A stretch of DNA of 64,000 nucleotides from Chloroflexota bacterium (GTDB taxonomy: Bacteria > Chloroflexota > UBA11872 > UBA12225 > JAJDUF01), in contig JAJDUF010000016.1 in assembly GCA_022826725.1 (NCBI GenBank), forward strand, positions 248,001 through 312,000, in the 5' to 3' direction. A model generated the notes under the pieces. That model saw only the letters and a list, made by a program, of their open reading frames with translations, was not told the origin of the DNA and made no database searches. Of the stretch, positions 1 to 64,000 are shown in pieces. Made by a program: the position numbers and the translations under genes. Position 1 is the first letter of the stretch. Every line of letters starts with the position of its first letter.

Positions 1-929
1 CAGCGGCGCGGGCGCCCGGTCGTGGCACCAAACTCCCAGCCCTCCTCCGGGCCACCGCCACGCAACTCATCGGCCAGCTCGCCGGCCAGCTCGGTCGGGA
101 AGGGGCCGGCGCCGACGCAGGTGCTAAACGCCTTGACCACACCGACCACGTCGGTGATGGCCCAAGGAGGAATCCCGGCCCCGGTAGCTCCGCCGCTAGC
201 CAGTGGGTTCGAGGAGGTGACCCACGGGTAGATGCCCCAGTCGAGGTCGCGCATCACGCCCAGTTGCCCCTCCAGGACAATGCGGGCCTGGCGCTCTAGC
301 GCCGCGTGGAGGAGCGGCACGGGGTCCACGATGCGGTCGGCGAGCCGCTGCGCGAGCACACCGTATTGGGCGGTAATCTGCGCGGCGTCGGGCACCGGCG
401 CCTGGTACACGTGCTCGAACAGCGGCGCGCGTGCGGCAATCGCCTGCGCCAGGCGCTCCCGGAAGTAGGGCGGATCGAGCAGATCACCGACCTGCAACCC
501 GATGCGGCCGACTTTGTCGCTGTAGGCCGGGCCAACGCCGCGATGCGTCGTGCCGATAGCGCGTTCACCGCGCGCGGCCTCGTCGAGCTTGTCCAGGTCA
601 ATGTGATAGGGCAGCACCAGTTGGGCACGCTCGGAAATCCGCAGGCCGTCCAACGAGATACCGCGCGCGGTTAGCTCGTCCATCTCGCCCAGGAGCGCCT
701 GCGGATCAACGACGGTACCGCTGCCGATGAGGCACGTCACGCCAGGCTGGAAGATGCCGGCCGGGACAAGGTGGAGTTTGAAGACCCCATGGTCGTTGAC
801 AATGGTATGGCCGGCATTGTTGCCCCCTTGAAAGCGGATGACAAGGTCGGCCTGCTGGGCAAGGAGATCAACAATACGCCCCTTGCCTTCATCTCCCCAT
901 TGGGCACCGACAACCGCCGTGACCGACAT
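1..929 (-). CDS. purA: Adenylosuccinate synthetase (3' end cut by window edge)
   Basis: Commits IMP to AMP synthesis: condenses IMP and aspartate using GTP to give adenylosuccinate, in the cytoplasm. The N-terminus carries the family signature GAQWGDEGKG (residues 8-17, with catalytic D13) and GGNNAGHT with H41, followed later by the IMP-loop motif TTRRGVGPAYSD near residue 137. About 309 of the usual ~430 residues are in the window; the C-terminus lies off the left edge. The ATG at 929 is preceded on the minus strand by GAAGGAGTGAAT, a good ribosome binding site. It follows the amidase gene in the same direction but has its own candidate promoter 46 bp upstream. Confidence 0.96.
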   Translation of the reverse strand, partial: MSVTAVVGAQWGDEGKGRIVDLLAQQADLVIRFQGGNNAGHTIVNDHGVFKLHLVPAGIFQPGVTCLIGSGTVVDPQALLGEMDELTARGISLDGLRISERAQLVLPYHIDLDKLDEAARGERAIGTTHRGVGPAYSDKVGRIGLQVGDLLDPPYFRERLAQAIAARAPLFEHVYQAPVPDAAQITAQYGVLAQRLADRIVDPVPLLHAALERQARIVLEGQLGVMRDLDWGIYPWVTSSNPLASGGATGAGIPPWAITDVVGVVKAFSTCVGAGPFPTELAGELADELRGGGPEEGWEFGATTGRPRR

Positions 930-974
930 ATTCACTCCTTCTATTTGAGTCCAGCGCTCCTTTTGGCCCCAGAG

Positions 975-1003
975 AATGTAGCAGTGCCGGCCGCAGACAA
1001 CAA
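975..1003 (-). promoter_or_regulatory. Candidate sigma-A promoter for purA
   Basis: On the minus strand TTGTTG (1003-998), a 17-bp spacer and TACATT (980-975) lie 46 bp upstream of the purA start. Spacing is optimal and both hexamers match the consensus at four of six positions. Not experimentally supported. Confidence 0.5.
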
Positions 1004-1066
1004 GCCGGAGTCCGCACCGGTGGGAGCCGGGAGCGAACGGACTACGAGGCGCAGTAGCCGAGTGGC

Positions 1067-1969
1067 TTAGGGAGCAGTAGCGAAACCTTGCTGAAGCGCT
1101 TGGTCGGCGAGTGCGAAGCCTTGGTCGAGAGCGAGGAACGACAGCAGCCCTAGCGCCACGCCGCGGGCCGGCACCTCCGGCCGCTGGGTGAGGAAGCGAC
1201 GCTCGAACGGGTTGGTAAGATAAGCCATTTCCAAGATGATCGCCGGGGTGTCTTGACTGATGGTGTGGCGATAGCGCCGGCTATTGAATGCATAGTAGCC
1301 GGTCATGTTGTAGCTGACGTGGGGACTCCGGGGCAGCCCCGTGACCGCGCCGTACCTATGGAGCATGTGCTGGAGCAGGGCCTCGTCCAGCGGATTGCGG
1401 TCAATGATCGGAGCACGCCGCCAGACATCGCGCCAGAGTTCACGGTTTGATGAGGCGGTAGGATTTTCGCGTCGCCAGTCCAATAGCCAGGACCGGTCCC
1501 GCCACTCGGCACGGGCGGCCTTGTATCCGGCCACCTGACTACTCACGACTCCGTCGGCGTGAAGACTGACAAAGGCATCGGCGAGATACCCGGGAGGGAT
1601 CGTTGCCGGGAGCAGATCAACGGCGATGCCGAGGGGGGCAAGCAGCGCTCGCACCTGCTCGGCGACCAGGAGATTGACCTCCACCTCACTCACTCCCCCG
1701 GCGTAGGCTCCTGTCTGCCCACGCAGACGCCGCAATTCATCGGGCATCTCGGCCGCCCGCCAATGACCCACTTGCAGGCCGATGTGCGGCACACCGGAAC
1801 GTCCGACCGGCGCCAACGAAGGCGATAGCGGCGCCGCGGCCGCCGGCACCGCTTCTGTCAGCCGCTGCGCGATGCCGAGTGCCCCTCCTGCTACGCCCAG
1901 CGCGACGAAAGAGCGCCGTTTCAGCTTCTGCCGCGCGGGACTAGCGATACCGTTGACGCGCTGCGACAT
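1067..1969 (-). CDS. N-acetylmuramoyl-L-alanine amidase (Amidase_3)
   Basis: Predicted zinc amidase that cuts the lactoyl-peptide bond of peptidoglycan outside the membrane. Family zinc ligands can be placed at the His of LQVGHW, the Glu of GVSEVEVNL and the His of VSLHADG; the catalytic Glu is in ILEMAYLTNPFE. The N-terminus has KRRSFVALGVAGGALG, a Tat-like twin-arginine signal followed by an Ala-rich stretch, so export is likely. The reading frame is open upstream to 2209, but ATG 1969 is chosen because GGGAGGATAGCCCGC precedes it and the signal peptide begins there. This gives 300 aa. It is divergent from the TIM-barrel gene with only 33 bp between the starts. Confidence 0.85.
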   Translation of the reverse strand: MSQRVNGIASPARQKLKRRSFVALGVAGGALGIAQRLTEAVPAAAAPLSPSLAPVGRSGVPHIGLQVGHWRAAEMPDELRRLRGQTGAYAGGVSEVEVNLLVAEQVRALLAPLGIAVDLLPATIPPGYLADAFVSLHADGVVSSQVAGYKAARAEWRDRSWLLDWRRENPTASSNRELWRDVWRRAPIIDRNPLDEALLQHMLHRYGAVTGLPRSPHVSYNMTGYYAFNSRRYRHTISQDTPAIILEMAYLTNPFERRFLTQRPEVPARGVALGLLSFLALDQGFALADQALQQGFATAP

Positions 1970-2002
1970 GCGGGCTATCCTCCCTTTTCGGAGGTGTACA
2001 CA

Positions 2003-2842
2003 GTGCGCTTTGGCTTTAATCCGCGGTTCATGCCCACGTCGCGGGCGGGGATGGTTCACCAACTGCGGGAGGCGCTGCTCGCGGCCGAGCGACTGGAGTT
2101 CGATGTCATCGAGCTTTCCGTCAGTACGATGATCTTCGACTACACGTTGGGTACGGTCTTCGGCGGCGAGTTCCTGGACCTGTTGCAACGGGCGAAACCT
2201 CGGTTCCACGTGAATATCTTTCCCTTCGACCCCCGGGAGGGCGAGCTAGGGATGAGCGATCCCAGCCCCTACCCGCGCAGTCTCGCCCTCCGCCGGCTGA
2301 TCCACGTTATCGAATTCTTCGAGGCTCAGCACCCCATGGGCCTGTATATCATCCACGCCGGGGCAACGCGGTACGCCGGCGAGACGCATCTGGCGAGCTT
2401 GCGCCAAGCGCTGGCGGCCCTCGACATCCTGTACCCAGGACTGCCACTAGCGATCATCAACGACGGACCAGGGTCGGTCCTAGGCCGCTCGCGAGTCTTT
2501 CTGGAGCTACTCGACGCTACACCGAATCTCCGCTTTGTGCTTAACACCGGTTTGGCCTGGCGCGCGGTGGACTACGACCGGGACGGCTATGCGTGGCTGC
2601 TCCGTAGCCTGAAACGGTTCGATGATCGTTTGGCGGAAATCCACTGGAGCAGTGGCGCCCCCGGCGCCGGTCCCAACCGGCCGCTGCACATCATCTCCGA
2701 CGACGGACTGGATATTGTCAGGACCCTGGGGATGGTCGGTCGCAATCCGGCACTCGTCCACCTCTTCGAGACCGTCGGCTCGCACCAGCACGCCTTGGCG
2801 CGCGAGCGCCGCTGCCTCTACAACGCACGGATGGTGTATTGA
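2003..2842 (+). CDS. TIM-barrel sugar-phosphate isomerase/epimerase-like protein
   Basis: 279 aa, with the pattern of the xylose isomerase-like TIM-barrel superfamily (AP endonuclease 2 fold): an early strand VRFGFNP, FDVIELSVS, FHVNIFPF, YIIHAGATR, LAIINDGPGS, LRFVLNTGLA and EIHWSS, the beta strands carrying the usual His, Glu/Asn and Asp positions. The substrate cannot be read from sequence. GTG 2003 is preferred over GTG 1994 because GGAGG at 1990-1994 is then 8 nt upstream. It is divergent from the amidase gene; the 33-bp gap means the two promoters must overlap the coding regions. Confidence 0.6.
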   Translation: MRFGFNPRFMPTSRAGMVHQLREALLAAERLEFDVIELSVSTMIFDYTLGTVFGGEFLDLLQRAKPRFHVNIFPFDPREGELGMSDPSPYPRSLALRRLIHVIEFFEAQHPMGLYIIHAGATRYAGETHLASLRQALAALDILYPGLPLAIINDGPGSVLGRSRVFLELLDATPNLRFVLNTGLAWRAVDYDRDGYAWLLRSLKRFDDRLAEIHWSSGAPGAGPNRPLHIISDDGLDIVRTLGMVGRNPALVHLFETVGSHQHALARERRCLYNARMVY

Positions 2843-3232
2843 CACCGGCCGGTGGCGCTGCAAGCTACCCGGTCACTATGCCCGGTTCGCGCCAAGGCGC
2901 TGTCACTCTCGTGTAAAGAGTCGGTTAAATCTTGCCGGATCGGTGCCGGCGGCGGGCGCTGCTACCCGCGCTCCGAGACAACGCGGCCGCATAGCCCGGG
3001 CGACGGTACATACGTGCAAAGCGACCGGACACTACCGGCGATCCCCAGGGGAGTACAATACCACGCCGGCCGGTGATGCTTGAGCGCACGCACAACCCAT
3101 TAGCCGGCTCCGGCACACCACCGGGGGCCTGCTAACACTGCGCGGGGCGATTACTCGCCAGCACTGCGGAGACTGCGTCACCTACGTGGGGGATAGGACC
3201 AGCGGTGACTAATAGCGATGATCGCGCTGTGC
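2843..3232. other. Intergenic stretch, no gene recognised
   Basis: About 390 bp between convergent genes. Short ORFs here have no recognisable motif, no good ribosome binding site and no conserved look. No tRNA, repeat-family copy or clear intrinsic terminator was found. Confidence 0.5.
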
Positions 3233-3442
3233 TTACCCGACCAACTCCACGTTCACTGCCCGCTGTCCACGCCCTCGGACGTCGTCAGCAATCTCAAAGC
3301 TGACGGCAAGTCCTTCTTCCAGGCTGTCAAAGGGAAAGGTACTCATACCCGTAGCATGGAAGAAGATCTCTTCGCCATTTTCCATCCGGATAAAACCAAA
3401 GCCGCGGTCTCGAATGAGCCGCACGATTGTGCCCGTATTCAC
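3233..3442 (-). CDS. csp: Cold-shock domain protein (CspA family)
   Basis: 69-aa single-domain OB-fold nucleic-acid chaperone. RNP1 appears as RGFGFIRM (residues 12-19) and RNP2 as EIFFHATG, the two motifs that bind single-stranded RNA or DNA. The start is GTG 3442, chosen because TAGGAGGATACCGAGC precedes it; the longer open frame to 3577 has no family similarity upstream. About 280 bp of non-coding sequence lies between it and the next minus-strand gene upstream, enough for the long 5' UTR often seen on cold-shock genes, but no specific element was identified. Confidence 0.92.
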   Translation of the reverse strand: MNTGTIVRLIRDRGFGFIRMENGEEIFFHATGMSTFPFDSLEEGLAVSFEIADDVRGRGQRAVNVELVG

Positions 3443-3720
3443 GCTCGGTATCCTCCTACATCTTGCCGGGGTAGCAGCGACGTGGCGATGAGGTGCGTCG
3501 GCCCCACCTGCTTGCTGCCGACGATCCGGTGTTGACTGCACTACCGAGACAGAGCGATGAACGCTCTGCCGGGCCATCCGCTTCCTGCACCGGCAGGATG
3601 ATATGGACCTACGGGGCGTGCGCGTAGCGAACGCTCTACCACCGGATTCTGCCGTAGCCCAGGCCGTCTTGCCCCTTAGGGTAGCCTAGCCCGACCAGAA
3701 AAGCAAGAATCCGACCGGAT

Positions 3721-3861
3721 TTAGGCTCCCGGCAGCCGAATGACGCCAGCGGCCCACAGGATACCCACGATAACGACGACGATAACCGCCACCCCGATGA
3801 TGATGTCGAGGCGGTCCGCCGGCGGCTCGTCGGCATCGGTCGGCGGCTGATAGTCGGTCAC
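3721..3861 (-). CDS. 46-aa single-pass membrane protein
   Basis: Small ORF read on the minus strand: an acidic, Pro-rich N-terminus (TDYQPPTDADEPPADR), then one strongly hydrophobic helix (residues about 19-39: IIIGVAVIVVVIVGILWAAG) and a short tail ending LPGA. The GTG start at 3861 has only a weak ribosome binding site, but it lies 23 bp downstream of the yvcK stop in the same direction, consistent with co-transcription. The two overlapping frames are Arg/Ser-rich shadows. Function unknown; the case rests on the clean topology. Confidence 0.5.
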   Translation of the reverse strand: MTDYQPPTDADEPPADRLDIIIGVAVIVVVIVGILWAAGVIRLPGA

Positions 3862-3884
3862 GGGACTGGTACACGAGCGGGCGC

Positions 3885-5177
3885 TTACACCCCTAACAGG
3901 CGAACCAGCGCCGCGGCAAGTTTATTGGGATCGTGGCGCAGCACAACCAGGCGCTCGGCCCCGGCCACCGGTCTGCTCAAACCGGGCGCTACGGACACCT
4001 GCTCGGTCATCTTCGTCACCAAGTCGGCGCCGACGACGACGGCGCCTTCGGTCATGGCCAACCGGCGCAGTTGACTGCCGGCCGACAGGATCGGGCCGTT
4101 GGATCGCGGCGCGGCCTCGTGCAGTACCGGCTCGGCCAATACGGCTGCATACTGCTCCTGCACGCTGCGGTCGGCCGTCGCGGTGTTGACGAGCACGTAG
4201 TCGAGCGTAAAGCCACCGTACAAGTGGATGGCACGCACGAAGTCGGTGACCGTGAAGCCGTCGGTCTGCCCCGGCTCGGTCATCAGGTTGGCAACGAGAA
4301 TCTTCTTCGCCCGATTGACCTGCAACGCCTCGACAATCGGCTGCAAGAGCAGGTTGGGGATGACCGAGAGGTAGAAGCTGCCCGGCCCGAAGAGCAGAAT
4401 GTCGGCCTCGCGGATTGCGGACAAGACCTCGGGATTGACTGGCATGGATAGCCGACGCACGAACGGGCCGGGAGCGGAAAGGATTCGCTGCTTGTCTTGG
4501 TTCTCCGGCACGAGGAAAACGCGCTTGATCGGCACGCCACTACGCCGTGCCCGGATAGCGTCCGCGCTCTCCAGGATGGTGCCGTGTTGTAGCTCGGCAC
4601 ACAGCTCGACGGAACCCCGTATGGGCATAAGCATCGTCTCGCCGGTCTGGGGCGGTAGCTGACCGGGGACGATCAGCCCCGACTGCTCCGTGACACTGGA
4701 GATGGCGATCAGCCGATGAGCAAAGGCAAAACTGCGGGCCTGGAGGGCCACGAATCCCCGGTGACCCGCAAAGGTGACGACCGTCGGGAGGCGCTGCGGG
4801 AGCCGGTAGTTGTAGACCAGATCAACGAGGCGCTCATCACTGTAGGGCGCCTGCACTGCGCTGACGAGCGAGCGATTGAGCTGAAAGACGGCGAAGCCAC
4901 TCAGGCCGAGACCGCAGAAGAGGAACAGGGCGCCGCGCCACGTCCGGTCAATGAATTGCAGCGTGAGATAGTAGACAAAGTCCGGGAACGGCTGCGTGCG
5001 GTACACGTCAACGAGGAAAAAGGCGATACCGAGGGCGGTGGCGGTGAGGGCGATGAGCAGCAGGAGCACCCAGCGCTTGACGTGCAGACCGGGCCGCGAC
5101 CAGCGGATGAGGTCGTTGATCCACGCATCGAGCGCGACCAACCGCTGGGTTAGTTGCAGGCGCAAATCGTAGAGCAC
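3885..5177 (-). CDS. yvcK: YvcK/CofD-family protein with membrane-spanning N-terminus
   Basis: 430 aa. Two hydrophobic segments (about residues 36-56 and 82-100) precede a YvcK/CofD-like Rossmann domain. The family motif FGPGSFYLSVIPNLLL is intact, as is the later LVANLMTEPGQTDGFTV. YvcK proteins bind UDP-sugars and support cell-wall precursor flux under gluconeogenic growth. The expected glycine-rich GGGTG after the first strand reads FAGHRG here, so nucleotide binding at that site may be altered. A 46-codon membrane ORF follows 23 bp downstream. No other member of a wall-synthesis operon is adjacent. Confidence 0.8.
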   Translation of the reverse strand: MLYDLRLQLTQRLVALDAWINDLIRWSRPGLHVKRWVLLLLIALTATALGIAFFLVDVYRTQPFPDFVYYLTLQFIDRTWRGALFLFCGLGLSGFAVFQLNRSLVSAVQAPYSDERLVDLVYNYRLPQRLPTVVTFAGHRGFVALQARSFAFAHRLIAISSVTEQSGLIVPGQLPPQTGETMLMPIRGSVELCAELQHGTILESADAIRARRSGVPIKRVFLVPENQDKQRILSAPGPFVRRLSMPVNPEVLSAIREADILLFGPGSFYLSVIPNLLLQPIVEALQVNRAKKILVANLMTEPGQTDGFTVTDFVRAIHLYGGFTLDYVLVNTATADRSVQEQYAAVLAEPVLHEAAPRSNGPILSAGSQLRRLAMTEGAVVVGADLVTKMTEQVSVAPGLSRPVAGAERLVVLRHDPNKLAAALVRLLGV

Positions 5178-5319
5178 AGCCTACCAGCCCCTTACACCGG
5201 GCCACCCCTCACCGCGGCGCGTACCATCGTAGCATAACTCCGACCCAGCGCCTAGTGAGGACCACCGCACACCGCCGCGCGGCAAGTGGAAGTGTAGCCG
5301 CCGGAGATGACCGCGCTTG

Positions 5320-6819
5320 TCAACTTGTCCGGCGGGACTCCAGGGCTTTGACGATCAACTCGTTGGCGGTGCGAGGATTGGCCTTGCCGCGTGTGGCACG
5401 CATCACCTGGCCGACCAGGAACTTCGCCGCCGCCGGCTTGCCGCCGAGGTAGTCGGCAATGCTCTTGGGGTTGGCGTCGAGGGCCTCTTCAACAATCGCC
5501 GCCAACGCATCGGTGTCGCTCACCTGGGACAGGCCGCGCTGCTCGACGATCTGCGCCGGTGGCTGCCCGCTTTCGAAAGACGCCGCAAGCACCTCGGGTA
5601 CGCTGCGGACGGAGACCGTGCCGGCTGCCACCAGCTTGACGGCCGCGGCGAGGTGGTCGGGCGTGAGTTTGCTGTCGGCGACGGCAGCGGCGCCGCCGGC
5701 GAGCCGCACCACGTCGCGGAGGAGCCAGTTGGCAATCGGCCGTGCATGCTCCGGGCCGGCGGCTGCGACGGCCTGCTCGTAATAGTCGGCGAGCGACCGG
5801 CTGGCCAGCAGCAGGCCGGCGTCCTTGGCGGCGAGACCGTACTGCTCGACGAACCGCCGCCGCCGCGCCGCCGGCAACTCCGGGAGTTGTGTGCGGACCT
5901 GCTCCACCCACTCGCGGCTCAACACGAGCGGCGGGAGGTCCGGCTCCGGGAAGTAGCGGTAGTCGTGTGCCTGCTCTTTGCTGCGCTGGCTGACGGTCAC
6001 GCCGCGCTCCTCCACCCAGCCGCGGGTCTCCTGGGTGATCCGCTCACCGGCGGTGAGGGCGGCGGCTTGGCGCTCGGACTCGTAGGCCAGCGCCCGCTGC
6101 ACGGCGCGGAACGAGTTCATGTTCTTCACTTCGACCTTGGCGCCGAACTCGTCGGACCCGCGAGGACGGAGGCTGATATTCGCGTCGCAGCGGAACGCGC
6201 CATCCTCCATGTTGGCCGTCGAGACACCGAGATGCCGCAGCAGCAAGCGCAAGGTCTGGAGGAAGCGGCCGGCGTCCTCGGGCGAGCGCAGATCCGGCTC
6301 GCCGACAATCTCCATCAGCGGCACGCCCGACCGGTTGACATCCATCAGCGAGTACGTTTCGCCGAGGTCGTCGCGGCGGTGATACAGCTTGGCAACGTCC
6401 TCTTCGAGATGGACGCGGGTGATGCCGATGCGCGTGGCGCCGGAATCGGTCTCGATGTCCAGCCAGCCGTGCTGCGAGAGGGGCAGATCGTACTGCGAAA
6501 TCTGGTAGCCCTTCATCAGGTCGGGGTAGTTGTAGTTCTTGCGGTCGAACTTGGTGTATTCCGGTATGTCGCAATTCAGCGCGAGGGCTGTCCGCACGGT
6601 GTATTCGACCGCCTGCTCGTTGATGACCGGCAACGTGCCGGGCAAACCAAGACACACCGGGCAGACCAGGGTGTTGGGCGGCGTATCGGCGTACTGCGCG
6701 TCGCAGGTGCAGAACATCTTGCTGGCGGTGAGCAACTGTGCGTGGACTTCCAGGCCGATCACCACCTCGTAATCGGTGGTCGGCGCGGCGCTCGCCGGGG
6801 CGGCCGTCGTTGCCATCAT
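5320..6819 (-). CDS. gatB: Asp/Glu-tRNA(Asn/Gln) amidotransferase subunit B
   Basis: 499 aa. GatB binds the mischarged tRNA and carries the kinase site that activates Glu-tRNA(Gln) or Asp-tRNA(Asn) before ammonia transfer from GatA. The N-terminal motif GLEVHAQL and the zinc-site cysteines (CTCDAQY and [10 protein letters not shown]) are present, followed by the central GNAT-like region ([12 protein letters not shown]) and the C-terminal YqeY/tail domain. Start chosen at the first of two adjacent ATGs (6819); GAGGG lies 12 nt upstream, a rather long spacing. gatA and gatC lie about 2.5 kb upstream on the same strand, separated by two unrelated genes and a toxin-antitoxin remnant. Confidence 0.96.
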
Positions 6820-6960
6820 CGTGTCTTGTTCCCTCGTACCGGAATGGGAGTGTCTATTTCTACGCTGTCCTATTGTCGGAAAGTCCGCGCGTCGGCGCAA
6901 CACGCCGGGACAGGTGCAGCGATCCTTTCTGTCAAACCTGTGCCCCCGGAATCCCGGCGA

Positions 6961-6987
6961 GGATTCCCGCTTGCGCGGGAATGACCG
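6961..6987. repeat. Short palindromic intergenic repeat (family D)
   Basis: Hairpin ATTCCCGC-TTGC-GCGGGAAT followed by GACCG. Similar cores occur at about 26357-26382, 46194-46219 and 51901-51926, always between genes. Confidence 0.75.
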
Positions 6988-7002
6988 ATTTGGGCGTGAG
7001 GC

Positions 7003-7689
7003 TCAGGAACGGCGGTGTTGATACTCCTCGACCCAGGCCCGCAGGGTCGCCTCGTCGTGAGGGTAGCGCCGCGCGATGATGTGCCAGGGGAGGCCCAGTC
7101 GTTGCAGGCGGATAATCCCCTCGACCAGCTCGCGCCAAGTGGTGAGGTCGTAGCCGGCGTGGCTGCCCAGCGGCGGTGCCAGCGGGAGCTGCTGGAGTAG
7201 CTCGACACAGCTACGGGCAACCTGGAGTGCTTGGTCGGCCTCGTCCAGCCCATCGGCGGTATCCAGCCCTGAGGTGCTGACGCGCGTGCCGCTGAGCGGC
7301 CGCCAGCGTAGCTCCACGGTCACGCCGGCCGCCGGGCAGGCGCTGCGCTGCCGCCATGCTTGCAGCACAGCCACGACCTGCTCGTTCCCGAGCGGGCGCA
7401 CGAAGCGGCAGCCGGGCCACGTCAGGCGCTCCGGCAGGTGCGTCGCAGCGCGCCCGGCCCAGTGCGGACCGATGGCCTCCAGCTCGTACTCGTCCCACTG
7501 GGCGCCAAACTCGCGACCGCTGCACCGGACAGTGGCGGGCAAGGCCTCCGGGGGCCAGTCGGCATCGGCACGCAACTCCTGGGCTTGCCTCTTGAGCCAG
7601 CCGTCGGGAAGGTCGGCGAGCAGCGCGTCGAGGCTGGAAGCCCAGTGCAGTTGGAGCTGGAGCGGCGCGGCGCCGGGAGAGCTGCTCAT
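7003..7689 (-). CDS. Hypothetical protein, 228 aa
   Basis: No family recognised. A strong ribosome binding site (GAGGAGGCAGCG) precedes the ATG at 7689. The protein is soluble-looking and Trp-rich, with no signal or membrane segment. Its last ~45 residues (TWRELVEGIIRLQRLGLPWH then IIARRYPHDEATLRAWVEEY) have the rhythm of a helix-turn-helix, so DNA binding is possible but unproven. It lies between gatB and a membrane-anchored propeller protein on the same strand. Confidence 0.6.
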   Translation of the reverse strand: MSSSPGAAPLQLQLHWASSLDALLADLPDGWLKRQAQELRADADWPPEALPATVRCSGREFGAQWDEYELEAIGPHWAGRAATHLPERLTWPGCRFVRPLGNEQVVAVLQAWRQRSACPAAGVTVELRWRPLSGTRVSTSGLDTADGLDEADQALQVARSCVELLQQLPLAPPLGSHAGYDLTTWRELVEGIIRLQRLGLPWHIIARRYPHDEATLRAWVEEYQHRRS

Positions 7690-7818
7690 CGCTGCCTCCT
7701 CAGTATGAGACAGGCGAACGCACGTCAGCCCCTATGATACGTCACCGCTGCTGGCGGATGCACAGTGTTCCTACGCAACTGCTCATAGTTGAGGCCAGGC
7801 ATGGGGAAGGTGCGGCGG

Positions 7819-8919
7819 CTAGGACGCGGCGACGATAGCGCTCACGTCGAATAACAGCAACTCCGACTCGTGCCGCTCATACGGGCGGAGATCCCTTATC
7901 GTGATGAGCTGTTGTCCATCTGGCGACCAGGCTACTCCGTGCAAATCACCATCTTCCCCTTCGGCTATCCGGTGGAGAGTAGTGGTAGAGGGATGAAATA
8001 GCCACAGGCCCTCTCCGCGCCAAGGCCGCTGGCCCGTAAACGCCAGCCACTGACTATCGGGGGACCAGGCCAATCCACGGGGATGCTTGATGTTCGCCAG
8101 CACCTTGCGCGGCTGCTGCTCCTCCGGATCCATCAGGTAGAGATTCCACGGCTGGTCCAGCCGTGCAAACCCATCCACCCCCATAGACTGCGGCGAGGCA
8201 AGAAAGGCAATAGTCGCTCCATCGGGCGACCAAGCGGGCGACCTGGCCCGCCCATCACGCGTGCAGGTATCTTGGTCGCCAAAGTAGTCCTCCAGGGGCC
8301 AACTGCGGCCATCCTCTTCGATGACAAACGAGGGATATTCGATGCGCGTTGGGGTGAGCCACGCCAGGCTGGCACAGAGGCTGCCCCCAGTACCCAAGAG
8401 ACCACGGGTCAGCGTGGGGTTCCAGGTGTACTGTCCCGTAGGGAAGGTCAACTGCTCGGCGACGAGGCGCTCGACGGTGCCCGTCTCAACCTCGTAGGCC
8501 ATCAGGTAGCGGCTATGTTCGGTGAGCAGACGGCCACTCTCGTCCTTGAGACCCAGGCAACGCTGCTCAAAGCCCAGCCGCCCATCCGGCAAGGTTATCG
8601 GACCATAGTACCATGTCTGCCGACAGGCCGGATCGGCGTCCAAGGGCAAGGGGGTCAAACCGCTTCCGTCGAGATGCAGCCGCCACAGGCGCCATGTAGG
8701 CCGCTGAACTTCACGATCCGACACTTCATGCCGCACGATTAGCCACCCGTTCGGCAGCCACGCGAGCGACCCATAGTCGCCGCGAGGCGCCGCCACCCGT
8801 TGCATCGGCACCGCCAGCGTGCGCTCCAGTAGCTGGCGGCCCAGCAGTACCGCCACTACAGCGAGGGCCAGCCCGGCGATAACCGAGATGGCGAGCAGCC
8901 TCCGGCGGCGGACGCTCAT
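7819..8919 (-). CDS. Membrane-anchored TolB/WD40-like beta-propeller protein
   Basis: 366 aa. One N-terminal signal anchor (about residues 7-28, preceded by SVRRRR) and then a propeller domain with repeated blades ending in SPDG-type turns: SPAWSPDGATIAFLA, LAWSPDSQWLAFTG and VAWSPDGQQLITI. Such TolB-N/WD40-like domains bind partner proteins; no enzyme motif is visible. ATG 8919 is chosen because GGGGAGGAGACCAAA precedes it; the frame is open to 9027 but without signal features. Expected outside the membrane. Partner unknown. Confidence 0.6.
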   Translation of the reverse strand: MSVRRRRLLAISVIAGLALAVVAVLLGRQLLERTLAVPMQRVAAPRGDYGSLAWLPNGWLIVRHEVSDREVQRPTWRLWRLHLDGSGLTPLPLDADPACRQTWYYGPITLPDGRLGFEQRCLGLKDESGRLLTEHSRYLMAYEVETGTVERLVAEQLTFPTGQYTWNPTLTRGLLGTGGSLCASLAWLTPTRIEYPSFVIEEDGRSWPLEDYFGDQDTCTRDGRARSPAWSPDGATIAFLASPQSMGVDGFARLDQPWNLYLMDPEEQQPRKVLANIKHPRGLAWSPDSQWLAFTGQRPWRGEGLWLFHPSTTTLHRIAEGEDGDLHGVAWSPDGQQLITIRDLRPYERHESELLLFDVSAIVAAS

Positions 8920-8978
8920 TTTGGTCTCCTCCCCGCTACCGGGCGCGGTGATCTGCTCCCCGGGGATAGGGAAGCATC

Positions 8979-9290
8979 CTAGGCTGGCGTGGGGTGCTCC
9001 GTGCCTTGCAGCCGCTCCTTGATCCACAGGCGCGCCAGCGTGGTTGGACCGATACCCTTTTCCTTCGCGACGGTGCGGAGCGCAACGAGTGTCTCCGGGT
9101 CGAGACGAATGGTGATTCCTTCGGAGAGGTTATTGGCCAGGCGCATGCGTACCGTCTTGAACTCGTCCTGATAGTCGGCCATGTCGTGGGTATCGAACCA
9201 CTCCGCTGCCTCTTCACGGCTGGCAAACTCCGGGATGCGGCTCGCTGGGCAGCCTTGACGGAATAGTACACCCCTGCACCTTGGCGAACT
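8979..9290 (-). pseudogene. Decayed BrnT/BrnA toxin-antitoxin remnant
   Basis: From 9242 down to 8979 the minus strand encodes a BrnA/CopG-like antitoxin body (SRIPEFASREEAAEWFDTHD, later DEFKTVRMRLANNLSEGITI and LARLWIKERLQ), alignable to the intact antitoxins at 42866-43162 and 43461-43757. The normal MTMQKERKK start is missing and no in-frame start with a binding site exists. Directly upstream in another frame (about 9290-9243), QGAGVYYSVKAAQRAAS resembles the C-terminus of the BrnT toxins (QGGGVYYPVTARPASR). The simplest reading is a deletion that fused a toxin tail to an antitoxin lacking its start. An internal ATG (9183) could yield a shorter antitoxin. Confidence 0.6.
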
Positions 9291-9357
9291 CGCGATTCGT
9301 GCAAATTGAAACCGGTACTTGCAATTTGCACGGATCAACTGGATTCGGCCGGCGTGC

Positions 9358-10827
9358 TTAGAGGGCAGGGCGGGCGTGGGCATGGGGCTGGCCCTGCTCG
9401 TAGGCGTGGGCGACGCGCAGGAGAGTCGCTTCGTCGAACGGGCGGCCGATGAACTGCACGCCGACGGGAAGACCGGCCGTGTCGAAGCCGCAGGGCACGC
9501 TGAGGCCGGGCAGTCCAGCGATATTCGTGGGGATGGTAAAGATGTCGGAGAGGTACATCGCGAGCGGATCGGCGGTCTTCTCACCGAGCCGGAACGCCGT
9601 CGTCGGGGTCGTCGGACCGACGACCACGTCGCACTGCGCGAACGCCGTATCGAAGTCCTGTTTGATGAGGGTGCGCGCCTGCTGCGCCTTGCGATAGTAG
9701 GCGTCGTAGTAGCCGGCCGAGAGCGCGTAGGTGCCGAGCATGATGCGGCGCTTGACCTCGGCGCCAAAGCCGCGCTCGCGGGCCAGGTCCATGGCCCGCC
9801 ACATGTCGGCCTCGTCGGTGGCGGCCAGCCCATACTTCACGCCGTTGTAGCGGGCGAGGTTGGCGCTGCACTCGGCCGGCGCGATGATGTAGTAGGTTGC
9901 CAGCGCATATTCGGTGTGGGGCAGGGTCACGTCAACGACCTCGGCGCCGAGCGCGGCGAGATCGGCAATGGCCTGTCGGACGAGGCGGCTGACGTCCGGC
10001 TCCATGCCGGCGATGAAATACTCCTGCGGCACGCCGACGCGCAGGCCGCGCACGTCGCCGGTGAGGGCGGCGCGAAAGTCGGGTACCACCTCCGTGCTCG
10101 CGGTGGCGTCGCGCGGATCGTGGCCGGCGATAGCCTCCAAGAGCAGGGCGCAGTCCTCGACATCGCGGCCGAACGGCCCGATCTGATCAAGCGAGGAGGC
10201 AAAAGCGACCAGACCGTAGCGGGACACGCGGCCGTAGGTGGGCTTGAGGCCAACCACGCCACAGAGCGCAGCCGGCTGGCGGATCGAGCCGCCGGTATCC
10301 GTGCCCAGGGAGACGAGGCACTCGCCGGCGGCGACGGCCGCCGCGGATCCGCCGCTAGACCCGCCGGGCACGCGGTCGAGGCCCCACGGATTGTGGGTGG
10401 GGAAGAACCCGGAGTTCTCGGTTGACGAGCCCATGGCGAACTCGTCCATATTGGTCTTCCCGACGATGACCGCGCCGGCGGCCTGCAAGCGGGCCACCGC
10501 CGTCGCGTCGTAGGGCGGCACGAAGTTTTCGAGGATGCGCGAGGCGCAGGTAGTAAGAGTACCGCGGGTACAGAGCACGTCCTTGACGGCGACCGGGATG
10601 CCGGTCAAAGCCGGTGTCGTGGCCGGATTGCCGGCGGCGAGGGCGGCATCGGCCGCGCGGGCCTGCTCCAGCGCGCGCTCCGGCGTGACCGTGAGATAGG
10701 CACGGACCTGCGGCTCGACGCTCTCGATACGGTCGAGCACGGCTTGGGTTAGCTCGGTTGACGAAATCTCGCGTCGGAGCAGCCGCTCGCGCGCCGCATG
10801 GGCAGTGAGGTCCCACAGCGCGGTCAC
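9358..10827 (-). CDS. gatA: Asp/Glu-tRNA(Asn/Gln) amidotransferase subunit A
   Basis: 489 aa, the glutaminase subunit that supplies ammonia to GatB. The amidase-signature triad is complete: K82 (PVAVKDVL), cis-Ser S157 in [10 protein letters not shown], and nucleophile S181 in [10 protein letters not shown]. Start is GTG 10827 with CGGAGG upstream. gatC lies about 100 bp upstream in the same direction, separated by a palindromic repeat. The gene pair makes the organism's indirect route to Gln-tRNA and/or Asn-tRNA. Confidence 0.97.
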
Positions 10828-10863
10828 GGCCGGCCTCCGGCATGAGCAGTCTTGGGGGCCGCG

Positions 10864-10912
10864 GACCTACCCCCCGGCCCCTTCCCTGAAGGGAAGGGGA
10901 GTCTACGCGGTG
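10864..10912. repeat. Palindromic intergenic repeat (family B) between gatC and gatA
   Basis: Core CCCCGGCCCCTTCCCT with the mirror AGGGAAGGGGAG. Other copies lie at about 46121-46164, 51786-51825 and 59173-59225. Here it lies inside an otherwise compact gatCA unit, so a transcript would carry the hairpin. Confidence 0.75.
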
Positions 10913-10931
10913 AAGGATTCCTGACCACCGG

Positions 10932-11219
10932 TTACTCCTCCAGCACGGCCTGGACCTTGAAGTAGTCGCCGTCGCGTCGCGGCGCGTTGCGGAGCACGTC
11001 CTGCGCCGGCAGCGATGGCTGCGCCGTATCGGCACGCATGACGTTCGCGCCGCCGATGACCTGGGCGGTTGGGGGAATGTGGGCAGTATCGAGCTGTTGG
11101 AGGCTGCGGAAGTGCTCCAGGATGCGCGATAGCTCGTCTGCCAGCCGCTCCTTCTCTGCGGCACTGAGTCCCAGGCGGGCCAGCTCCGCGACGTGCTCGA
11201 CCTCTGCTTGGCTAATCAC
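10932..11219 (-). CDS. gatC: Asp/Glu-tRNA(Asn/Gln) amidotransferase subunit C
   Basis: 95-aa stabilising subunit of the GatCAB complex. Family pattern seen: VEHVAELARLGLSAAEKERL (N-terminal helices) and the C-terminal LRNAPRRDGDYFKVQAVLE. GTG 11219 is chosen, with GGAGCAGTCGCA upstream; the frame is open to 11330 but that stretch is repeat-derived sequence. First gene of the gatC-gatA unit. Confidence 0.95.
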   Translation of the reverse strand: MISQAEVEHVAELARLGLSAAEKERLADELSRILEHFRSLQQLDTAHIPPTAQVIGGANVMRADTAQPSLPAQDVLRNAPRRDGDYFKVQAVLEE

Positions 11220-11253
11220 TGCGACTGCTCCTTGGAATGGGCTAGGCGCTCCC

Positions 11254-11301
11254 GGCCCCCCTATGGTCCCCCCGCTGTGCAGGGGGACGGGGATTCCGGG
11301 G
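11254..11301. repeat. Palindromic intergenic repeat (family A)
   Basis: CCCCCCTATGGTCCCCCC followed by GCTGTGCAGGGGGACGGGG. This family is the commonest in the window; copies near 26319, 29487 (inverted), 39790 (inverted), 47596, 50129, 51989, 53611, 54162 and 59386. Here it lies just upstream of gatC. Confidence 0.8.
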
Positions 11302-11357
11302 CAGTAGCGCATCAGAGTATAGCAGCACATGGCCCGGAAAACTTATAATACATATTC

Positions 11358-13811
11358 ATGTATGGAATCCTAACTCATCACAACCTGCCGCTGACAGAGG
11401 GGCTGGCCCGGCTCGCACATCTTCTCGCCACGTGGCGAGCGGCGCTGGAGCAGCACCGGCGAGTATCGGTGCCGGTGCTGGTGGCGCTGTCCTTCTTGGC
11501 CGGGGTGGGAGGCGCGGCGCAGGGGAACATCGTTGCCGGTGCGCTCCTTCTGAGCGGGATCGCGGGAATCGTCCTGGCGGTGCGTCTGGGGCGGCGGCCG
11601 TGGTGGTTCATCGGCGGGCTGTGTCTGCTGGCGGGCGCAGGGGGCGCCGCGCGCTGGCTGCACCACACGCCACCGCCCACTCCGGCCGACCTCGCCTTTC
11701 ACGTCGAGGCGGCGCAGGCGGTGCGCGGGATCGTGACGGCGGCTCCCATCCAGCGGCAACGCAGCCAGCAAGTCACCGTCGGGGCGACGGCGGTGGAAAC
11801 GGCGCGCGGACAGCAGCCCGTTGACGGCCGGGTGATGGTCTGGGCACGCCCGTACCCGGCCCTGCACGTCGGTGACAGCGTGACGCTGGTGGGCGTCCCG
11901 CAGCAGCCGGCGGCGGCACTGCCAGCCGGCTACGCCGCCTATTTGGAGCGCAGCGGTGTGGAGGCGGTGATGTCGTTTCCGCGCGTATACGCGCAGCAGC
12001 CACCGACGCTTAACGGCTGGCAGGCACGCATGAGCCGCCTGCGGCTGCACCTGCGCGGCGTCATTGACAGGCATCTGCCGGAGCCACACGCCGCCCTCGC
12101 CGCCGGCATCTTGCTGGGCCAACGCGCCGACATTCCGCGCGGCCTGAACGAGCAGATGCACCTCACCGGCACGTCGCATATCATCGCCATCTCGGGCGCC
12201 AACCTCACCATCATTGCCGGACTGTTGAGCTTAGTCATCCGGCGCAGTGGCCGTGCGCTCGCCGGGCTGACCGGGCGGCTGGGTCGCTCACCGGCACTGC
12301 CCCTGACCTGGCAGGCAACGGTCATCGCACTGCTCGCCCTGAGCGCCATCTGGGCCTACGCCTGGCTCGTCGGCTGGGGGGCCTCGGTCGTGCGGGCGAC
12401 AGTCATGAGCTCGTTGGTGCTGGCCGCGCCGACGGTCCAGCACCGCTCCTTTGCGCCCACGTCGCTGACCTGGGCGGCCGTTGTGATGGTTGCCGTCCGG
12501 CCGACGACCCTGTGGGACGTTGGCTTTCAGCTTTCCGTCCTCGCCACCGCTGGCATTCTGTTCCTGGCGCCGGCACTCCAGATACGGTTGCACCGGCTGC
12601 CGGGCTGGCTCGGCGAGCCACTGGCACTCACCCTGGCCGCGCAAATCGCCGTGCTGCCGGTGCTGATGGTGACGTTCGGGCGCGTGTCCCTGATCTCTCC
12701 GGTGCCGAACGTCATACTCGCCCCGCTGTTTGCGCCGATCATGGTCAGCGGCCTCGCGCTGCTGGCGCTAGGCGGGCTGGCACCGCTGCTAGGGCACGCG
12801 CTGACTATCGCCACTGACCTGCTCGGCTGGATACTGTGGGCACATCTGACGGTGTTGATCGAAACGGCACGCCTGTTCTCCGGCGTGCCCGGCGCCGCCC
12901 TGACGCTGCCGCCCCTACCGCCCCTAGTGGCGCTCCCCGCCTATCTCGGACTGGCGGGGCTGGCCTGGCGGCTGCGACGTCGGCCGGGGGCGGCGCCGCT
13001 CTCGACTATGGGGAGTGGCGGCTGCGCGCTGCTGGCACTCGTGGGGTGCCTGGTTGCCGGGGTGGTCGGCTGGAACCTGATCGCGACGCGGCCGCCGGCA
13101 GCGCCGGAGCTGTGGCTGCCGTCCGTCATGGACGGGCGGCTGGCGCTCCTGCGGCTCCCAACCGGCGCCACGGTGCTCATTGACGGCGGCGCAACCCACA
13201 CGGCAGCCGTGCAGCTACTCGGCCGGGCGTTGCCGTTCTGGCAGCGCCGCGTGGACATTGTGATCGCAACCGATCCACGGGCCGCGACCCTGACCGGCCT
13301 GCTGCCGGTACTGGAGCGATACCAAGCCGGCCGCGTGCTGGACTCGGGAGGCCGCTACCCGTCGGCGCGCTACCGACGGTACGAGCAGATCATCGCCGAG
13401 CGGCGGTTTCAACGGCAGAGGGTGCGCCCCGGCGACCACATCCGGCTGACCGACGACATTGCGCTGGAGATTACAGCCGCGGAGCCGCTGCCCACCGCCG
13501 GCCGACGGCGCACGACCGATAGCCCGGCCGCCGCGCTGGGCCTCGCCATCCACACACCTGCCGGGACGCTGCGACTGCCTGGTGGCACGCACCAATCAGA
13601 CACCGGGCAGGGCCCGGCGGCACAGCGAGCGGGCACCGCGGTCATGGTGCGCTCGCTGGGGTCCGGCGCCGCCGACTCCACGGCGCTGACCGTCGTGCAA
13701 GGGCAACGGCTCGGCCTGCTGCACGCCGGGCGGCCGGTGCTCTCTGCCGATGGTGGCGTGCGCCTGCTAGTCGGACCGCGCGGCGTGGCCGTCCAGCCTT
13801 TCGCAACTTGA
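11358..13811 (+). CDS. comEC: ComEC/Rec2 DNA-uptake channel protein
   Basis: 817 aa integral membrane protein. Domains in order: two or three N-terminal membrane helices, a DUF4131-like OB region (about 100-210), the competence domain with HLTGTSHIIAISGANLTII and many membrane helices (to about 540), and a C-terminal metallo-beta-lactamase-like region. ComEC carries single-stranded DNA across the inner membrane in transformation. The usual zinc motif HxDxDH of the C-terminal domain is not present: the matching place reads VIATDPRAATLTGLL. TATAAT at 11344-11349 ends 8 nt before the ATG, and there is no ribosome binding site, so the message may be leaderless. No other competence gene is in the window. 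Confidence 0.9.
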   Translation: MYGILTHHNLPLTEGLARLAHLLATWRAALEQHRRVSVPVLVALSFLAGVGGAAQGNIVAGALLLSGIAGIVLAVRLGRRPWWFIGGLCLLAGAGGAARWLHHTPPPTPADLAFHVEAAQAVRGIVTAAPIQRQRSQQVTVGATAVETARGQQPVDGRVMVWARPYPALHVGDSVTLVGVPQQPAAALPAGYAAYLERSGVEAVMSFPRVYAQQPPTLNGWQARMSRLRLHLRGVIDRHLPEPHAALAAGILLGQRADIPRGLNEQMHLTGTSHIIAISGANLTIIAGLLSLVIRRSGRALAGLTGRLGRSPALPLTWQATVIALLALSAIWAYAWLVGWGASVVRATVMSSLVLAAPTVQHRSFAPTSLTWAAVVMVAVRPTTLWDVGFQLSVLATAGILFLAPALQIRLHRLPGWLGEPLALTLAAQIAVLPVLMVTFGRVSLISPVPNVILAPLFAPIMVSGLALLALGGLAPLLGHALTIATDLLGWILWAHLTVLIETARLFSGVPGAALTLPPLPPLVALPAYLGLAGLAWRLRRRPGAAPLSTMGSGGCALLALVGCLVAGVVGWNLIATRPPAAPELWLPSVMDGRLALLRLPTGATVLIDGGATHTAAVQLLGRALPFWQRRVDIVIATDPRAATLTGLLPVLERYQAGRVLDSGGRYPSARYRRYEQIIAERRFQRQRVRPGDHIRLTDDIALEITAAEPLPTAGRRRTTDSPAAALGLAIHTPAGTLRLPGGTHQSDTGQGPAAQRAGTAVMVRSLGSGAADSTALTVVQGQRLGLLHAGRPVLSADGGVRLLVGPRGVAVQPFAT

Positions 13812-13845
13812 GGAACACTGCCAACGACGCCATTCGGGTGCTTCC

Positions 13846-13874
13846 TTGACGCATATACTGCTCAAATGTATAGT
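13846..13874 (+). promoter_or_regulatory. Sigma-A promoter of the sigma-factor gene
   Basis: TTGACG (13846-13851), a 17-bp spacer and TATAGT (13869-13874), 44 bp before the ATG at 13919. A near-consensus housekeeping promoter. Confidence 0.75.
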
Positions 13875-13918
13875 AATCGCAGAGGACGAGCGGGCGCGTC
13901 CGTAGGACAGCGAGGCCA

Positions 13919-14620
13919 ATGGAGTGGGAGAGACAAGCAGAAAGCACCCTGAACGCATGGGCGGCGGCCGCGCAGGAGGGCGACGAGGCGGCCCGGCTGG
14001 CGTTGCTCCAGCAGTTTGAGCCGTTGATTCGGGGCACCGCGGCCTGGCTCTGGCGCGGCGTGATCCGGTCGCGGCTGACCGACATCTACGAGCAGGAAGA
14101 CCTTACGCAAGAGACCAAGCGCCTCTTTCTGGAGCTGATCCAAGAGCACACGCTGCGGCGCGGACGCTCCTTTACCCCCTTCATGGTCACGATGCTGCGC
14201 TGGCGCGCCCGGAACCTCCTGTCCCGGGCACAGCGACGCCGCGGGCCAGGAGCGCGCCACTCTATTGAGGATGAGTGGACGCTGGAGCAGGCCGCGCGGC
14301 TGGGACGCGCACTGTTCCCCGATCCGGCGGTGGTGGCCGCTCAGCGGACGGAACTGCTCGCCGCCATGCAGCAGCTCACGCTGCGCCAGCGGCGCTTGTT
14401 GTATCTGTACTACTGGCACGACATACCGGTCGCGCGGCTGGCGGCAGCCTGGGGTGTCAGCCAACAAGCGATCCGGCAAGCCCTGCAATGCGCTCACCGC
14501 TCGTTGCGCCGCCGCTTGGCAACCGATACCCCGCCGAAAGCGCCACCAGCGCCGGCGCCGAAGGTGGGTGGCGCTCTCCTCCTGAAGAGGCTGCCCCGTG
14601 GTGTCAGTAGAGCGTTGTGA
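13919..14620 (+). CDS. Sigma-70 family (ECF-like) RNA polymerase sigma factor
   Basis: 233 aa. Region 2-like N-terminal part (EGDEAARLALLQQFEPLIRG, then IYEQEDLTQETKRLFLELI, where region 2.2 normally contacts core polymerase), a variable linker, and region 4 with a helix-turn-helix (LTLRQRRLLYLYYWHDIPVA and AAWGVSQQAIRQAL). The basic, Pro-rich tail is unusual. No anti-sigma gene is adjacent. The gene has a strong housekeeping promoter, so it is probably made constitutively. Its 3' end overlaps the convergent phosphate transporter gene by 17 bp. Confidence 0.75.
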   Translation: MEWERQAESTLNAWAAAAQEGDEAARLALLQQFEPLIRGTAAWLWRGVIRSRLTDIYEQEDLTQETKRLFLELIQEHTLRRGRSFTPFMVTMLRWRARNLLSRAQRRRGPGARHSIEDEWTLEQAARLGRALFPDPAVVAAQRTELLAAMQQLTLRQRRLLYLYYWHDIPVARLAAAWGVSQQAIRQALQCAHRSLRRRLATDTPPKAPPAPAPKVGGALLLKRLPRGVSRAL

Positions 14621-15767
14621 TGCCCAGGAACATGGCGGGGATGAGAAAGAACACGCCGACGACGTAGGCGAACGCGAGCGCTTTGCGCTCGCTGGCTATC
14701 GCTGCCAGACGTTCGGCCCCCAGCAGCGGTAAGCGGGACAGCCACGGAATGCCGTAAATCACCACCACTCCGAACAGGTTGTAGATCAAGTGAACGAGCG
14801 CGATCTGGAGAGCGGGTAACGCTTCCGCTCCCGAGACCGCGGTGGCGGCGAGCAAGGCCGTGACCGTGGTACCGATGTTAGCGCCCAGCGTAAACGGATA
14901 CACCTGCGCCAAGCGGAATACACCCGCGCCGGCCAAGGGCACGATCAGACTGGTGGTGGTGGACGATGATTGGACAAGCACAGTAATGCCCGTGCCGGCG
15001 GCAATGCCGGCCAGCGGGCCGCGCCCAATCGCGAAATGCATGATCTCCCTGGCGCGGCCAACCATCAGCGCCTTGAGCAACTTGCTGATGAGGGAGATGG
15101 AGATGAAGATCAGGATGACCCCGACGATAATCGTCAACAGGCCGTCAAAAGGGTGCGGCAGGACGTGTGTCCACCCCGCAAATAGCTTGATCACCGGTTT
15201 GGTGGCGCCGCTGACGACGTTCAAATGGGTTGGCGCGTAGGAACCGCCGCCGACCAGGAGATTGCCAATGAATAATCCCAATCTCTCGAGCGGATGAAAC
15301 AGGATTTCCAACGGTAGAAAGATGACGATACTGAGGAGGTTGAAGAAGTCGTGAATGGTCGCGGCGGCAAAGGCACGCCTGAATTCCCGCTTCTCGGCCA
15401 CATGCCCCAAACTGACCAGCGTATTGGTAATCGTCGTGCCGACGTTGGCCCCCATGACCATGGGCACGGCAATCACCACGGGCATGCCACCCGCCACCAG
15501 CCCGACGATGATGGAAGTGACCGTACTGGATGATTGAATGAGGGCAGTGGCGATGATGCCCACGAGCAAGCCCAAGAAAGGGTTGGTAGCAAACGCAAAA
15601 AGCTCTTCCGCTCGCTCACCGGCCACGGCCTTGAAGCCTGCGCCGATAAACCCGACGGCGAGAATCAACACATACACGAGCACCAGCACGCTCACCCACC
15701 GCAGCAGCGCGCTGCGGTGCCACGCGGGCTGCGATTCCTCGATGCGCTGGGTCAGCGATTCATTCAT
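14604..15767 (-). CDS. Na/Pi cotransporter family protein
   Basis: 387-aa membrane protein of the NptA/PhoU-less Na/Pi cotransporter family (two PF02690-type repeats). Each half carries the family signature: ALIQSSSTVTSIIVGL near residue 78 and VLVQSSSTTTSLIVPL in the second half, each followed by GANVGTT or GANIGTT. Expected to carry phosphate with sodium across the inner membrane. Starts at ATG 15767. Convergent with and overlapping the sigma-factor gene by 17 bp. The ~280 bp between it and divergent moaA holds both promoters but no clear one was identified. Confidence 0.88.
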   Translation of the reverse strand: MNESLTQRIEESQPAWHRSALLRWVSVLVLVYVLILAVGFIGAGFKAVAGERAEELFAFATNPFLGLLVGIIATALIQSSSTVTSIIVGLVAGGMPVVIAVPMVMGANVGTTITNTLVSLGHVAEKREFRRAFAAATIHDFFNLLSIVIFLPLEILFHPLERLGLFIGNLLVGGGSYAPTHLNVVSGATKPVIKLFAGWTHVLPHPFDGLLTIIVGVILIFISISLISKLLKALMVGRAREIMHFAIGRGPLAGIAAGTGITVLVQSSSTTTSLIVPLAGAGVFRLAQVYPFTLGANIGTTVTALLAATAVSGAEALPALQIALVHLIYNLFGVVVIYGIPWLSRLPLLGAERLAAIASERKALAFAYVVGVFFLIPAMFLGITTLY

Positions 15768-16049
15768 ACCAGGGGCCTCTTATGGAGAACGTGCCGTGTG
15801 TTGAGCACGGGTTGAAGGTTCCCACACCTACAGGTTTACACCTGACGGTAGGGACGGTAGGTAGGAGTGTCACAGCAATGGAGAAGCTCCGGGAGCGGTG
15901 CCGGAGGCGAGTATACCGGCCAGCCCGCCGAACCAATACCCGGCGGCGGCCGGATTGTGCGGTAAATTCGGCGGTCTACCTACCTATTCGTCGGCGTTGT
16001 CGGCTACACTACTAGCGTGAGTACGACCCGGATAGCTCATTGATTTCCC

Positions 16050-17135
16050 ATGGTTATCGAAACAGCGCCGTCCGAGCCGTGGATTAGCCCCAGCGCGCCG
16101 CAGGAGTTGCGCGCTCAGATGGGGCGTCCAATGCCACTCGAAGGCCCCTTGGAGGATGCGTTCGGGCGCCGTATCCGCAATCTGCGGGTATCGCTCATTG
16201 ATCGCTGCAACTTCCGTTGCACCTACTGTATGCCGGCCGAGGGCTTGGAGTGGCTGCCTCGCGACGAAATCCTAACCTTTGACGAGATCGAACGACTGGT
16301 GCGCTTGGCCGTAACTCTGGGTATTGACGAGATCCGCCTTACGGGCGGCGAGCCGACCTTGCGGCCCCAGCTACCGGAGCTGATTGCACGCCTCTCGGCT
16401 ATCCCCGGGCTGAAGAGTCTGGCGCTGACCACCAACGGCTTCTTGCTCCGCAAGCTGGTCCCGGACCTGGCCGCAGCCGGTCTGACGCGCATCAACGTCA
16501 GTCTGGACACGCTCGACGCGCATAAGTTCGCAGCGATCACGAGGCGGAACGCCATCAAGGCAGTACTCGACGGACTGGAGGCGCTGGAGGAAGTGCCAAG
16601 CATCCACCCCATCAAGGTCAACGCAGTCGCCGTGCGGGGCTTCACTACCGACGACGACATTCTCGCGTTTGCCGAGTTGGCGCGGCGCAAGCCCTACGTC
16701 ATCCGCTTCATCGAGTTTATGCCGCTCGACGCCGATGGCCATTGGGACCGGATGCAGGTCCTGAGCGGCGATGAAATCAAGCGCATTATCGAGGCGGTCT
16801 ATCCGCTTGTGCCGGTGCGGGTTGGGGCCAGTAGCACGGCTCGCGTGTACCGGTTTGCCGACGGCAGCGGCGAGATGGGCTTTATCAACCCCGTGAGCCA
16901 GCCGTTCTGCGCCTCCTGCGATCGCATTCGCCTCACCGCCGACGGGCAACTCCGGACCTGCCTATTCTCCATTGACGAGACCAATCTGCGCGATCCCATG
17001 CGGATCGGTGCTCCCGACAGTGAACTGGAGCTGCTCCTACGCCACGCCATCTGGCGCAAAGAACTGAAGCACCACATCAACGAAGGCCCGTCCTTTAAGC
17101 GGGCCTCGCGCTCAATGTCGCAGATCGGCGGCTAA
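16050..17135 (+). CDS. moaA: GTP 3',8-cyclase MoaA (molybdenum cofactor synthesis)
   Basis: 361-aa radical SAM enzyme that starts molybdopterin synthesis from GTP. The N-terminal cluster motif is C53-x3-C57-x2-C60 (CNFRCTYC); the C-terminal cluster uses C287, C290 and C304 (FCASCDR and TCLF). The protein ends in the conserved Gly-Gly needed to reach the active site. The N-terminus is about 35 residues longer than usual. No other moa or mog gene lies in the window, so the pathway is encoded elsewhere. Divergent from the Na/Pi gene. Confidence 0.96.
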   Translation: MVIETAPSEPWISPSAPQELRAQMGRPMPLEGPLEDAFGRRIRNLRVSLIDRCNFRCTYCMPAEGLEWLPRDEILTFDEIERLVRLAVTLGIDEIRLTGGEPTLRPQLPELIARLSAIPGLKSLALTTNGFLLRKLVPDLAAAGLTRINVSLDTLDAHKFAAITRRNAIKAVLDGLEALEEVPSIHPIKVNAVAVRGFTTDDDILAFAELARRKPYVIRFIEFMPLDADGHWDRMQVLSGDEIKRIIEAVYPLVPVRVGASSTARVYRFADGSGEMGFINPVSQPFCASCDRIRLTADGQLRTCLFSIDETNLRDPMRIGAPDSELELLLRHAIWRKELKHHINEGPSFKRASRSMSQIGG

Positions 17136-17165
17136 TTGGCTGTCAGCTTTCAGCCAGCAGCGCGA

Positions 17166-17357
17166 CTAGGCGCCGCGCGCTGCAGCACGATAGACGTAGC
17201 CCCCGCCAGCCAAGAGGACCACGCCGGCGACAGTCCCGACGATCTGTTTCCAGCCGAAGCCGGGAACCGAGAAGGGCATCAAGTCCGCGCCAACCGAGAC
17301 GATCAGCACGATTGCCCCGACTACCAACAACTCCACACCAATCGCCTTACGCCCCAT
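17166..17357 (-). CDS. Small two-helix membrane protein, 63 aa
   Basis: Two hydrophobic helices (about residues 7-26 and 38-56) separated by FSVPGFGWKQ. A strong ribosome binding site (GGGAGGAGTTGAA) fixes the ATG at 17357, five codons inside the longest frame. Convergent with moaA; no family recognised. An inverted repeat TAGTAT-N6-ATACTA at 17544-17561, in the ~295-bp gap upstream, is a possible operator for this gene or for archease. Confidence 0.6.
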   Translation of the reverse strand: MGRKAIGVELLVVGAIVLIVSVGADLMPFSVPGFGWKQIVGTVAGVVLLAGGGYVYRAAARGA

Positions 17358-17667
17358 TTCAACTCCTCCCACACACTAGGCAGTCTACCACCTGCCAACC
17401 GCACTGCTCCCCGCGGCCTCGTTGCGCCGTATACAGGCGCCCGACAGCATGACGTACAATATAAATGTATGCGCTCGTCTGTGCCGGTCTCCTTGCGGAT
17501 AGAAACGCATACCGAACCACCGGGGGTGAGGGCCCCGGCTCGATAGTATAGTAGGATACTACCTTCCGCGCGATTTGGCCTACCCCACGGCAGCCACCGG
17601 TCACGGGTACGAGCAACGGCGGTGGTATCGGCAGACGGGGGTAGCGACCCATGCCAGGCAGGCTGCC

Positions 17668-18114
17668 ATGAATAGGAAGACGGCGCGAGGCCCGGCCCGG
17701 CCACCTTTCGAGCTTATCGAGCACCCGGCCGACGTGGGCATCCGAGTCTACGGCTGCGATCTCGCTGCGCTGTTCGCCCACGCGGCCTTGGGCCTCTGCT
17801 CGCTCATCACCGATACTGATACCGTTCTGGAACGGGAGACCCGGAGCGTCGAGGTGGCAGCCCCGGACCGGGAGAGCCTGCTTGTCGCGTGGTTAAGCGA
17901 GGTGCTGTGGCTCATCGAGACCGAGGACTTGCTCTTCGCGCGCTTTACGATTGAGTCCCTCTCCGACACGGCACTGGCGGCGCTTGCTCACGGCGAACCG
18001 GCGGACCCGCAGCGGCACCCCTATCGAGGCGTCATCAAGGCGGTGACGTATCACCAACTGGCTCTGCGCCAAGAGGCCGGCACGTGGAGCACGAACATCA
18101 CTTTTGACATCTGA
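17668..18114 (+). CDS. Archease, RtcB activator
   Basis: 148 aa. Archease speeds guanylylation and turnover of the RNA ligase RtcB. Family features: FELIEHPADVGIRVYG near the N-terminus, the central LVAWLSEVLWLIETEDLLF helix, and the C-terminal GVIKAVTYHQLALRQE with acidic metal-binding residues and the terminal ITFDI. ATG 17668 is chosen because family similarity starts there; the frame is open to 17575 and the binding site at either position is weak. rtcB follows 40 bp downstream, a textbook pairing. Confidence 0.9.
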   Translation: MNRKTARGPARPPFELIEHPADVGIRVYGCDLAALFAHAALGLCSLITDTDTVLERETRSVEVAAPDRESLLVAWLSEVLWLIETEDLLFARFTIESLSDTALAALAHGEPADPQRHPYRGVIKAVTYHQLALRQEAGTWSTNITFDI

Positions 18115-18154
18115 TGCGAGTACCAGCCCCACAGAGGATGAAGGAGCACGAAAA

Positions 18155-19777
18155 ATGAGCCGACGTTCCTCGCGCCGCCGCGGGCGCGGGCGACGCCGTA
18201 GACGCGATCGGCAGCCGGACATGGACACCCTGACGAAGTTCGAGCCAGTGGCCGGATTCCCACCACCGCCAGCGCCCCAGGTGAGCACACCGGCTGACAC
18301 GTGGCCGGTCGCGGTTGACGACTGGCGCTGGGACATTCCAATGGGCGCCCAGCACGGGATGCGCGTGCCGGGGCGGGTCTACGCCAATGACACGCTGCGC
18401 GAACTGCTCCAGGGCGACGGCTCGGTGCGCCAGCTGGCCAACATGGCAACACTGCCGGGCATTCTCGGCCGTGCCTTGGCGATGCCTGATGTACATCAGG
18501 GCTACGGCGCGCCGGTCGGCGGGGTCTTTGCCACCGACGCAGCGACCGGCGTTGTCTCCCCCGGTGCCTGCGGGTACGACATCAACTGCGGGGTGCGACT
18601 GCTCCGCGCCGATCTGAGCGAGAACGACCTGCGCGGCCGGCTCGACCGGCTGGCCGACGAGCTATTCAGGCAACTGCCGAGCGGCTTAGGCAAGGGTAGT
18701 GGCCTCGGCAAAGGCCAGAGTAAGCGTGAGCGGGCGTTGACCGACGGCGCCCGCTGGGCGGTGCGAGCGGGGCTAGGTTGGCAAGCGGACCTGGAGTATT
18801 GCGAGGCCGGGGGGCAGCTACCGGGCACCAATCCAGACGACGTGAGCCGCCGCGCTTTCGAGCGCGGACTGGGCCGCATCCAATCGCCGGATCGTGGCGG
18901 CGGACAGCTCGGCTCGCTCGGCGCCGGCAACCACTTTGCCGAGGTCGGTGTCGTTGACGCAGTAGAAGACGAGGCGGCGGCCGCGGCCTTCGGCCTGTCG
19001 CTGGGGCAAGTGGTCGTCTGGATTCACACCGGCTCGCGCGGCTTCGGGCACCAGATTTGCACCGATTACTTGCAGACGGCGCAGGTCGCCGGCGCGGCCT
19101 ATGGGATTGAGTTGCCGGACCGGCAGTTGGCATGCATGCCGATTCGGTCCGCGGCCGGCCGAGCCTACCTCAGCGCGATGACCGGCGCGGCCAACTTCGC
19201 CTGGGCTAACCGGCAGGTCCTAGCGCAGCTGATCCGCGAGGGCTTTGCGGCGGTGTTCGAGCAGTCGCCGGAGGCACTGGGCATGCATCCGGTCTACGAC
19301 GTGGCGCACAACATCGCCAAGTTCGAGCAGCATCGTATCCCCGGCGAGCAGGGGCCGACGCGGCAGGTGCTCGTCCACCGCAAAGGCGCCACTCGCGCCT
19401 TCCCCGCCGAGCACGCCGAACTCCCGGCCGCCTACCGCTCCGTCGGCCAGCCGGTGCTGGTGCCTGGCGACATGGGTCGCTATTCGTATGTGCTCGTGGG
19501 CACGCCGCAGACGATGACCGAGACATTCGGCTCGCTCTGCCACGGGGCCGGTCGCCGCATGTCCCGCGCCGCGGCCAAACGGGCCACGTCCGGCCAGGAA
19601 CTGGTCGCGGCCCTACGGGAGCAGGGGATCGTCGTCCGCGCCGGCTCCATCCGCGGCGTGGCCGAAGAGGCACCAGACGCCTACAAGGATGCTTCCGAGG
19701 TGGTAGGCACGGCAGTCGGCGCCGGCCTCGCCCGCACGGTGGTCCGCACCCGGCCGGTCATTGTGATCAAGGGGTAA
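18155..19777 (+). CDS. rtcB: RNA-splicing ligase RtcB with Arg-rich N-terminal extension
   Basis: 540 aa. RtcB joins 2',3'-cyclic phosphate and 5'-OH RNA ends using GTP and Mn, in RNA repair or tRNA splicing. Core motifs are intact: MPDVHQGYGAPVGG, CGYDINCGVRLL (metal-binding Cys), GAGNHFAEV, HTGSRGFGHQ and the C-terminal CHGAGRRMSR, whose His is the guanylylation site. The first ~25 residues (SRRSSRRRGRGRRRRRDR) are a basic tail not usual for the family and may bind RNA. ATG 18155 has AAGGAG upstream; the frame is open to 18104 within the archease gene. Forms an operon with archease. Confidence 0.95.
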   Translation: MSRRSSRRRGRGRRRRRDRQPDMDTLTKFEPVAGFPPPPAPQVSTPADTWPVAVDDWRWDIPMGAQHGMRVPGRVYANDTLRELLQGDGSVRQLANMATLPGILGRALAMPDVHQGYGAPVGGVFATDAATGVVSPGACGYDINCGVRLLRADLSENDLRGRLDRLADELFRQLPSGLGKGSGLGKGQSKRERALTDGARWAVRAGLGWQADLEYCEAGGQLPGTNPDDVSRRAFERGLGRIQSPDRGGGQLGSLGAGNHFAEVGVVDAVEDEAAAAAFGLSLGQVVVWIHTGSRGFGHQICTDYLQTAQVAGAAYGIELPDRQLACMPIRSAAGRAYLSAMTGAANFAWANRQVLAQLIREGFAAVFEQSPEALGMHPVYDVAHNIAKFEQHRIPGEQGPTRQVLVHRKGATRAFPAEHAELPAAYRSVGQPVLVPGDMGRYSYVLVGTPQTMTETFGSLCHGAGRRMSRAAAKRATSGQELVAALREQGIVVRAGSIRGVAEEAPDAYKDASEVVGTAVGAGLARTVVRTRPVIVIKG

Positions 19778-19790
19778 GGTCAACGCCGCC

Positions 19791-19820
19791 TTGTCGCTTT
19801 TTTATACGTCAGCGTATACT
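19791..19820 (+). promoter_or_regulatory. SUF operon promoter overlapped by a palindrome
   Basis: TTGTCG (19791-19796), an 18-bp spacer and TATACT (19815-19820), 57 bp before sufC. The perfect inverted repeat TATACG-TCAG-CGTATA (19803-19818) covers the spacer and enters the -10, the position expected of a repressor operator. Which regulator binds is unknown; no Rrf2 or SufR gene is in the window. Confidence 0.6.
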
Positions 19821-19877
19821 TAAGTTGGCTGTCAGCGACGTGCTGGACACCGCGGCAGCGCAGGAGGAGCGATATCC

Positions 19878-20771
19878 ATGGCGGAAAATGGCGCTGCGTC
19901 GCCAACCTTGGTAATCGAGGATTTGCACGCGGCTATTAATGGCCAGGAAATCTTGCACGGGATCAACTTAACCCTGAATAAGGGCGAAGTGCATGCCATC
20001 ATGGGGCCGAACGGCTCCGGCAAGAGCACGCTGGCCTACGCTTTGATGGGCCATCCGACCTATGAGGTCACTCACGGCCGCGTGTTCTTCAAGGGTGAAG
20101 ACCTGCTGGGAATGGAGCCGGACGAGCGGGCCAAGGCCGGTCTCTTCCTAGCGTTTCAGTACCCCACCTCCATTCCAGGCATCAACATGGGCAACTTCCT
20201 CCGCTTGGCGGTGAGGGCGCGGTTTGGCGAGGAGAAAGCGCGGCAGTTCCGCAAGCTACTCACGGAGAAGCTCCAACTCTTGAAGATGGATCGCTCCTTC
20301 ATGCGCCGGTATCTCAACGACGGCTTTTCCGGGGGCGAGAAGAAGCGCTCGGAAATCTTGCAGATGGCGCTGCTGGAGCCGGAGTTCGCCATTCTCGACG
20401 AGACCGATTCGGGGCTGGACATTGACGCGCTGCGGGTTGTCGCCGACGGCGTGAACGCGCAGATGAGTCCCGACCTCGGCGTGCTGGTCATCACGCACTA
20501 CCAACGGCTGTTGAACTACATCAAGCCGGGTTTCGTGCATGTGTTGCTGGGCGGCCATTTGGTACGATCCGGTGGGCCGGAACTGGCCTTATATCTTGAG
20601 GAGCACGGCTACGACCCGCTCATCAAGGAGCTACACGCGACGGATCAGGCAGCCGTGTCGGACACGGCCGACGGCGCCGGTATCGAAAGCGCGACCGAGA
20701 TGCGCGAGCATAGTGTGGTCGGCGGGGACGAGCACGATCCCTTCCGGTCACATGGTCGCACGGCTCTCTAG
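19878..20771 (+). CDS. sufC: Fe-S cluster assembly ATPase SufC
   Basis: 297-aa ABC-type ATPase that drives the SufBCD scaffold. Walker A GPNGSGKST (residues 43-51), the Q-loop FLAFQYPTS, signature FSGGEKKR, Walker B FAILDETDSGLD and the H-switch ITHYQR are all present. The last ~45 residues after the usual end of SufC (acidic, ending SHGRTAL) are an extension of unknown role. First gene of the operon sufC-sufB-sufD-Rieske-sufS-sufU-sufT. Confidence 0.97.
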   Translation: MAENGAASPTLVIEDLHAAINGQEILHGINLTLNKGEVHAIMGPNGSGKSTLAYALMGHPTYEVTHGRVFFKGEDLLGMEPDERAKAGLFLAFQYPTSIPGINMGNFLRLAVRARFGEEKARQFRKLLTEKLQLLKMDRSFMRRYLNDGFSGGEKKRSEILQMALLEPEFAILDETDSGLDIDALRVVADGVNAQMSPDLGVLVITHYQRLLNYIKPGFVHVLLGGHLVRSGGPELALYLEEHGYDPLIKELHATDQAAVSDTADGAGIESATEMREHSVVGGDEHDPFRSHGRTAL

Positions 20772-20798
20772 GCAGGTGAGCGTTCAAGGAGTAAAAGC

Positions 20799-22250
20799 AT
20801 GGCAGCAGAGATAGCGGTAGCAGCGCGCGACCCGGAAAAGCTGCGCTTGATGCAGGAAGCAGCGGCGCAGCTGCCAACCGAGTACTCGGCCGGCTGGCAC
20901 GACGACGTGGAGTACACCTACCGCTCCGAGCGGGGGCTGAACCGGCGGGTCGTCGAGGAAATCTCATCCATGAAGAGTGAGCCGGATTGGATGCGCCAGT
21001 TCCGCTTGGACGCGCTGGAGCATTTCGAGGCGCGTCCGATGCCGCAGTGGGGCGCGGACCTCAGCGGCGTGGACTTCGACAACATCCACTACTACATCCG
21101 GCCCACCGAGAAGCAGGGGCGGACGTGGGAAGAGGTGCCCGACGACATCAAGAACACGTTCGACAAGCTCGGCATCCCGGAGGCGGAGCGCAAGTTCCTC
21201 GCCGGCGTGACCGCCCAGTACGACTCGGAGGCGGTCTATCATAGCGTCCGTGAAGAGCTGGCCCAGCAGGGCGTCATCTTCACCGACATGGATAGCGGCC
21301 TGCGCGAGTATCCGGACCTGGTGAAGGAGCACTGGGCCACGGTCATCCCCTACAAGGACAACAAGATCGCCGCCTTGAACTCGGCGGTGTGGTCGGGCGG
21401 ATCGTTCGTCTACGTCCCGGCGGGGGTCCACGTCACCATCCCGTTGCAGGCCTACTTCCGCATCAACTCGGAGGCCGCCGGCCAGTTCGAGCGGACCTTG
21501 ATCGTTGCCGAGGAAGGCAGCTACGTGCATTACATCGAAGGGTGTACGGCACCGATCTACACCGAGGACAGCCTACACTGCGCGGTCGTCGAGTTGATGG
21601 CCAAGCCGGGCGCAACGATCCGCTACACAACCATCCAGAACTGGTCGAACAACGTCTACAACCTCGTCACGAAGCGGGCAGTGGCCCAGGAGGAAGCGAC
21701 CGTCGCCTGGATTGACGGCAACTTGGGTAGCAAGGTGACGATGAAGTACCCGGGCGTGTATCTCACCGGGCCGAAGGCCAAGGCGGAGATCGTCTCGGTG
21801 GCGATGGCCAACTCCGGCCAGGTGCAGGACGCCGGCGGCAAGATTTACCACGCGGCGCCGGAAACCTCTTCGACCATCAACTCGAAGTCGGTGACGCTCG
21901 GAACCGGCCAGGCGTCGTTCCGTGGCCTGCTGAAGATCTACAAGGGCGCCGAAAAGTCGGCCTCCCAGATGCGCTGCGACGCCTTGCTATTGACGCCAGA
22001 CTGCCGTTCCGACACCTACCCAACCATCGAGATTGACGAGGAAGACGTGTCCATCGGGCACGAAGCGACGGTCTCGAAGGTGGGAGAGGAGCAGTTGTTC
22101 TACTTGCAGAGCCGGGGCCTCTCGGAGGCGGAAGCGGTCACCCAGGTGGTGAACGGGTTCATGGAGCCGTTCAGCAAGGAGCTGCCGATGGAATACGCGG
22201 TGGAGCTAAACCGCCTCATCCAGCTCCAGATGGACGCTGCCGTCGGCTGA
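20799..22250 (+). CDS. sufB: Fe-S cluster assembly scaffold SufB
   Basis: 483 aa, the subunit of SufBC2D on which the cluster is built. Beta-helix core is recognisable (YVPAGVHVTIPLQAYFRIN, EGCTAPIYTEDSLHCAVVEL, MANSGQVQDAGGKIYHAAP) and the conserved Cys-bearing MRCDALLLTPDCRSDTYP is present, followed by GHEATVSKVGEEQLFYLQSR. Start ATG 20799 with AAGGAG upstream. Lies 27 bp after sufC. A palindromic repeat separates it from sufD. Confidence 0.98.
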   Translation: MAAEIAVAARDPEKLRLMQEAAAQLPTEYSAGWHDDVEYTYRSERGLNRRVVEEISSMKSEPDWMRQFRLDALEHFEARPMPQWGADLSGVDFDNIHYYIRPTEKQGRTWEEVPDDIKNTFDKLGIPEAERKFLAGVTAQYDSEAVYHSVREELAQQGVIFTDMDSGLREYPDLVKEHWATVIPYKDNKIAALNSAVWSGGSFVYVPAGVHVTIPLQAYFRINSEAAGQFERTLIVAEEGSYVHYIEGCTAPIYTEDSLHCAVVELMAKPGATIRYTTIQNWSNNVYNLVTKRAVAQEEATVAWIDGNLGSKVTMKYPGVYLTGPKAKAEIVSVAMANSGQVQDAGGKIYHAAPETSSTINSKSVTLGTGQASFRGLLKIYKGAEKSASQMRCDALLLTPDCRSDTYPTIEIDEEDVSIGHEATVSKVGEEQLFYLQSRGLSEAEAVTQVVNGFMEPFSKELPMEYAVELNRLIQLQMDAAVG

Positions 22251-22307
22251 GGCACCCGTCATGCCCACCGGCGCCCCGCCATTGCGATGAAAACAACGCC
22301 TACCCGA

Positions 22308-22347
22308 TCCACCCTCTCCCAGAGGGAGAGGGCCGGGGTGAGGGCCG
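22308..22347. repeat. GC-rich palindromic repeat between sufB and sufD
   Basis: CACCCTCTCCC-AGA-GGGAGAGGG followed by CCGGGGTGAGGG. Related to families B and C. It lies inside the SUF operon, in the only long gap (about 150 bp). Confidence 0.7.
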
Positions 22348-22401
22348 CCGGGCCAAGGCCGGTCGGCGAGTAGGCAACCCCATTTCCTGAGGAGAGTACG
22401 T

Positions 22402-23832
22402 GTGAGTGTAGCCTCACCGGTGCGGAAGGTCGTGCGGCGACGCCGCCGGTCCGTGGCACGCCAGCCAACCATCACGGCCGAGGCAGTCGCCGCGCTGAAC
22501 GCATCGCGCGGCGACCCGGACTGGGTGCAGGACCTGCGCCGCGCCAGCTTTGCGGCGTGGGAGCGCCTGCCGCTGCCGACCGCGACGACGGAAGGGTGGC
22601 GGCGCACCGACCTGCGGCCAATCACGTCACGGCTGCACACCGTCAAGCCGGCAGCACCCCGCAGCGACCGGCACAACGCGGAGCTAGGCGATCTCAACGC
22701 CGGTCTACAGGAGGCGCTCGATGTGCGCTTCCCGGTGGGCGGGCTAGTCGTCCAGCAGGACTCCACCAACGTCCACCGGACCCTCGCCGACGAGCTGGCA
22801 CGCCAGGGCGTGCTGTTCATGGACATCCATGCGGCCGTGCAGGAGCATCCCGACCTGGTGCGGCGCTACCTGATGAACATCGTGCCGGTGGGCTGGCAGC
22901 CGGGCGAGCCGTCCAATGCCGGGAAGTTCGAGTCCCTGCACGGCGCCTTGTGGTCGGGGGGTGTGTTTATCTACGTCCCACCCAACACCGAGGTCGAGCT
23001 ACCACTGCGGATGTTTCAGTGGACCGGCACGCCGGGCGTGGGCAGCTTTCCGCACACCGTCGTCGTCGTTGATCGCAATAGCAGCGTGACGTGCGTGGAG
23101 GAAGTCCGCTCCCCCACCTTGCCGCCGGCGGCCCCATCACTCTTTACCAGCGGAGTCACCGAACTGTACGTGGAGGACAACGCGCGGCTCAACTTCCTCT
23201 CGCTCCACGAGCAAGCAACGGAGGCGCATACCTTCATCACGCAGCGCTGTCGCCTGGGCCGCGATGCGTATGTCAACTGGGTTGTCGTCGGGATGGGCAG
23301 CGCCTATACGCGGGCAACGGCCGACGTGGTGCTCGACGGACGCGGCGCTAACGCCGAGATGCTGGGCTTGGGGTTCGGTAACGGCACGCAGGTCTTCGAC
23401 TTCCACACGCTGCAAGACCACGCGGCGCCGAACACCGACAGCGATCAACTCTACAAGACGGCGATGCAGGACCGGGCGCGGCTGGTCTACGAGGGATTGG
23501 TGGTCATTCAGCCCACCGCGAGCGATTCGAACGGGTATCAGGCCAACCGCAATCTGCTCCTCAGCAAGACGGCGAAGGCCGACTCGATCCCGATGCTCGA
23601 AATCAAGAACAACGAGGTCAAGTGTACGCACGGCTCGGCCACCGGGCCGGTGGAGCCGGAGCACCTGTACTACCTGCGGACCCGCGGGCTGCCGCGCGAC
23701 GTAGCCGAGCGCCTGATTATCCAAGGGTTCTTCGAACCGATTGTCGAGCGTATGGGCGTCGCGGCCCTGCAAGATCACCTGCGCCAGGCCATAGATCGCA
23801 AGATCGGCGGCATCGAGCGCGACACGGGGTAA
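22402..23832 (+). CDS. sufD: Fe-S cluster assembly protein SufD
   Basis: 476 aa SufB paralogue. Conserved C-terminal motif NNEVKCTHGSATGPVEPEHL with the His position important for cluster assembly, then YYLRTRGLPRDVAERLIIQG. The N-terminus is basic (VRKVVRRRRRS). Start is GTG 22402 after TGAGGAGAGTACGT. Followed after 3 bp by the Rieske gene. Confidence 0.95.
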   Translation: MSVASPVRKVVRRRRRSVARQPTITAEAVAALNASRGDPDWVQDLRRASFAAWERLPLPTATTEGWRRTDLRPITSRLHTVKPAAPRSDRHNAELGDLNAGLQEALDVRFPVGGLVVQQDSTNVHRTLADELARQGVLFMDIHAAVQEHPDLVRRYLMNIVPVGWQPGEPSNAGKFESLHGALWSGGVFIYVPPNTEVELPLRMFQWTGTPGVGSFPHTVVVVDRNSSVTCVEEVRSPTLPPAAPSLFTSGVTELYVEDNARLNFLSLHEQATEAHTFITQRCRLGRDAYVNWVVVGMGSAYTRATADVVLDGRGANAEMLGLGFGNGTQVFDFHTLQDHAAPNTDSDQLYKTAMQDRARLVYEGLVVIQPTASDSNGYQANRNLLLSKTAKADSIPMLEIKNNEVKCTHGSATGPVEPEHLYYLRTRGLPRDVAERLIIQGFFEPIVERMGVAALQDHLRQAIDRKIGGIERDTG

Positions 23833-23835
23833 CGG

Positions 23836-24153
23836 ATGGCTGTGGAATACGTTGTCGTTGGCGAGGTTGGAGACCTGGAATCCGGGCAGGTGATGGTCGT
23901 CGAGATTGACGACTATCGTATCGCGGTGTGCAACCTGGACGGCACGTACTACGCGATTGACGACGTTTGCACGCACGACGGCGGACCGCTCGACCAAGGG
24001 CAACTGGAAGGCGACGAGATCGAGTGTCCGCGTCACGGCGCGCGGTTCAACGTGCGGACCGGCGCAGCGACCATGATGCCGGCGGTCGTGCCGGTCGCCA
24101 CGTATCCGGTGGTTATCGAGGACGACGAGGTGCTCGTCGGGCTGCCGGCGTAG
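23836..24153 (+). CDS. Rieske-type [2Fe-2S] ferredoxin
   Basis: 105 aa soluble Rieske protein of the non-haem dioxygenase ferredoxin type. Cluster ligands are C45-x-H47 and C64-x2-H67 (CTHDGGPL and CPRHGARF). No membrane segment. Placed between sufD and sufS with near-zero spacing, it probably gives electrons to, or is matured by, the SUF machinery; this context recurs in other SUF operons. Confidence 0.93.
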   Translation: MAVEYVVVGEVGDLESGQVMVVEIDDYRIAVCNLDGTYYAIDDVCTHDGGPLDQGQLEGDEIECPRHGARFNVRTGAATMMPAVVPVATYPVVIEDDEVLVGLPA

Positions 24154-24189
24154 AGGATACGGCGGCCAGGAAATTCGAGGACGAAGACA

Positions 24190-25461
24190 GTGGCAGTAGA
24201 GACAGCCTCGGCACCGACGCTCGACCTCGCTGCGCTGCGGGAGGACTTCCCCATCCTCCGCCGCCGGATCAACGGCCGGCCCTTGGTCTACTTGGACAAC
24301 GCCGCCACGTCGCAAAAACCGCGGCAAGTCCTCGACACGCTCATCCACTTTTACGAGCACTCCAACGCCAACATCCATCGCGGCGTGCATACGCTGGGCG
24401 CGGAAGCTACCGGCGCCTACGAGCGGACGCGCACGCTCGCCGCCGACCTCATCGGAGCGGCGAGCAGCGAGGAGATCATCTTCACGCGCAACACGACGGA
24501 GGCGATCAACCTTATCGCCTACACGTGGGCGCTAGAGGCGCTACAGCCGGGCGACGAAATCGTGGTGACACGGCTGGAGCACCACAGCAATCTGGTCCCG
24601 TGGCTGCGTCTGGCCCAAGAGCGCGAGGCCAAGCTGTGCGTGATCGAACTGACCCCGGACGGACGGCTCGACCTCGACTCGCTCGACGAGCTGCTGACCG
24701 AGCGGACAAAACTGGTTGCGGTGGGGCACGCCTCCAACGTGCTGGGCACCATCGCCCCGGTGGAGGAGCTTGCCCGGCGGGCACACGCCGTCGGAGCGCG
24801 CCTCTTGGTGGACGCCGCGCAGAGCGTGCCGCACCAGCCGGTCAACGTGCAGGAGTTGAGCTGCGACTTCCTCGCCTTCTCGGCACACAAGATGCTCGGC
24901 CCGACGGGGGTGGGCGTGCTGTGGGCGCGCCAGGAGCTACTGGAGGCCATGCCGCCTTTTCTCGGCGGCGGCAGCATGATCGGCCGGGTGACGCTGGACC
25001 GCGTGACCTGGAACGTGCTGCCGTACAAGCTGGAGGCCGGTACGCCTAACATCGCCGACGTGGTGGCTTTCGGAACCGCCATCGAGTACCTCCAGCGGGT
25101 CGGCATGGCGGCGGTACGCGCCCACGAGCGCGAACTGCTGGCCTACGCGCTGGAGCAACTGGCGGACCGGCCGGAGCTTGAGTTGTACGGCCCGACAGAC
25201 CTCGACCAGCGCGGCGGGGTGATCTCCTTCAACGTGCGTGGCGTGCATTCGCACGATGTCAGCACGATCCTCGACGAGCAGGCCATTGCCGTGCGCGCCG
25301 GCCATCACTGCACCCAGCCGCTCCACGAGTGGCTCGACGTGGCCGGCTCGACGCGCGCCAGCTTCTACCTCTATAACACGCCGGCAGACGTGGATGCGCT
25401 AGTGAGCGGGCTGGACCGCGTCAAGGAGGTGTTCCACCGTGCCATTGGACGAGCTTTATAA
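24190..25461 (+). CDS. sufS: Cysteine desulfurase SufS
   Basis: 423-aa PLP enzyme that takes sulfur from cysteine as a persulfide. PLP-binding K234 lies in FSAHKMLGPTG and catalytic C374 in RAGHHCTQPLHE, the group II signature. GTG start. Its stop overlaps the start of sufU by 23 bp, implying coupled translation of the donor and acceptor pair. Confidence 0.97.
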   Translation: MAVETASAPTLDLAALREDFPILRRRINGRPLVYLDNAATSQKPRQVLDTLIHFYEHSNANIHRGVHTLGAEATGAYERTRTLAADLIGAASSEEIIFTRNTTEAINLIAYTWALEALQPGDEIVVTRLEHHSNLVPWLRLAQEREAKLCVIELTPDGRLDLDSLDELLTERTKLVAVGHASNVLGTIAPVEELARRAHAVGARLLVDAAQSVPHQPVNVQELSCDFLAFSAHKMLGPTGVGVLWARQELLEAMPPFLGGGSMIGRVTLDRVTWNVLPYKLEAGTPNIADVVAFGTAIEYLQRVGMAAVRAHERELLAYALEQLADRPELELYGPTDLDQRGGVISFNVRGVHSHDVSTILDEQAIAVRAGHHCTQPLHEWLDVAGSTRASFYLYNTPADVDALVSGLDRVKEVFHRAIGRAL

Positions 25462-25918
25462 GGACATCATCCTCGATCACTACGAATACCCCCGCAATAA
25501 GGGCCAGATCGAGAGCACGACCTGCACGTGCGCCGGTGGCGACAATCCGATCTGTGGCGACAGCGTTGACGTGTGCCTCTCGTTGGACGACGATCACGTC
25601 GTGGCCGTCGCCTTCGAGGGCCGGGGCTGCGCCATTAGTCAGGCCTCGGCGTCCATGATGACCGAGGCTGTCGAAGGGAAAGCGGTGGCGGACGTGCAGC
25701 GCTGGTACCGGACCGTTCACGGGCTGCTGACGAACCACCCGGACGAGATAGACGCGGAGCTGGACTTGGGCGATCTGGAAGCGCTCGAAGGGGTGCGGCA
25801 GTATCCGGTGCGGATCAAGTGTGCGCTGCTGGCCTGGGAGGCGCTACGAGTGGCGCTACGGCAGGCGCTCGCCGGCGGTGAAGCCGCGCAGCAGCACGCC
25901 GTCGTCACGACGGAGTAA
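25439..25918 (+). CDS. sufU: SufU-type sulfur acceptor/scaffold
   Basis: 159 aa. Zinc or cluster ligands of the SufU family: C39 and D41 (NPICGDSV), C64 (GRGCAISQASASMM) and C128 (VRIKCALLAW), with the extra ~20-residue insert before the last Cys that marks SufU rather than IscU. SufU accepts persulfide sulfur from SufS. GTG start inside the 3' end of sufS. Confidence 0.93.
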   Translation: MPLDELYKDIILDHYEYPRNKGQIESTTCTCAGGDNPICGDSVDVCLSLDDDHVVAVAFEGRGCAISQASASMMTEAVEGKAVADVQRWYRTVHGLLTNHPDEIDAELDLGDLEALEGVRQYPVRIKCALLAWEALRVALRQALAGGEAAQQHAVVTTE

Positions 25919-25969
25919 GGGGCACAACACCGGCTGAGTGGTGAGTGTCGAGGAGAGGAGCATACGCCG

Positions 25970-26287
25970 ATGACAGAGAAACCCGCCCTGACCGAAGCGA
26001 GTGTGCGCGACGCGCTGAAGCAGGTTGATGACCCGGAGCTAGGGATCAACATTGTTGATCTGGGCTTGGTCTACGAAGTCGCCATCGAGGGTACCGAGGT
26101 CAACGTCCTGATGACCCTCACGACGCCGTTCTGCCCGGTCGGCCCCCAGATCAAGGCGCAGATTGACCAAGTCATCAAGAGCAACGTTGCGGACGTGACG
26201 AAAGGAAGCGTCGAGTTCACCTTCAATCCACCCTGGGACAAGGACATGATGTCGGAGGAGGCCAAGGAGGAACTGGGTATCTGGTAG
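25970..26287 (+). CDS. sufT: SufT / MIP18-family (DUF59) Fe-S maturation factor
   Basis: 105 aa. DUF59 pattern: DALKQVDDPELGINIVDLGL, VYEVAIEGTEVNVLMTLTTP, the conserved Cys in PFCPVGPQI, and a C-terminal FNPPWDKDMMSEEAKEELG. SufT helps place clusters on target proteins. ATG 25970 lies 51 bp after sufU and ends the classical SUF set. A family A plus family D repeat follows. Confidence 0.93.
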   Translation: MTEKPALTEASVRDALKQVDDPELGINIVDLGLVYEVAIEGTEVNVLMTLTTPFCPVGPQIKAQIDQVIKSNVADVTKGSVEFTFNPPWDKDMMSEEAKEELGIW

Positions 26288-26318
26288 GCCGGGGAATAGA
26301 GAGCCATGTGCTGCATCC

Positions 26319-26384
26319 GGCCCCCCTATGGTCCCCCCGCCCGGCAGGGGGACGTGTATCCCCGCGCACGCGGGAATGACGGAC
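26319..26384. repeat. Compound palindromic repeat (families A and D)
   Basis: CCCCCCTATGGTCCCCCC with GCAGGGGGACG, joined directly to CCCCGCGCACGCGGG then AATGACGG. Lies between sufT and the second scaffold gene. Confidence 0.75.
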
Positions 26385-26469
26385 GGCGGACGGGGGGGTG
26401 ATACCGCTACGTATGCTACCCTGTCTTGGCTGATGGCGGCGTCTCCGCGTCGGCAGCTCGGCATGGCCT

Positions 26470-26862
26470 ATGAAGTATTCCGATCTCGTCCGTGATCACT
26501 TCGGCTCGCCACGGAATCTCGGTGAGCTTGCCGATCCTGACGGCATCGGCGACGTGGAAAATCCCGTCTGCGGCGACCGCACCGTGCTGACGATCCGCGT
26601 GCGTGACGACCGCATTGCCGCGGCCCGCTTTCGAGCCGTGGGCTGCCCGGCCGCCATCGCCGCCAGCTCGATCACGACCGAGCTGCTCATCGGGCGCACC
26701 GTTGCGGAGGCGCTGCACCTGACGAACGAGGACGTGTCCGCAGCGCTCGGCGGCCTGCCCGCCAACAAGCTGCACTGCTCGGTGCTCGCCGAGGACGTGG
26801 TGCGAGCGGCAGTCGAGGACTACCGGCAGCGCGCCGGCGTCGCGGCGGAGGTGGGCCAATGA
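26470..26862 (+). CDS. Second NifU/IscU-like scaffold protein
   Basis: 130 aa with the three scaffold cysteines C34 (NPVCGD), C59 (AVGCPAAIAASS) and C103 (KLHCSVLAED). It lacks the SufU insert and is closer to the N-terminal domain of NifU or IscU. A second scaffold beside a SUF operon suggests a dedicated client. Its stop overlaps the LarA-like start by 4 bp (ATGA), so that protein is the best candidate partner. Confidence 0.88.
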   Translation: MKYSDLVRDHFGSPRNLGELADPDGIGDVENPVCGDRTVLTIRVRDDRIAAARFRAVGCPAAIAASSITTELLIGRTVAEALHLTNEDVSAALGGLPANKLHCSVLAEDVVRAAVEDYRQRAGVAAEVGQ

Positions 26863-28190
26863 TCGTGTCTCTCGCGTATGGCCGCTCCGGATTGGACTTG
26901 GCGGTTCCCGACGACCTCGCCGACCGGGTGACCGTGGTCGAGCCGCGCTACGTGCCCGGCGTGCCGGACGAGGCGGCGGCGCTGCGGGCGGCGCTCCGCG
27001 AGCCGGTGGGGACACCGCCCCTGCGTGACCTGCTCTCGCCAACGGATACGGTGGCCGTCGTCTTCTGCGACATCACGCGGCCGATGCCGAGCGACCGGGT
27101 ACTGCCCGTGCTGTTGGAGGAAGTCGAGACGGTCGTAGGGCGCGACCGCATCGTGCTCATCAATGGAACGGGCACCCACCGCGCCAATACGCCGGACGAG
27201 CTACGCGAGATGCTCGGCCCGGAGTTGGTCGCGCAGTATCGCATTGTGCAACACGACGCCCGCAACGAGGGCGATCTAGTCCACGTCGGCACCACGCCGC
27301 GCGGGACGCCGGTGTGGATCAACAAGCACTTCCTGAATGCCTCGGTGCGCCTGCTCACCGGCTTCATCGAGCCGCATCTGTTCGCCGGGTTCAGCGGTGG
27401 CCCGAAGATGGTAGTGCCCGCGGTGGCAGGACTGGCGACCGTCATGTCCAACCACGGTGCCCGCTTCATCGCCGAGCCGCAGGCGATCTGGGGTATCCGC
27501 GAGGGCAACCCATTGTGGGAAGACCTACGCGCGGCGGCTATGATGGGCCAGCCGACCTTCAGCCTCAACGTGGCGCTGAACAAGGAGCGCGAGATCACGG
27601 CCGTATTTGCCGGCGACACGCTGGCCTCGCATCGCGTCGGCTGCGAGTGGGTCGGCGAGCACGCGATGCAGCCGGTCCCGGAGCCGTTCGACGTGGTAGT
27701 TACCACCAACAGCGGCTATCCGCTCGACCTCAACGTGTACCAGGCGATTAAAGGCGTCTCGGCAGCGAACCGCGTCGTGCGCGAGGGCGGGGCGATCATC
27801 CTGGCCGCGGAGTGCTGGGACGGTATTCCCAGCCACGGTCAGTACGGCGAGCTCCTGGAGAGCACCGCGAGTCTCGGCGAGCTGCTGCAGAAGATTTGCG
27901 CCTCCGGCTTTGCGGTGCCGGATCAGTGGCAGGCACAGATACAGGCCCAAATACAGCTGCGGGCGTCGGTCTACCTCTACTCGTCGCTCGACGACGACAC
28001 GGTGCGCCGGACGCACTTGGAGCCGTGTGGGCCGCTCGCCGAGCGGTTTGCCGCGCTGCTGCGGGCGGCGGGGCCGGACGCGACCGCCTGTATCTTGCCG
28101 CAGGGACCGCAGACCGTCCCCTACCTCGCGCCCGACGCCGGCCAAGGCGCGTGGGCACGGCAGTTAGCCATTGCTGGAAAGGCAGCCTAA
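26859..28190 (+). CDS. LarA-like nickel-pincer racemase/epimerase (DUF2088)
   Basis: 443 aa. LarA enzymes use a nickel-pincer nucleotide to racemise lactate or other 2-hydroxy acids. The four cofactor residues of the well-studied lactobacillus enzyme (H108, H174, K184, H200) have exact counterparts one position earlier: H107 (GTGTHRAN), H173 (EPHLFAGF), K183 (GGPKMVV) and H199 (MSNHGARF). The substrate is unknown, since the family has diversified. No cofactor genes larB, larC or larE are in the window. Coupled by a 4-bp overlap to the scaffold gene. Confidence 0.85.
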   Translation: MIVSLAYGRSGLDLAVPDDLADRVTVVEPRYVPGVPDEAAALRAALREPVGTPPLRDLLSPTDTVAVVFCDITRPMPSDRVLPVLLEEVETVVGRDRIVLINGTGTHRANTPDELREMLGPELVAQYRIVQHDARNEGDLVHVGTTPRGTPVWINKHFLNASVRLLTGFIEPHLFAGFSGGPKMVVPAVAGLATVMSNHGARFIAEPQAIWGIREGNPLWEDLRAAAMMGQPTFSLNVALNKEREITAVFAGDTLASHRVGCEWVGEHAMQPVPEPFDVVVTTNSGYPLDLNVYQAIKGVSAANRVVREGGAIILAAECWDGIPSHGQYGELLESTASLGELLQKICASGFAVPDQWQAQIQAQIQLRASVYLYSSLDDDTVRRTHLEPCGPLAERFAALLRAAGPDATACILPQGPQTVPYLAPDAGQGAWARQLAIAGKAA

Positions 28191-28206
28191 CCCAGTGGAA
28201 AGCACG

Positions 28207-29079
28207 ATGCAGCAAAGCGCCGTCACGATCAAGTCTGCGGCCGAGTTCGAGAAGATGCGCGCGGCCGGGGCGCTGGTGGCGCAGGTCCACCGGCGGCTCA
28301 CGGCCGAGGCGCGACCGGGCGTGAGCACTGCCGACCTCGATCAGATCGCCGAGACCATGACCCGCGCGGCCGGTGCCACGCCGTCGTTCAAGGGCTATCA
28401 CGGCTTCCCGGCGTGTATTTGCGCCAGCATCAACGATGAGATCGTCCACGGTATTCCCAGCCGGCGGCGCGTGCTGAAGTCGGGCGACCTGCTCAGTGTT
28501 GACTTTGGCGCGATCATTGACGGTTGGCACGGCGACGCGGCCATCACTATCCCCATCGGCGACGTGGACCCGGCGGCGCTGCGCTTGGTGGAGATCACGC
28601 GCGAGGCCCTGTATCTCTCGATAGCACTCGCCCGCGCCGGCAACACGCTTGGTGACGTTGGCGCCGTGGTCGAGCGTCACGCCCGCGCGCACGGCTACAA
28701 GGTAGTGCGCGAATACTGCGGGCACGGCATCGGCCGTGAGATGCACGAGGAGCCGGCCGTCCTGAACCATGGCAAGCCCGGTCGCGGTGACGTGTTGCGG
28801 CCAGGCATGGCTATCGCCATCGAGCCGATGCTCCTGTTGGGTGACGACACCACCGCGGTAGACCCGGACGGCTGGACGGTGCGGACCGCCGACCGCAAGT
28901 TATCGGCGCACTGGGAGCATACGGTGGCGATTACCGAGAACGGTCCCGACATCCTGACCCGCCTGCCCGACGACGACACGCCGGACCGCTTACTCGCGGC
29001 AGCGGTGGCCAAGCTCAACCAGCGGCCCACGCACCGCAAGCCCAAGCGCACCCGCCGGCGGCAGCGCGGGCGGCGCTAA
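28207..29079 (+). CDS. map: Methionine aminopeptidase, type I
   Basis: 290 aa. Removes N-terminal Met from nascent proteins with two metal ions. Metal ligands are visible in SVDFGAIIDGWHGDAA (two Asp), GHGIGREMHEEP (His), AIAIEPML (Glu) and SAHWEHTVA (Glu). ATG 28207 is chosen; an in-frame GTG 12 nt earlier is possible. The last ~25 residues are Arg/Lys-rich (HRKPKRTRRRQRGRR), an uncommon tail that might contact ribosomal RNA. Starts 16 bp after the LarA-like gene. Confidence 0.94.
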   Translation: MQQSAVTIKSAAEFEKMRAAGALVAQVHRRLTAEARPGVSTADLDQIAETMTRAAGATPSFKGYHGFPACICASINDEIVHGIPSRRRVLKSGDLLSVDFGAIIDGWHGDAAITIPIGDVDPAALRLVEITREALYLSIALARAGNTLGDVGAVVERHARAHGYKVVREYCGHGIGREMHEEPAVLNHGKPGRGDVLRPGMAIAIEPMLLLGDDTTAVDPDGWTVRTADRKLSAHWEHTVAITENGPDILTRLPDDDTPDRLLAAAVAKLNQRPTHRKPKRTRRRQRGRR

Positions 29080-29110
29080 ACAACGCGGCGCTAAACAACA
29101 AGGAAGACGT

Positions 29111-29473
29111 ATGGCAGCTGACGAAACGACGCTTGATCTGGGTATTGGCCCCGAGATGATCGAGGGGCTGGAGATGCTCAGTAAGCTGGAGGGGATTACG
29201 GACATCACGGCGATGGACGGCCCGCTCCTGACGTTCAGCGGGCGCCTCGCCACGACGCTGGATAGCATTGCCGGCTTCACGCGCGTAGACGTGTTCGAGT
29301 GCGCGCGCGGGTGGTATCTCTTTTTCGTGCCGCAGCAGCCGGAGAACTGGGCCGCTGCCGGCGCCGATCTCGAAGGCGCGCTTGCGGATATTCCCGACTC
29401 CGCCTGCGCCGCCGAGGTACGTGCGGCGCTCCGGCAGGCCGGGCTGCTCGCCAGCAACGCCGGGCCGGGCTGA
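29111..29473 (+). CDS. Hypothetical acidic protein, 120 aa
   Basis: No family recognised. Acidic, soluble, no signal. It follows map by 31 bp in the same direction. Upstream is AAGGAAGACGT as ribosome binding site. Visible features are an alpha-beta rhythm (TDITAMDGPLLTFSGRLAT, VDVFECARGWYLFFVP) and two Cys. Confidence 0.55.
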   Translation: MAADETTLDLGIGPEMIEGLEMLSKLEGITDITAMDGPLLTFSGRLATTLDSIAGFTRVDVFECARGWYLFFVPQQPENWAAAGADLEGALADIPDSACAAEVRAALRQAGLLASNAGPG

Positions 29474-29486
29474 CCGAGCCAACAAT

Positions 29487-29524
29487 CCTCGTTCCCCCGT
29501 GAAGCGGGGAGACTACAGGGGGCC
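29487..29524. repeat. Palindromic repeat (family A, inverted)
   Basis: GTTCCCCCGTGAAGCGGGG followed by AGACTACAGGGGGCC; the reverse complement matches the CCCCCTxTxGTC-CCCCGC arrangement of family A. Ends 8 bp before the start of the cysteine-synthase-like gene, so it overlaps that gene's leader. Confidence 0.65.
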
Positions 29525-29532
29525 TTGAGCAG

Positions 29533-30507
29533 ATGCGTGATACTGCGCCGCAGACCAGCACCTCCGACAGCGTACTCGACGCGATTGGCCACACGCCGCT
29601 GATCGCCTTGGACCGACTCGGTGCCGGCTTGCCGAGCCGGGTGCTGGCGAAGCTGGAGTTCTATAGCCCTGGGGGCAGCATCAAGGACCGGGCGGCCTTG
29701 CGGATGATCGAGGCCGCCGAGCGCGATGGCCGGCTGCGGCCCGGCGGGACGGTGATCGAGTTGACCAGCGGCAACATGGGCACGGGGTTAGCGATTGTTT
29801 GCGCGGTCAAGGGCTATCGAATGATCGCCGTCATGTCGGAGGGCAACAGCCTGGAGCGCCGGCGCATGTTGGCCGCGTATGGCGCGCAGGTAGAGTTGGT
29901 ACCGCAAGCGGCCGGGGCGCGCCCCGGCCAAGTCTCGAAGGAAGACCTGGAGCTGGTTGAGCAGCGCACAAGAGAGCTTGTCGAGGAGTTGTACGCCTTT
30001 TGGCCCGACCAGTTCGAGAACCTCGACAATGCCACCGCGCACGAGATGACCACCGGCGCCGAAATCTGGGAGCAGACCGGCGGCACGGTGACGCACTTTA
30101 CGGCGATGGCCGGCACCGGCGGCACGCTCGTCGGCGTGGCGCGCGCGCTGAAGAAACGCAATCCGGCGGTGCAATGCTACGGCGGTGAGCCAGCGACGGC
30201 GCCCTACCTGGCCGGCAAGCCGGTCACGGACACCAGCCACCAAATCCAGGGCACCGGCTACGCCCACGACCTCAGCCTGTGGGACGAGGACCTCGTCGCC
30301 GGCTACGTCACGGCGACCGATGAGGACGCGATAGAGACGGCACGGCTGCTGGCCACCCGCGAGGGCATTTTCGGTGGCTTCTCCGGCGGCGCCAACGTCT
30401 CCGGCGCCTTGCAGCTGGCCCGCGAGGCGCCGCCCGGCTCGGTGATCGTCACGGTGGTCCCGGACACCGGCCTCAAGTACCTCAGCACCAACCTCTACCC
30501 CGACTAG
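29533..30507 (+). CDS. Cysteine synthase-family PLP enzyme
   Basis: 324 aa, fold type II PLP enzyme of the CysK/CysM/CBS group. PLP lysine K51 is in YSPGGSIKDRAA; the substrate loop reads TSGNMGTG where CysK usually has TSGNTG; the phosphate-binding loop is MAGTGGTLVG. Makes cysteine from O-acetylserine or a related activated serine, or acts as a cystathionine synthase; the sequence alone does not decide. Cysteine supply fits the SUF genes upstream. Confidence 0.85.
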   Translation: MRDTAPQTSTSDSVLDAIGHTPLIALDRLGAGLPSRVLAKLEFYSPGGSIKDRAALRMIEAAERDGRLRPGGTVIELTSGNMGTGLAIVCAVKGYRMIAVMSEGNSLERRRMLAAYGAQVELVPQAAGARPGQVSKEDLELVEQRTRELVEELYAFWPDQFENLDNATAHEMTTGAEIWEQTGGTVTHFTAMAGTGGTLVGVARALKKRNPAVQCYGGEPATAPYLAGKPVTDTSHQIQGTGYAHDLSLWDEDLVAGYVTATDEDAIETARLLATREGIFGGFSGGANVSGALQLAREAPPGSVIVTVVPDTGLKYLSTNLYPD

Positions 30508-30578
30508 TCAGCCCAACAGACATGGTGCGCCCCGTCGGAGTGAGTGTACCACCGCCGGAACACCCACCAGCGGCGCAG

Positions 30579-31146
30579 CTAACTGTCCGTTGGCCGCTGC
30601 CGAAGTTGCACCCGCAACTGCTGCAGCTCGGACTCGACGGCGCGCCGCTTGTCTCTTTCGGCAGCCGCGCGGGTTTCGACACTACGCCGCGCCGCCTGTT
30701 CCGCCAGCCGGCCGGCCTGCTCGACGGCGGCCCGCGCTTCAGCCGCTGCCCGTTCGGACTCAGCGGCTTGGCGGGCCGCCCGCTCCTGCTGCCAGGTCTC
30801 CAGGCAGGTGTTCGTCGCCGGGTCGTACAACCGCGGCCAGTTGTCATCCCAGCACAGACTCAGCCCCAGTATCGCACTGTGCCCCTTCAGAATCCCGTCC
30901 GGCGCGGTAGTCAGCGCAACAGGCTCGTACCCTCCGGCCACCAGCCGGTCCCCGGCCGGTGCTGACCGAGGCCACCTCCAACACCCAATCCGGTGGTTTG
31001 CCCACTTCCCAGGGCAGATAGAGCTTGCGTTGCCGGATGGCGTACACGTCCATGCCAAAGGCCAGGTACACATCCGGGGAGACGCGGACGTTGAGGTCAC
31101 GCCGGTCGTCCCCTAACCGCCACCAGCATAACTCAAGCGGTACCAA
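30579..31146 (-). pseudogene. Uma2-family (DUF820) nuclease, frameshifted
   Basis: Two minus-strand frames together make a Uma2 protein. The N-terminal half (from 31146) contains VRVSPDVYLAFGMDVYAIRQ and PPDWVLEVASVST, ending where the catalytic Lys/Asp segment should follow. The C-terminal half continues in a different frame (YEPVALTTAPDGILKGHSAI) and a coiled tail rich in AAESERAAAEARAA repeats. The middle of the domain (the usual KRxxYAxxGIPEYW part) is missing, so a deletion plus frameshift has inactivated it. Confidence 0.75.
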
Positions 31147-31189
31147 CTTGCCACGACACCGGCCGCAAGACTACCCACCCCGAGGTTAA

Positions 31190-31261
31190 TCAAGCCATCC
31201 CGCCGCAGAGGCGCACCTCGATGGCCGCACCAATGATCTTCTCGGTAAGCGGGTCTCCCAT
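31190..31261 (-). pseudogene. N-terminal remnant of a GxxExxY-family protein
   Basis: A 23-codon frame, GDPLTEKIIGAAIEVRLCGG, matches the start of GxxExxY proteins (typically TEKIIGAAIEVHRxLGPGLLE) and then stops. Nothing of the rest of the family is seen upstream or downstream. Confidence 0.5.
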
Positions 31262-31305
31262 CTCTGCCTAGCCCTTCCGCTCTGTGTTCTCTGTGCTCTC
31301 TGTGG

Positions 31306-32934
31306 CTAAGAATGCTCCGGGTGGGCGCGACGGGTCTCGTCTAGCGGGATGGTGGTCGTATCGAGGGTGGCGAGGTCTACCGCGCGCAGCGCATGGTTGT
31401 TCGTATCGGCGATAAAGAGCTTGCCGCGGGCCAGCGCCAGTCCGCCCGGCTCCGAGAATCGAGCCGCCGTGCCAACGCCCTCGGCATGGGCGCCCGAACC
31501 GGGTCCGCCGAGCAGTGTCTTGGCCTCGCGCGTCCGGGGATCGAGCCGCTTGATCTTGTGGTTGTAGGTGTCGGCGACCAAGAGGGCCGGGCCGTCGGGC
31601 GCAGTAGGCCACAGGCAGACGTCGAGTGGATGTTGGAGCCGGACCCGCTCGGCTGCGGCGTCGGTATCGCCGAAGTCGAACAGCCCGGTACCAACTAACG
31701 TCTCGACCGCGTCGGTGTCCAGGTGGATCGCGCGGATCGCGCTCGTCTCGCTGTCCGCGACGTACAGCACGTCCGCCGCCGGATCGAGCGCCAGGCCGCT
31801 CGGCTGCGCGAAACAGGCCTCCTGCCGCGGGCCGTCGAGGATGTCTTCCCGTCCGCTGCCGGCGAACGGTGCGACGGTACCGTTGGCCAGGTCGTGCACC
31901 CAGATTTGGTGCAGCCCGGCCATTGCAATGAACAGCAAGCCTCGGTCCGGGTAGTCTTGCTTCTCGGTGTTGGCGCCGCCACCGGCGGTGACGGTGCGCG
32001 CCGGGTCCGGCAGCAGCGCCAGGTCCCACGGCGAGGAGAGGTCCGTCTGGAGGGCCGGACCGCCACCGCCGAACGAGCGCGCCTGCTCCCCCGTGCCGGC
32101 GATGGTCATGACCGCGCCGTTGGCCGGACTCACCCGCCGGATGGCGTGATTTTCGGTGTCGGCGACGTAGACCGTGCCGGTGACCGGATCAACGGCCATC
32201 CCTTGGGGCCAGTTGAACTGTGCTTCTCGCGCCGGACCGTCGCGCAGCCCCGGCTCGCCGGACCCGATGATATGGTGGACGCTTCCATCGAGCGATCTTA
32301 GTCCAGTCACAACGAGGCGATGGTGGTTGGAGTCGGCGACGTAGACGTGCCCGTTGCCGCGCTCGTCTGCCGCCACCTTGCCGGGGAAGGCCAGGGTCGC
32401 CGCCTCCGGGCCAGTCTGCGCGGCCGGCCCGGTGGCCCCGAAGTCGTGTACGCGGCGGTCCAGCCAGTCGTTGGCGCCGAACTCGTCCAGCATCCGATCA
32501 ATGATCGGCGCCAACTGACCGGCCGCGAACTCGCCTTCATGCTTGCCGATGACCTTTCCCAACGGGTCAACGAACATCAGCGTCGGCCAAGCACGCACGC
32601 CGTACTGCTGCCAGATGGCAAAGTCGTGGTCATTGACGACGGGATGGTGGATGGCGTGGCGGCGCACGGCCTGCGCGACGGCCTCGGTCGCCTGCTCTTG
32701 GGGAAACTTGGCCGAGTGGACGCCGACGACCGTGAGCGTGTCGGCGTAACGCTGCTCCAGCTCCCGCAACTGCGGAAGGATATGCAAGCAGTTAATTCAG
32801 CAGAAGGTCCAGAAGTCGAGGATCACCAGCCGGCCTGTGAGGTCGGCCATTCGCAGCGGCCGGTCGGTATTAATCCAGTCCTGACCGGTCGGAAACTCCG
32901 GCGCCCGCACTCGGCCGGCATACGCTGTCGTCAT
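31306..32934 (-). CDS. Candidate selenoprotein: thioredoxin-NHL repeat protein (NHLRC2-like), UGA at codon 46
   Basis: Reading from ATG 32934 (GAGGGAGGGTGTCTCT upstream) gives a thioredoxin-fold domain interrupted once, by TGA at 32799-32797, then 496 open codons. The TGA lies in DFWTFC-TGA-INCLHILPQ. Close relatives of the NHLRC2 type have CCINC here, so UGA replaces the first Cys of the CxxC redox pair, giving U46-I-N-C49. An N-terminal APEFPTGQDWINTDRPL is family-like. After the redox domain come NHL repeats forming a propeller (for example VYVADTENHAIRRVSPANG, LYVADSETSAIRAI, LLVADTYNHKIKRL, LFIADTNNHALRAV). Total 542 residues. A hairpin 18 nt after the UGA could be a SECIS element. It lies 100 bp downstream of copA on the same strand. 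Alternative: a nonsense mutation. Confidence 0.75.
32761..32778 (-). promoter_or_regulatory. SECIS-like hairpin after the in-frame UGA
   Basis: On the minus strand CUUCCGC-AGUU-GCGGGAG: a 7-bp stem (one G-U pair) with an AGUU apical loop. The stem starts 18 nt and the loop 25 nt after the UGA, within the range known for bacterial SECIS elements, whose loops carry an early G. The sequence is also coding (LPQLRE), as bacterial SECIS elements are. Confidence 0.5.
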
Positions 32935-33034
32935 AGAGACACCCTCCCTCTACCTAGAGCATAGCGCAGGGCACGCAGAACGGCGGCAGCCGTCAAGGCG
33001 GCTTACGCCTGTGGTGAGGTGCCATGATCCGGAC

Positions 33035-35521
33035 TCATGTGAGCTTGGCGCGGCGGAGACGGAGGGAGTTGGTGACGACGGAGACGCTGGAGAAGGCCAT
33101 CGCCGCGGCCGCCAACATCGGACCACCGAGCGCAGCGAGCAGGCCCAGCGCAGCCAACGGAATCATCGCGGTGTTGTAGCCGAAGGCCCAGAAGAGGTTC
33201 TGCTTGATCGTCCGCATGGTCCGACGCGAGAGGCGGATGGCGACCGGTACGCTGCGGAGATCGCCACGCAATAGCGTGATCGCGGCCGTTTCCATTGCGA
33301 TGTCGGTGCCGGTCCCCAGCGCAAACCCGACATCGGCCGCGGCGAGCGCTGGCGCATCGTTGATGCCGTCGCCGACCATGCCAACCACGTGCCCCTCATT
33401 ACGCAGCCTCGCTACCTCCGCCGCCTTATCCTCCGGCCGGACCTCAGCGCGGATACGATCCGGGGCAATGCCAACCTCGCGGCCGATGGCGGCGGCGACA
33501 CGTCGGTTGTCGCCGGTGAGCAGGTAGACCGCCAGCCCCAGCCGTCGGAGCGCGGTAACCGCCGCGGCCGAGGTTGGCTTTACGGTGTCGGCAACCCCGA
33601 TAACCCCAGCCGGCTGACCGTCAATGGCGACCAACGATACGGTGCGCCCGTTCGCTTCCAGGTGCTCGGCCACCGGCGCCAACCGAGCGGTTGCGACGCC
33701 GTGTGCCGCCAGCAGCCGCGTATTGCCGACGAGCACCGCGCTCCCTTCGACCTGCGCCGCAACGCCCTGGCCCGGCGTGCTGACGAATGCCATCGGCTCC
33801 GGCAGCGTCAACTCGGCCGCACGGGCGTGCGTGGCGATGGCCGCGGAGATGGGATGCTCGGAGCGCGCCGCGACGGCCGCGGCGTGCCGCAGCACGTCGT
33901 TCGCGTCCTGTCCTTGCAGCGGCATCACTTCTCGCACGCGCGGCCGGCCCTCCGTAACGGTGCCGGTCTTGTCGAGGACGATGGCGGTGAGGGCATGGGC
34001 GCGCTCCAGACTCGCCGCGTCCTTGATCAGGATGCCCTGCTCGGCGCCGCGACCCGTGCCGACCATAATCGCGGTGGGAGTAGCCAGCCCCAGGGCGCAG
34101 GGGCACGCGATCACCAGCACCGTGACGGCCGTCAGCAGTGGCGTGGTCAACTCGCCGGCGTCCGGTCCCAGCACGAGCCACGCTAGGAACGTGAGCGCCG
34201 CAATGACCAGCACAGCAGGTACGAAGATCGCCGACACCCGGTCGGCCAGCCGCTCGATGGGCGCTTTCGACCCCTGGGCCTGCTCGACCAGCCGGACAAT
34301 CTGCGCCAGCGCCGTGTCGGCGCCGACGCGCGTGGCCCGCACCGTGAGCGCGCCCTGTCCGTTCAGCGTCGCGCCGGTCACCTCATCACCCACACCCTTC
34401 GAGACGGTCATGCTCTCGCCGGTGAGCATCGCTTCATCCACGCCCGACTCGCCGCTGACCACGACGCCGTCTACGGGGACCTGCTCACCAGGGCGCACGA
34501 GCACCATATCCCCTACGCGCACCGATGCAATCGGGACCTCAGCCGGCTGACCGTCCCGGAGGAGCTGCGCGGTCTTCGGTTGCAGCCCCATCAATGCCTT
34601 GATGGCGGCGCTGGCTTGGCCCTTCGCGCGCGCTTCCAGCCAGCGACCAAGCAAGATCAGCGTCACGATGATCGCCGCGGTCTCGAAATACAAAGGGGGA
34701 TGCGCTGCGAGCGGCCCCTGCTCGGAGATGGCCACTGCCAGCGTGTAGACGCTGTAGCCGTAGGCGGCGGCCGTGCCGAGCGCAATCAGCGTATCCATGT
34801 TGGCGGCCAGGTGACGCGCCAACCGCCCGGCCGTCGCGAAGAACTGCCAGCCGCACACGAAGACGACAATCGTCGTCAGGGCCATTTCGACCAAGGCACT
34901 GCCGGGAAAGCGCAGCATGAGCATACTCAGCGCCATCACCGGTGCCGAGAGCAGCGCGGCGGCAATGAACAGGTGCTGCGGTGACTGCGCGTAGGCCTCC
35001 GCCCGCGGCGTGTCAATCTCGTGCTCCGGGTGGTCGGTCGTCGCGGCTGGCGGCTCGGCGCGACGCTCCGCAGCGCCGTACCCGGCCGCCGCCACGGCGC
35101 CGATGACGGCCGCGGGGACCACACTACCTTGCACGGTCGCCGATTCGGTGGCGAGATTGACCGCCACCGCCTGCACACCGTCAACCTTGCCGATGGCCCG
35201 CTCGACACGGCGGGCGCAGGACGCACAGGTCATGCCGGTGATGGCAAGCTCCAGCGGTGCTACTGGGCCGGCTCGGTAGCCGGCGGCTGCGACGGCAGCG
35301 ATCAGATCGTCGCGGCCGGTTTGGTCGGGGGCATAGCGCACGGTCGCCTGCTCGGTGGCGAGATTGACGGTCGCGTCTGCGACGCCCTCGACTCTGCCGA
35401 GCGCCCGTTGGATACGGTTGGCGCAGGAGGCACACGTCATCCCCTCGACGGGGAACGTCTCGGTGGCCAACTCCGAGGGTGCCAACGTCTCGTCTACTGC
35501 CATGTCTGTTGTTGCAACCAT
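33035..35521 (-). CDS. copA: Copper-translocating P1B-type ATPase
   Basis: 828 aa. Exports Cu(I) using ATP. Two N-terminal heavy-metal domains carry GMTCASC (C30/C33 and C99/C102). Eight membrane helices follow, with the transport motif [12 protein letters not shown], phosphorylation site DKTGTVTEG, and the hinge [19 protein letters not shown] 35521 has GGAGGGGATTGCA upstream. Second gene of csoR-copA, so probably copper-induced through CsoR. Confidence 0.97.
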
Positions 35522-35550
35522 TGCAATCCCCTCCGGTAGTCTCAGCGCCT

Positions 35551-35592
35551 CACCACCCGGCCCCTCCCCGGATCGCGGAGCGGGGCCGGGAT
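35551..35592. repeat. GC-rich palindrome between csoR and copA
   Basis: CCCGGCCCC, an 18-nt arm and loop, then GGGGCCGGG. It resembles families B and C. It lies in the leader between csoR and copA. Confidence 0.6.
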
Positions 35593-35606
35593 GATGAGTA
35601 CCCCCA

Positions 35607-35879
35607 CTACCGCGTACTGGCGAACACGTCCATCAACTCTTGCAGCTTTTCGTCGCGGTCACGCTCGTCCCCGCTGCGGACGGCCTCGATGACGCAGGAG
35701 CGGACGTGCTCCGCGAGCACCTGCTCCTCGACTTTCGCCAGCGCCCGCCGGATGGCGCGCATCTGGGTGAGGACATCCATGCAGTAGCGGCCGCCCTCGA
35801 TCATCCGCTGCACGCCGCGGACCTGTCCCTCGATCTTGCGGAGGCGTCCCAGCTGGCTACGATGCTTCTCGTCCATCAT
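35607..35879 (-). CDS. csoR: Copper-sensing repressor CsoR
   Basis: 90-aa all-helical DUF156 repressor. Cu(I) ligands of the family are C33 (RYCMDV), H58 and C62 (AEHVRSC), matching the Cys-His-Cys trio of the mycobacterial protein. Cu(I) binding releases it from DNA. The first gene of the copper unit; its own promoter carries a perfect operator. Confidence 0.96.
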
Positions 35880-35897
35880 TGATCGCTCCTGTAATGC

Positions 35898-35929
35898 ATA
35901 CTATACCCCCCTATAGTATAGAATGTCAA
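35898..35929 (-). promoter_or_regulatory. csoR promoter with CsoR operator in the spacer
   Basis: Minus strand: TTGACA (35929-35924), 18-bp spacer, TATAGT (35905-35900), 20 bp before the csoR ATG. The inverted repeat ATACTATA-C6-TATAGTAT (35898-35919) fills the spacer and covers the -10. Its G/C tract centre with A/T arms is the known form of CsoR operators. Binding should block polymerase and give autoregulation of csoR-copA. Confidence 0.85.
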
Positions 35930-36024
35930 GGTCGAGTCCACGCCTCACCCTCGGCCAACCTACTGCTCCCTCTGATGCGAGGCGTCTATACTACGGCGTG
36001 CAACTCTCTTCTCCCGATACTGCT

Positions 36025-37143
36025 ATGACCGGCGCTTCAACTGGCAACGGCTTCGATGCCGACGTGATTATCGCCGGGGCCAGCTTTGCCGGTCTCGCGG
36101 TAGCCCGCGAGCTACGCGGCGCCGGCCGGGTGCTGCTGCTGGACCACCAAGACATCGGCGCCGGCCAAACGTCGGCCTGCGGGACCACCGTGGACGTGCT
36201 GCGGCAGCTCGACCTGATGATCTCGCACCAGCAGACGGCCGACCGGCTGGTGCTGCATATCGGCAAGCACACCCTGTCGTACCCCTTGCCCTACCCGTAC
36301 TGCACCTTCGAATACGGGCAGTTCTGCGCGGCGCTCTTCGAGCAGTCGGGCGCGACGTTCGAGCGGGCGCGGGTGCTCGGCGTCGCCGACGGGAATGCCG
36401 TAGCGCAACACCCACCGGGACATCCCGACGGCGTCACGGTGCTGACACGCGCCGGACCGCTGCGGGCACGCTACGTCGTGGACGCGACCGGCTGGCGCAG
36501 CACCATCGCCGAGTCCGTGCAGCCGGGCTTCCTGGTGCGATCCACGTTGAGCGGGGGCATCGAAGCGGAGTTACCCTACCGCGAGGACGGGCTGCACTTT
36601 TGGGTCGGCTCCGACATCATTCGTGGCGGCTACGCTTGGGTGTTTCCCTGCGGCGAGACGGCGCGCATCGGGGTACTGGCGTTCGGTCGCACCGGCGGCC
36701 TGCGACCGGCAATGCGGAGCTTCTTCACCCGCCTGGGTTTACCCCCGGACCCGGAGGCGCCCTACCACGGCGGCCAGCTGCCGTTCGTCGCGCGGTCGGT
36801 CATGGCCGGTCCGGTCTTTGTCGCCGGCGACGCGGCGGGGATGTGCTTCGGACTGACGGGCGAGGGCATCCGCTCGGCGGTGACGTTCGCCATGCGCTGC
36901 GGACGGCTGCTGCGCGAGGTGCTGACGGGCGAGCGGACGGGGACCAGCGCGGCGCGGGCCTATACGCGCTACTTTCGGCTGCGCCGCCCGTATTTCCGGC
37001 TGATGACGTGGTTGCAGTCGCGGGTGGGACGCTTGCCCGATCCGGCGCTGTTCACGTATGCGCGCCTGGCGCATCCGTGGCCGATCTTTCCGCTCCTGAT
37101 GGGCGAGTACCTCCGCGCCTCGCGGCCCGCCTCGGCGCTCTAG
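36025..37143 (+). CDS. FAD-dependent oxidoreductase (geranylgeranyl reductase-like)
   Basis: 372 aa. N-terminal FAD site DVIIAGASFAGLAVAREL (GxGxxG-like), a middle FEYGQFCAALFEQSG, and the second FAD motif GPVFVAGDAAGMCFGLTGEG. This layout fits the geranylgeranyl reductase/halogenase group of flavoproteins, which act on lipid or aromatic substrates; the substrate cannot be assigned. ATG 36025 is chosen for the FAD domain start, but no ribosome binding site is visible and the frame is open to 35923; TATACT at 35987-35992 suggests a short or absent leader. Confidence 0.75.
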   Translation: MTGASTGNGFDADVIIAGASFAGLAVARELRGAGRVLLLDHQDIGAGQTSACGTTVDVLRQLDLMISHQQTADRLVLHIGKHTLSYPLPYPYCTFEYGQFCAALFEQSGATFERARVLGVADGNAVAQHPPGHPDGVTVLTRAGPLRARYVVDATGWRSTIAESVQPGFLVRSTLSGGIEAELPYREDGLHFWVGSDIIRGGYAWVFPCGETARIGVLAFGRTGGLRPAMRSFFTRLGLPPDPEAPYHGGQLPFVARSVMAGPVFVAGDAAGMCFGLTGEGIRSAVTFAMRCGRLLREVLTGERTGTSAARAYTRYFRLRRPYFRLMTWLQSRVGRLPDPALFTYARLAHPWPIFPLLMGEYLRASRPASAL

Positions 37144-37232
37144 GCTCGCCGCAGCACCTTAGCGACCGGCGGGCATCAAGACCGCACGCTACGACCCTGT
37201 TCCCGATCCATGCCGTGCCTCCCCGGCAATAG

Positions 37233-38039
37233 CTACGCACATCGCGCTTCTACAGGCTGCACCGCCGCTGCAAAGCCAGTGATATCCCATGTGGCAGTGA
37301 TGGTCTGATTGTCGTACTTGACGACACGCGCGACAAAGCGACGTGCCAACTTAAACTTCTCGATGATGTTGCCGGGCCACAACAAAGGCCGGGGAGCAAA
37401 AGTCGCTGTCTTGCTCGCGGAGATGCCCCAACGATGACTCTCCACCGCCCCCTCATCAAGGCGGGTCAGAACGATCGGGTCATTGCTGCCGAGGTAATCG
37501 TCCCACTCGATAAAGACCTCCGGCAACTGCACGCTGCCGCGCCAATATGTACAACGCACGAGGAGCGTGGCCCTTCCGCGTGGCGTTTCGCCAGTATAGG
37601 TAGACGACTGGATAGCAATAGCGATTCTCTGGGCACCAGTCAGCGGGTCCGTCGAAGTTAACTGCCTCCAGGCCCCGGTAGCTGGCACGGAGGTGGGTGT
37701 CTAGGTTGGCAGGGTTGTGCTAGTAGGTACAGGAGTGCGCGTCACGGTTGGTGTGATGGGTGTGCTGGTAGGTGCGGGAGTGGGAGTCGCGGTTGGAGTG
37801 GGAATGTTGGTCGCAGTTGGCGGGATGGTCGGTGGCGGATTCACCCTCGGTGTCCGTTCGGCAGAAACGGTGGGTGGTACGGTCACGGGATGAGTAGCTG
37901 GTGGATCAACTCGACGCTCGCCGCTGGTGATGGTGATCGTACCGAGGCCGACAAGGATACCTCCAGCCACGAGGATGCCGATGCTCAGAACGGCCAAGAC
38001 GCAAACAGCAACCAACAGGCCTCGTTTCAGATGGCGCAC
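37233..38039 (-). pseudogene. Membrane-anchored TagO/VasI-like domain protein split by an amber codon
   Basis: The first part (38039-37701) has an N-terminal membrane helix (LLVAVCVLAVLSIGILVAGG) and a Pro/Thr linker of TPTPTPAPTSTPI type. It ends at TAG (37703-37701), after which the same frame stays open: TPTSVPATGAWRQL and a ~140-residue domain (WDDYLGSNDPIVLTRLDEG, WGISASKTATFAPRP, RRFVARVVKYDNQTITATWD) resembling the type VI secretion-associated VasI/TagO family. Thus one ~268-codon gene with a single in-frame stop. The second part alone could start at GTG 37688 but would lack its anchor. Sequencing error is also possible. Confidence 0.7.
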
Positions 38040-38108
38040 GTGGGAGCCTCCTTAACGTGAATCCATCTTCCGGCTTGCGCTGGAATGGCGGAGCACTTAC
38101 CCATATTA

Positions 38109-38391
38109 GGTAGTGTCTCAGTTTGAAATCCGGCGTTGGTCGGGACCACGTGGGCCTGGCGCGCTCGGTGCCGCTGCCCCCCGTTACCCCAGCCATACCC
38201 GGTCGGCGGGCACCGATGCTCGTCCCCCGGAGTGGGCAGTTCAAACTGAAACGCTACTATAATCGTAATCTATACATTTATCAAATCGAAAATAGGATGC
38301 TCTGCGGGATGGCTGTGGGCATCCGCAAGGGCGGCGCCAGCCGCTCGTCCAGGGGGCTGCCGGGCTGACATTTTCAAACTGAGACACTACC
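38109..38391. mobile_element. MITE-like element with 20-bp perfect terminal inverted repeats
   Basis: GGTAGTGTCTCAGTTTGAAA (38109-38128) and its exact complement at 38372-38391 bound 283 bp without a transposase gene. The ends can be read as TA-GTGTCTCAG...CTGAGACAC-TA, compatible with the TA duplication of IS630/Tc1 elements. A third, degenerate end (TTCAAACTGAAACGCTAC, about 38239-38256) lies inside, so one element may have nested in or rearranged. An A/T-rich tract (38255-38300) stands out from the GC-rich surroundings. Confidence 0.75.
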
Positions 38392-38562
38392 CATCCCTTC
38401 TATCCATCGCGAGCCTGAAAGACACCCTATAGCATGGGGTGCGTTTGGTGGAAAACCAAGTGGATTCCGCAGTCATTGTTGGAATTGGCCTTTCCTTTTT
38501 CTCCCCGGCGCCTGGAGGCACCTCTTGGTAGACTGTGCCCACACGGTAGCAGTAGGTCGAGT

Positions 38563-39738
38563 ATGAGCCAGGAGAATCCAGCGCCTTCCGAGCAGCGTCG
38601 CACGGCGCTGATTTACAGCCCGGCGCTGGTCCAGGCGGCGCTCCCGGCCCAGCATCCGCTCAAGCTGGATCGCCCCGCGCAAGTGCGGGCGCTCATCGAG
38701 TCCTACGGCCTGCTGGCCGCGCCCGGCGTCCGCGAGGTTGCGCCCAACCCGGCGACCGTCGCGGCGGCGCGCAGCGTCCACGCGACGGACTACGTGGAGA
38801 CGGTGCGGCGCTTGAGCGGCGGGCAGCAGGTGCCGGAGATGGTGGCGCAGCGCCACGGGTTCAGCGCGTTCGGCGACAACCCGCCGTATCCGGGCATGTT
38901 CGACTTCCAGCTACTGGTCTCCGGCGCGACGCTCACGGCGGCGCGGCTGGTGCATGAGGGGACGGTTGATGCGGCGTTCAATCCGGCCGGTGGCATCAAT
39001 CACCATGCGCTGCCCGACCAAGCGAGCGGCTTCGGCATCTTCAACGACGCCGCCATTGCGCTGGCCTGGCTGCGGGACCAGGGCTTACGGGTGGCGTATG
39101 TGGACATTGACGTGCATCAGGGCGACGGCGTGGAGGCGGCGTTCGTCGAGAGCGACGAGGTGCTGACGATCTCGCTGCACGAATCGACGCTCTTCCTTTT
39201 CCCAGGACCGCAGGGCGGCCTTGCGGAGCATATCGGCACGGGGGCAGGCCGCGGCTATGCGGTCAACGTGCCGTTTGCACCCTATACCGACGACGCGACG
39301 TGGCTGTGGGCCTTCGAGGAGATCGTGCCACCGCTGCTGGCCGCCTTTCAGCCGGATATTGTCGTCACCCAGCTCGGCGCCGACGGCTACTACGACGACC
39401 CGTTGGCCCACCTGCGTCTGACGACGCACGCCTACGAGACGGTCATCGCACGCCTCCGCGACCTGGCCCCGCGCTGGGTAGCCGTAGGCGGCGGCGGTTA
39501 CGATATTGACGCGACCGCGCGGATATGGGCACTGGCGTTCGGGGCGATGGCCGGGGTAGAGCTACCGAACAAGCTCCCGCCAGGCTACGTGGCGGCCTAC
39601 GGCGGTAAGCAACTGCGTGATCCGCCGGACGCGGCGCAATCCGCCGACACCGAGCCGGCGGTCCGCGAGTTTGCCGAGGCCAGCGTTCGCACCGTTCGAC
39701 GCCTCGTCTTCCCGATCCACGGTCTGAGCACGGCCTGA
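38563..39738 (+). CDS. Histone deacetylase-family (AcuC-like) protein
   Basis: 391 aa, arginase/deacetylase fold. Motifs: NPAGGINHHALPDQASGFG (tandem His of the charge relay), YVDIDVHQGDGVE (zinc-binding Asp and His) and LGADGYYDDPL (third ligand region). Bacterial members remove acetyl groups from acetyl-CoA synthetase or polyamines. ATG 38563 is chosen since the deacetylase fold starts there; the frame is open to 38434. No acetyl-CoA synthetase or acetyltransferase is adjacent. Confidence 0.88.
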   Translation: MSQENPAPSEQRRTALIYSPALVQAALPAQHPLKLDRPAQVRALIESYGLLAAPGVREVAPNPATVAAARSVHATDYVETVRRLSGGQQVPEMVAQRHGFSAFGDNPPYPGMFDFQLLVSGATLTAARLVHEGTVDAAFNPAGGINHHALPDQASGFGIFNDAAIALAWLRDQGLRVAYVDIDVHQGDGVEAAFVESDEVLTISLHESTLFLFPGPQGGLAEHIGTGAGRGYAVNVPFAPYTDDATWLWAFEEIVPPLLAAFQPDIVVTQLGADGYYDDPLAHLRLTTHAYETVIARLRDLAPRWVAVGGGGYDIDATARIWALAFGAMAGVELPNKLPPGYVAAYGGKQLRDPPDAAQSADTEPAVREFAEASVRTVRRLVFPIHGLSTA

Positions 39739-39749
39739 GCGGTAGACCC

Positions 39750-39829
39750 CTCCCTCACCCTCCCCCGTTGCGACGGGGGAGGGAATAGACCGTCCCCCCG
39801 CTACAGCGGGGGGCCATAGGGGGGCTAGG
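39750..39829. repeat. Two adjacent palindromic repeats
   Basis: CCTCCCCCGTTGCGACGGGGGAGG (39764-39784) and an inverted family A copy CCCCCCGCTACAGCGGGG-GGCCATAGGGGGG (39793-39825). They fill the gap before the reductase gene. Confidence 0.75.
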
Positions 39830-39841
39830 AAGGCAACCACG

Positions 39842-40360
39842 GTGAGGAAGCTCAAGCTCTACAGTGCCATGTCGCTCGATGGCTATATCGCCGGCCCCAA
39901 CGGCGAGCTTGACTGGCTGGAAGCCGGTGGCGGCCTCGACTATGGCTACGACGACTTCTATGCCTCGATTGATACGACCCTGATGGGTAAGGCCACCTAT
40001 CAGGTGACGCTCACTGTGGACACGTTCCCGTACCCGGAGAAGACCAACTACGTCTTCACGAGGAGCGCACCGCCGCCGGACGCCCCACACGTGCGCTTCA
40101 TCTCCGGCGACATTGCCGCCTTTGTGCGTGCGCTGAAGGAAGCGCCGGGCAAGGACATCTGGCTGGTCGGCGGCGGCCGGATCAATACGATCATGCTCGA
40201 CGCCGGCCTCATTGACGAGCTGATTCTGACCGTCTTTCCCATCGTGCTCGGCCGTGGCATTCCCCTGTTTGCACCGGGTGCTCCGCGCTCCGGCTTCAGG
40301 ACCGTGGGCTGCGAGACCTACGAGACCGGGCTAATCCAGTGGCACTTGGTGAAGGAGTAG
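39842..40360 (+). CDS. Dihydrofolate reductase-family (RibD C-terminal-like) protein
   Basis: 172 aa. Fold and motifs of the RibD_C/DHFR superfamily: KLYSAMSLDGYIAGPNGELD at the N-terminus, LMGKATYQ, KDIWLVGGGRINTIMLDAGL and DELILTVFPIVLGRGIPLF. Uses NAD(P)H; substrate unknown. GTG 39842 has AGGAAGG upstream. Confidence 0.88.
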   Translation: MRKLKLYSAMSLDGYIAGPNGELDWLEAGGGLDYGYDDFYASIDTTLMGKATYQVTLTVDTFPYPEKTNYVFTRSAPPPDAPHVRFISGDIAAFVRALKEAPGKDIWLVGGGRINTIMLDAGLIDELILTVFPIVLGRGIPLFAPGAPRSGFRTVGCETYETGLIQWHLVKE

Positions 40361-40449
40361 GCGGGCGCCAGGCTGACGACCACTGACTACCGGCCACTGG
40401 CAGATGGTGTTACAGTGGCCGTGCGGAAAGCAGCATACAAGGAGGATTT

Positions 40450-41220
40450 ATGCGCGAGAACAGACTATTGCGCCAGCTACGGGGCGGAGAGACGACCTAC
40501 GGGTTGGGCCTCGGCCTGCCGTCCTATCCCGTCGCGGAGGCGCTCGCGCGTCAGGGCTACGACTGGTTCTACGTTGACGGCCAGCACTATCCCCTGACTT
40601 ACGAGCAGATGGCGCTGATGTGCTCCGCCATCTGGGCCAACGGCGCCACGCCGATTGTGCGCGTGCCTTGGTTCGGCCTCGATCACATTCAGCGCGCGCT
40701 CGACGCCGGCGCCGGCGGCGTGATGGTACCGGTGGTCAACACGCCCGAGGAAGCCGCGGCGGTCGTGCAGGCGGCCAAGTTTCCGCCGCGCGGCATCCGC
40801 AGCAAGGGCGGGATGCTCCACGCAGCCGCCTTCAACACGAACGCCGCCACGTATTACGAGCGCGCCAACGACGAGACGCTGGTGAGCGTACAGCTCGAAA
40901 CGCGGGAGGCCATTCTCCGGGCGGAAGAGATTCTGAGCGTAGAGGGCGTGGACGTGGTATCCGTCGGGCCGAACGACCTAGCGGCCTCGTTCGGCTACGC
41001 CGAAGCCGACGCCTGGCAACAGGACGACTTTGTGAGCGCCATTCACGGCGCCGTCACTGCCGCCGAGCGTACCGGCAAGGCGGCCGGCATCGCCGCCCGC
41101 ACGGTTGAGCAGGCCCGCGAGCGAGCCGCCGACGGCTATCGGATGGTCACGCTCGGCACCGACTTGGGCATACTCGCAGACGCAGCCGGCAGTATGGCCC
41201 AGGAGCTGGGCCTAGGATGA
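40450..41220 (+). CDS. HpcH/HpaI-family aldolase
   Basis: 256 aa class II aldolase of the HpcH/HpaI/citrate-lyase type, cleaving 2-keto-3-deoxy acids. Motifs: DWFYVDGQHYPLTYEQM, GAGGVMVPVVNTPEEA, VSVQLETREAI (metal-binding Glu) and VSVGPNDLAASFGYA (metal-binding Asp). Ribosome binding site AAGGAGGATTT. Overlaps the aminotransferase by 4 bp, so the two probably act on one pathway, such as breakdown of an amino-acid-derived keto acid; exact substrate unknown. Confidence 0.88.
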   Translation: MRENRLLRQLRGGETTYGLGLGLPSYPVAEALARQGYDWFYVDGQHYPLTYEQMALMCSAIWANGATPIVRVPWFGLDHIQRALDAGAGGVMVPVVNTPEEAAAVVQAAKFPPRGIRSKGGMLHAAAFNTNAATYYERANDETLVSVQLETREAILRAEEILSVEGVDVVSVGPNDLAASFGYAEADAWQQDDFVSAIHGAVTAAERTGKAAGIAARTVEQARERAADGYRMVTLGTDLGILADAAGSMAQELGLG

Positions 41221-42569
41221 GCATAGACGAGCGGGCAGTGCTCGATCATCTGGTGCTGGACTTTCGCCAGATGACCGCCTTCGCCGCGGACCCGTGGGTG
41301 TTCGTGCGTGGTGAGGGCGTGCGGCTGCAAGATCAAGAGGGACGCTGGTATCTCGACGGCCTGTCGGGTGTCTTCGTGACCGGGCTGGGCTACGGCAACG
41401 AGCGCATCATCCAGGCAGCGAACGAGCAGCTCCGCGCCCTGCACTTTGCGCCGCCTTTGCACGGCACCTCGCCCCCGGCCATCGAGCTGACGGCGCGGCT
41501 GCGCGAGATCGCCCCGGCCGGGATGCGCGGCGAGCATGGGGTGGCCGTGAAGCTGCTCTCCGGCGGCTCGGAGGCGACCGAGACAGCCCTGAAAATGGCC
41601 CGCCAGTACCACAAGCAATCGGGGCATCCCCGCAAGTACAAGCTCATCGGGCGGTACGGCGGCTATCACGGGGGCACGATGGGGGCGCTCGCGGCGAGCG
41701 GTGGCTGGGAGCGGCGCAGCGTCTTCGAGCCGCTCGTCGCCGGCGTGCTGCACACGCATCCGCCGGCCTGCCAGCGCTGCCCCTTCGACAAGACCTACGA
41801 CCACGGCGCGTGCGGGATCACCTGCGCGCGCTTGGTCGAGCGCACTATCGAGGCCGAGGACCCGGAGACGGTGGCGGCCGTCATCATGGAGCCAATGTCC
41901 ATCTCTTCAGCCGGGTTCGTCGTGCCGCCGCCGGAGTATTTTGCGATCCTGCGCGCGGCCTGCGACAAGCACAACGTCCTGCTCATTTTCGACGAGATCA
42001 TCACCGGGTTCGGTCGCTTGGGCATGTGGTTTGGCGCCGACTACTACGGCGTGGCGCCCGACCTGCTCGCCTGTGGCAAGGGGATGAGCGGTGGGTACGT
42101 GCCCCTGGCCGGCGTGCTCATCGCCGATCGGGTGTGGCAGGCGTTCCTCGGCGATCCCGACTCGCGGCGCGAGTTCCACCACGGCCACACCTTTGCTGGC
42201 AATCCCGTGGCCTGCGCGGCCGGGCTGGCGACGCTCGCGGAGTACGAGGAGCGCGACTTGATCGCGCACGCTGTCCAACTGGGCGGCCACCTGCACGCGC
42301 GTCTCGAGGGGTTGGCAGAGACCTATCCGTTCGTCCGGGACGTGCGCGGCGCCGGTCTCTTGCAGGGCTTCGACCTCGCCACCGACACATGGCCGGAAGC
42401 AGCCACACCACCGGGCAAACGGTTCGAGGCACTGGCCCGCGAGCGGGGAATCATTGCCCGCTGCGGCAATGACTTCGTTGGTTTCGCGCCGCCACTGGTC
42501 ATGGAGACGGCAGAGCTTGACGAGCTATGCGACATCGCCGGCGCCTGCTTGGAGGCCATGGCGCCGTGA
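41217..42569 (+). CDS. Class III PLP aminotransferase
   Basis: 450 aa omega-amino acid or beta-alanine/pyruvate-type aminotransferase. PLP lysine K288 (LLACGKGMSGGY), ring-contacting D259 (LLIFDEIITGFGR), phosphate site LLSGGSEATETALK. An extra Cys set (C185, C188, C199, C203: PACQRCPF and GACGITC) looks like a metal-binding knuckle inserted in the large domain, a feature of some subgroups. Translationally coupled to the aldolase gene by ATGA. Confidence 0.9.
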   Translation: MSIDERAVLDHLVLDFRQMTAFAADPWVFVRGEGVRLQDQEGRWYLDGLSGVFVTGLGYGNERIIQAANEQLRALHFAPPLHGTSPPAIELTARLREIAPAGMRGEHGVAVKLLSGGSEATETALKMARQYHKQSGHPRKYKLIGRYGGYHGGTMGALAASGGWERRSVFEPLVAGVLHTHPPACQRCPFDKTYDHGACGITCARLVERTIEAEDPETVAAVIMEPMSISSAGFVVPPPEYFAILRAACDKHNVLLIFDEIITGFGRLGMWFGADYYGVAPDLLACGKGMSGGYVPLAGVLIADRVWQAFLGDPDSRREFHHGHTFAGNPVACAAGLATLAEYEERDLIAHAVQLGGHLHARLEGLAETYPFVRDVRGAGLLQGFDLATDTWPEAATPPGKRFEALARERGIIARCGNDFVGFAPPLVMETAELDELCDIAGACLEAMAP

Positions 42570-42609
42570 GGCGCTCCAATGCCGGTGCAGCGATGGCGAG
42601 GACTGAGGA

Positions 42610-42834
42610 ATGACGGAGAAGCAGCGCGGCGCGCGGCGCCTGCTCGGAGTAGTGCTCCTCTCCGTCTTGCTGGTGGCGTGTGGCGCCGGCGCCCCGGCCA
42701 TCCCGCATATGGTCGAGGGGCGGCAAGATTGTCTCTCGTGTCACGCTCAGGGCGAGCAGGGAGCGCGGAAGATACCCGCCGACCACACCGGCCTCCCTAA
42801 TGAACGCTGCGAGGCCTGCCACAAGGCACCGTAG
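42610..42834 (+). CDS. Small diheme c-type cytochrome lipoprotein
   Basis: 74 aa. A lipobox LLVAC at C24 follows a basic N-terminus and hydrophobic helix, so the protein is probably lipid-anchored outside the membrane. Two haem c sites: C41-LS-C44-H45 and C67-EA-C70-H71, 22 residues apart, reminiscent of the NapB or tetrahaem-type carriers in miniature. Ribosome binding site GAGGACTGAGGA. Lies after the aminotransferase gene; no partner oxidoreductase is adjacent. Confidence 0.85.
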   Translation: MTEKQRGARRLLGVVLLSVLLVACGAGAPAIPHMVEGRQDCLSCHAQGEQGARKIPADHTGLPNERCEACHKAP

Positions 42835-42860
42835 CCCGGCGGCCGGGCGGCACGTGCCGC
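42835..42860. terminator. Two GC palindromes between convergent genes
   Basis: CCCGG-CGG-CCGGG (42835-42847) followed by the perfect palindrome GCGGCACGTGCCGC (42847-42860). No T-run follows on either strand, so a bidirectional terminator role is only likely by position. Confidence 0.35.
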
Positions 42861-42865
42861 AGCAC

Positions 42866-43162
42866 CTATGCTGCCTTACCTCGTGCCCGGATTTCTTGCT
42901 CTAGGCGCTCCAAGACCCAGCGCCGGGCCAGCGCCGTGGCGTTCAGTTCCTCCTCACGAGCGAGGGACTCCAACTGCGCCAGCGTATCGGCGTCAAGGGG
43001 GATGGTGACGCGGTCGAAGAGCTTGTCCGCAAACCGGGCCTTGACCGGCTTGAACTCGTCCTCATAGTCGGTAGTGTCGTGGGTATCCCAGAACTCGGCC
43101 TCTTCCGCGATAGTCTTGAACTCTGGGATGCGGCTCTTCTTGCGCTCTTTCTGCATGGTCAT
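42866..43162 (-). CDS. brnA: BrnA-family antitoxin, copy 1
   Basis: 98 aa. N-terminal BrnA pattern KKSRIPEFKTIAEEAEFWDT followed by HDTTDYEDEF, then a ribbon-helix-helix region (DRVTIPLDADTLAQLESLAR). BrnA neutralises the toxin and represses its operon. Overlaps the toxin stop by 4 bp. Identical to copy 2 at 90 of 98 positions. Confidence 0.88.
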   Translation of the reverse strand: MTMQKERKKSRIPEFKTIAEEAEFWDTHDTTDYEDEFKPVKARFADKLFDRVTIPLDADTLAQLESLAREEELNATALARRWVLERLEQEIRARGKAA

Positions 43163-43440
43163 CGTACTTCGCCTCGTTCAGCCCGGTAGCGACGGCGTTC
43201 CTGGCGACTTGCCGGCCGCGCGGTCACTGGATAGTAGACGCCTCCACCTTGGGGAGCAAGGATGGCCGTAAGCATCTCCCCGGCGCGGGTGAGTCCCACC
43301 GCACGGATGCGCTCCTTGTAGGTCGCGCTAATCATTGGATCGCCCTCACAAACCTCCTCGACCTCAGCAGGACTAACCCCGTGGCGGGCAATGTGAGCGG
43401 TATTCCAATCATCCCAGATGAGGCGACGAATGGGCGTCAT
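43159..43440 (-). CDS. brnT: BrnT-family toxin, copy 1
   Basis: 93 aa RelE-fold ribonuclease toxin. BrnT pattern: IWDDWNTAHIARHGVSPAEV, VEEVCEGDP, then GGVYYPVTARPASRQERRRY, whose basic C-terminal part holds the catalytic residues in the family. ATG 43440 fits the family start; the frame runs to 43515. Toxin gene first, antitoxin second, as is usual for this type. Confidence 0.82.
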   Translation of the reverse strand: MTPIRRLIWDDWNTAHIARHGVSPAEVEEVCEGDPMISATYKERIRAVGLTRAGEMLTAILAPQGGGVYYPVTARPASRQERRRYRAERGEVR

Positions 43441-43460
43441 GCTGTCATCATCACCGCCGC

Positions 43461-43757
43461 CTACGCTGCCTTGCCACGTGCCCGGATTTCTTGCTTCAGG
43501 CGCTCCAAGATCCATCTGCGTGCCAGCGCCGTGGCGTTCAGCGCCTCCTCACGAGCAAGGGTGTCCAACTGCGCCAGCGTATCGGCGTCAACGGGGATGG
43601 TCACACGGTCGAAGAGCTTGTCCGCAAACCGGGCCTTGACCGGCTTGAACTCATCCCAATAGTCGGTCAGATCATGCGTATCCCAGAACTCGGCCTCTTC
43701 CGCGATAGTCTTGAACTCTGGGATGCGGCTCTTCTTGCGCTCTTTCTGCATAGTCAT
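43461..43757 (-). CDS. brnA: BrnA-family antitoxin, copy 2
   Basis: 98 aa, same length as copy 1 with eight substitutions (among them T30L and E34W in the THDxTDYxD segment). Overlaps its toxin by 4 bp. It ends 20 bp before the start of toxin copy 1, so both modules may be one transcript of four genes. Confidence 0.88.
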   Translation of the reverse strand: MTMQKERKKSRIPEFKTIAEEAEFWDTHDLTDYWDEFKPVKARFADKLFDRVTIPVDADTLAQLDTLAREEALNATALARRWILERLKQEIRARGKAA

Positions 43758-44035
43758 CGTACCTCACCTCTTTCGTGCCGGTAGAGGCGGCGTTCCTGGC
43801 GACTTGCCGGCCGCGCGGTCACCGGGTAGTAGGTATCTCCCCCTTCATCGCTTAAGATGACGGCGAGCAACCTACCCGCATCGGTGGGGCCAATGAGCAT
43901 GATACGCCCGCTATGACCTTCCCGCATTATGAAGTCACCTCGGCACACTTCCTCCACCTCGTCAGGAACCACTGCGTGGCGGGCAATGTGAGCGGTATTC
44001 CAATCATTCCAGATGAGGCGACGAATGGGCGTCAT
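43754..44035 (-). CDS. brnT: BrnT-family toxin, copy 2
   Basis: 93 aa, aligns to copy 1 without gaps. Residues 1-20 differ once and 71-93 twice, but 24 of 30 differences fall in residues 31-70 (GDFIMREGHSGRIMLIGPTD against GDPMISATYKERIRAVGLTR). ATG 44035 matches the start of copy 1; the frame is open to 44059. Confidence 0.82.
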   Translation of the reverse strand: MTPIRRLIWNDWNTAHIARHAVVPDEVEEVCRGDFIMREGHSGRIMLIGPTDAGRLLAVILSDEGGDTYYPVTARPASRQERRLYRHERGEVR

Positions 44036-44147
44036 GCTGTCATCACCAGTGTAGAGCACTCTGACACATCACTCAAGCCGCGTTCCTCGACCAGGCGCGC
44101 ACCGCGGCGCGGGTCGTCGGCCGGCGCCCGCGAGCCGGTTGCCCTAG

Positions 44148-44174
44148 TTGCCGGCCGCTCCTGGCACGTATACT
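44148..44174 (+). promoter_or_regulatory. Candidate metG promoter
   Basis: TTGCCG (44148-44153), 15 bp, TATACT (44169-44174), 51 bp before metG. The -10 is good; the spacer is short. Confidence 0.4.
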
Positions 44175-44225
44175 GGCAGTGAGGGCGGGTAGCTCCATAC
44201 TCAACCGCCCCAGGAGGTAAGGGCC

Positions 44226-45791
44226 GTGGAATCAGCCCTGCAGTCGCCGCGTTTCTACATCACCACCGCCATTGACTACCCGAATGCCGCTCCGCATATC
44301 GGGACCGCCCTGGAGAAGGTCGGGGCAGACGTGATGGCGAGGTTTCGGCGAATGCAGGGGATGGACACGCTCTTCTCGATGGGTCTCGACGAGAACAGCC
44401 AGCACGTACTGCGCGCCGCCGAGGAGGCCAACGTGTCGGCGCGGGCTTGGGTGGACCGGATGGACGAGGTCTTCCAGGGAGCCTGGGCATCCCTGAACAT
44501 CTCCTATGATCGTTTCATCCGCACCACCGAGGAGGTCCACATCGCGGCCTCGGAAGAGCTGTTTCGCCGCTCGCTGGAGCGCGGCGACATCTACAAAGGC
44601 ACCTACTCCGGCTGGTACTGTCCGAACTGCAACACGTTCTACGACGACGATGATTTGGTGGACGAGCGCTGTCCCAATCATCCGACGCTCACGCCGGAGT
44701 GGCTGGACGAGGAGAACTACTTCTTCGCGTTGAGCCGCTACCAGGAGCCGCTGGAGCGGTACATCGCAGACCACCCGGACTTCATCGTGCCCACGACGCG
44801 GCGCAATGAGGTGCTGGGCTGGCTGCGGGACGGGCTACGGGACTTCTCCACCTCGCGGCTGGTGCGGAACCTCACCGGTGAGCGTTGGGGTATCACCGTC
44901 CCTGGGGACGACGACCACGTCATGTACGTGTGGTATGACGCGCTCACGAACTACCTCACGTCCGCCGGTTTCGCGCACGACGACGAACGGTACGCGCGCT
45001 ACTGGCCGGCCGATGTACACGTGATCGGCAAAGACATCACCCGCTTTCACTGCCTGTACTGGCCGGCCATGCTGATGAGCGCGGGAGTTCCGCTGCCGCG
45101 GCAGGTCGTGGTGCATGGCTGGTGGAACTTGGAAGGCAAGCCGTTCTCCAAGACCACCGGCAACGTGCTGGACCCGCGAGACGCCGTCGCGGAGTTCGGT
45201 ACCGACCCGGTGCGCTACTACCTCATGCGCGAGGGGTCCTGGTTCCAGGACGGCAATTTCGCGCGGGCCAACCTCGTCCAGCGCTATAACGCGGAGTTGG
45301 CCAATGACCTGGGGAACCTGCTCAACCGGACGGTGACGATGATCGGCCGTTACTGCGACGGCCGGCTGCCCGCCGGGAGCGCCAGCGCCGCCGGCGAGCG
45401 GGAGACGGCCGTCCAGCACGCGGCGGAGACGGCGCTGCGGGACGCGACCGCGGCGCTCGACGGCTGGGAGTTCGGCCGGGCGCTCGACGCGATCTGGCAG
45501 CTGGTGCGCCGGGGCAATCAGTACATTGACGAGTCGCAGCCGTGGCGCTTGGCCCGCGACCCGGCGCAGCGGGCAGTGCTGGAGGCGGTCCTGGCAACCA
45601 GCGCCGAGAGCCTGCGCTTCCAGGCCACTCTGCTCGGCCCGTTCATGCCTGGGACGGCGGACCGGATGCTCGCCCAACTGGGCCTCGACGGGATTGCGCC
45701 GGGCGCGTGGCGCGACCTGCGGTGGCAGCCGGACGGATCGGGCCGGCCGGTCCCCGGCGGCTCGCCTCTGTTCCCGCGGCTGTCGGCATAG
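44226..45791 (+). CDS. metG: Methionyl-tRNA synthetase
   Basis: 521 aa class I synthetase. HIGH-like motif PNAAPHIGTALE near the start; zinc knuckle WYCPNCNTFY and ERCPNHP; KMSKS-like motif KPFSKTTGN. Anticodon-binding helical domain follows. The C-terminal EMAP-type tRNA-binding domain found in some forms is absent. GTG start at 44226 after CAGGAGGTAAGGGCC. Attaches Met to initiator and elongator tRNA. Confidence 0.97.
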   Translation: MESALQSPRFYITTAIDYPNAAPHIGTALEKVGADVMARFRRMQGMDTLFSMGLDENSQHVLRAAEEANVSARAWVDRMDEVFQGAWASLNISYDRFIRTTEEVHIAASEELFRRSLERGDIYKGTYSGWYCPNCNTFYDDDDLVDERCPNHPTLTPEWLDEENYFFALSRYQEPLERYIADHPDFIVPTTRRNEVLGWLRDGLRDFSTSRLVRNLTGERWGITVPGDDDHVMYVWYDALTNYLTSAGFAHDDERYARYWPADVHVIGKDITRFHCLYWPAMLMSAGVPLPRQVVVHGWWNLEGKPFSKTTGNVLDPRDAVAEFGTDPVRYYLMREGSWFQDGNFARANLVQRYNAELANDLGNLLNRTVTMIGRYCDGRLPAGSASAAGERETAVQHAAETALRDATAALDGWEFGRALDAIWQLVRRGNQYIDESQPWRLARDPAQRAVLEAVLATSAESLRFQATLLGPFMPGTADRMLAQLGLDGIAPGAWRDLRWQPDGSGRPVPGGSPLFPRLSA

Positions 45792-45815
45792 CGGCAGCCG
45801 GCCGCCCGGGCGCTG

Positions 45816-45843
45816 TTGACAGCGAGCGACACTATGGTAGACT
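45816..45843 (+). promoter_or_regulatory. Strong promoter of the structured RNA
   Basis: TTGACA (45816-45821), 16 bp, TAGACT (45838-45843). The -10 lies at the foot of a DNA inverted repeat (ACTAGGCGGTAGGT at 45841-45854 with ACCTATCGCCTAGT at 45926-45939), which might also serve as an operator. Confidence 0.7.
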
Positions 45844-45872
45844 AGGCGGTAGGTGAAAAGGAGGTGATGCCT

Positions 45873-45938
45873 ATGGACAGTAGTAGCGCTAGTCGGCACG
45901 CCCTGTCTATGTGCATTCACCTCGTACCTATCGCCTAG
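45873..45938 (+). CDS. 21-codon small ORF or leader peptide
   Basis: Encodes MDSSSASRHALSM then CIHLVPIA, ending TAG. Its Shine-Dalgarno, AAAAGGAGGTGAT (45856-45868), is complementary to the whole 16S 3' tail and sits 8 nt before the ATG, far stronger than any other site in the window. The site pairs within the long hairpin, so translation may be controlled by folding. Three Ser codons in a row follow the start. An ATG at 45867 is too close to the site to be used. Confidence 0.45.
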   Translation: MDSSSASRHALSMCIHLVPIA

Positions 45939-46017
45939 TTCAACACCAACGGCGAGCCGGGAGGTACGGGTGAATACCGGCGCTGGGTGGGCGCGTGCTG
46001 CCTAGTGCATAGCAAGA

Positions 46018-46062
46018 CCGCCCGGGACTGGTCCCAAGTGACCACTCTCGGGCGGTTTTTCG
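46018..46062 (+). terminator. Intrinsic terminator of the structured RNA
   Basis: CCGCCCGGGA (46018-46027) pairs with TCTCGGGCGG (46046-46055, one G-U), followed by TTTTT (46056-46060). Confidence 0.85.
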
Positions 46063-46070
46063 TTGTCTCG

Positions 46071-46290
46071 GCTCCCGTATGGTCCCCCGACAGGGGTAGG
46101 TTTTTTGTATGGGAGGGGGTTGGACCTAACCCCCGGCCCCTTCCCTTCAGGGAAGGGGAGCAGCGCAGCGAACGGGGAGCGATGAAGGGGCCTGGATTCC
46201 CGCTTTCGCGGGAATGACGAGGGTCTGGGCACGGTGAATCACGCCCCTACACGGAAAACCTACCCTTGTGAGGGGTGAGGGAGGGGGCCA
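46071..46290. repeat. Mosaic of palindromic repeats
   Basis: In order: a shortened family A unit with CCCCGACAGGGGTAGG and T6, family B (CCCCGGCCCCTTCCCT, 46131-46160), family D (46194-46219) and AAAACCTACCCTTGTGAGGGG (46255-46276). No gene fits this stretch. Confidence 0.75.
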
Positions 46291-46314
46291 TCAATCTCAG
46301 GGAGACTGCCAGCC

Positions 46315-46986
46315 ATGAGACGTCGCGGTGTGGTGCTCGGCGGCCTCGTCGCGTGTACCCTGACCGCGTGCAACGTTGCCGGTCTCGGTGGGCTACGCGG
46401 CTCGGGGATCATCCGCGCCGAGACTAGGGACATCAGGAGCTTCGGTCAAGTCGTCGTCTCCGGGGACGCGCGGGTGTCCATCACCCAGGGGGATCGGCCT
46501 TCGCTGGTGGTCGAGGCGGACGACAACCTGTTGGAGTACGTGCGGAGCGAGGTAGACGACTTCGCCCTGCGCCTCGGGTTTGCGGGTACCGTCGGCGGCT
46601 ACGCCCCCACACAGCCGCTGACGTTCCGCCTCACGGCGCCCCGTCTCCGGGGCCTGGAGCTGGACGGCGCCGGCGCAATCGAAGCGACCAATATCAATGC
46701 GCCGCGGCTGGTGCTGGAGATCAGCGGCTCCGGCCGGGTGCGCCTTACCGGAAGGGTTGACGAGCAGTTCGTCACCGTGAACGGATCAGGCACGTATGAC
46801 GCCGCCGGGACCGAATCCGAGACCGCCCGCGTGCGGGTCAACGGCTCGGGGGCAGCCCTTGTCTGGGCGCGCGATACACTGACGGCGCGGCTCAACGGCA
46901 GCGGCCGGATCAGCTACTACGGGCAGCCGCAGGTGAGCCAGGACATCACCGGCTCCGGCCAGGTCAAGCACCTTGGCGCGCGGTAG
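46315..46986 (+). CDS. GIN-domain (DUF2807) lipoprotein
   Basis: 223 aa. Lipobox LTAC at C19 implies a lipid anchor. The body is the DUF2807 head-GIN beta-helix: repeated SGSGRVRLTGRV, NGSGTYDAAG, NGSGAALVWARD, NGSGRISYYG and TGSGQVKHLG turns, with SFGQVVVSGDARVSITQGDR near the start. Role unknown; such domains are usually surface-located. Ribosome binding site AGGGAGACTGCCAGCC. Confidence 0.85.
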   Translation: MRRRGVVLGGLVACTLTACNVAGLGGLRGSGIIRAETRDIRSFGQVVVSGDARVSITQGDRPSLVVEADDNLLEYVRSEVDDFALRLGFAGTVGGYAPTQPLTFRLTAPRLRGLELDGAGAIEATNINAPRLVLEISGSGRVRLTGRVDEQFVTVNGSGTYDAAGTESETARVRVNGSGAALVWARDTLTARLNGSGRISYYGQPQVSQDITGSGQVKHLGAR

Positions 46987-47169
46987 GTGCGGGAGCCGAT
47001 CTCTGGTCATTTCCACGCACCAATGAAAGCGGGGGCAGCAGGGGCGCATCGCTCCCTGGATGCGTCCGTGAACACGTGGACTGCTTTCGTGTACCATCCC
47101 CGGCGTAGGTTGAGAGGCGCTTCGGCGTCATGCACACCGGATTACCGGAGCCGATGGGGGAGAGGCAGT

Positions 47170-47592
47170 ATGGTTGCTTTGATCGTGCGGCTGCTGGCGG
47201 TGTACCTGTTTGTGGTGGGTGTGGCGGTGCCCGTGCAGTTCCTGCTTACCCAGTTCTACGACCCCACGCTGGCGGGCGCTGGGGCTACCGTGTGGATGAT
47301 CCTGGACCCGCTCATGGTCGTCGCCATGGTCGTCGTCCTGCTCGTGGCCATTGCCAGAAAGCGCCAGCTCGGCTCCGGGTCGGAGGATCAGACGATTACC
47401 CGTGATTACCTGGAAACGAACGTCATCCTCTACTACTCGGTGGCGCTGCTCATCGCGCTGCTTTCCAACTGGTTCGGGTTCCAGTTCGTTGACCCTGCAA
47501 ACGACAATCCGTTGGTGTGGATTCTGATTGACGTGACGGTGCCGCTGCTGACGGTTTCCACGGCAATCAGGATGTGGCGCAGAACGTTGTGA
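47170..47592 (+). CDS. Four-helix membrane protein, 140 aa
   Basis: Hydrophobic segments near residues 4-24, 40-62, 85-100 and 113-132; the loop RKRQLGSGSEDQTITRDYLE is polar. ATG 47170 chosen because GGGGGAGAGGCAGT precedes it and the membrane helix begins at once; the longer frame upstream is not protein-like. No family recognised. Confidence 0.65.
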   Translation: MVALIVRLLAVYLFVVGVAVPVQFLLTQFYDPTLAGAGATVWMILDPLMVVAMVVVLLVAIARKRQLGSGSEDQTITRDYLETNVILYYSVALLIALLSNWFGFQFVDPANDNPLVWILIDVTVPLLTVSTAIRMWRRTL

Positions 47593-47595
47593 CGG

Positions 47596-47740
47596 CCCCC
47601 CTATGGTCCCCTGACAGGGGTAGGTTTTTCGGCGGGACTCACCCATTGACGGGCCAAAGCCGCACGGATAGTGCCAGGTGTGGTGCGGCTTTGGCCTGTC
47701 ACCCGGCCCCCTCTCCAAATGTTGGAGAGGGGGTGTAACG
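47596..47740. repeat. Family A and C repeats flanking a perfect 14-bp hairpin
   Basis: Family A remnant CCCCTGACAGGGGTAGGTTTTT (terminator-like) at about 47606-47627; the perfect inverted repeat GGCCAAAGCCGCAC/GTGCGGCTTTGGCC with 17-nt loop (47652-47696, no T-run); and family C CCCCTCTCC-AAATGTT-GGAGAGGGG (about 47709-47733). Confidence 0.75.
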
Positions 47741-47798
47741 CTCGGACCGGGGCCGAGGCATGGCCTTGGACACAGCTACGGACAGGGAGATGAACAGC

Positions 47799-49298
47799 AT
47801 GAGACAGTGGCTCCTTGCACTCATCGCCGCGGCATTGTTGCTGTTGTTCGGGCTGCCGACGGCTGCTGCGGCCGACTGCGCGCTGGACTCGGGCTTCGCC
47901 ACGCTCAAGGCTCTGATCGAGGCGGCCGAGGGGCCGGACAAGGTCGGCGCGTGCCTGGAAAACGGGCACGTCAATCCTGAGAACGGCGACGTCTTGCAGC
48001 AGACCACCGGCGGTCTGCTCGTGCAGCGCGCGGCCGATAACCGGGCGGCCTTCACCGATGGCTACCGCACCTGGATCAAGGGGCCGAGTGGGCTGCAAGT
48101 ACGCCTCAATACCGCGCGGTTCGACTGGGAAGGTCAACCGGACCTCGGAACCGTGACGGTCGCGCCCGGTGAGGCGATCCAGATACGTTCGATGACCTCC
48201 CTGAACAGGCAGTCGAGCACTCCGAGCCAGCGCGGCGTCGAGCTCGCCATCGCGGATTACGGCCCGATCAAGGGTCACGCCGTCTCGATGGGCACCGGCC
48301 TCGACTCCGGCTGCACCGTAGAGGGGGGGCGCGCCGCTGCCGAGTCCGTAGTAGCCGATCCACAGCAGGTCGTGGGGGCCATCGGCACTTCCTGTTCCGT
48401 CGCTGCCGTCGCCGCGGCGCCGATCATCAGCAAAGCCGGGCTGGTGATGATCTCTCCCTCCAACACTGCACCCTCGCTCACCTCCGACCTCCACGGTAAC
48501 GCCGGCTCGAACTATCATCCCGGCTATTACCGGACCGCCAACAACGACCTGTACAAGGCCCGGGCCGTCGCGCAGTTCGCATACAACGAACTCAGGCTCC
48601 GCAAGATGGCCGCCATCCATGACGGCGACCCGTACACATCGGGACTCACCGACGCTTTCGCCACCGAGTTCCGTAGGCTCGGCGGCGCAACCGTCATCAC
48701 CGCCATCGCCAAAGGGGACACAGACATGATCGCCGTGCTCACCGAGATCGCCGGCGGCGGCCCCGACGGCCTTTTCTTCCCGCTCTTCCCGGACGAGGGG
48801 ACACACCTTGTCCGGCAGATCGGTGCGGTTGCCGGCCTGGAGGGCGTGACGCTGATCGGTGGCGCAGCCCTGATCGCGTCCGAGTTCCTCGCCGTCCCGG
48901 AGTCGGAAGGCATCTACTTGCCCAGCCCGGACCTGCATTTCGGCGGCAACACCAACGAGACAACGGCCAAGAGCAACATGGCACTCGTTGCCGACTATCT
49001 GGATCGGTACGGCGAGCCGCCCTTGTCGGTCTACCTGGCCCACGCCTACGATGCAACTACTCTCCTGCTGCGAGCTATCGAGACGGTCGCGGTGGCCGAC
49101 GGAGAGACGCTCTCCATTGATCGCGCCGCGCTGCGGGCGGCGCTGACCAACACCAGCGGTTTCCAGGCCATTATCGGCACCATCTCGTGCGACGGGTTCG
49201 GCGACTGCGGTACCGGCCGCGTTCAGATCGCGCGCCATACCGGCGCCAGCATCACCGATGCCGCGCAGCTGCCGGTTGTTTACCGCTTCACGCCCTGA
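47799..49298 (+). CDS. Periplasmic-binding (LivJ-type) substrate-binding protein
   Basis: 499 aa. Signal peptide RQWLLALIAAALLLLFGLPT followed by AAAADC. The ligand-binding domain (from about residue 135) is of the branched-chain amino acid type (Peripla_BP_6): RGVELAIADYGPIKGHAVSM, VVGAIGTSCSVAAVAAAPII, LVMISPSNTAPSLT, HAYDATTLLLRAIE. A ~95-residue N-terminal part (DSGFATLKALIEAAEGPDKV, RAADNRAAFTDGYRTWI) is an extra domain not typical of LivJ. ATG 47799 after GGGAGAT. No permease or ATPase is adjacent: an orphan binding protein. Confidence 0.8.
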   Translation: MRQWLLALIAAALLLLFGLPTAAAADCALDSGFATLKALIEAAEGPDKVGACLENGHVNPENGDVLQQTTGGLLVQRAADNRAAFTDGYRTWIKGPSGLQVRLNTARFDWEGQPDLGTVTVAPGEAIQIRSMTSLNRQSSTPSQRGVELAIADYGPIKGHAVSMGTGLDSGCTVEGGRAAAESVVADPQQVVGAIGTSCSVAAVAAAPIISKAGLVMISPSNTAPSLTSDLHGNAGSNYHPGYYRTANNDLYKARAVAQFAYNELRLRKMAAIHDGDPYTSGLTDAFATEFRRLGGATVITAIAKGDTDMIAVLTEIAGGGPDGLFFPLFPDEGTHLVRQIGAVAGLEGVTLIGGAALIASEFLAVPESEGIYLPSPDLHFGGNTNETTAKSNMALVADYLDRYGEPPLSVYLAHAYDATTLLLRAIETVAVADGETLSIDRAALRAALTNTSGFQAIIGTISCDGFGDCGTGRVQIARHTGASITDAAQLPVVYRFTP

Positions 49299-49318
49299 TC
49301 GCTGGCGATGTCGAGAGC

Positions 49319-50077
49319 ATGGTGTCAGTAACGCAGCCGAACCCGGCAGCGATTGATCGCCTGACGCCATCGCGCCGCCCGGCTGGCCCAAGCCTGGCGC
49401 GGCAGCGGTGGCGGCAACTGCTCTTCTTGCATTGGGCGGTGCCGGCGGAGGTGCTCCAGGCGCGGCTGCCGGCGCCGCTGGTCGTGGATACGTTTCAAGA
49501 GCGCGCATATGTGGGTCTGATCGCGCTCACGATGCCGGAGGTGCGCTTACGCTGGCTGCCATCCATGCCGCCGCTTACGCGCCTGCACGCACTCAACCTG
49601 CGGACTTACGTCCATCGGGACGGGCGCAAGCCGGGCGTTTGGTTCTTCAGCCTCGATACCACGCACCCGTTGGCGGTGATCGCCGGTCGGCTGGGCTGGC
49701 GGCTGCCCTACCACTGGTCGGCCGTGCGGCGGCAGCGGGAGGGGCGGACCCTCGCGTTCCGCAGCCGGCGGTTGGAGACGGGACCGGTCCCGGCGCGGCT
49801 TGCGGCGCGCTGCCGGGTCGGCGCGGCCCTCGGGGCAGGCCAACCGGGGACGCTGGAGCACTTTCTGGTGGAGCGCTACCTGCTCTACACGGACTGCGGC
49901 GCCCGGGGACTGCGCGTCGGCCAGGTCCACCACCCGCCCTTTGCGCTTTACCGGGCCGCGGTCGAGTCGCTGGACGAGACGATGCTGCGCGCTGCCGGAT
50001 TGGACGTACCGCGGACGGAACCGCTGGCCCACTACTGCCCTGGGGTGGACGCGGAGCTGTTCGGGTTGCGCGCTTGA
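49319..50077 (+). CDS. DUF2071 (YqjF-like) protein
   Basis: 252 aa with the DUF2071 pattern: WRQLLFLHWAVPAEVLQARL, VVDTFQERAYVGLIALTMPE, LNLRTYVHRDGRKPGVWFFS and LEHFLVERYLLYT. An uncharacterised family of likely cytosolic beta-barrel proteins. ATG 49319 is 21 bp after the binding-protein stop. Followed by repeats. Confidence 0.8.
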   Translation: MVSVTQPNPAAIDRLTPSRRPAGPSLARQRWRQLLFLHWAVPAEVLQARLPAPLVVDTFQERAYVGLIALTMPEVRLRWLPSMPPLTRLHALNLRTYVHRDGRKPGVWFFSLDTTHPLAVIAGRLGWRLPYHWSAVRRQREGRTLAFRSRRLETGPVPARLAARCRVGAALGAGQPGTLEHFLVERYLLYTDCGARGLRVGQVHHPPFALYRAAVESLDETMLRAAGLDVPRTEPLAHYCPGVDAELFGLRA

Positions 50078-50079
50078 GC

Positions 50080-50225
50080 CTCACCCCCCGGCCCCCTCTC
50101 CAAATGTTGGAGAGGGGGTGTAGGGTACTGGCCCCTATGGTCCCCCTGCCGTGGCGGGGGAGGGGCGCAACATGTGGCGCCCCTACGGCTTCACCTGTAC
50201 CTACCCCAGTCGGGGGATCGCAGGG
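50080..50225. repeat. Repeats C and A with long tail
   Basis: Family C CCCCTCTCC-AAATGTT-GGAGAGGGG (50092-50117), family A (50130-50165), then GGGCGCAACATGTGGCGCCC (one mismatch from a perfect palindrome) and GCTTCACCTGTACCTACCCC. The remainder up to 50364 has no other feature. Confidence 0.75.
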
Positions 50226-50364
50226 GGTGGCTGAACCCGCGCCTTGCCTCGCGCTCTGATCGGCTGATACCGTCCACTGATGGGCGGCGGTGCAACACGA
50301 GGCGGTGTTGTGGCCGCGTCAACGGGATGTCAAGAGCGCATCAACGCATGCAGGAGACTCAGGG

Positions 50365-51792
50365 ATGAGCACGAGTCGGATTGGGCTGTTGGGATTGGCC
50401 GTGATGGGCCAGAACTTGGCCCGCAATATCGCGCGTTTCGCTACGGTCACGGTCTATAACCGCACGACCGAGCGCACCGAGGAGTTTCTGGCCGGGCCGG
50501 CGCAGGGCGCGGCCATTCGCGGCGCCGAGACGCTGGAGGAGCTGGTCGACTCGCTCGAACGACCGCGGACGATCATCCTCATGGTGCAGGCAGGCGGGCC
50601 GGTGGATGCCGTGATCGCACAGCTCCGTCCGCTGCTGACCGCCGGCGATATTGTGGTTGACGGGGGCAACTCGTTCTACCAGGACACCATCCGCCGCGGT
50701 ACGGAGTTGGCACCGGACGGACTGCACTACGTCGGCATGGGCGTGAGCGGTGGTGAAGAGGGCGCACTCAACGGGCCGTCGCTGATGCCCGGCGGGCCGC
50801 GCGCGGCCTACGACCACCTGGCGCCGATCCTGACCAAGATCGCGGCCCAGACCGACGACGATGGCGCCTGTGTGAGCTACATCGGTGAGGGTGGTGGCGG
50901 GCATTATGTCAAGATGGTGCATAACGGCATCGAGTACGGCGATATGCAGCTCATCGCCGAAGTCTATGAGTTGCTGCGGCGGCTGGAGGGCCGGACGGCG
51001 CCGGAGATCGGAGAGGTGTTCGCGGCGTGGAACGAGACCGAACTGCAATCGTATCTGGTCGAGATCACGGCGACGGTACTGCGCTACACCGACCCGGAGA
51101 CGCAGCAGCCGCTCGTTGACCTGATCCTGGATACGTCGGGGCAGAAGGGTACCGGGCGCTGGACCTCGCAGGATGCGCTCGACCTCGGCGTGCCGATTCC
51201 GACGATTGACGCGGCCGTGTGGTCGCGGAACATCTCCGCGCGCAAGGACGAGCGCGTGCGGGCCGCGCAGGTGCTCGGAGGGCCGCCGAACGGTGGGACG
51301 GCGGCGGCCGGCTCGGACTTCACGGCGCAGGTGCGGGCGGCGCTCTACGCGGCGAAGATCATCACCTACGCGCAGGGGATGAAGCTGCTGCGTGAGGCCT
51401 CGCAAGAGTATGGCTTTGGACTGAATCTCGCGGAGGTGGCGCGCATCTGGAAGGGCGGCTGCATCATCCGCGCGGCCCTGCTGGACCAGATCAAGGCCGC
51501 CTTCCTCGCGACGCCCGACCTGACCAGCCTGCTGCTGCACCCGCCGCTGACCGCGCAGGTGACGGCGCGAATCGGCGCCCTGCGGGAGGTTGTGGCGTTG
51601 GCCCGCGGGCAGGGGATCGCCTGCCCGGCCTTGAGCGCGTCGCTCGACTATTACGAGAGCTACCGCCAGGAACGGCTCCCCGCGAACCTGATCCAGGCGC
51701 AGCGAGACTACTTCGGGGCACACACGTACCAGCGCACCGACAAGCCCGGCATTTTTCATACCGAGTGGCAAGGGGAGGCGAGTCGGACCTAA
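50365..51792 (+). CDS. gnd: 6-phosphogluconate dehydrogenase (decarboxylating)
   Basis: 475 aa. Oxidises 6-phosphogluconate to ribulose 5-phosphate with NADP in the pentose phosphate pathway. NADP fold GLAVMGQNLARN, VDGGNSFYQDT, VSGGEEGALNGPSLMPGG, catalytic Lys in HYVKMVHNGIEYGDMQLI, GTGRWTSQDALDLGVP, and the C-terminal swap tail YFGAHTYQRTDKPG. ATG 50365 after CAGGAGACTCAGGG. Long-chain type by length. No other pentose-phosphate gene adjacent. Confidence 0.97.
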   Translation: MSTSRIGLLGLAVMGQNLARNIARFATVTVYNRTTERTEEFLAGPAQGAAIRGAETLEELVDSLERPRTIILMVQAGGPVDAVIAQLRPLLTAGDIVVDGGNSFYQDTIRRGTELAPDGLHYVGMGVSGGEEGALNGPSLMPGGPRAAYDHLAPILTKIAAQTDDDGACVSYIGEGGGGHYVKMVHNGIEYGDMQLIAEVYELLRRLEGRTAPEIGEVFAAWNETELQSYLVEITATVLRYTDPETQQPLVDLILDTSGQKGTGRWTSQDALDLGVPIPTIDAAVWSRNISARKDERVRAAQVLGGPPNGGTAAAGSDFTAQVRAALYAAKIITYAQGMKLLREASQEYGFGLNLAEVARIWKGGCIIRAALLDQIKAAFLATPDLTSLLLHPPLTAQVTARIGALREVVALARGQGIACPALSASLDYYESYRQERLPANLIQAQRDYFGAHTYQRTDKPGIFHTEWQGEASRT

Positions 51793-52080
51793 CCCCCGGC
51801 CCCTTCCCTCCAGGGAAGGGGAGTGCGTGCGGCGAGGCAAGGGGGGCGGGCCTCACCCCCCGGCCCCCTCTCCATCGCGGAGCGATAGAGAGGGGGTGTC
51901 GATTCCCGCTGGCGCGGGAATGTCGGGGACGGGGGATGATGCATCGCTCCCCGACGCGAAAAACCGACCCCTGTGAGGGAGGGTGCTGGCCCCCTATGGT
52001 CCCCCCGCGGCGGCGGGGGGACGGGCGCAACATGTGGCGCCCCTACGGCTTACCTGTACCTGCGCCAGTCAGCGAGGGCG
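51783..52080. repeat. Long repeat mosaic B-C-D-A
   Basis: Family B (51790-51822), C (51859-51898), D (51901-51926), an AAAACCGACCCCTGTGAGGG unit (51959-51980) and family A with the GGGCGCAACATGTGGCGCCC tail (51989-52050). No gene in this stretch. Confidence 0.8.
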
Positions 52081-52092
52081 GCTGGATGGTGG

Positions 52093-53499
52093 TCAGGGGT
52101 CGTATTCGTGGGGATAGAGCAGGCTGCGGGTGAGGAGGAGGGAGCGCGGAGGGTCTAACGGCTCGGGCGGGATCATGGCGTGCGGGTATTTGGACGGGCG
52201 GTCGTCCTGTGGGGGTGGGGTCGCAGGGGGCACGTCGGGGGGTGGCGCGAGCGGTGGATCGGGACGCGGATCACGAGGCGCGTAGGCCGGTGGTTCCATC
52301 GGTGGGTCGGGCGGTGCAGACGGGTCGGCGGGCGGATCGGCGGGTGGCTCAAGCGGTAGATCGGCAGGCGGTTCATAAGGCGCGTAGGCCGCTGGTTCCG
52401 TGGGTGGGTCAGGCGGTGCGGACGAGTCGGCGGGTAGATCGGCGGGTGGCTCAAGCGGTAGATCGGCAGGCGGTTCATAAGGCGCGTAGGCCGCTGGCTC
52501 CATCGGTGGGTCGGCGGGTGGATCGCTGGTCGACGACTGTTCTGCCGCCATGTTGGCGGCTATTTCATCGAGAAACCGCAGGGCCTCCTCCGCGTCGCTC
52601 GGCTCGTTGGCTTGCTGGGTCTTGAGCAGGCGCACCAACACGTCCATTGCGCGGCAGACGGCGTGCAGTGTCCTTTGCCGGGCGTAGCGGCGCCGGCGCT
52701 GGAAGGCGGCCCCGGCGCGCCGGCGACGCCGGCGCGGGGTGGTGACGAGGCGCAGCATGAGCACCCGCAGCAAGCGGATTTCGGCAGCGAGTGGGGGGCC
52801 GTGGTCGGTGTGGGCGAGCAGCTTGCGCTCCTGGGCGCTGAACGCTGGGGAGTACAAGTCGGACGCGGGCGTGTCGGTGATGGAGGTTGGACGTGAATCG
52901 GCGCCGGGGGCGTCCCGACGGGAGCAGTCGGGGGCCGGCGGCGCCGGGGGCGTGACGCGGGAGTCGGGGGTAGCCAACGCGGGGGCTTGCACGGCGCGCG
53001 GACGGTCCTGCCGTGGAGCGGGACCCGGCGCCTGATGGGTGGCACACAGGCGATCAACACCCGGCGCCGCGACCGAGGGGGCCACGGGTTCGTGCGGATC
53101 CGGTGCCCACGCGGCGGCGCGCGGACGGTCCTGCTCCGGCGGGCGCGATGGCTCGTCGGAGGGTCGGTCAGGACCCGGCGCCTGATGGGTGGCACGCAGA
53201 CGATCAACACCCGGCGCCGCGACCGTAGGGGCCACGGGTTCGTGCTGATCCGGTGCCCACGCGGCGGCGCGCGGACGGTCCTGCTCCGGCGGGCGCGGTG
53301 GCTCATCGGAGGGTCGGTCAGGACCCGGCGCCTGATGGGCGGCACACAGACGATCATTACGCGGGGCCGCGGCCGAGCGGGCTGCGGGGACGTGCTGATC
53401 CGGTGCCAGTGGGGTGGCAAGGCCACCGGTGCTGGCCGGCGTAGTGCCGAGACGGCTCCCAACTGGGATCACGGGTGGTGCTCCAGTGTCGTCACGCAT
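52093..53499 (-). CDS. Proline-rich repetitive protein, 468 aa
   Basis: Three parts. The N-terminal ~180 residues hold three copies of a 50-residue unit (APGPDRPSDEPPRPPEQDRP, then RAAAWAPDQHEPVAP), seen in DNA as a 150-bp tandem repeat from about 53021 to 53470. The middle (FSAQERKLLAHTDHGPPLAA then EIRLLRVLMLRLVTTP and an Arg-rich run) resembles a small helical domain seen in many chloroflexal and phage-related hypotheticals. The C-terminus has 34-residue units (EPPADLPLEPPADLPADSSA) with a 102-bp DNA period. ATG 53499 after GATGGAGGTTGACGT. Likely disordered; function unknown. Confidence 0.6.
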   Translation of the reverse strand: MRDDTGAPPVIPVGSRLGTTPASTGGLATPLAPDQHVPAARSAAAPRNDRLCAAHQAPGPDRPSDEPPRPPEQDRPRAAAWAPDQHEPVAPTVAAPGVDRLRATHQAPGPDRPSDEPSRPPEQDRPRAAAWAPDPHEPVAPSVAAPGVDRLCATHQAPGPAPRQDRPRAVQAPALATPDSRVTPPAPPAPDCSRRDAPGADSRPTSITDTPASDLYSPAFSAQERKLLAHTDHGPPLAAEIRLLRVLMLRLVTTPRRRRRRAGAAFQRRRRYARQRTLHAVCRAMDVLVRLLKTQQANEPSDAEEALRFLDEIAANMAAEQSSTSDPPADPPMEPAAYAPYEPPADLPLEPPADLPADSSAPPDPPTEPAAYAPYEPPADLPLEPPADPPADPSAPPDPPMEPPAYAPRDPRPDPPLAPPPDVPPATPPPQDDRPSKYPHAMIPPEPLDPPRSLLLTRSLLYPHEYDP

Positions 53500-53559
53500 A
53501 CGTCAACCTCCATCACAGGGATACATTGGTGGCGAGGGCGGGAGCGCAACGGGGGGACG

Positions 53560-53716
53560 GGGAAATTTACATGGATGGACAGGATGGACAGGATGAGCGG
53601 GGTGGGGACGCCCCCCTATGGCCCCCCGCAGTGCGGGGGGACGGGCGCAACATGTTGCGCCCCTACAGCTTCACCCGTACCTACCCCAGTCAGCTGCGGC
53701 GGGGGGAGGGTGAGGG
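53560..53716. repeat. Repeats F and A
   Basis: TTTACATGGATGGACAGGA then TGGACAGGAT (53567-53595), family A (53611-53642) and the perfect palindrome GGGCGCAACATGTTGCGCCC (53642-53661), then ACCCGTACCTACCCC. Confidence 0.75.
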
Positions 53717-53733
53717 TAGGAGCTAGAGGGAAC

Positions 53734-54105
53734 CTATACCATCAATGCCGCCAGGATGCTCTCCACCACAGCATCAAGGTTATGCTCAACATCAGTATTG
53801 GTAAAGCGCAGCACGTGATAACCACGCTGGCCGCTTAACCACCGGGTCCGTTCGGCATCATACTCTCCTTGCGCCGCATGCGTATGTCCGTCAACCTCGA
53901 TCACCAGTCGGGCCTGTATACAGCAGAAATCCACGATGAACGGCCCGATAGGCTGTTGTCTACGAAAATGCGCCCCGTTGAGTTGTCTCCGGCGCAGTCG
54001 TCGCCAGAGCCGCTGCTCCGCGGGTGTCAGCGCCTGCCGCAAGTGTCTGGCCTGTTCCTGCGTGGCGGCAGCCGTGCGCCACCGGCGACATTCTCTAGCA
54101 TGCAT
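53734..54105 (-). CDS. DUF559 (Vsr-like) endonuclease-fold protein
   Basis: 123 aa. DUF559 pattern of the restriction-endonuclease-like fold: ARHLRQALTPAEQRLWRRLR, FRRQQPIGPFIVDFCCIQAR, VIEVDGHTH and GYHVLRFTNTDVEHNLD. The catalytic-type D/E-x-K residues of the fold map to the IVDF and EVDG region. ATG 54105 lies directly after an A/T-rich tract with TATATT and no ribosome binding site, so the message may be nearly leaderless. The frame continues to 54246 through repeat sequence. Confidence 0.82.
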   Translation of the reverse strand: MHARECRRWRTAAATQEQARHLRQALTPAEQRLWRRLRRRQLNGAHFRRQQPIGPFIVDFCCIQARLVIEVDGHTHAAQGEYDAERTRWLSGQRGYHVLRFTNTDVEHNLDAVVESILAALMV

Positions 54106-54159
54106 ATATTTACAATATACACCTTGCTTGGCTCTGGCGCAGGCCAGTCCCTCTGGCCT

Positions 54160-54205
54160 AGCCCCCCTATGGTCCCCCCGCTGCGGCGGGGGGACGGGGA
54201 TACGC
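54160..54205. repeat. Palindromic repeat (family A)
   Basis: CCCCCCTATGGTCCCCCC with GCTGCGGCGGGGGGACGGGG, 40 bp before the ABC gene. Confidence 0.75.
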
Positions 54206-54244
54206 GCCTTGATACCATGCACGTAGGCTACGGATACCTCGGGC

Positions 54245-55987
54245 ATGAACGTATCGCTGCGGCAGTATCAGGACCTGTTGGCGAGCTACCTGTGGCCCCA
54301 GCGTGGCCGCGTCGCGCTCTTGGCCGTGTTCATCCTCGGCAACACCGGCTTGCTGCTGGTCACGCCGCAGATTCTCCGCAGCTTCATTGACACCGCGCAG
54401 ACCGGCCAGGGGTTCACCACACTCGTGACGCTGGCGCTGCTGTTCGGCGGGGTGGCGCTGGGTCAGCAGGTTGTTTCGGTGCTCGCCACGTACTTCACCG
54501 AGCGCGTCGCCTGGACCGCGACCAACGCCCTGCGCGCGGACCTGGCCCGGCACTGCTTGGGGCTGGACATGTCGTTCCATCACGAGCACACGCCGGGCGA
54601 AATGATCGAGCGCGTTGACGGCGACGTGAACAACCTGGGGAACTTCCTCTCTACGTTTACGGTCCAAATCGTGGGGAGCTGCCTGCTCCTGGTGGGCATC
54701 CTGGTACTGCTCTATCGGGAGGAATGGCGGGCCGGCTTGGGGTTCACGCTGTTCGTCCTCCTCAGCGTGACCGTCCTAGTGCGGTTGCGGAACATCTCCG
54801 TCCCCTACTGGCGGGCGCGGAGCGAGGTCCGCGCTAACATGTTCGGTTTTCTGGAAGAGCGGCTGACGGGCACGGAAGACATCCGCGCCGCCAACGCGCA
54901 GCCCTATGTCTTGCGCCGGTTCTACGAGCTGACGCGCGAGTGGATGAGCAAAGAGATGCGGGCCGGTCTTGCCATTGGCGTCTTCTGGAACACGAACGAG
55001 ACCATCTGGGCGGTCGGGAGCGCGGCGTCCCTGGCGCTGGGCGCGTACCTCTTCCTGGATGAGGCGATCACGCTCGGCACCGTATACATGCTCTTTCACT
55101 ACGCGACGATGGTCGTGCAGCCGATTAGCCGGCTGACGCAGGAGTTGGAGCAATTGCAGCACGCCTCGGCGAGCATCCTCCGGCTGGGGGAGCTGCTGCA
55201 TACCCGCAGCACCATCCTCGACGGGGCCGGGGTGGCCTACCCGGCCGGGGCGCTGTCGGTCGAATTCGACAACGTGACGTTCGGCTATCACCGCGAGCAG
55301 ACGGTGCTACAGGACATCTCGTTTCGGCTGGCGCCGGGGAGAACCCTGGGCCTGCTCGGACGCACGGGGAGCGGCAAGACCAGCCTCACGCGCTTGGTGT
55401 GTCGGCTCTACGACCCCCAAGACGGCACGATCCGGCTCGGCGGGCAGGATATTCGACACAGCACCCTCCCCGATCTGCGTGACCGCATTGGCATGGTCAC
55501 GCAGAACGTGCAGCTGTTTCACGGCACCGTCCGCGACAATCTGACCCTGTTCGACCCGGACATTTCGGACGAGCGCCTGCGTGAGGTCACTGCCGAGCTT
55601 GGTCTCGGGTCGTGGTACGCGGCGCTGCCCGATGGGCTGGACACCCTGCTCGCCCAGGACAGTGGCCTCTCCGCGGGCGAAGCGCAGCTGCTCGCCTTTG
55701 CTCGCGTCTTCCTACGACCGGCCGGCCTGGTGATTCTCGACGAAGCCTCCTCGCGCCTCGACCGTGGCACGGAGCGGCTGATCGAACGGGCGCTCGACAG
55801 GCTGGCAGCGGACCGGACGGTGATCGTCATTGCTCACCGCCTGACTACCGTGCAGCGCGTGGACGAGATCATGATTCTGGAGGACGGCTTCATCCAGGAG
55901 CACGGCGACCGGCAGCGCCTGGCGAGCGATCCGCGTACACGCTTCCACGGACTGCTCCGCACGGGGTTGGAGGAGGTCCTGGCGTGA
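54245..55987 (+). CDS. ABC exporter half-transporter, subunit 1
   Basis: 580 aa: six membrane helices (type I exporter, residues 1-320) and one ATPase domain. Walker [11 protein letters not shown]-loop [11 protein letters not shown], signature [14 protein letters not shown] (A and E in place of the usual second G and Q), Walker [13 protein letters not shown] with Glu intact, and H-switch IAHRL. Preserved catalytic Glu and His but a weak signature motif. Coupled to subunit 2 by a 4-bp overlap, so the two should form a heterodimer. Substrate unknown. Confidence 0.88.
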
Positions 55988-57783
55988 GCACCTGGCGGCA
56001 CCTCTGGGGACTGATCCGCTTCCTACCGGGGCGCTACGGCAGCATGTTGGTCCTCCGCACGCTGTCCTTCATGGTCGTGCCGAATGCGGTGGCGCTGGCG
56101 AACCGGGAGTTCTTCGACAGCCTGAGCGGCGAGGCCCAGATCGGCTGGGGGCCGTATACGGTCATCGCGTTGCTGGCAGCCATTGCGCTGGCACGGGCGG
56201 TCATCATCTTCGGGGATATCATCTGCTTCTTCCTGTCCAGATTCACGATGGAAACGCTGCTGCGCCGCAACCTGTTGGCGCACATCCTGGACCAGCCCGG
56301 CTCCCAAGCGTTGCCGGCGTCGCCGGGCGAGGCGGTCAGCCGCTTCCGTGGTGACGTGGAAGCCATCTCGGAGTTCATGGTCTGGTCCCCCTTCAAGTTG
56401 GCGCACCTGATCTACATTCCGGTCGCACTCTTTGTGATGGTCCAGGTCAACGCGCTCATCACGACCGTCGTGTTTCTCCCGTTGCTGGTGATTGTCACGG
56501 CGGTGAGGATCGCCACGCCGCGGCTGCAGCGGTACCGCGAAGCCAACCGCGAGGCAACCGGCCAGGTGACGGGATTCATCGGCGAGCTGTTCCGCATGGT
56601 CGAAGCGGTCAAGCTCACCAATGCCGAGGCGCGCGTCATGGGTCGGTTCGACCGGCTCAACAGAACGCGGCTGGATACGACTATCAAGGACCGCATGTTG
56701 AGCGCCATCCTGAACTCGATTTCCGATAACTCCGCCAACCTGGGTACGGCGATCATCCTGATCCTGGTCGGTCAGTCCATGCAGACGGGGAACTTCACCG
56801 TCGGCGATTTCGCGCTGTTCGTCTACTATCTCCAGCAGATCACGTGGATCAACCGCAACATCGGCTCGGCCTGGGCCGAATACAAGCAGATCGGCGTCTC
56901 CATCGGGCGCCTTGTGACCTTGCTGGGGGACGCGCCACCACAGAAGCTGGTGGCGCATAGCCCGGTATACCTGCGCGGCGCCTTGCCGGAGGTGCCGTTC
57001 ACGCCCAAGAGGGCTGACGACCGCCTGATCCGCCTGGAGGCTTCGGGGCTGACCTATCGCTATCCCGATTCGGGACGCGGCGTCGCCGGCATTGACCTCC
57101 GGCTCGCGCGCGGCTCGTTCACGGTCATCACCGGCCGGATCGGCGCCGGCAAGTCCACGCTCTTGCGCGTCCTGCTGGGTCTCGTCCCGAAAGACGCGGG
57201 GGAGGTGCGGTGGAACGGTACGCCGGTGGCGGAGCCGGCCACGTTCTTTGTCCCCCCGCGCTGTGCGTACACGGCGCAGGTGCCTCGCCTATTCAGCGAG
57301 ACGCTGAAGGACAACATCCTGCTGGGCTTGCCGGAAGACCGGGTGAACGTCCCGGCAGCTCTGCGGTCGGCCGTGCTGGAGCCGGACGTAGCTCAGTTGG
57401 AGAACGGCCTCGATACGCTCGTCGGCTCGCGCGGGGTCAAGCTGTCCGGGGGGCAAGCGCAACGCGCGGCGGCGGCGCGGATGTTCGTCCGCGATCCCGA
57501 GCTACTGGTCTTCGACGATCTCTCCAGCGCCTTGGACGTGGAGACGGAAGGGCAGCTCTGGGAGCGCGTCTTTGCCCGCCCCGACGCGACCTGCTTGGTG
57601 GTCTCGCACCGCCGGGCGGCGTTACAGCGAGCCGATCACATCATCGTGCTGAAAGACGGCACGGTGGACGCCGCCGGCAGCCTCGACGAGCTGTTGGCGA
57701 CTTCTACGGAGCTACAGAAGCTGTGGCAAGGTGACCGCGGGGCGGCAGCGGCGGATGGGGCAGATGGTCGCGCTGCCGGTTGA
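55984..57783 (+). CDS. ABC exporter half-transporter, subunit 2
   Basis: 599 aa: membrane domain (to about 330) and ATPase domain with [24 protein letters not shown], canonical signature [14 protein letters not shown], Walker [13 protein letters not shown] (Asp where the catalytic Glu should be) and SHRRAAL at the H-switch. The degenerate Glu here and degenerate signature in subunit 1 fit a heterodimer with one canonical and one impaired ATP site. GTG start overlaps the stop of subunit 1; the frame open upstream to 55612 is a shadow of that gene. Confidence 0.88.
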
Positions 57784-57810
57784 GGGCCAACGGCGGTATG
57801 CTGAAGGCCA

Positions 57811-59088
57811 ATGACAGAGCGCGGCCGCCAGCGTGTCGTCGTGACCGGCATCGGCGCCGTGACTCCTATCGGCACCGGCCGCCGGGGCCTCTGGGCGGGG
57901 GTCAAGCGGGGGCAGTCGGCCGTGGGGCCGGTGACGCGCTTCGACGCGACGCCGTTCCGCTCGCGCCTGGCAGCCGAGATCGGCGACTTCGATCCGCTGG
58001 CGCACCTGGAATCCCGCCAAGCGCGGCGCCTGGATCGCTACGCGCAGCTGGCTCTCGTCACCGCGCGGCTGGCCGTGGACGACGCCCGCATCCACGTGCC
58101 GGAAGGACGACCCCGCAACCGCGCTGGCGTATATCTGGGCAGCGCCCTCGGTGGTGTGGCCTATGCCGAGGAGCAACACACCGCCTTCCTGGCGCGCGGT
58201 ACACGCGCCGTCTCGCCGACGCTGGCGCTGGCCGTGTTCGGGGGGGCCAGCGCCACGAACGTCGCGATTGACCTGGGCTGGCGCGGCCCCAACCTCACCA
58301 ACGCCAATAGCTGCGCTTCCGGGGCGGTGGCGATTGGCGAGGCGTTTCGGCTGATCCGCGCCGGCGGCGCCAACGTGATGCTCGCCGGTGGGGCCGAAGC
58401 ACCGCTGGCGCCCTTGACCTTCGGCGCGTTTGCGCTCATCAAGGCGATGTCTACGTGCAACGATTGCCCCGGCCGGGCGAGCCGGCCGTTCGACATGGAC
58501 CGCGACGGGTTTGTCATGGGGGAGGGGGCCTGTATCGTCGTGCTCGAATCGCTCGTTCACGCGCGGCGTCGCGGCGCTGCCGTGCTCGGCGAGGTCGTCG
58601 GCTATGCGCTGACGAACGACGCGCACCACATGACGGCGCCGCGCCCGGACGGACGGCAAGCGGCCCGCACGATCCGCCTGGCGCTGGCCGACGCCGGCCT
58701 CAAGGCGCACCGGATCGGCTACATCAACGCGCACGGCAGTAGTACGGTGCTGGGGGATGCGGCGGAAGCAGAGGCGATCAGAACGGGCTTCGGACGCTAC
58801 CTGACTCCGCAGGTGCTGGTTAGCGCGACAAAAGGCCTGTATGGGCATCCGCTGGGCGCGAGCGGCGCTATCGAGGCCGCCCTGACGGTCGAGGCGCTGC
58901 GAACGGGTTGGCTGCCGCCCACCACGAACCTGGCGCAGCCCGATCCGCAGTGTGCCTTGCCGTTGGTGCCGGCCGGCGGGCTACACCGCGCGACGGACTA
59001 CGCGCTGTGCAACTCGTTCGGGTTCGGCGGCATCAACGCCTGTCTCGTTCTCGCGCGCCCCGGCATACGGGGCGAGGGCGGCGCGTGA
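57811..59088 (+). CDS. Beta-ketoacyl synthase (FabF-like)
   Basis: 425 aa thiolase-fold condensing enzyme. Catalytic trio: Cys in NANSCASGAVAIGEAF, His in INAHGSSTVLGDAAEAEAI and His in LYGHPLGASGAIEAAL; the C-terminal NSFGFGGINACLV is conserved. Elongates acyl-ACP in fatty-acid or polyketide synthesis. The usual TACAS context is SCASG. Starts 27 bp after the exporter pair, hinting at a lipid or polyketide product for export, but no other biosynthetic gene is nearby. Confidence 0.9.
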   Translation: MTERGRQRVVVTGIGAVTPIGTGRRGLWAGVKRGQSAVGPVTRFDATPFRSRLAAEIGDFDPLAHLESRQARRLDRYAQLALVTARLAVDDARIHVPEGRPRNRAGVYLGSALGGVAYAEEQHTAFLARGTRAVSPTLALAVFGGASATNVAIDLGWRGPNLTNANSCASGAVAIGEAFRLIRAGGANVMLAGGAEAPLAPLTFGAFALIKAMSTCNDCPGRASRPFDMDRDGFVMGEGACIVVLESLVHARRRGAAVLGEVVGYALTNDAHHMTAPRPDGRQAARTIRLALADAGLKAHRIGYINAHGSSTVLGDAAEAEAIRTGFGRYLTPQVLVSATKGLYGHPLGASGAIEAALTVEALRTGWLPPTTNLAQPDPQCALPLVPAGGLHRATDYALCNSFGFGGINACLVLARPGIRGEGGA

Positions 59089-59480
59089 GCAGAATTCACA
59101 TGGATACACAGGATAGACAGGATCGGTGAAGTACCGGTCTCCTCTCTCTTCACAGGGGTAGGTTTTTCTGCGGGCGGCGAGTCGGACCTAACCCCCGGCC
59201 CCTTCCCTGCAGGGAAGGGGCGTCCATGCGGCGACAGGCGGCTGTGAGGAAGGGGGTGTTTCCCTCACCCCGGCCCTCTCCCCTCACAGGGGTAGGTATT
59301 TACATGGATGGACAGGATGGGAGTTTGCGTCGGGGCGGAGGTGGGCAGCTCCGTACCGAAAAACCTCCCGGTGTGCGGGTGAGTGCCCCCCTATGGCCCC
59401 CCGCACGGCGGGGGGACGGGCGCAACATGTTGCGCCCCTACGGCTTGGACCGTATCTACCCCTGTGAGGGGAGAGGGTGG
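59089..59480. repeat. Repeat mosaic F-B-C-F-A
   Basis: About 400 bp without a gene. Contains TTCACATGGATACACAGGAT (59096-59115), a CACAGGGGTAGGTTTTT unit (59151-59167), family B (59179-59220), a C-like unit (59263-59292), TTTACATGGATGGACAGGAT (59300-59319), family A (59390-59418) and the palindrome GGGCGCAACATGTTGCGCCC (59418-59437). Confidence 0.78.
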
Positions 59481-59496
59481 GGAGCGATGCCGACTA

Positions 59497-60651
59497 TCAG
59501 GCTGGGACGCGCTGGCCGTCAATGATGACAGTGGTGGCGCGGGAGCGCAGCTCGAGGGGATGGCCGTCGAAGAGCACGATGTCGGCGTCTTTGCCCGGAG
59601 ACAGACTGCCGACGCGGTCGGCGACCCCCATGATCTCGGCCGGGGTCAGCGTGATCGAGCGCAGTGCATCGGCCTCGGACATGCCCTCGGCGACGGCCAA
59701 GCCGGCGTAGAGGCGCAGGTACTTGCTCGGCAGGACCGGGTGGTCGGAGCAGATCGCTACCGGGACACCAGCGCCGGCCAGGATACCGAGCGAGGCAAAC
59801 GTCTTCTCGCGTAGCTCGACTTTTGATCGTGCGCCGAAGGTTGGGCCGACCACGCAGGGCACCTGCCGCGCGGCGATCTCCTCCACAATGCGGTGCGCTT
59901 CCGTCGCATGCTCCAAGATCACGTCCACCTCGAACTCGGTGGCGATACGGAGGACGGTCAGAATGTCGTCGGCGCGGTGACAGTGCGCTAGTAACGGGAT
60001 TTCCCGTTGGAGTACTCGCCCCACCGTCTCCAAGCGGAGATCGCGGTCGGGGGCCTTGTCCGGGTCTTGGGCGCCCCGCTCCAGCTTTTGCAGATAGACT
60101 TGCGCCTGCACCAGCGTTTCGCGCAGCACCGCCGCGACGCCCATGCGGGTCGAGGGCAGCTGCTTGCGGTCGCCGTAGACGCGCTTGGGGTTTTCTCCGA
60201 ACGCCACCTTCAGGCCGCATTCGGCCTTGACGACCATCCGGTCAACGAACCGGCCGGAGGTCTTGATGATGGCGCCGAGACCACCGACGACGTTCGCGCT
60301 GCCAGGGAGTACGACGGCCGTCGTGACGCCGTGGGCTGCGGTGTCGAGCAGCCCCAGCTCCTCGGGGTTGATGCCGTCGAGCGCGCGCACGTGAGGCGTT
60401 ACCGGGTCAGTACTCTCGTTGGTGTCGCTGCCTTCCCAGCCAACACCTTCCTCATGGATACCGAGGTGCGTATGCGCGTCGAGCATCCCCGGCAGGGCCA
60501 ACTGGCCGCCCGCGTCTATGACCTCGGCGTCGCTGGGCACAGCCACCCCGTTGCCGACGGCGGCGATGGTCGAGCCGTCTATCAGGATCGTCCCCGCCGC
60601 GATCTCCGGGCCGTCAATCGGCAAAATGTGGGCGTTCGTAATCGCCAACAT
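59497..60651 (-). CDS. Amidohydrolase-family protein
   Basis: 384 aa. Metal-dependent hydrolase barrel: LPGMLDAHTHLG (two His ligands), LLAHCHRADD (His), ILEHATEAHR (His) and AICSDHPVLPSK (catalytic Asp), with the small beta-sandwich of imidazolonepropionase-type enzymes at both ends (PGKDADIVLFDGHPLE). The substrate is unknown; cyclic amide or dipeptide hydrolysis is common in the family. Confidence 0.88.
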   Translation of the reverse strand: MLAITNAHILPIDGPEIAAGTILIDGSTIAAVGNGVAVPSDAEVIDAGGQLALPGMLDAHTHLGIHEEGVGWEGSDTNESTDPVTPHVRALDGINPEELGLLDTAAHGVTTAVVLPGSANVVGGLGAIIKTSGRFVDRMVVKAECGLKVAFGENPKRVYGDRKQLPSTRMGVAAVLRETLVQAQVYLQKLERGAQDPDKAPDRDLRLETVGRVLQREIPLLAHCHRADDILTVLRIATEFEVDVILEHATEAHRIVEEIAARQVPCVVGPTFGARSKVELREKTFASLGILAGAGVPVAICSDHPVLPSKYLRLYAGLAVAEGMSEADALRSITLTPAEIMGVADRVGSLSPGKDADIVLFDGHPLELRSRATTVIIDGQRVPA

Positions 60652-60742
60652 CGCTATTCAGCACCTCGCTAGGACTTGGCCGGCGTCGGGCCGGGCGGCT
60701 GGGGTTACCGGCACGCCCAGCACTGCTCAGGCCAAGTGCGGG

Positions 60743-61036
60743 TTATGGTAATTTCGCCAGGATGCGCTCGAACTCATCGAGCGAGAATGCGCGGAGCGTT
60801 TCCGAGCGCGCGTTGCCCCGGGCACCGAGCGCGAGCAGCAGGGCCGCCGCCGTCTCGTCATCGGGCGCTTCGGCAATGGCGACGGCGTCATAGGAACCCA
60901 TCGTCAGGTACCACGCTTCCACCTTGGCACCGGCGGCCTCGGCACCTTGGATTGCCTCGCGCACGCGCTGTGGACCATCCTTGATGTTGTGGATGCCCTG
61001 TTCCGTGTAGTTGAGCAGGATTACAAACTTCGGCAT
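60743..61036 (-). CDS. GYD-domain protein
   Basis: 97 aa. Pattern of the GYD family, a ferredoxin-like dimer: PKFVILLNYTEQGIHNIKD, AEAAGAKVEAWYLTMGSYDA and ALLLALGARGNARSETLRAF, with the GSYDAV in place of GxYD. Function unknown. ATG 61036 after AGGAGGAGCGAC, so the longer frame is not used. Confidence 0.85.
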   Translation of the reverse strand: MPKFVILLNYTEQGIHNIKDGPQRVREAIQGAEAAGAKVEAWYLTMGSYDAVAIAEAPDDETAAALLLALGARGNARSETLRAFSLDEFERILAKLP

Positions 61037-61077
61037 GTCGCTCCTCCTATCAGTTGTGGTTCCACCGCCTGCGCCCC

Positions 61078-61106
61078 AGTGTGACAATAGGAGGGAGGGC
61101 TGTCAA
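61078..61106 (-). promoter_or_regulatory. Candidate promoter of the GYD gene
   Basis: Minus strand TTGACA (61106-61101), 17 bp, CACACT (61083-61078), 41 bp before the start. The -35 is perfect, the -10 weak. Confidence 0.45.
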
Positions 61107-61212
61107 CACGGACTGTTACACTCCTCGGTCAGTGTCCCCCGGTACGACAGCCGATGGGAGGGCGGCGAGCGTGGCAGCATTTGAGCGGCTTAGTGAGCAA
61201 GGGAGTTGAGGA

Positions 61213-63315
61213 ATGACAACGGAAGCGTTTTCGCTGCGTGACGCTCTCCCCGGTCCGGCGCCAGGCGCTTTCGGCCGGGCGCTGGCCCCGGGGCCAGGCA
61301 TTGCCTTTAGTGCGGAGGGAGCACCACCCGACGATGTTATGTCTGGCATGCTGCCACCAGAGGTAACAGCCCTGGATGGCGGTGGCCGAAAGGCTGTCTA
61401 CCGCCACCCGCAGCTGCCACTCGAACTCGCTGTGACACACCAACCCCTGAGTGGTACCAGTGCGTTCCGCGTGGCCGCCGCCCTGAAGAACGTGGGGACA
61501 CGGCCGATAGCCCATGTGCGTGACCTCCAGAGCCTGAGGCTGGACTTCGATTGGGGAGTGATCGGTGCGCCGACAGTGCGCGGCCTCAACGGTGGGGTGA
61601 ATCACTACTTCTTTCCGCCACAGGCGTATGCGGTCTCTGAGCGCACGGTGCTCGGTTATAACCGACGCGGGGTGAGCCTCGACTCGGGCTTCCACGGCCG
61701 CTCCTCGCAGGGCCACATCCCCTTGTTCCTGGTGAGCGACGAGGCCAACCAGTCCGGCATCTTCGGGGGCCTGGAGTGGTCGGGTGACTGGCAGGTGCGG
61801 TTCTCTCGCGAGGGCCAGACGGCGTTGATGCGCGGTGGCAGTTGGGGAATTGACCTCACGCTGCGGGAGGGCGAGGAAATCCCCTTTGCTCCTGTGCTGC
61901 TCGGTTTCTACGAGGGGGACCGTGACCAGGGCGCAAACGCGCTGCGCCGCTGCCTGCTGGAGCACTTTGTGCCGCGCCTTGGTGAGGAGCGGCATCTGCC
62001 CCCCACCTACTACCACCAGTTTCACTATTTCACAAACCTCTTCGACGAGGACATCATGCGCGCCCAGGTAGACGTGGCAGCGGAGCTAGGTCTCGAGTAC
62101 TTCGAGATCGACGCTGGTTGGTTCGTTGGCATCCGCGACCTCGATCCCTCGTTACCCCCAGGTTCACCGGCGGAAGGTGGCTTCTCGGCTGGGGTCGGGA
62201 ACTGGCTGGAGGTGGACCCGGCTGTCTTTCCCTCTGGTCTCCCCGTGTTCGCCGACTACGTGCGTTCCAAGGGACTGCACTTCGGTCTCTGGTTCGAGCC
62301 GGAGCGAGCGTCGCTCACCTCGACGCTGGCCCGCGAGCATCCCGAGTGGGTGCTGCGGATCGAGCCGACCGAGGCCAATCAACACCTGAAGGCGATGGCC
62401 GCGCCCGAACAGCGGGCGCCCATGGCCACGCATGGGTTGGTTGACTTTGGAAACCCGGAAGTGATCCAGTGGATGCAAGGGATGTTTACGCACATGCTGG
62501 AAACCCATGACATCCGCTGGATCCGGTGGGACTTCAACATGGATCCGCGCCTGTACTGGGAAATACGCGATGGGCCTGACCGTCGGGGGATCAGCCAGAT
62601 CAGGCACATTGAGGGCTTGTATGCCTTGCTGGACTGGCTGCGGGAACGCTACCCGCTACTGTTTATTGACACTTGCTCGTCGGGTGGGCGGCGCGCTGAT
62701 CTGGGCTGCCTGCGCCGGGCGCACTCCTGTTTCAGCAGCGACCATACCCAGGACACAGACATTTCCCGCAACCACCTCTCTGGTGGGAGCCGCTTTCTGC
62801 CGGCCAACTGGCTTGAAATGAACATCCGCCGGCCTTGCCGCGAAGGTAACCCGTGGGGTGCCATTCCCTACGACGAGGCAGACTATCCTGATAGCGCCTT
62901 TCAGGCCCGCTTCGGCGCCACCTTCGGTCTGAGCGACAACCTGGTTCAATGGTCACCGGGACACCGCGAACGAGCGCGAAAGCACTTCGCGGTCTACAAG
63001 CAGGTCCGCCATCTGCTGTGGGGTGACTTCTACCCCCTGTTCCCGCTTCCCTCCTCCCTGGATGCCTGGGATGGCTGGCAGTACCACGATCCAGCCACGG
63101 GTGAGGGGCTGCTTGTCGTCTTCCGCCTGCGGGCCGACGATGGGGTCCGGCGGGTGGTGCTGCGCGGGCTGGGGGATTCACAGCGCTATATCTTCACTGA
63201 CCCTTACAGTGCGGAGCAGTACGCGGCGCACACCGGTGACGAGCTGGCTACCCAGGGCCTTCCCATCGCTCTGCCGCGCAATGGCTCGACGGTGCTGACC
63301 TACCGGCCGACCTGA
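61213..63315 (+). CDS. GH36 alpha-galactosidase-like enzyme
   Basis: 700 aa. Three-part GH36 layout: N-terminal beta-sandwich, catalytic barrel and C-terminal sheet. The nucleophile is the Asp of IRWDFNMD and the acid/base the Asp of CSSGGRRADLG; GLWFEPE and YFEIDAGWF are further barrel strands. Cytosolic, since no signal is seen. Cleaves alpha-galactosides such as raffinose or melibiose; related GH36 members act on other alpha-linkages. A sugar-binding protein gene lies nearby on the opposite strand, consistent with sugar uptake and cleavage. Confidence 0.92.
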   Translation: MTTEAFSLRDALPGPAPGAFGRALAPGPGIAFSAEGAPPDDVMSGMLPPEVTALDGGGRKAVYRHPQLPLELAVTHQPLSGTSAFRVAAALKNVGTRPIAHVRDLQSLRLDFDWGVIGAPTVRGLNGGVNHYFFPPQAYAVSERTVLGYNRRGVSLDSGFHGRSSQGHIPLFLVSDEANQSGIFGGLEWSGDWQVRFSREGQTALMRGGSWGIDLTLREGEEIPFAPVLLGFYEGDRDQGANALRRCLLEHFVPRLGEERHLPPTYYHQFHYFTNLFDEDIMRAQVDVAAELGLEYFEIDAGWFVGIRDLDPSLPPGSPAEGGFSAGVGNWLEVDPAVFPSGLPVFADYVRSKGLHFGLWFEPERASLTSTLAREHPEWVLRIEPTEANQHLKAMAAPEQRAPMATHGLVDFGNPEVIQWMQGMFTHMLETHDIRWIRWDFNMDPRLYWEIRDGPDRRGISQIRHIEGLYALLDWLRERYPLLFIDTCSSGGRRADLGCLRRAHSCFSSDHTQDTDISRNHLSGGSRFLPANWLEMNIRRPCREGNPWGAIPYDEADYPDSAFQARFGATFGLSDNLVQWSPGHRERARKHFAVYKQVRHLLWGDFYPLFPLPSSLDAWDGWQYHDPATGEGLLVVFRLRADDGVRRVVLRGLGDSQRYIFTDPYSAEQYAAHTGDELATQGLPIALPRNGSTVLTYRPT

Positions 63316-63321
63316 TCCTGG

Positions 63322-63513
63322 TCAGGCCATCGCATGGCTGAAACTGGCCGTGTCCACTCCAGCCCAGGCCAGGACCCTGGGCGGCTCCGGCGTGCGGGCT
63401 GCGTCACTATCCCCTTCGCCAGTCGGCCCGCAGGCGGCCAGCGCCCCGGCTAGTGCAATGCCGTTGGCCCCTGCTCATTCTGACAGACCTCGGCCGCGCG
63501 GTCCATTCACCAT
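63322..63513 (-). pseudogene. Remnant of a lipoprotein (sugar-binding-protein-like) N-terminus
   Basis: Minus-strand frame with MVNGPRGRGLSE, TGA (63477-63475), then AGANGIALAGALAACGPTGE, a typical lipobox (LAAC) and signal, and PPRVLAWAGVDTASFSHAMA to a stop. It reads as the first ~60 codons of a binding-protein lipoprotein with an in-frame stop in the signal peptide and the rest lost. Lies downstream of an intact binding-protein gene on the same strand, so it may derive from a duplicated copy. Confidence 0.5.
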
Positions 63514-63616
63514 CTGGATAGGCGACCTGTTGAGGCGAGTCAATGCGTGTTTTGCCAGATCATGGTAGGCGTGTATCAGTGAGAGAAGTGAACCAGGATC
63601 GAAGGAGAAAACGCAC

Positions 63617-63643
63617 CGGCCACCACGTCTAATGTGGTGGCCG
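63617..63643 (-). terminator. Intrinsic terminator of the sugar-binding-protein gene
   Basis: Perfect 10-bp stem CGGCCACCAC/GTGGTGGCCG with a 7-nt loop, followed on the minus strand by GTGCGTTTTCTCC. It lies 64 bp after the stop of the binding-protein gene. Confidence 0.7.
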
Positions 63644-63706
63644 ATGCACACAAGCTACGGCTAGCGGGCCTCGAGCGGCTCTTTGTCTCCCGCTCTAGTT
63701 CCCAGC

Positions 63707-64000
63707 CTAACGTGCCTCCCAGAGTTGCTGGATGCGGGCCATCATCTCTTTGGGGGTGATCTCTTGCCTGAGCACCCCCATCACGCCGGGCCAGAACGCC
63801 GCATGCACCTTCGATGGCAGGATGACGTCCAAGGACCAACCGAAGCCCGTTTCCCTCGCGTCATGGATAATCTCGAGCGCCCTGCGCTGGCCTGGCGAGA
63901 CGTTGTAGTCCCCGACCCGGAACGGCACGGGCGGAATCTGGAACGTGGTCTCGATCCAGGCCTTCTGCGGCTCGGGCGCGAACAGGAAGTCCAGGAAGGT
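63707..64000 (-). CDS. Extracellular solute-binding protein, C-terminal part (5' end off window)
   Basis: About 97 C-terminal residues are in the window: FLDFLFAPEPQKAWIETTFQ, PVPFRVGDYNVSPGQRRALE and FWPGVMGVLRQEITPKEMMA, ending WEAR. This is the typical end of family 1 (sugar) binding proteins, where the final helix follows AxxxxxGxxTPEEALxxxxxxW. Probably supplies a sugar ABC importer whose permeases lie beyond the window. Confidence 0.8.
   Translation of the reverse strand, partial: TFLDFLFAPEPQKAWIETTFQIPPVPFRVGDYNVSPGQRRALEIIHDARETGFGWSLDVILPSKVHAAFWPGVMGVLRQEITPKEMMARIQQLWEAR

Follow-up and report, generated by a model that had tools for sequence, protein, structure and literature searches.

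Here we describe a small RNA gene of one bacterial phylum, the Chloroflexota; the gene is real and had not been catalogued before. In the window, i.e. the whole 64-kb stretch of DNA that was analyzed, a promoter, an unusually strong Shine-Dalgarno sequence (SD), a short ORF and a terminator follow each other within about 250 nucleotides (Table 1). The element recurs at over 50 other Chloroflexota loci scattered through the phylum, usually with one copy per genome. Two helices compete within it, its reading frame is conserved and no fixed gene is located downstream. This RNA looks like a ribosome-controlled switch rather than the leftover of another gene; that it is a free-standing small RNA gene operating as a two-state, ribosome-gated switch we rate as an even chance. 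A possible new structured RNA had been proposed at this site, and this is supported by the phylum-wide recurrence, by compensatory base changes and by absence from Rfam. A literature search found no description of this RNA. Standalone structured RNAs spread over a phylum are rare finds, and the literature searched has little on the RNA biology of Chloroflexota.

Table 1. Features of the RNA gene, in window coordinates.
Feature	Position	Strand	Details
Promoter	45816..45843	+	-35 TTGACA 45816-45821; 16-nt spacer; -10 TAGACT 45838-45843; TG upstream of -10
Probable transcript	45850..46062	+	about 210 nt; start placed 7 nt past the -10 box, end from the terminator
SD AAAGGAGGTGAT	45857..45868	+	pairs with the 16S tail of the source genome over 12 contiguous bases
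Helix A	45861..45923	+	SD GAGGTGA (from 45861) with anti-SD arm TCACCTC (to 45923)
Helix A extension (A-inner)	within 45861..45923	+	TATGGACAG with CTGTCTATG, over the start codon
ORF MDSSSASRHALSMCIHLVPIA	45873..45938	+	ATG 45873; stop TAG 45936-45938; 21 codons
Helix B, outer	45886..46008	+	45886-45901 with 45993-46008; 81% complementary
Helix B, inner	45915..45975	+	45915-45928 ATTCACCTCGTACC with 45963-45975 GGTACGGGTGAAT; stop codon in apical loop
Anti-SD (16S-tail mimic) CACCTC	45918..45923	+	within the ORF; two rival partners
Intrinsic terminator	46014..46060	+	arms 46014-46033 and 46040-46059; T-run 46056-46060

A probable transcription unit with an extended Shine-Dalgarno sequence

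TTGACA-N16-TAGACT, the promoter of the original prediction, was present and was the sole sigma-70-like site in 45700-46400 (shuffled sequences: 0.1). In most of the relatives, hexamers resembling TTGAC and TGCTATCC occupy the corresponding position. The intrinsic terminator, also predicted, was found too: its arms are 85% complementary and are followed by T5, and this GC-rich stem closes the unit at about 46060. A simple terminator scan did not list it. Judged by sequence, the RNA is probably an independent transcription unit with its own promoter and terminator, in the window as well as in the relatives.

The SD has no other exact copy in the 64-kb window. The 16S genes of the source genome end in GGATCACCTCCTTTCTAC; therefore, the SD pairs over 12 unbroken bases (duplex energy -22.0 kcal/mol). 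The 13th base, A45856, is opposite a C in the 16S tail. Thus, the proposed complementarity to the complete 16S tail was slightly overstated, and the 12 contiguous pairs stand.

A family across Chloroflexota

Conservation in close relatives, on which the original prediction had been made to depend, was examined in a genome of the same genus (G001, a Chloroflexi MAG, contig JAJDZR010000309.1). There, too, the unit follows metG, in the same position, and neither promoter hexamer differs from that of the window. The hairpin core, from AGGTGAAAAGG through the last codon of the ORF, has 1 change in 85 nt, with flanking DNA about 86-91% identical. The single core change, A to G, converts Ile to Val and is compensated by a T to C change in the facing arm. 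Start, length and stop of the ORF are kept, with this one amino-acid change, and so is the terminator stem.

A scan of 84,980 species was then made with the pattern AAAAGGAGGTGATGNNNATG-N30-60-CACCTC. Eight records matched; seven were from Chloroflexota and all seven share the anatomy of the element. The eighth, from Saprospiraceae (L038), has a 6-codon ORF at a gene end, lacks the anatomy and was taken as chance. In a set of 400 genomes of the phylum six matched the pattern, and none matched a reversed-pattern control. Searches of whole genomes brought further copies from many family-level lineages, amounting to dozens of loci. What the copies have in common is a promoter that ends shortly before the SD, then the SD itself, a 3-nt spacer and ATGGA or a closely similar sequence. 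The ORF has 15-24 codons and in most lineages contains CACCTC or a sequence close to it; a second inverted repeat extends across ORF and 3' UTR, and a terminator comes last. The letters of the spacer and the codons vary between lineages.

A stricter phylum-wide pattern re-found only known copies. A covariance model built from two same-genus sequences detected nothing else in the class; two weak extra matches were antisense to the element itself. Sequence divergence was too great for the model to reach the relatives; SD-anchored patterns were needed instead, which themselves miss divergent copies. Of 16 pattern matches in the G161 class, 4 belonged to different genes, whose ORFs have 45 or 123 codons, and were discarded. 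Three f168 genomes (L145, L146, L156) carry a short gene with a perfect SD, MDDGLSDLMR.. of 45 codons, a conserved small peptide unrelated to the RNA. A c-di-GMP-I-GGC riboswitch is located near one copy of the element (L091:1477-1569). A mobile repeat was rejected; BLAST gave one match in the own genome and none in viral contigs.

Nor did the element turn out to belong to a known family such as the T-box, another outcome that would have counted against the original prediction. Rfam 15 gave no family match in the window at gathering score and none for the element itself up to E=5. For the relatives, no gathering-score match fell on the element in 10 loci, and in 6 loci nothing came near gathering score at E<=1. 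By score and by E-value T-box and other known families were therefore rejected. 6S RNA (RF00013), searched in the own genome, had no match and was rejected as well.

Two helices compete for the 16S-tail mimic

Folding of 45845-46070 yielded -112.8 kcal/mol (z -5.0; 0/200 shuffles were equally stable). The mimic has two competing partners. In helix A it pairs with the SD. Helix B joins ORF sequence to the 3' UTR and, across copies, usually places the stop codon in its loop. Because the helices share sequence, both cannot form fully; the forced states A and B are 0 to about 9 kcal/mol apart in energy. When folding was started at 45845, the SD was paired to the anti-SD arm at 0.93. When it was started at 45848 or later, this pairing was <=0.02, and helix B (0.86-0.87) held the mimic and left the SD mostly open. 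The SD-burying hairpin requires 45843-45849, located between the -10 box and the expected +1 at about 45850, i.e. part of its stem is promoter DNA. The sequestering hairpin of the original prediction thus does form in the longer fold; with the expected start, however, it may be an alternative and not the resting state, and the rival helix B had been missed.

Both helices were examined in 12 Anaerolineae-type copies. For helix B, 120/120 cells were paired, and in 8 of 10 pairs both sides had changed, i.e. the changes were compensatory. No shuffle out of 500 reached this, and slid registers were 27-45% paired. In 14/14 Anaerolineae-type copies helix B is a perfect helix of 10-16 bp, and in all of them the stop codon sits 8-22 nt past its 5' arm. 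For helix A, 120/120 cells were likewise paired, and the anti-SD side changed only where pairing survives. The SD side is nearly invariant, so that few two-sided changes of A occur within alignments; this is partly due to the use of the SD as search pattern. The inner part of helix A, spacer and start codon against ORF, does vary between lineages. We compared 17 lineages, represented by one copy each: for A-inner, A and B, own partners beat those borrowed from other lineages (0/20000 permutations each), a result to which base composition could contribute. A 33-copy version of this comparison agreed. Shuffle z-scores of helix B were weak in several GC-rich lineages. In the murE/birA-linked family f131, no pair of helix B has changed on both sides; the sequences of this family resemble each other too closely for formal pair counts to be informative.

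Neighbouring genes

The biotin ligase gene birA is next on the same strand at 28 of 48 loci, in several families and even with differing upstream genes, and in some loci it starts only about 17-35 nt past the terminator. This linkage invites the reading that the RNA is a cis-acting leader or attenuator of the next gene, in which ORF translation would set readthrough of the terminator and the regulated gene would have been lost in the window. We regard this as unlikely for the family. In the lineage of the window, in family f78 and in Caldilineaceae-type genomes the RNA is followed by a convergent, a distant or an unrelated gene. The window itself has a gene for a DUF2807 protein about 250 nt on, beyond repeats; in f78, L041 and L042 the next gene is convergent, and in L045 tRNA genes are located downstream on the opposite strand. 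In the genus of the window, f78, L040-L042 and G161, birA is elsewhere, and GGAGGTGA is absent within 1.5 kb of it. Moreover, the terminator remained intact in predicted folds, both of complete transcripts and of their 3' portion on its own. At several f131/f138 loci (e.g. L043, L098, L104) inspection by eye revealed a TATCCT-like box 10-15 nt upstream of the start codon of birA, suggestive of leaderless birA transcription. An attenuator that lost its gene, one option of the original prediction, is disfavored as well: outside the birA-linked relatives the RNA keeps its own promoter and terminator even where the next gene is convergent. A role in cis may exist where birA is linked, yet it cannot explain the family. 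Conservation tied to metG was rejected, since the metG loci of a neighbouring family have no GGAGGTG-hairpin after metG.

Some further observations concern the surroundings. The RNA and the gene that follows it are separated by GC-rich repeat-like stretches at 46080-46290 and 47690-47740 (CCCCCGGCCCCTTCCCT, GGATTCCCGC..GCGGGAAT); in the same-genus genome this region holds an insertion that is related to them but not the same. On the minus strand of the window, 42866-43515 and 43461-44059 contain two adjacent CopG-antitoxin/BrnT-like toxin pairs, a tandem-duplicated toxin-antitoxin module (Pfam PF12441 above, PF04365 just below cut-off). One genome (G509:C1) carries two murE-RNA-birA stretches (L104, L105) 1.3 Mb apart; in the 2.8 kb surrounding the RNA they are 96% identical. 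They are either a true duplication or the result of assembly or strain mixture.

The short open reading frame

The 21-codon ORF was confirmed as predicted. In 48/48 copies examined it is open over 15-24 codons, and the two other frames of the same copies scatter over 1-299 codons (4-299 and mostly 1-9). In family f57, length differences are multiples of three, i.e. in-frame indels. Conservation of the ATG is no independent evidence because it belonged to the search pattern. Recurring features of the peptides are an MD- start and later an EV or VASP motif. The frame and the length, kept across the copies together with the start, and these recurring motifs could mean that the RNA is a small-peptide gene with an autoregulated mRNA and that the 15-24-residue peptide is the product. 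We consider this improbable as well. The ratio pN/pS was near 1 in many comparisons of copy pairs; hence there is no clear sign of selection on the peptide. The C-terminal motifs that recur are the unavoidable translation of the RNA motifs CACCTC and GAGGTG, and lineages differ in the frame in which they read the anti-SD, as SP or as HL. The reading frame seems to be of more importance than the peptide. A type I toxin mRNA, which would encode a short hydrophobic peptide, was rejected as the peptides are hydrophilic and variable; on the minus strand of 45700-46400 no promoter-like site for an antisense antitoxin RNA was found.

The 12-bp SD:16S pairing and the frame kept in 48/48 copies are consistent with ribosome binding and a structurally controlled short ORF, as had been suggested. 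A pure 30S-binding decoy, in which the over-long SD sequesters initiating ribosomes, would fit a duplex exceeding the usual length and an expected transcript start just before the SD, but is very improbable, as an incidental ORF would not hold length, frame and stop position so tightly.

A proposed mechanism

The two-state, ribosome-gated switch may operate as follows. A transcript of about 115-215 nt would begin just upstream of the near-perfect SD. In state A the CACCTC mimic in the ORF would pair with the SD, often together with the start codon, and the RNA would be closed to ribosomes. In state B the mimic, or adjacent sequence, would be held in the second hairpin of ORF and 3' UTR, leaving the SD open. 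The 30S subunit and the internal 16S-tail mimic would thus compete for the SD, and the RNA would switch between both states in the cell. A translating ribosome would run into helix B up to the stop codon in or near its loop, unpair the 5' arm of B and reset the RNA, which would couple translation initiation to RNA shape. The output of the RNA, be it the 3' arm, its stability, a held 30S subunit or the peptide, may then depend on initiation capacity. More tentatively, one may think of a dedicated sensor of free 30S subunits or initiation capacity, in which ribosomal subunits and the 16S-tail mimic compete for the perfect SD, translation of a throw-away ORF resets the RNA and the output acts in trans; this we deem possible, with the odds against it. 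If the two-state model were true, the RNA would be a self-contained device converting ribosome availability into RNA shape without a protein factor, and a leader-like module would be working as an independent gene.

Comparison with known RNAs

The RNA adjoins metG and has hairpins followed by a terminator, reminiscent of T-box leaders; this was a lead only. Unlike these it is located downstream of metG, not upstream, and has no Rfam T-box match. With 6S RNA it has in common a strong-looking promoter, a single copy and refolding; its SD and ORF are without counterpart in 6S RNA. The erm leaders are translational attenuators with a leader peptide, i.e. they have a short ORF, competing hairpins and an SD that can be hidden. 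The Chloroflexota RNA shares these three properties. It differs in that the contested SD is that of the ORF itself, that the terminator may be constitutive and that many genomes have no following gene on the same strand. VcdRP of Vibrio cholerae and SR1 of Bacillus subtilis are dual-function small RNAs, both coding and regulatory (PMC8672173, PMC8152036). In contrast to these, the Chloroflexota RNA has no known base-pairing target, its peptide is poorly constrained and two rival folds are conserved; what it shares with VcdRP and SR1 is the predicted short free-standing transcript with a small ORF.
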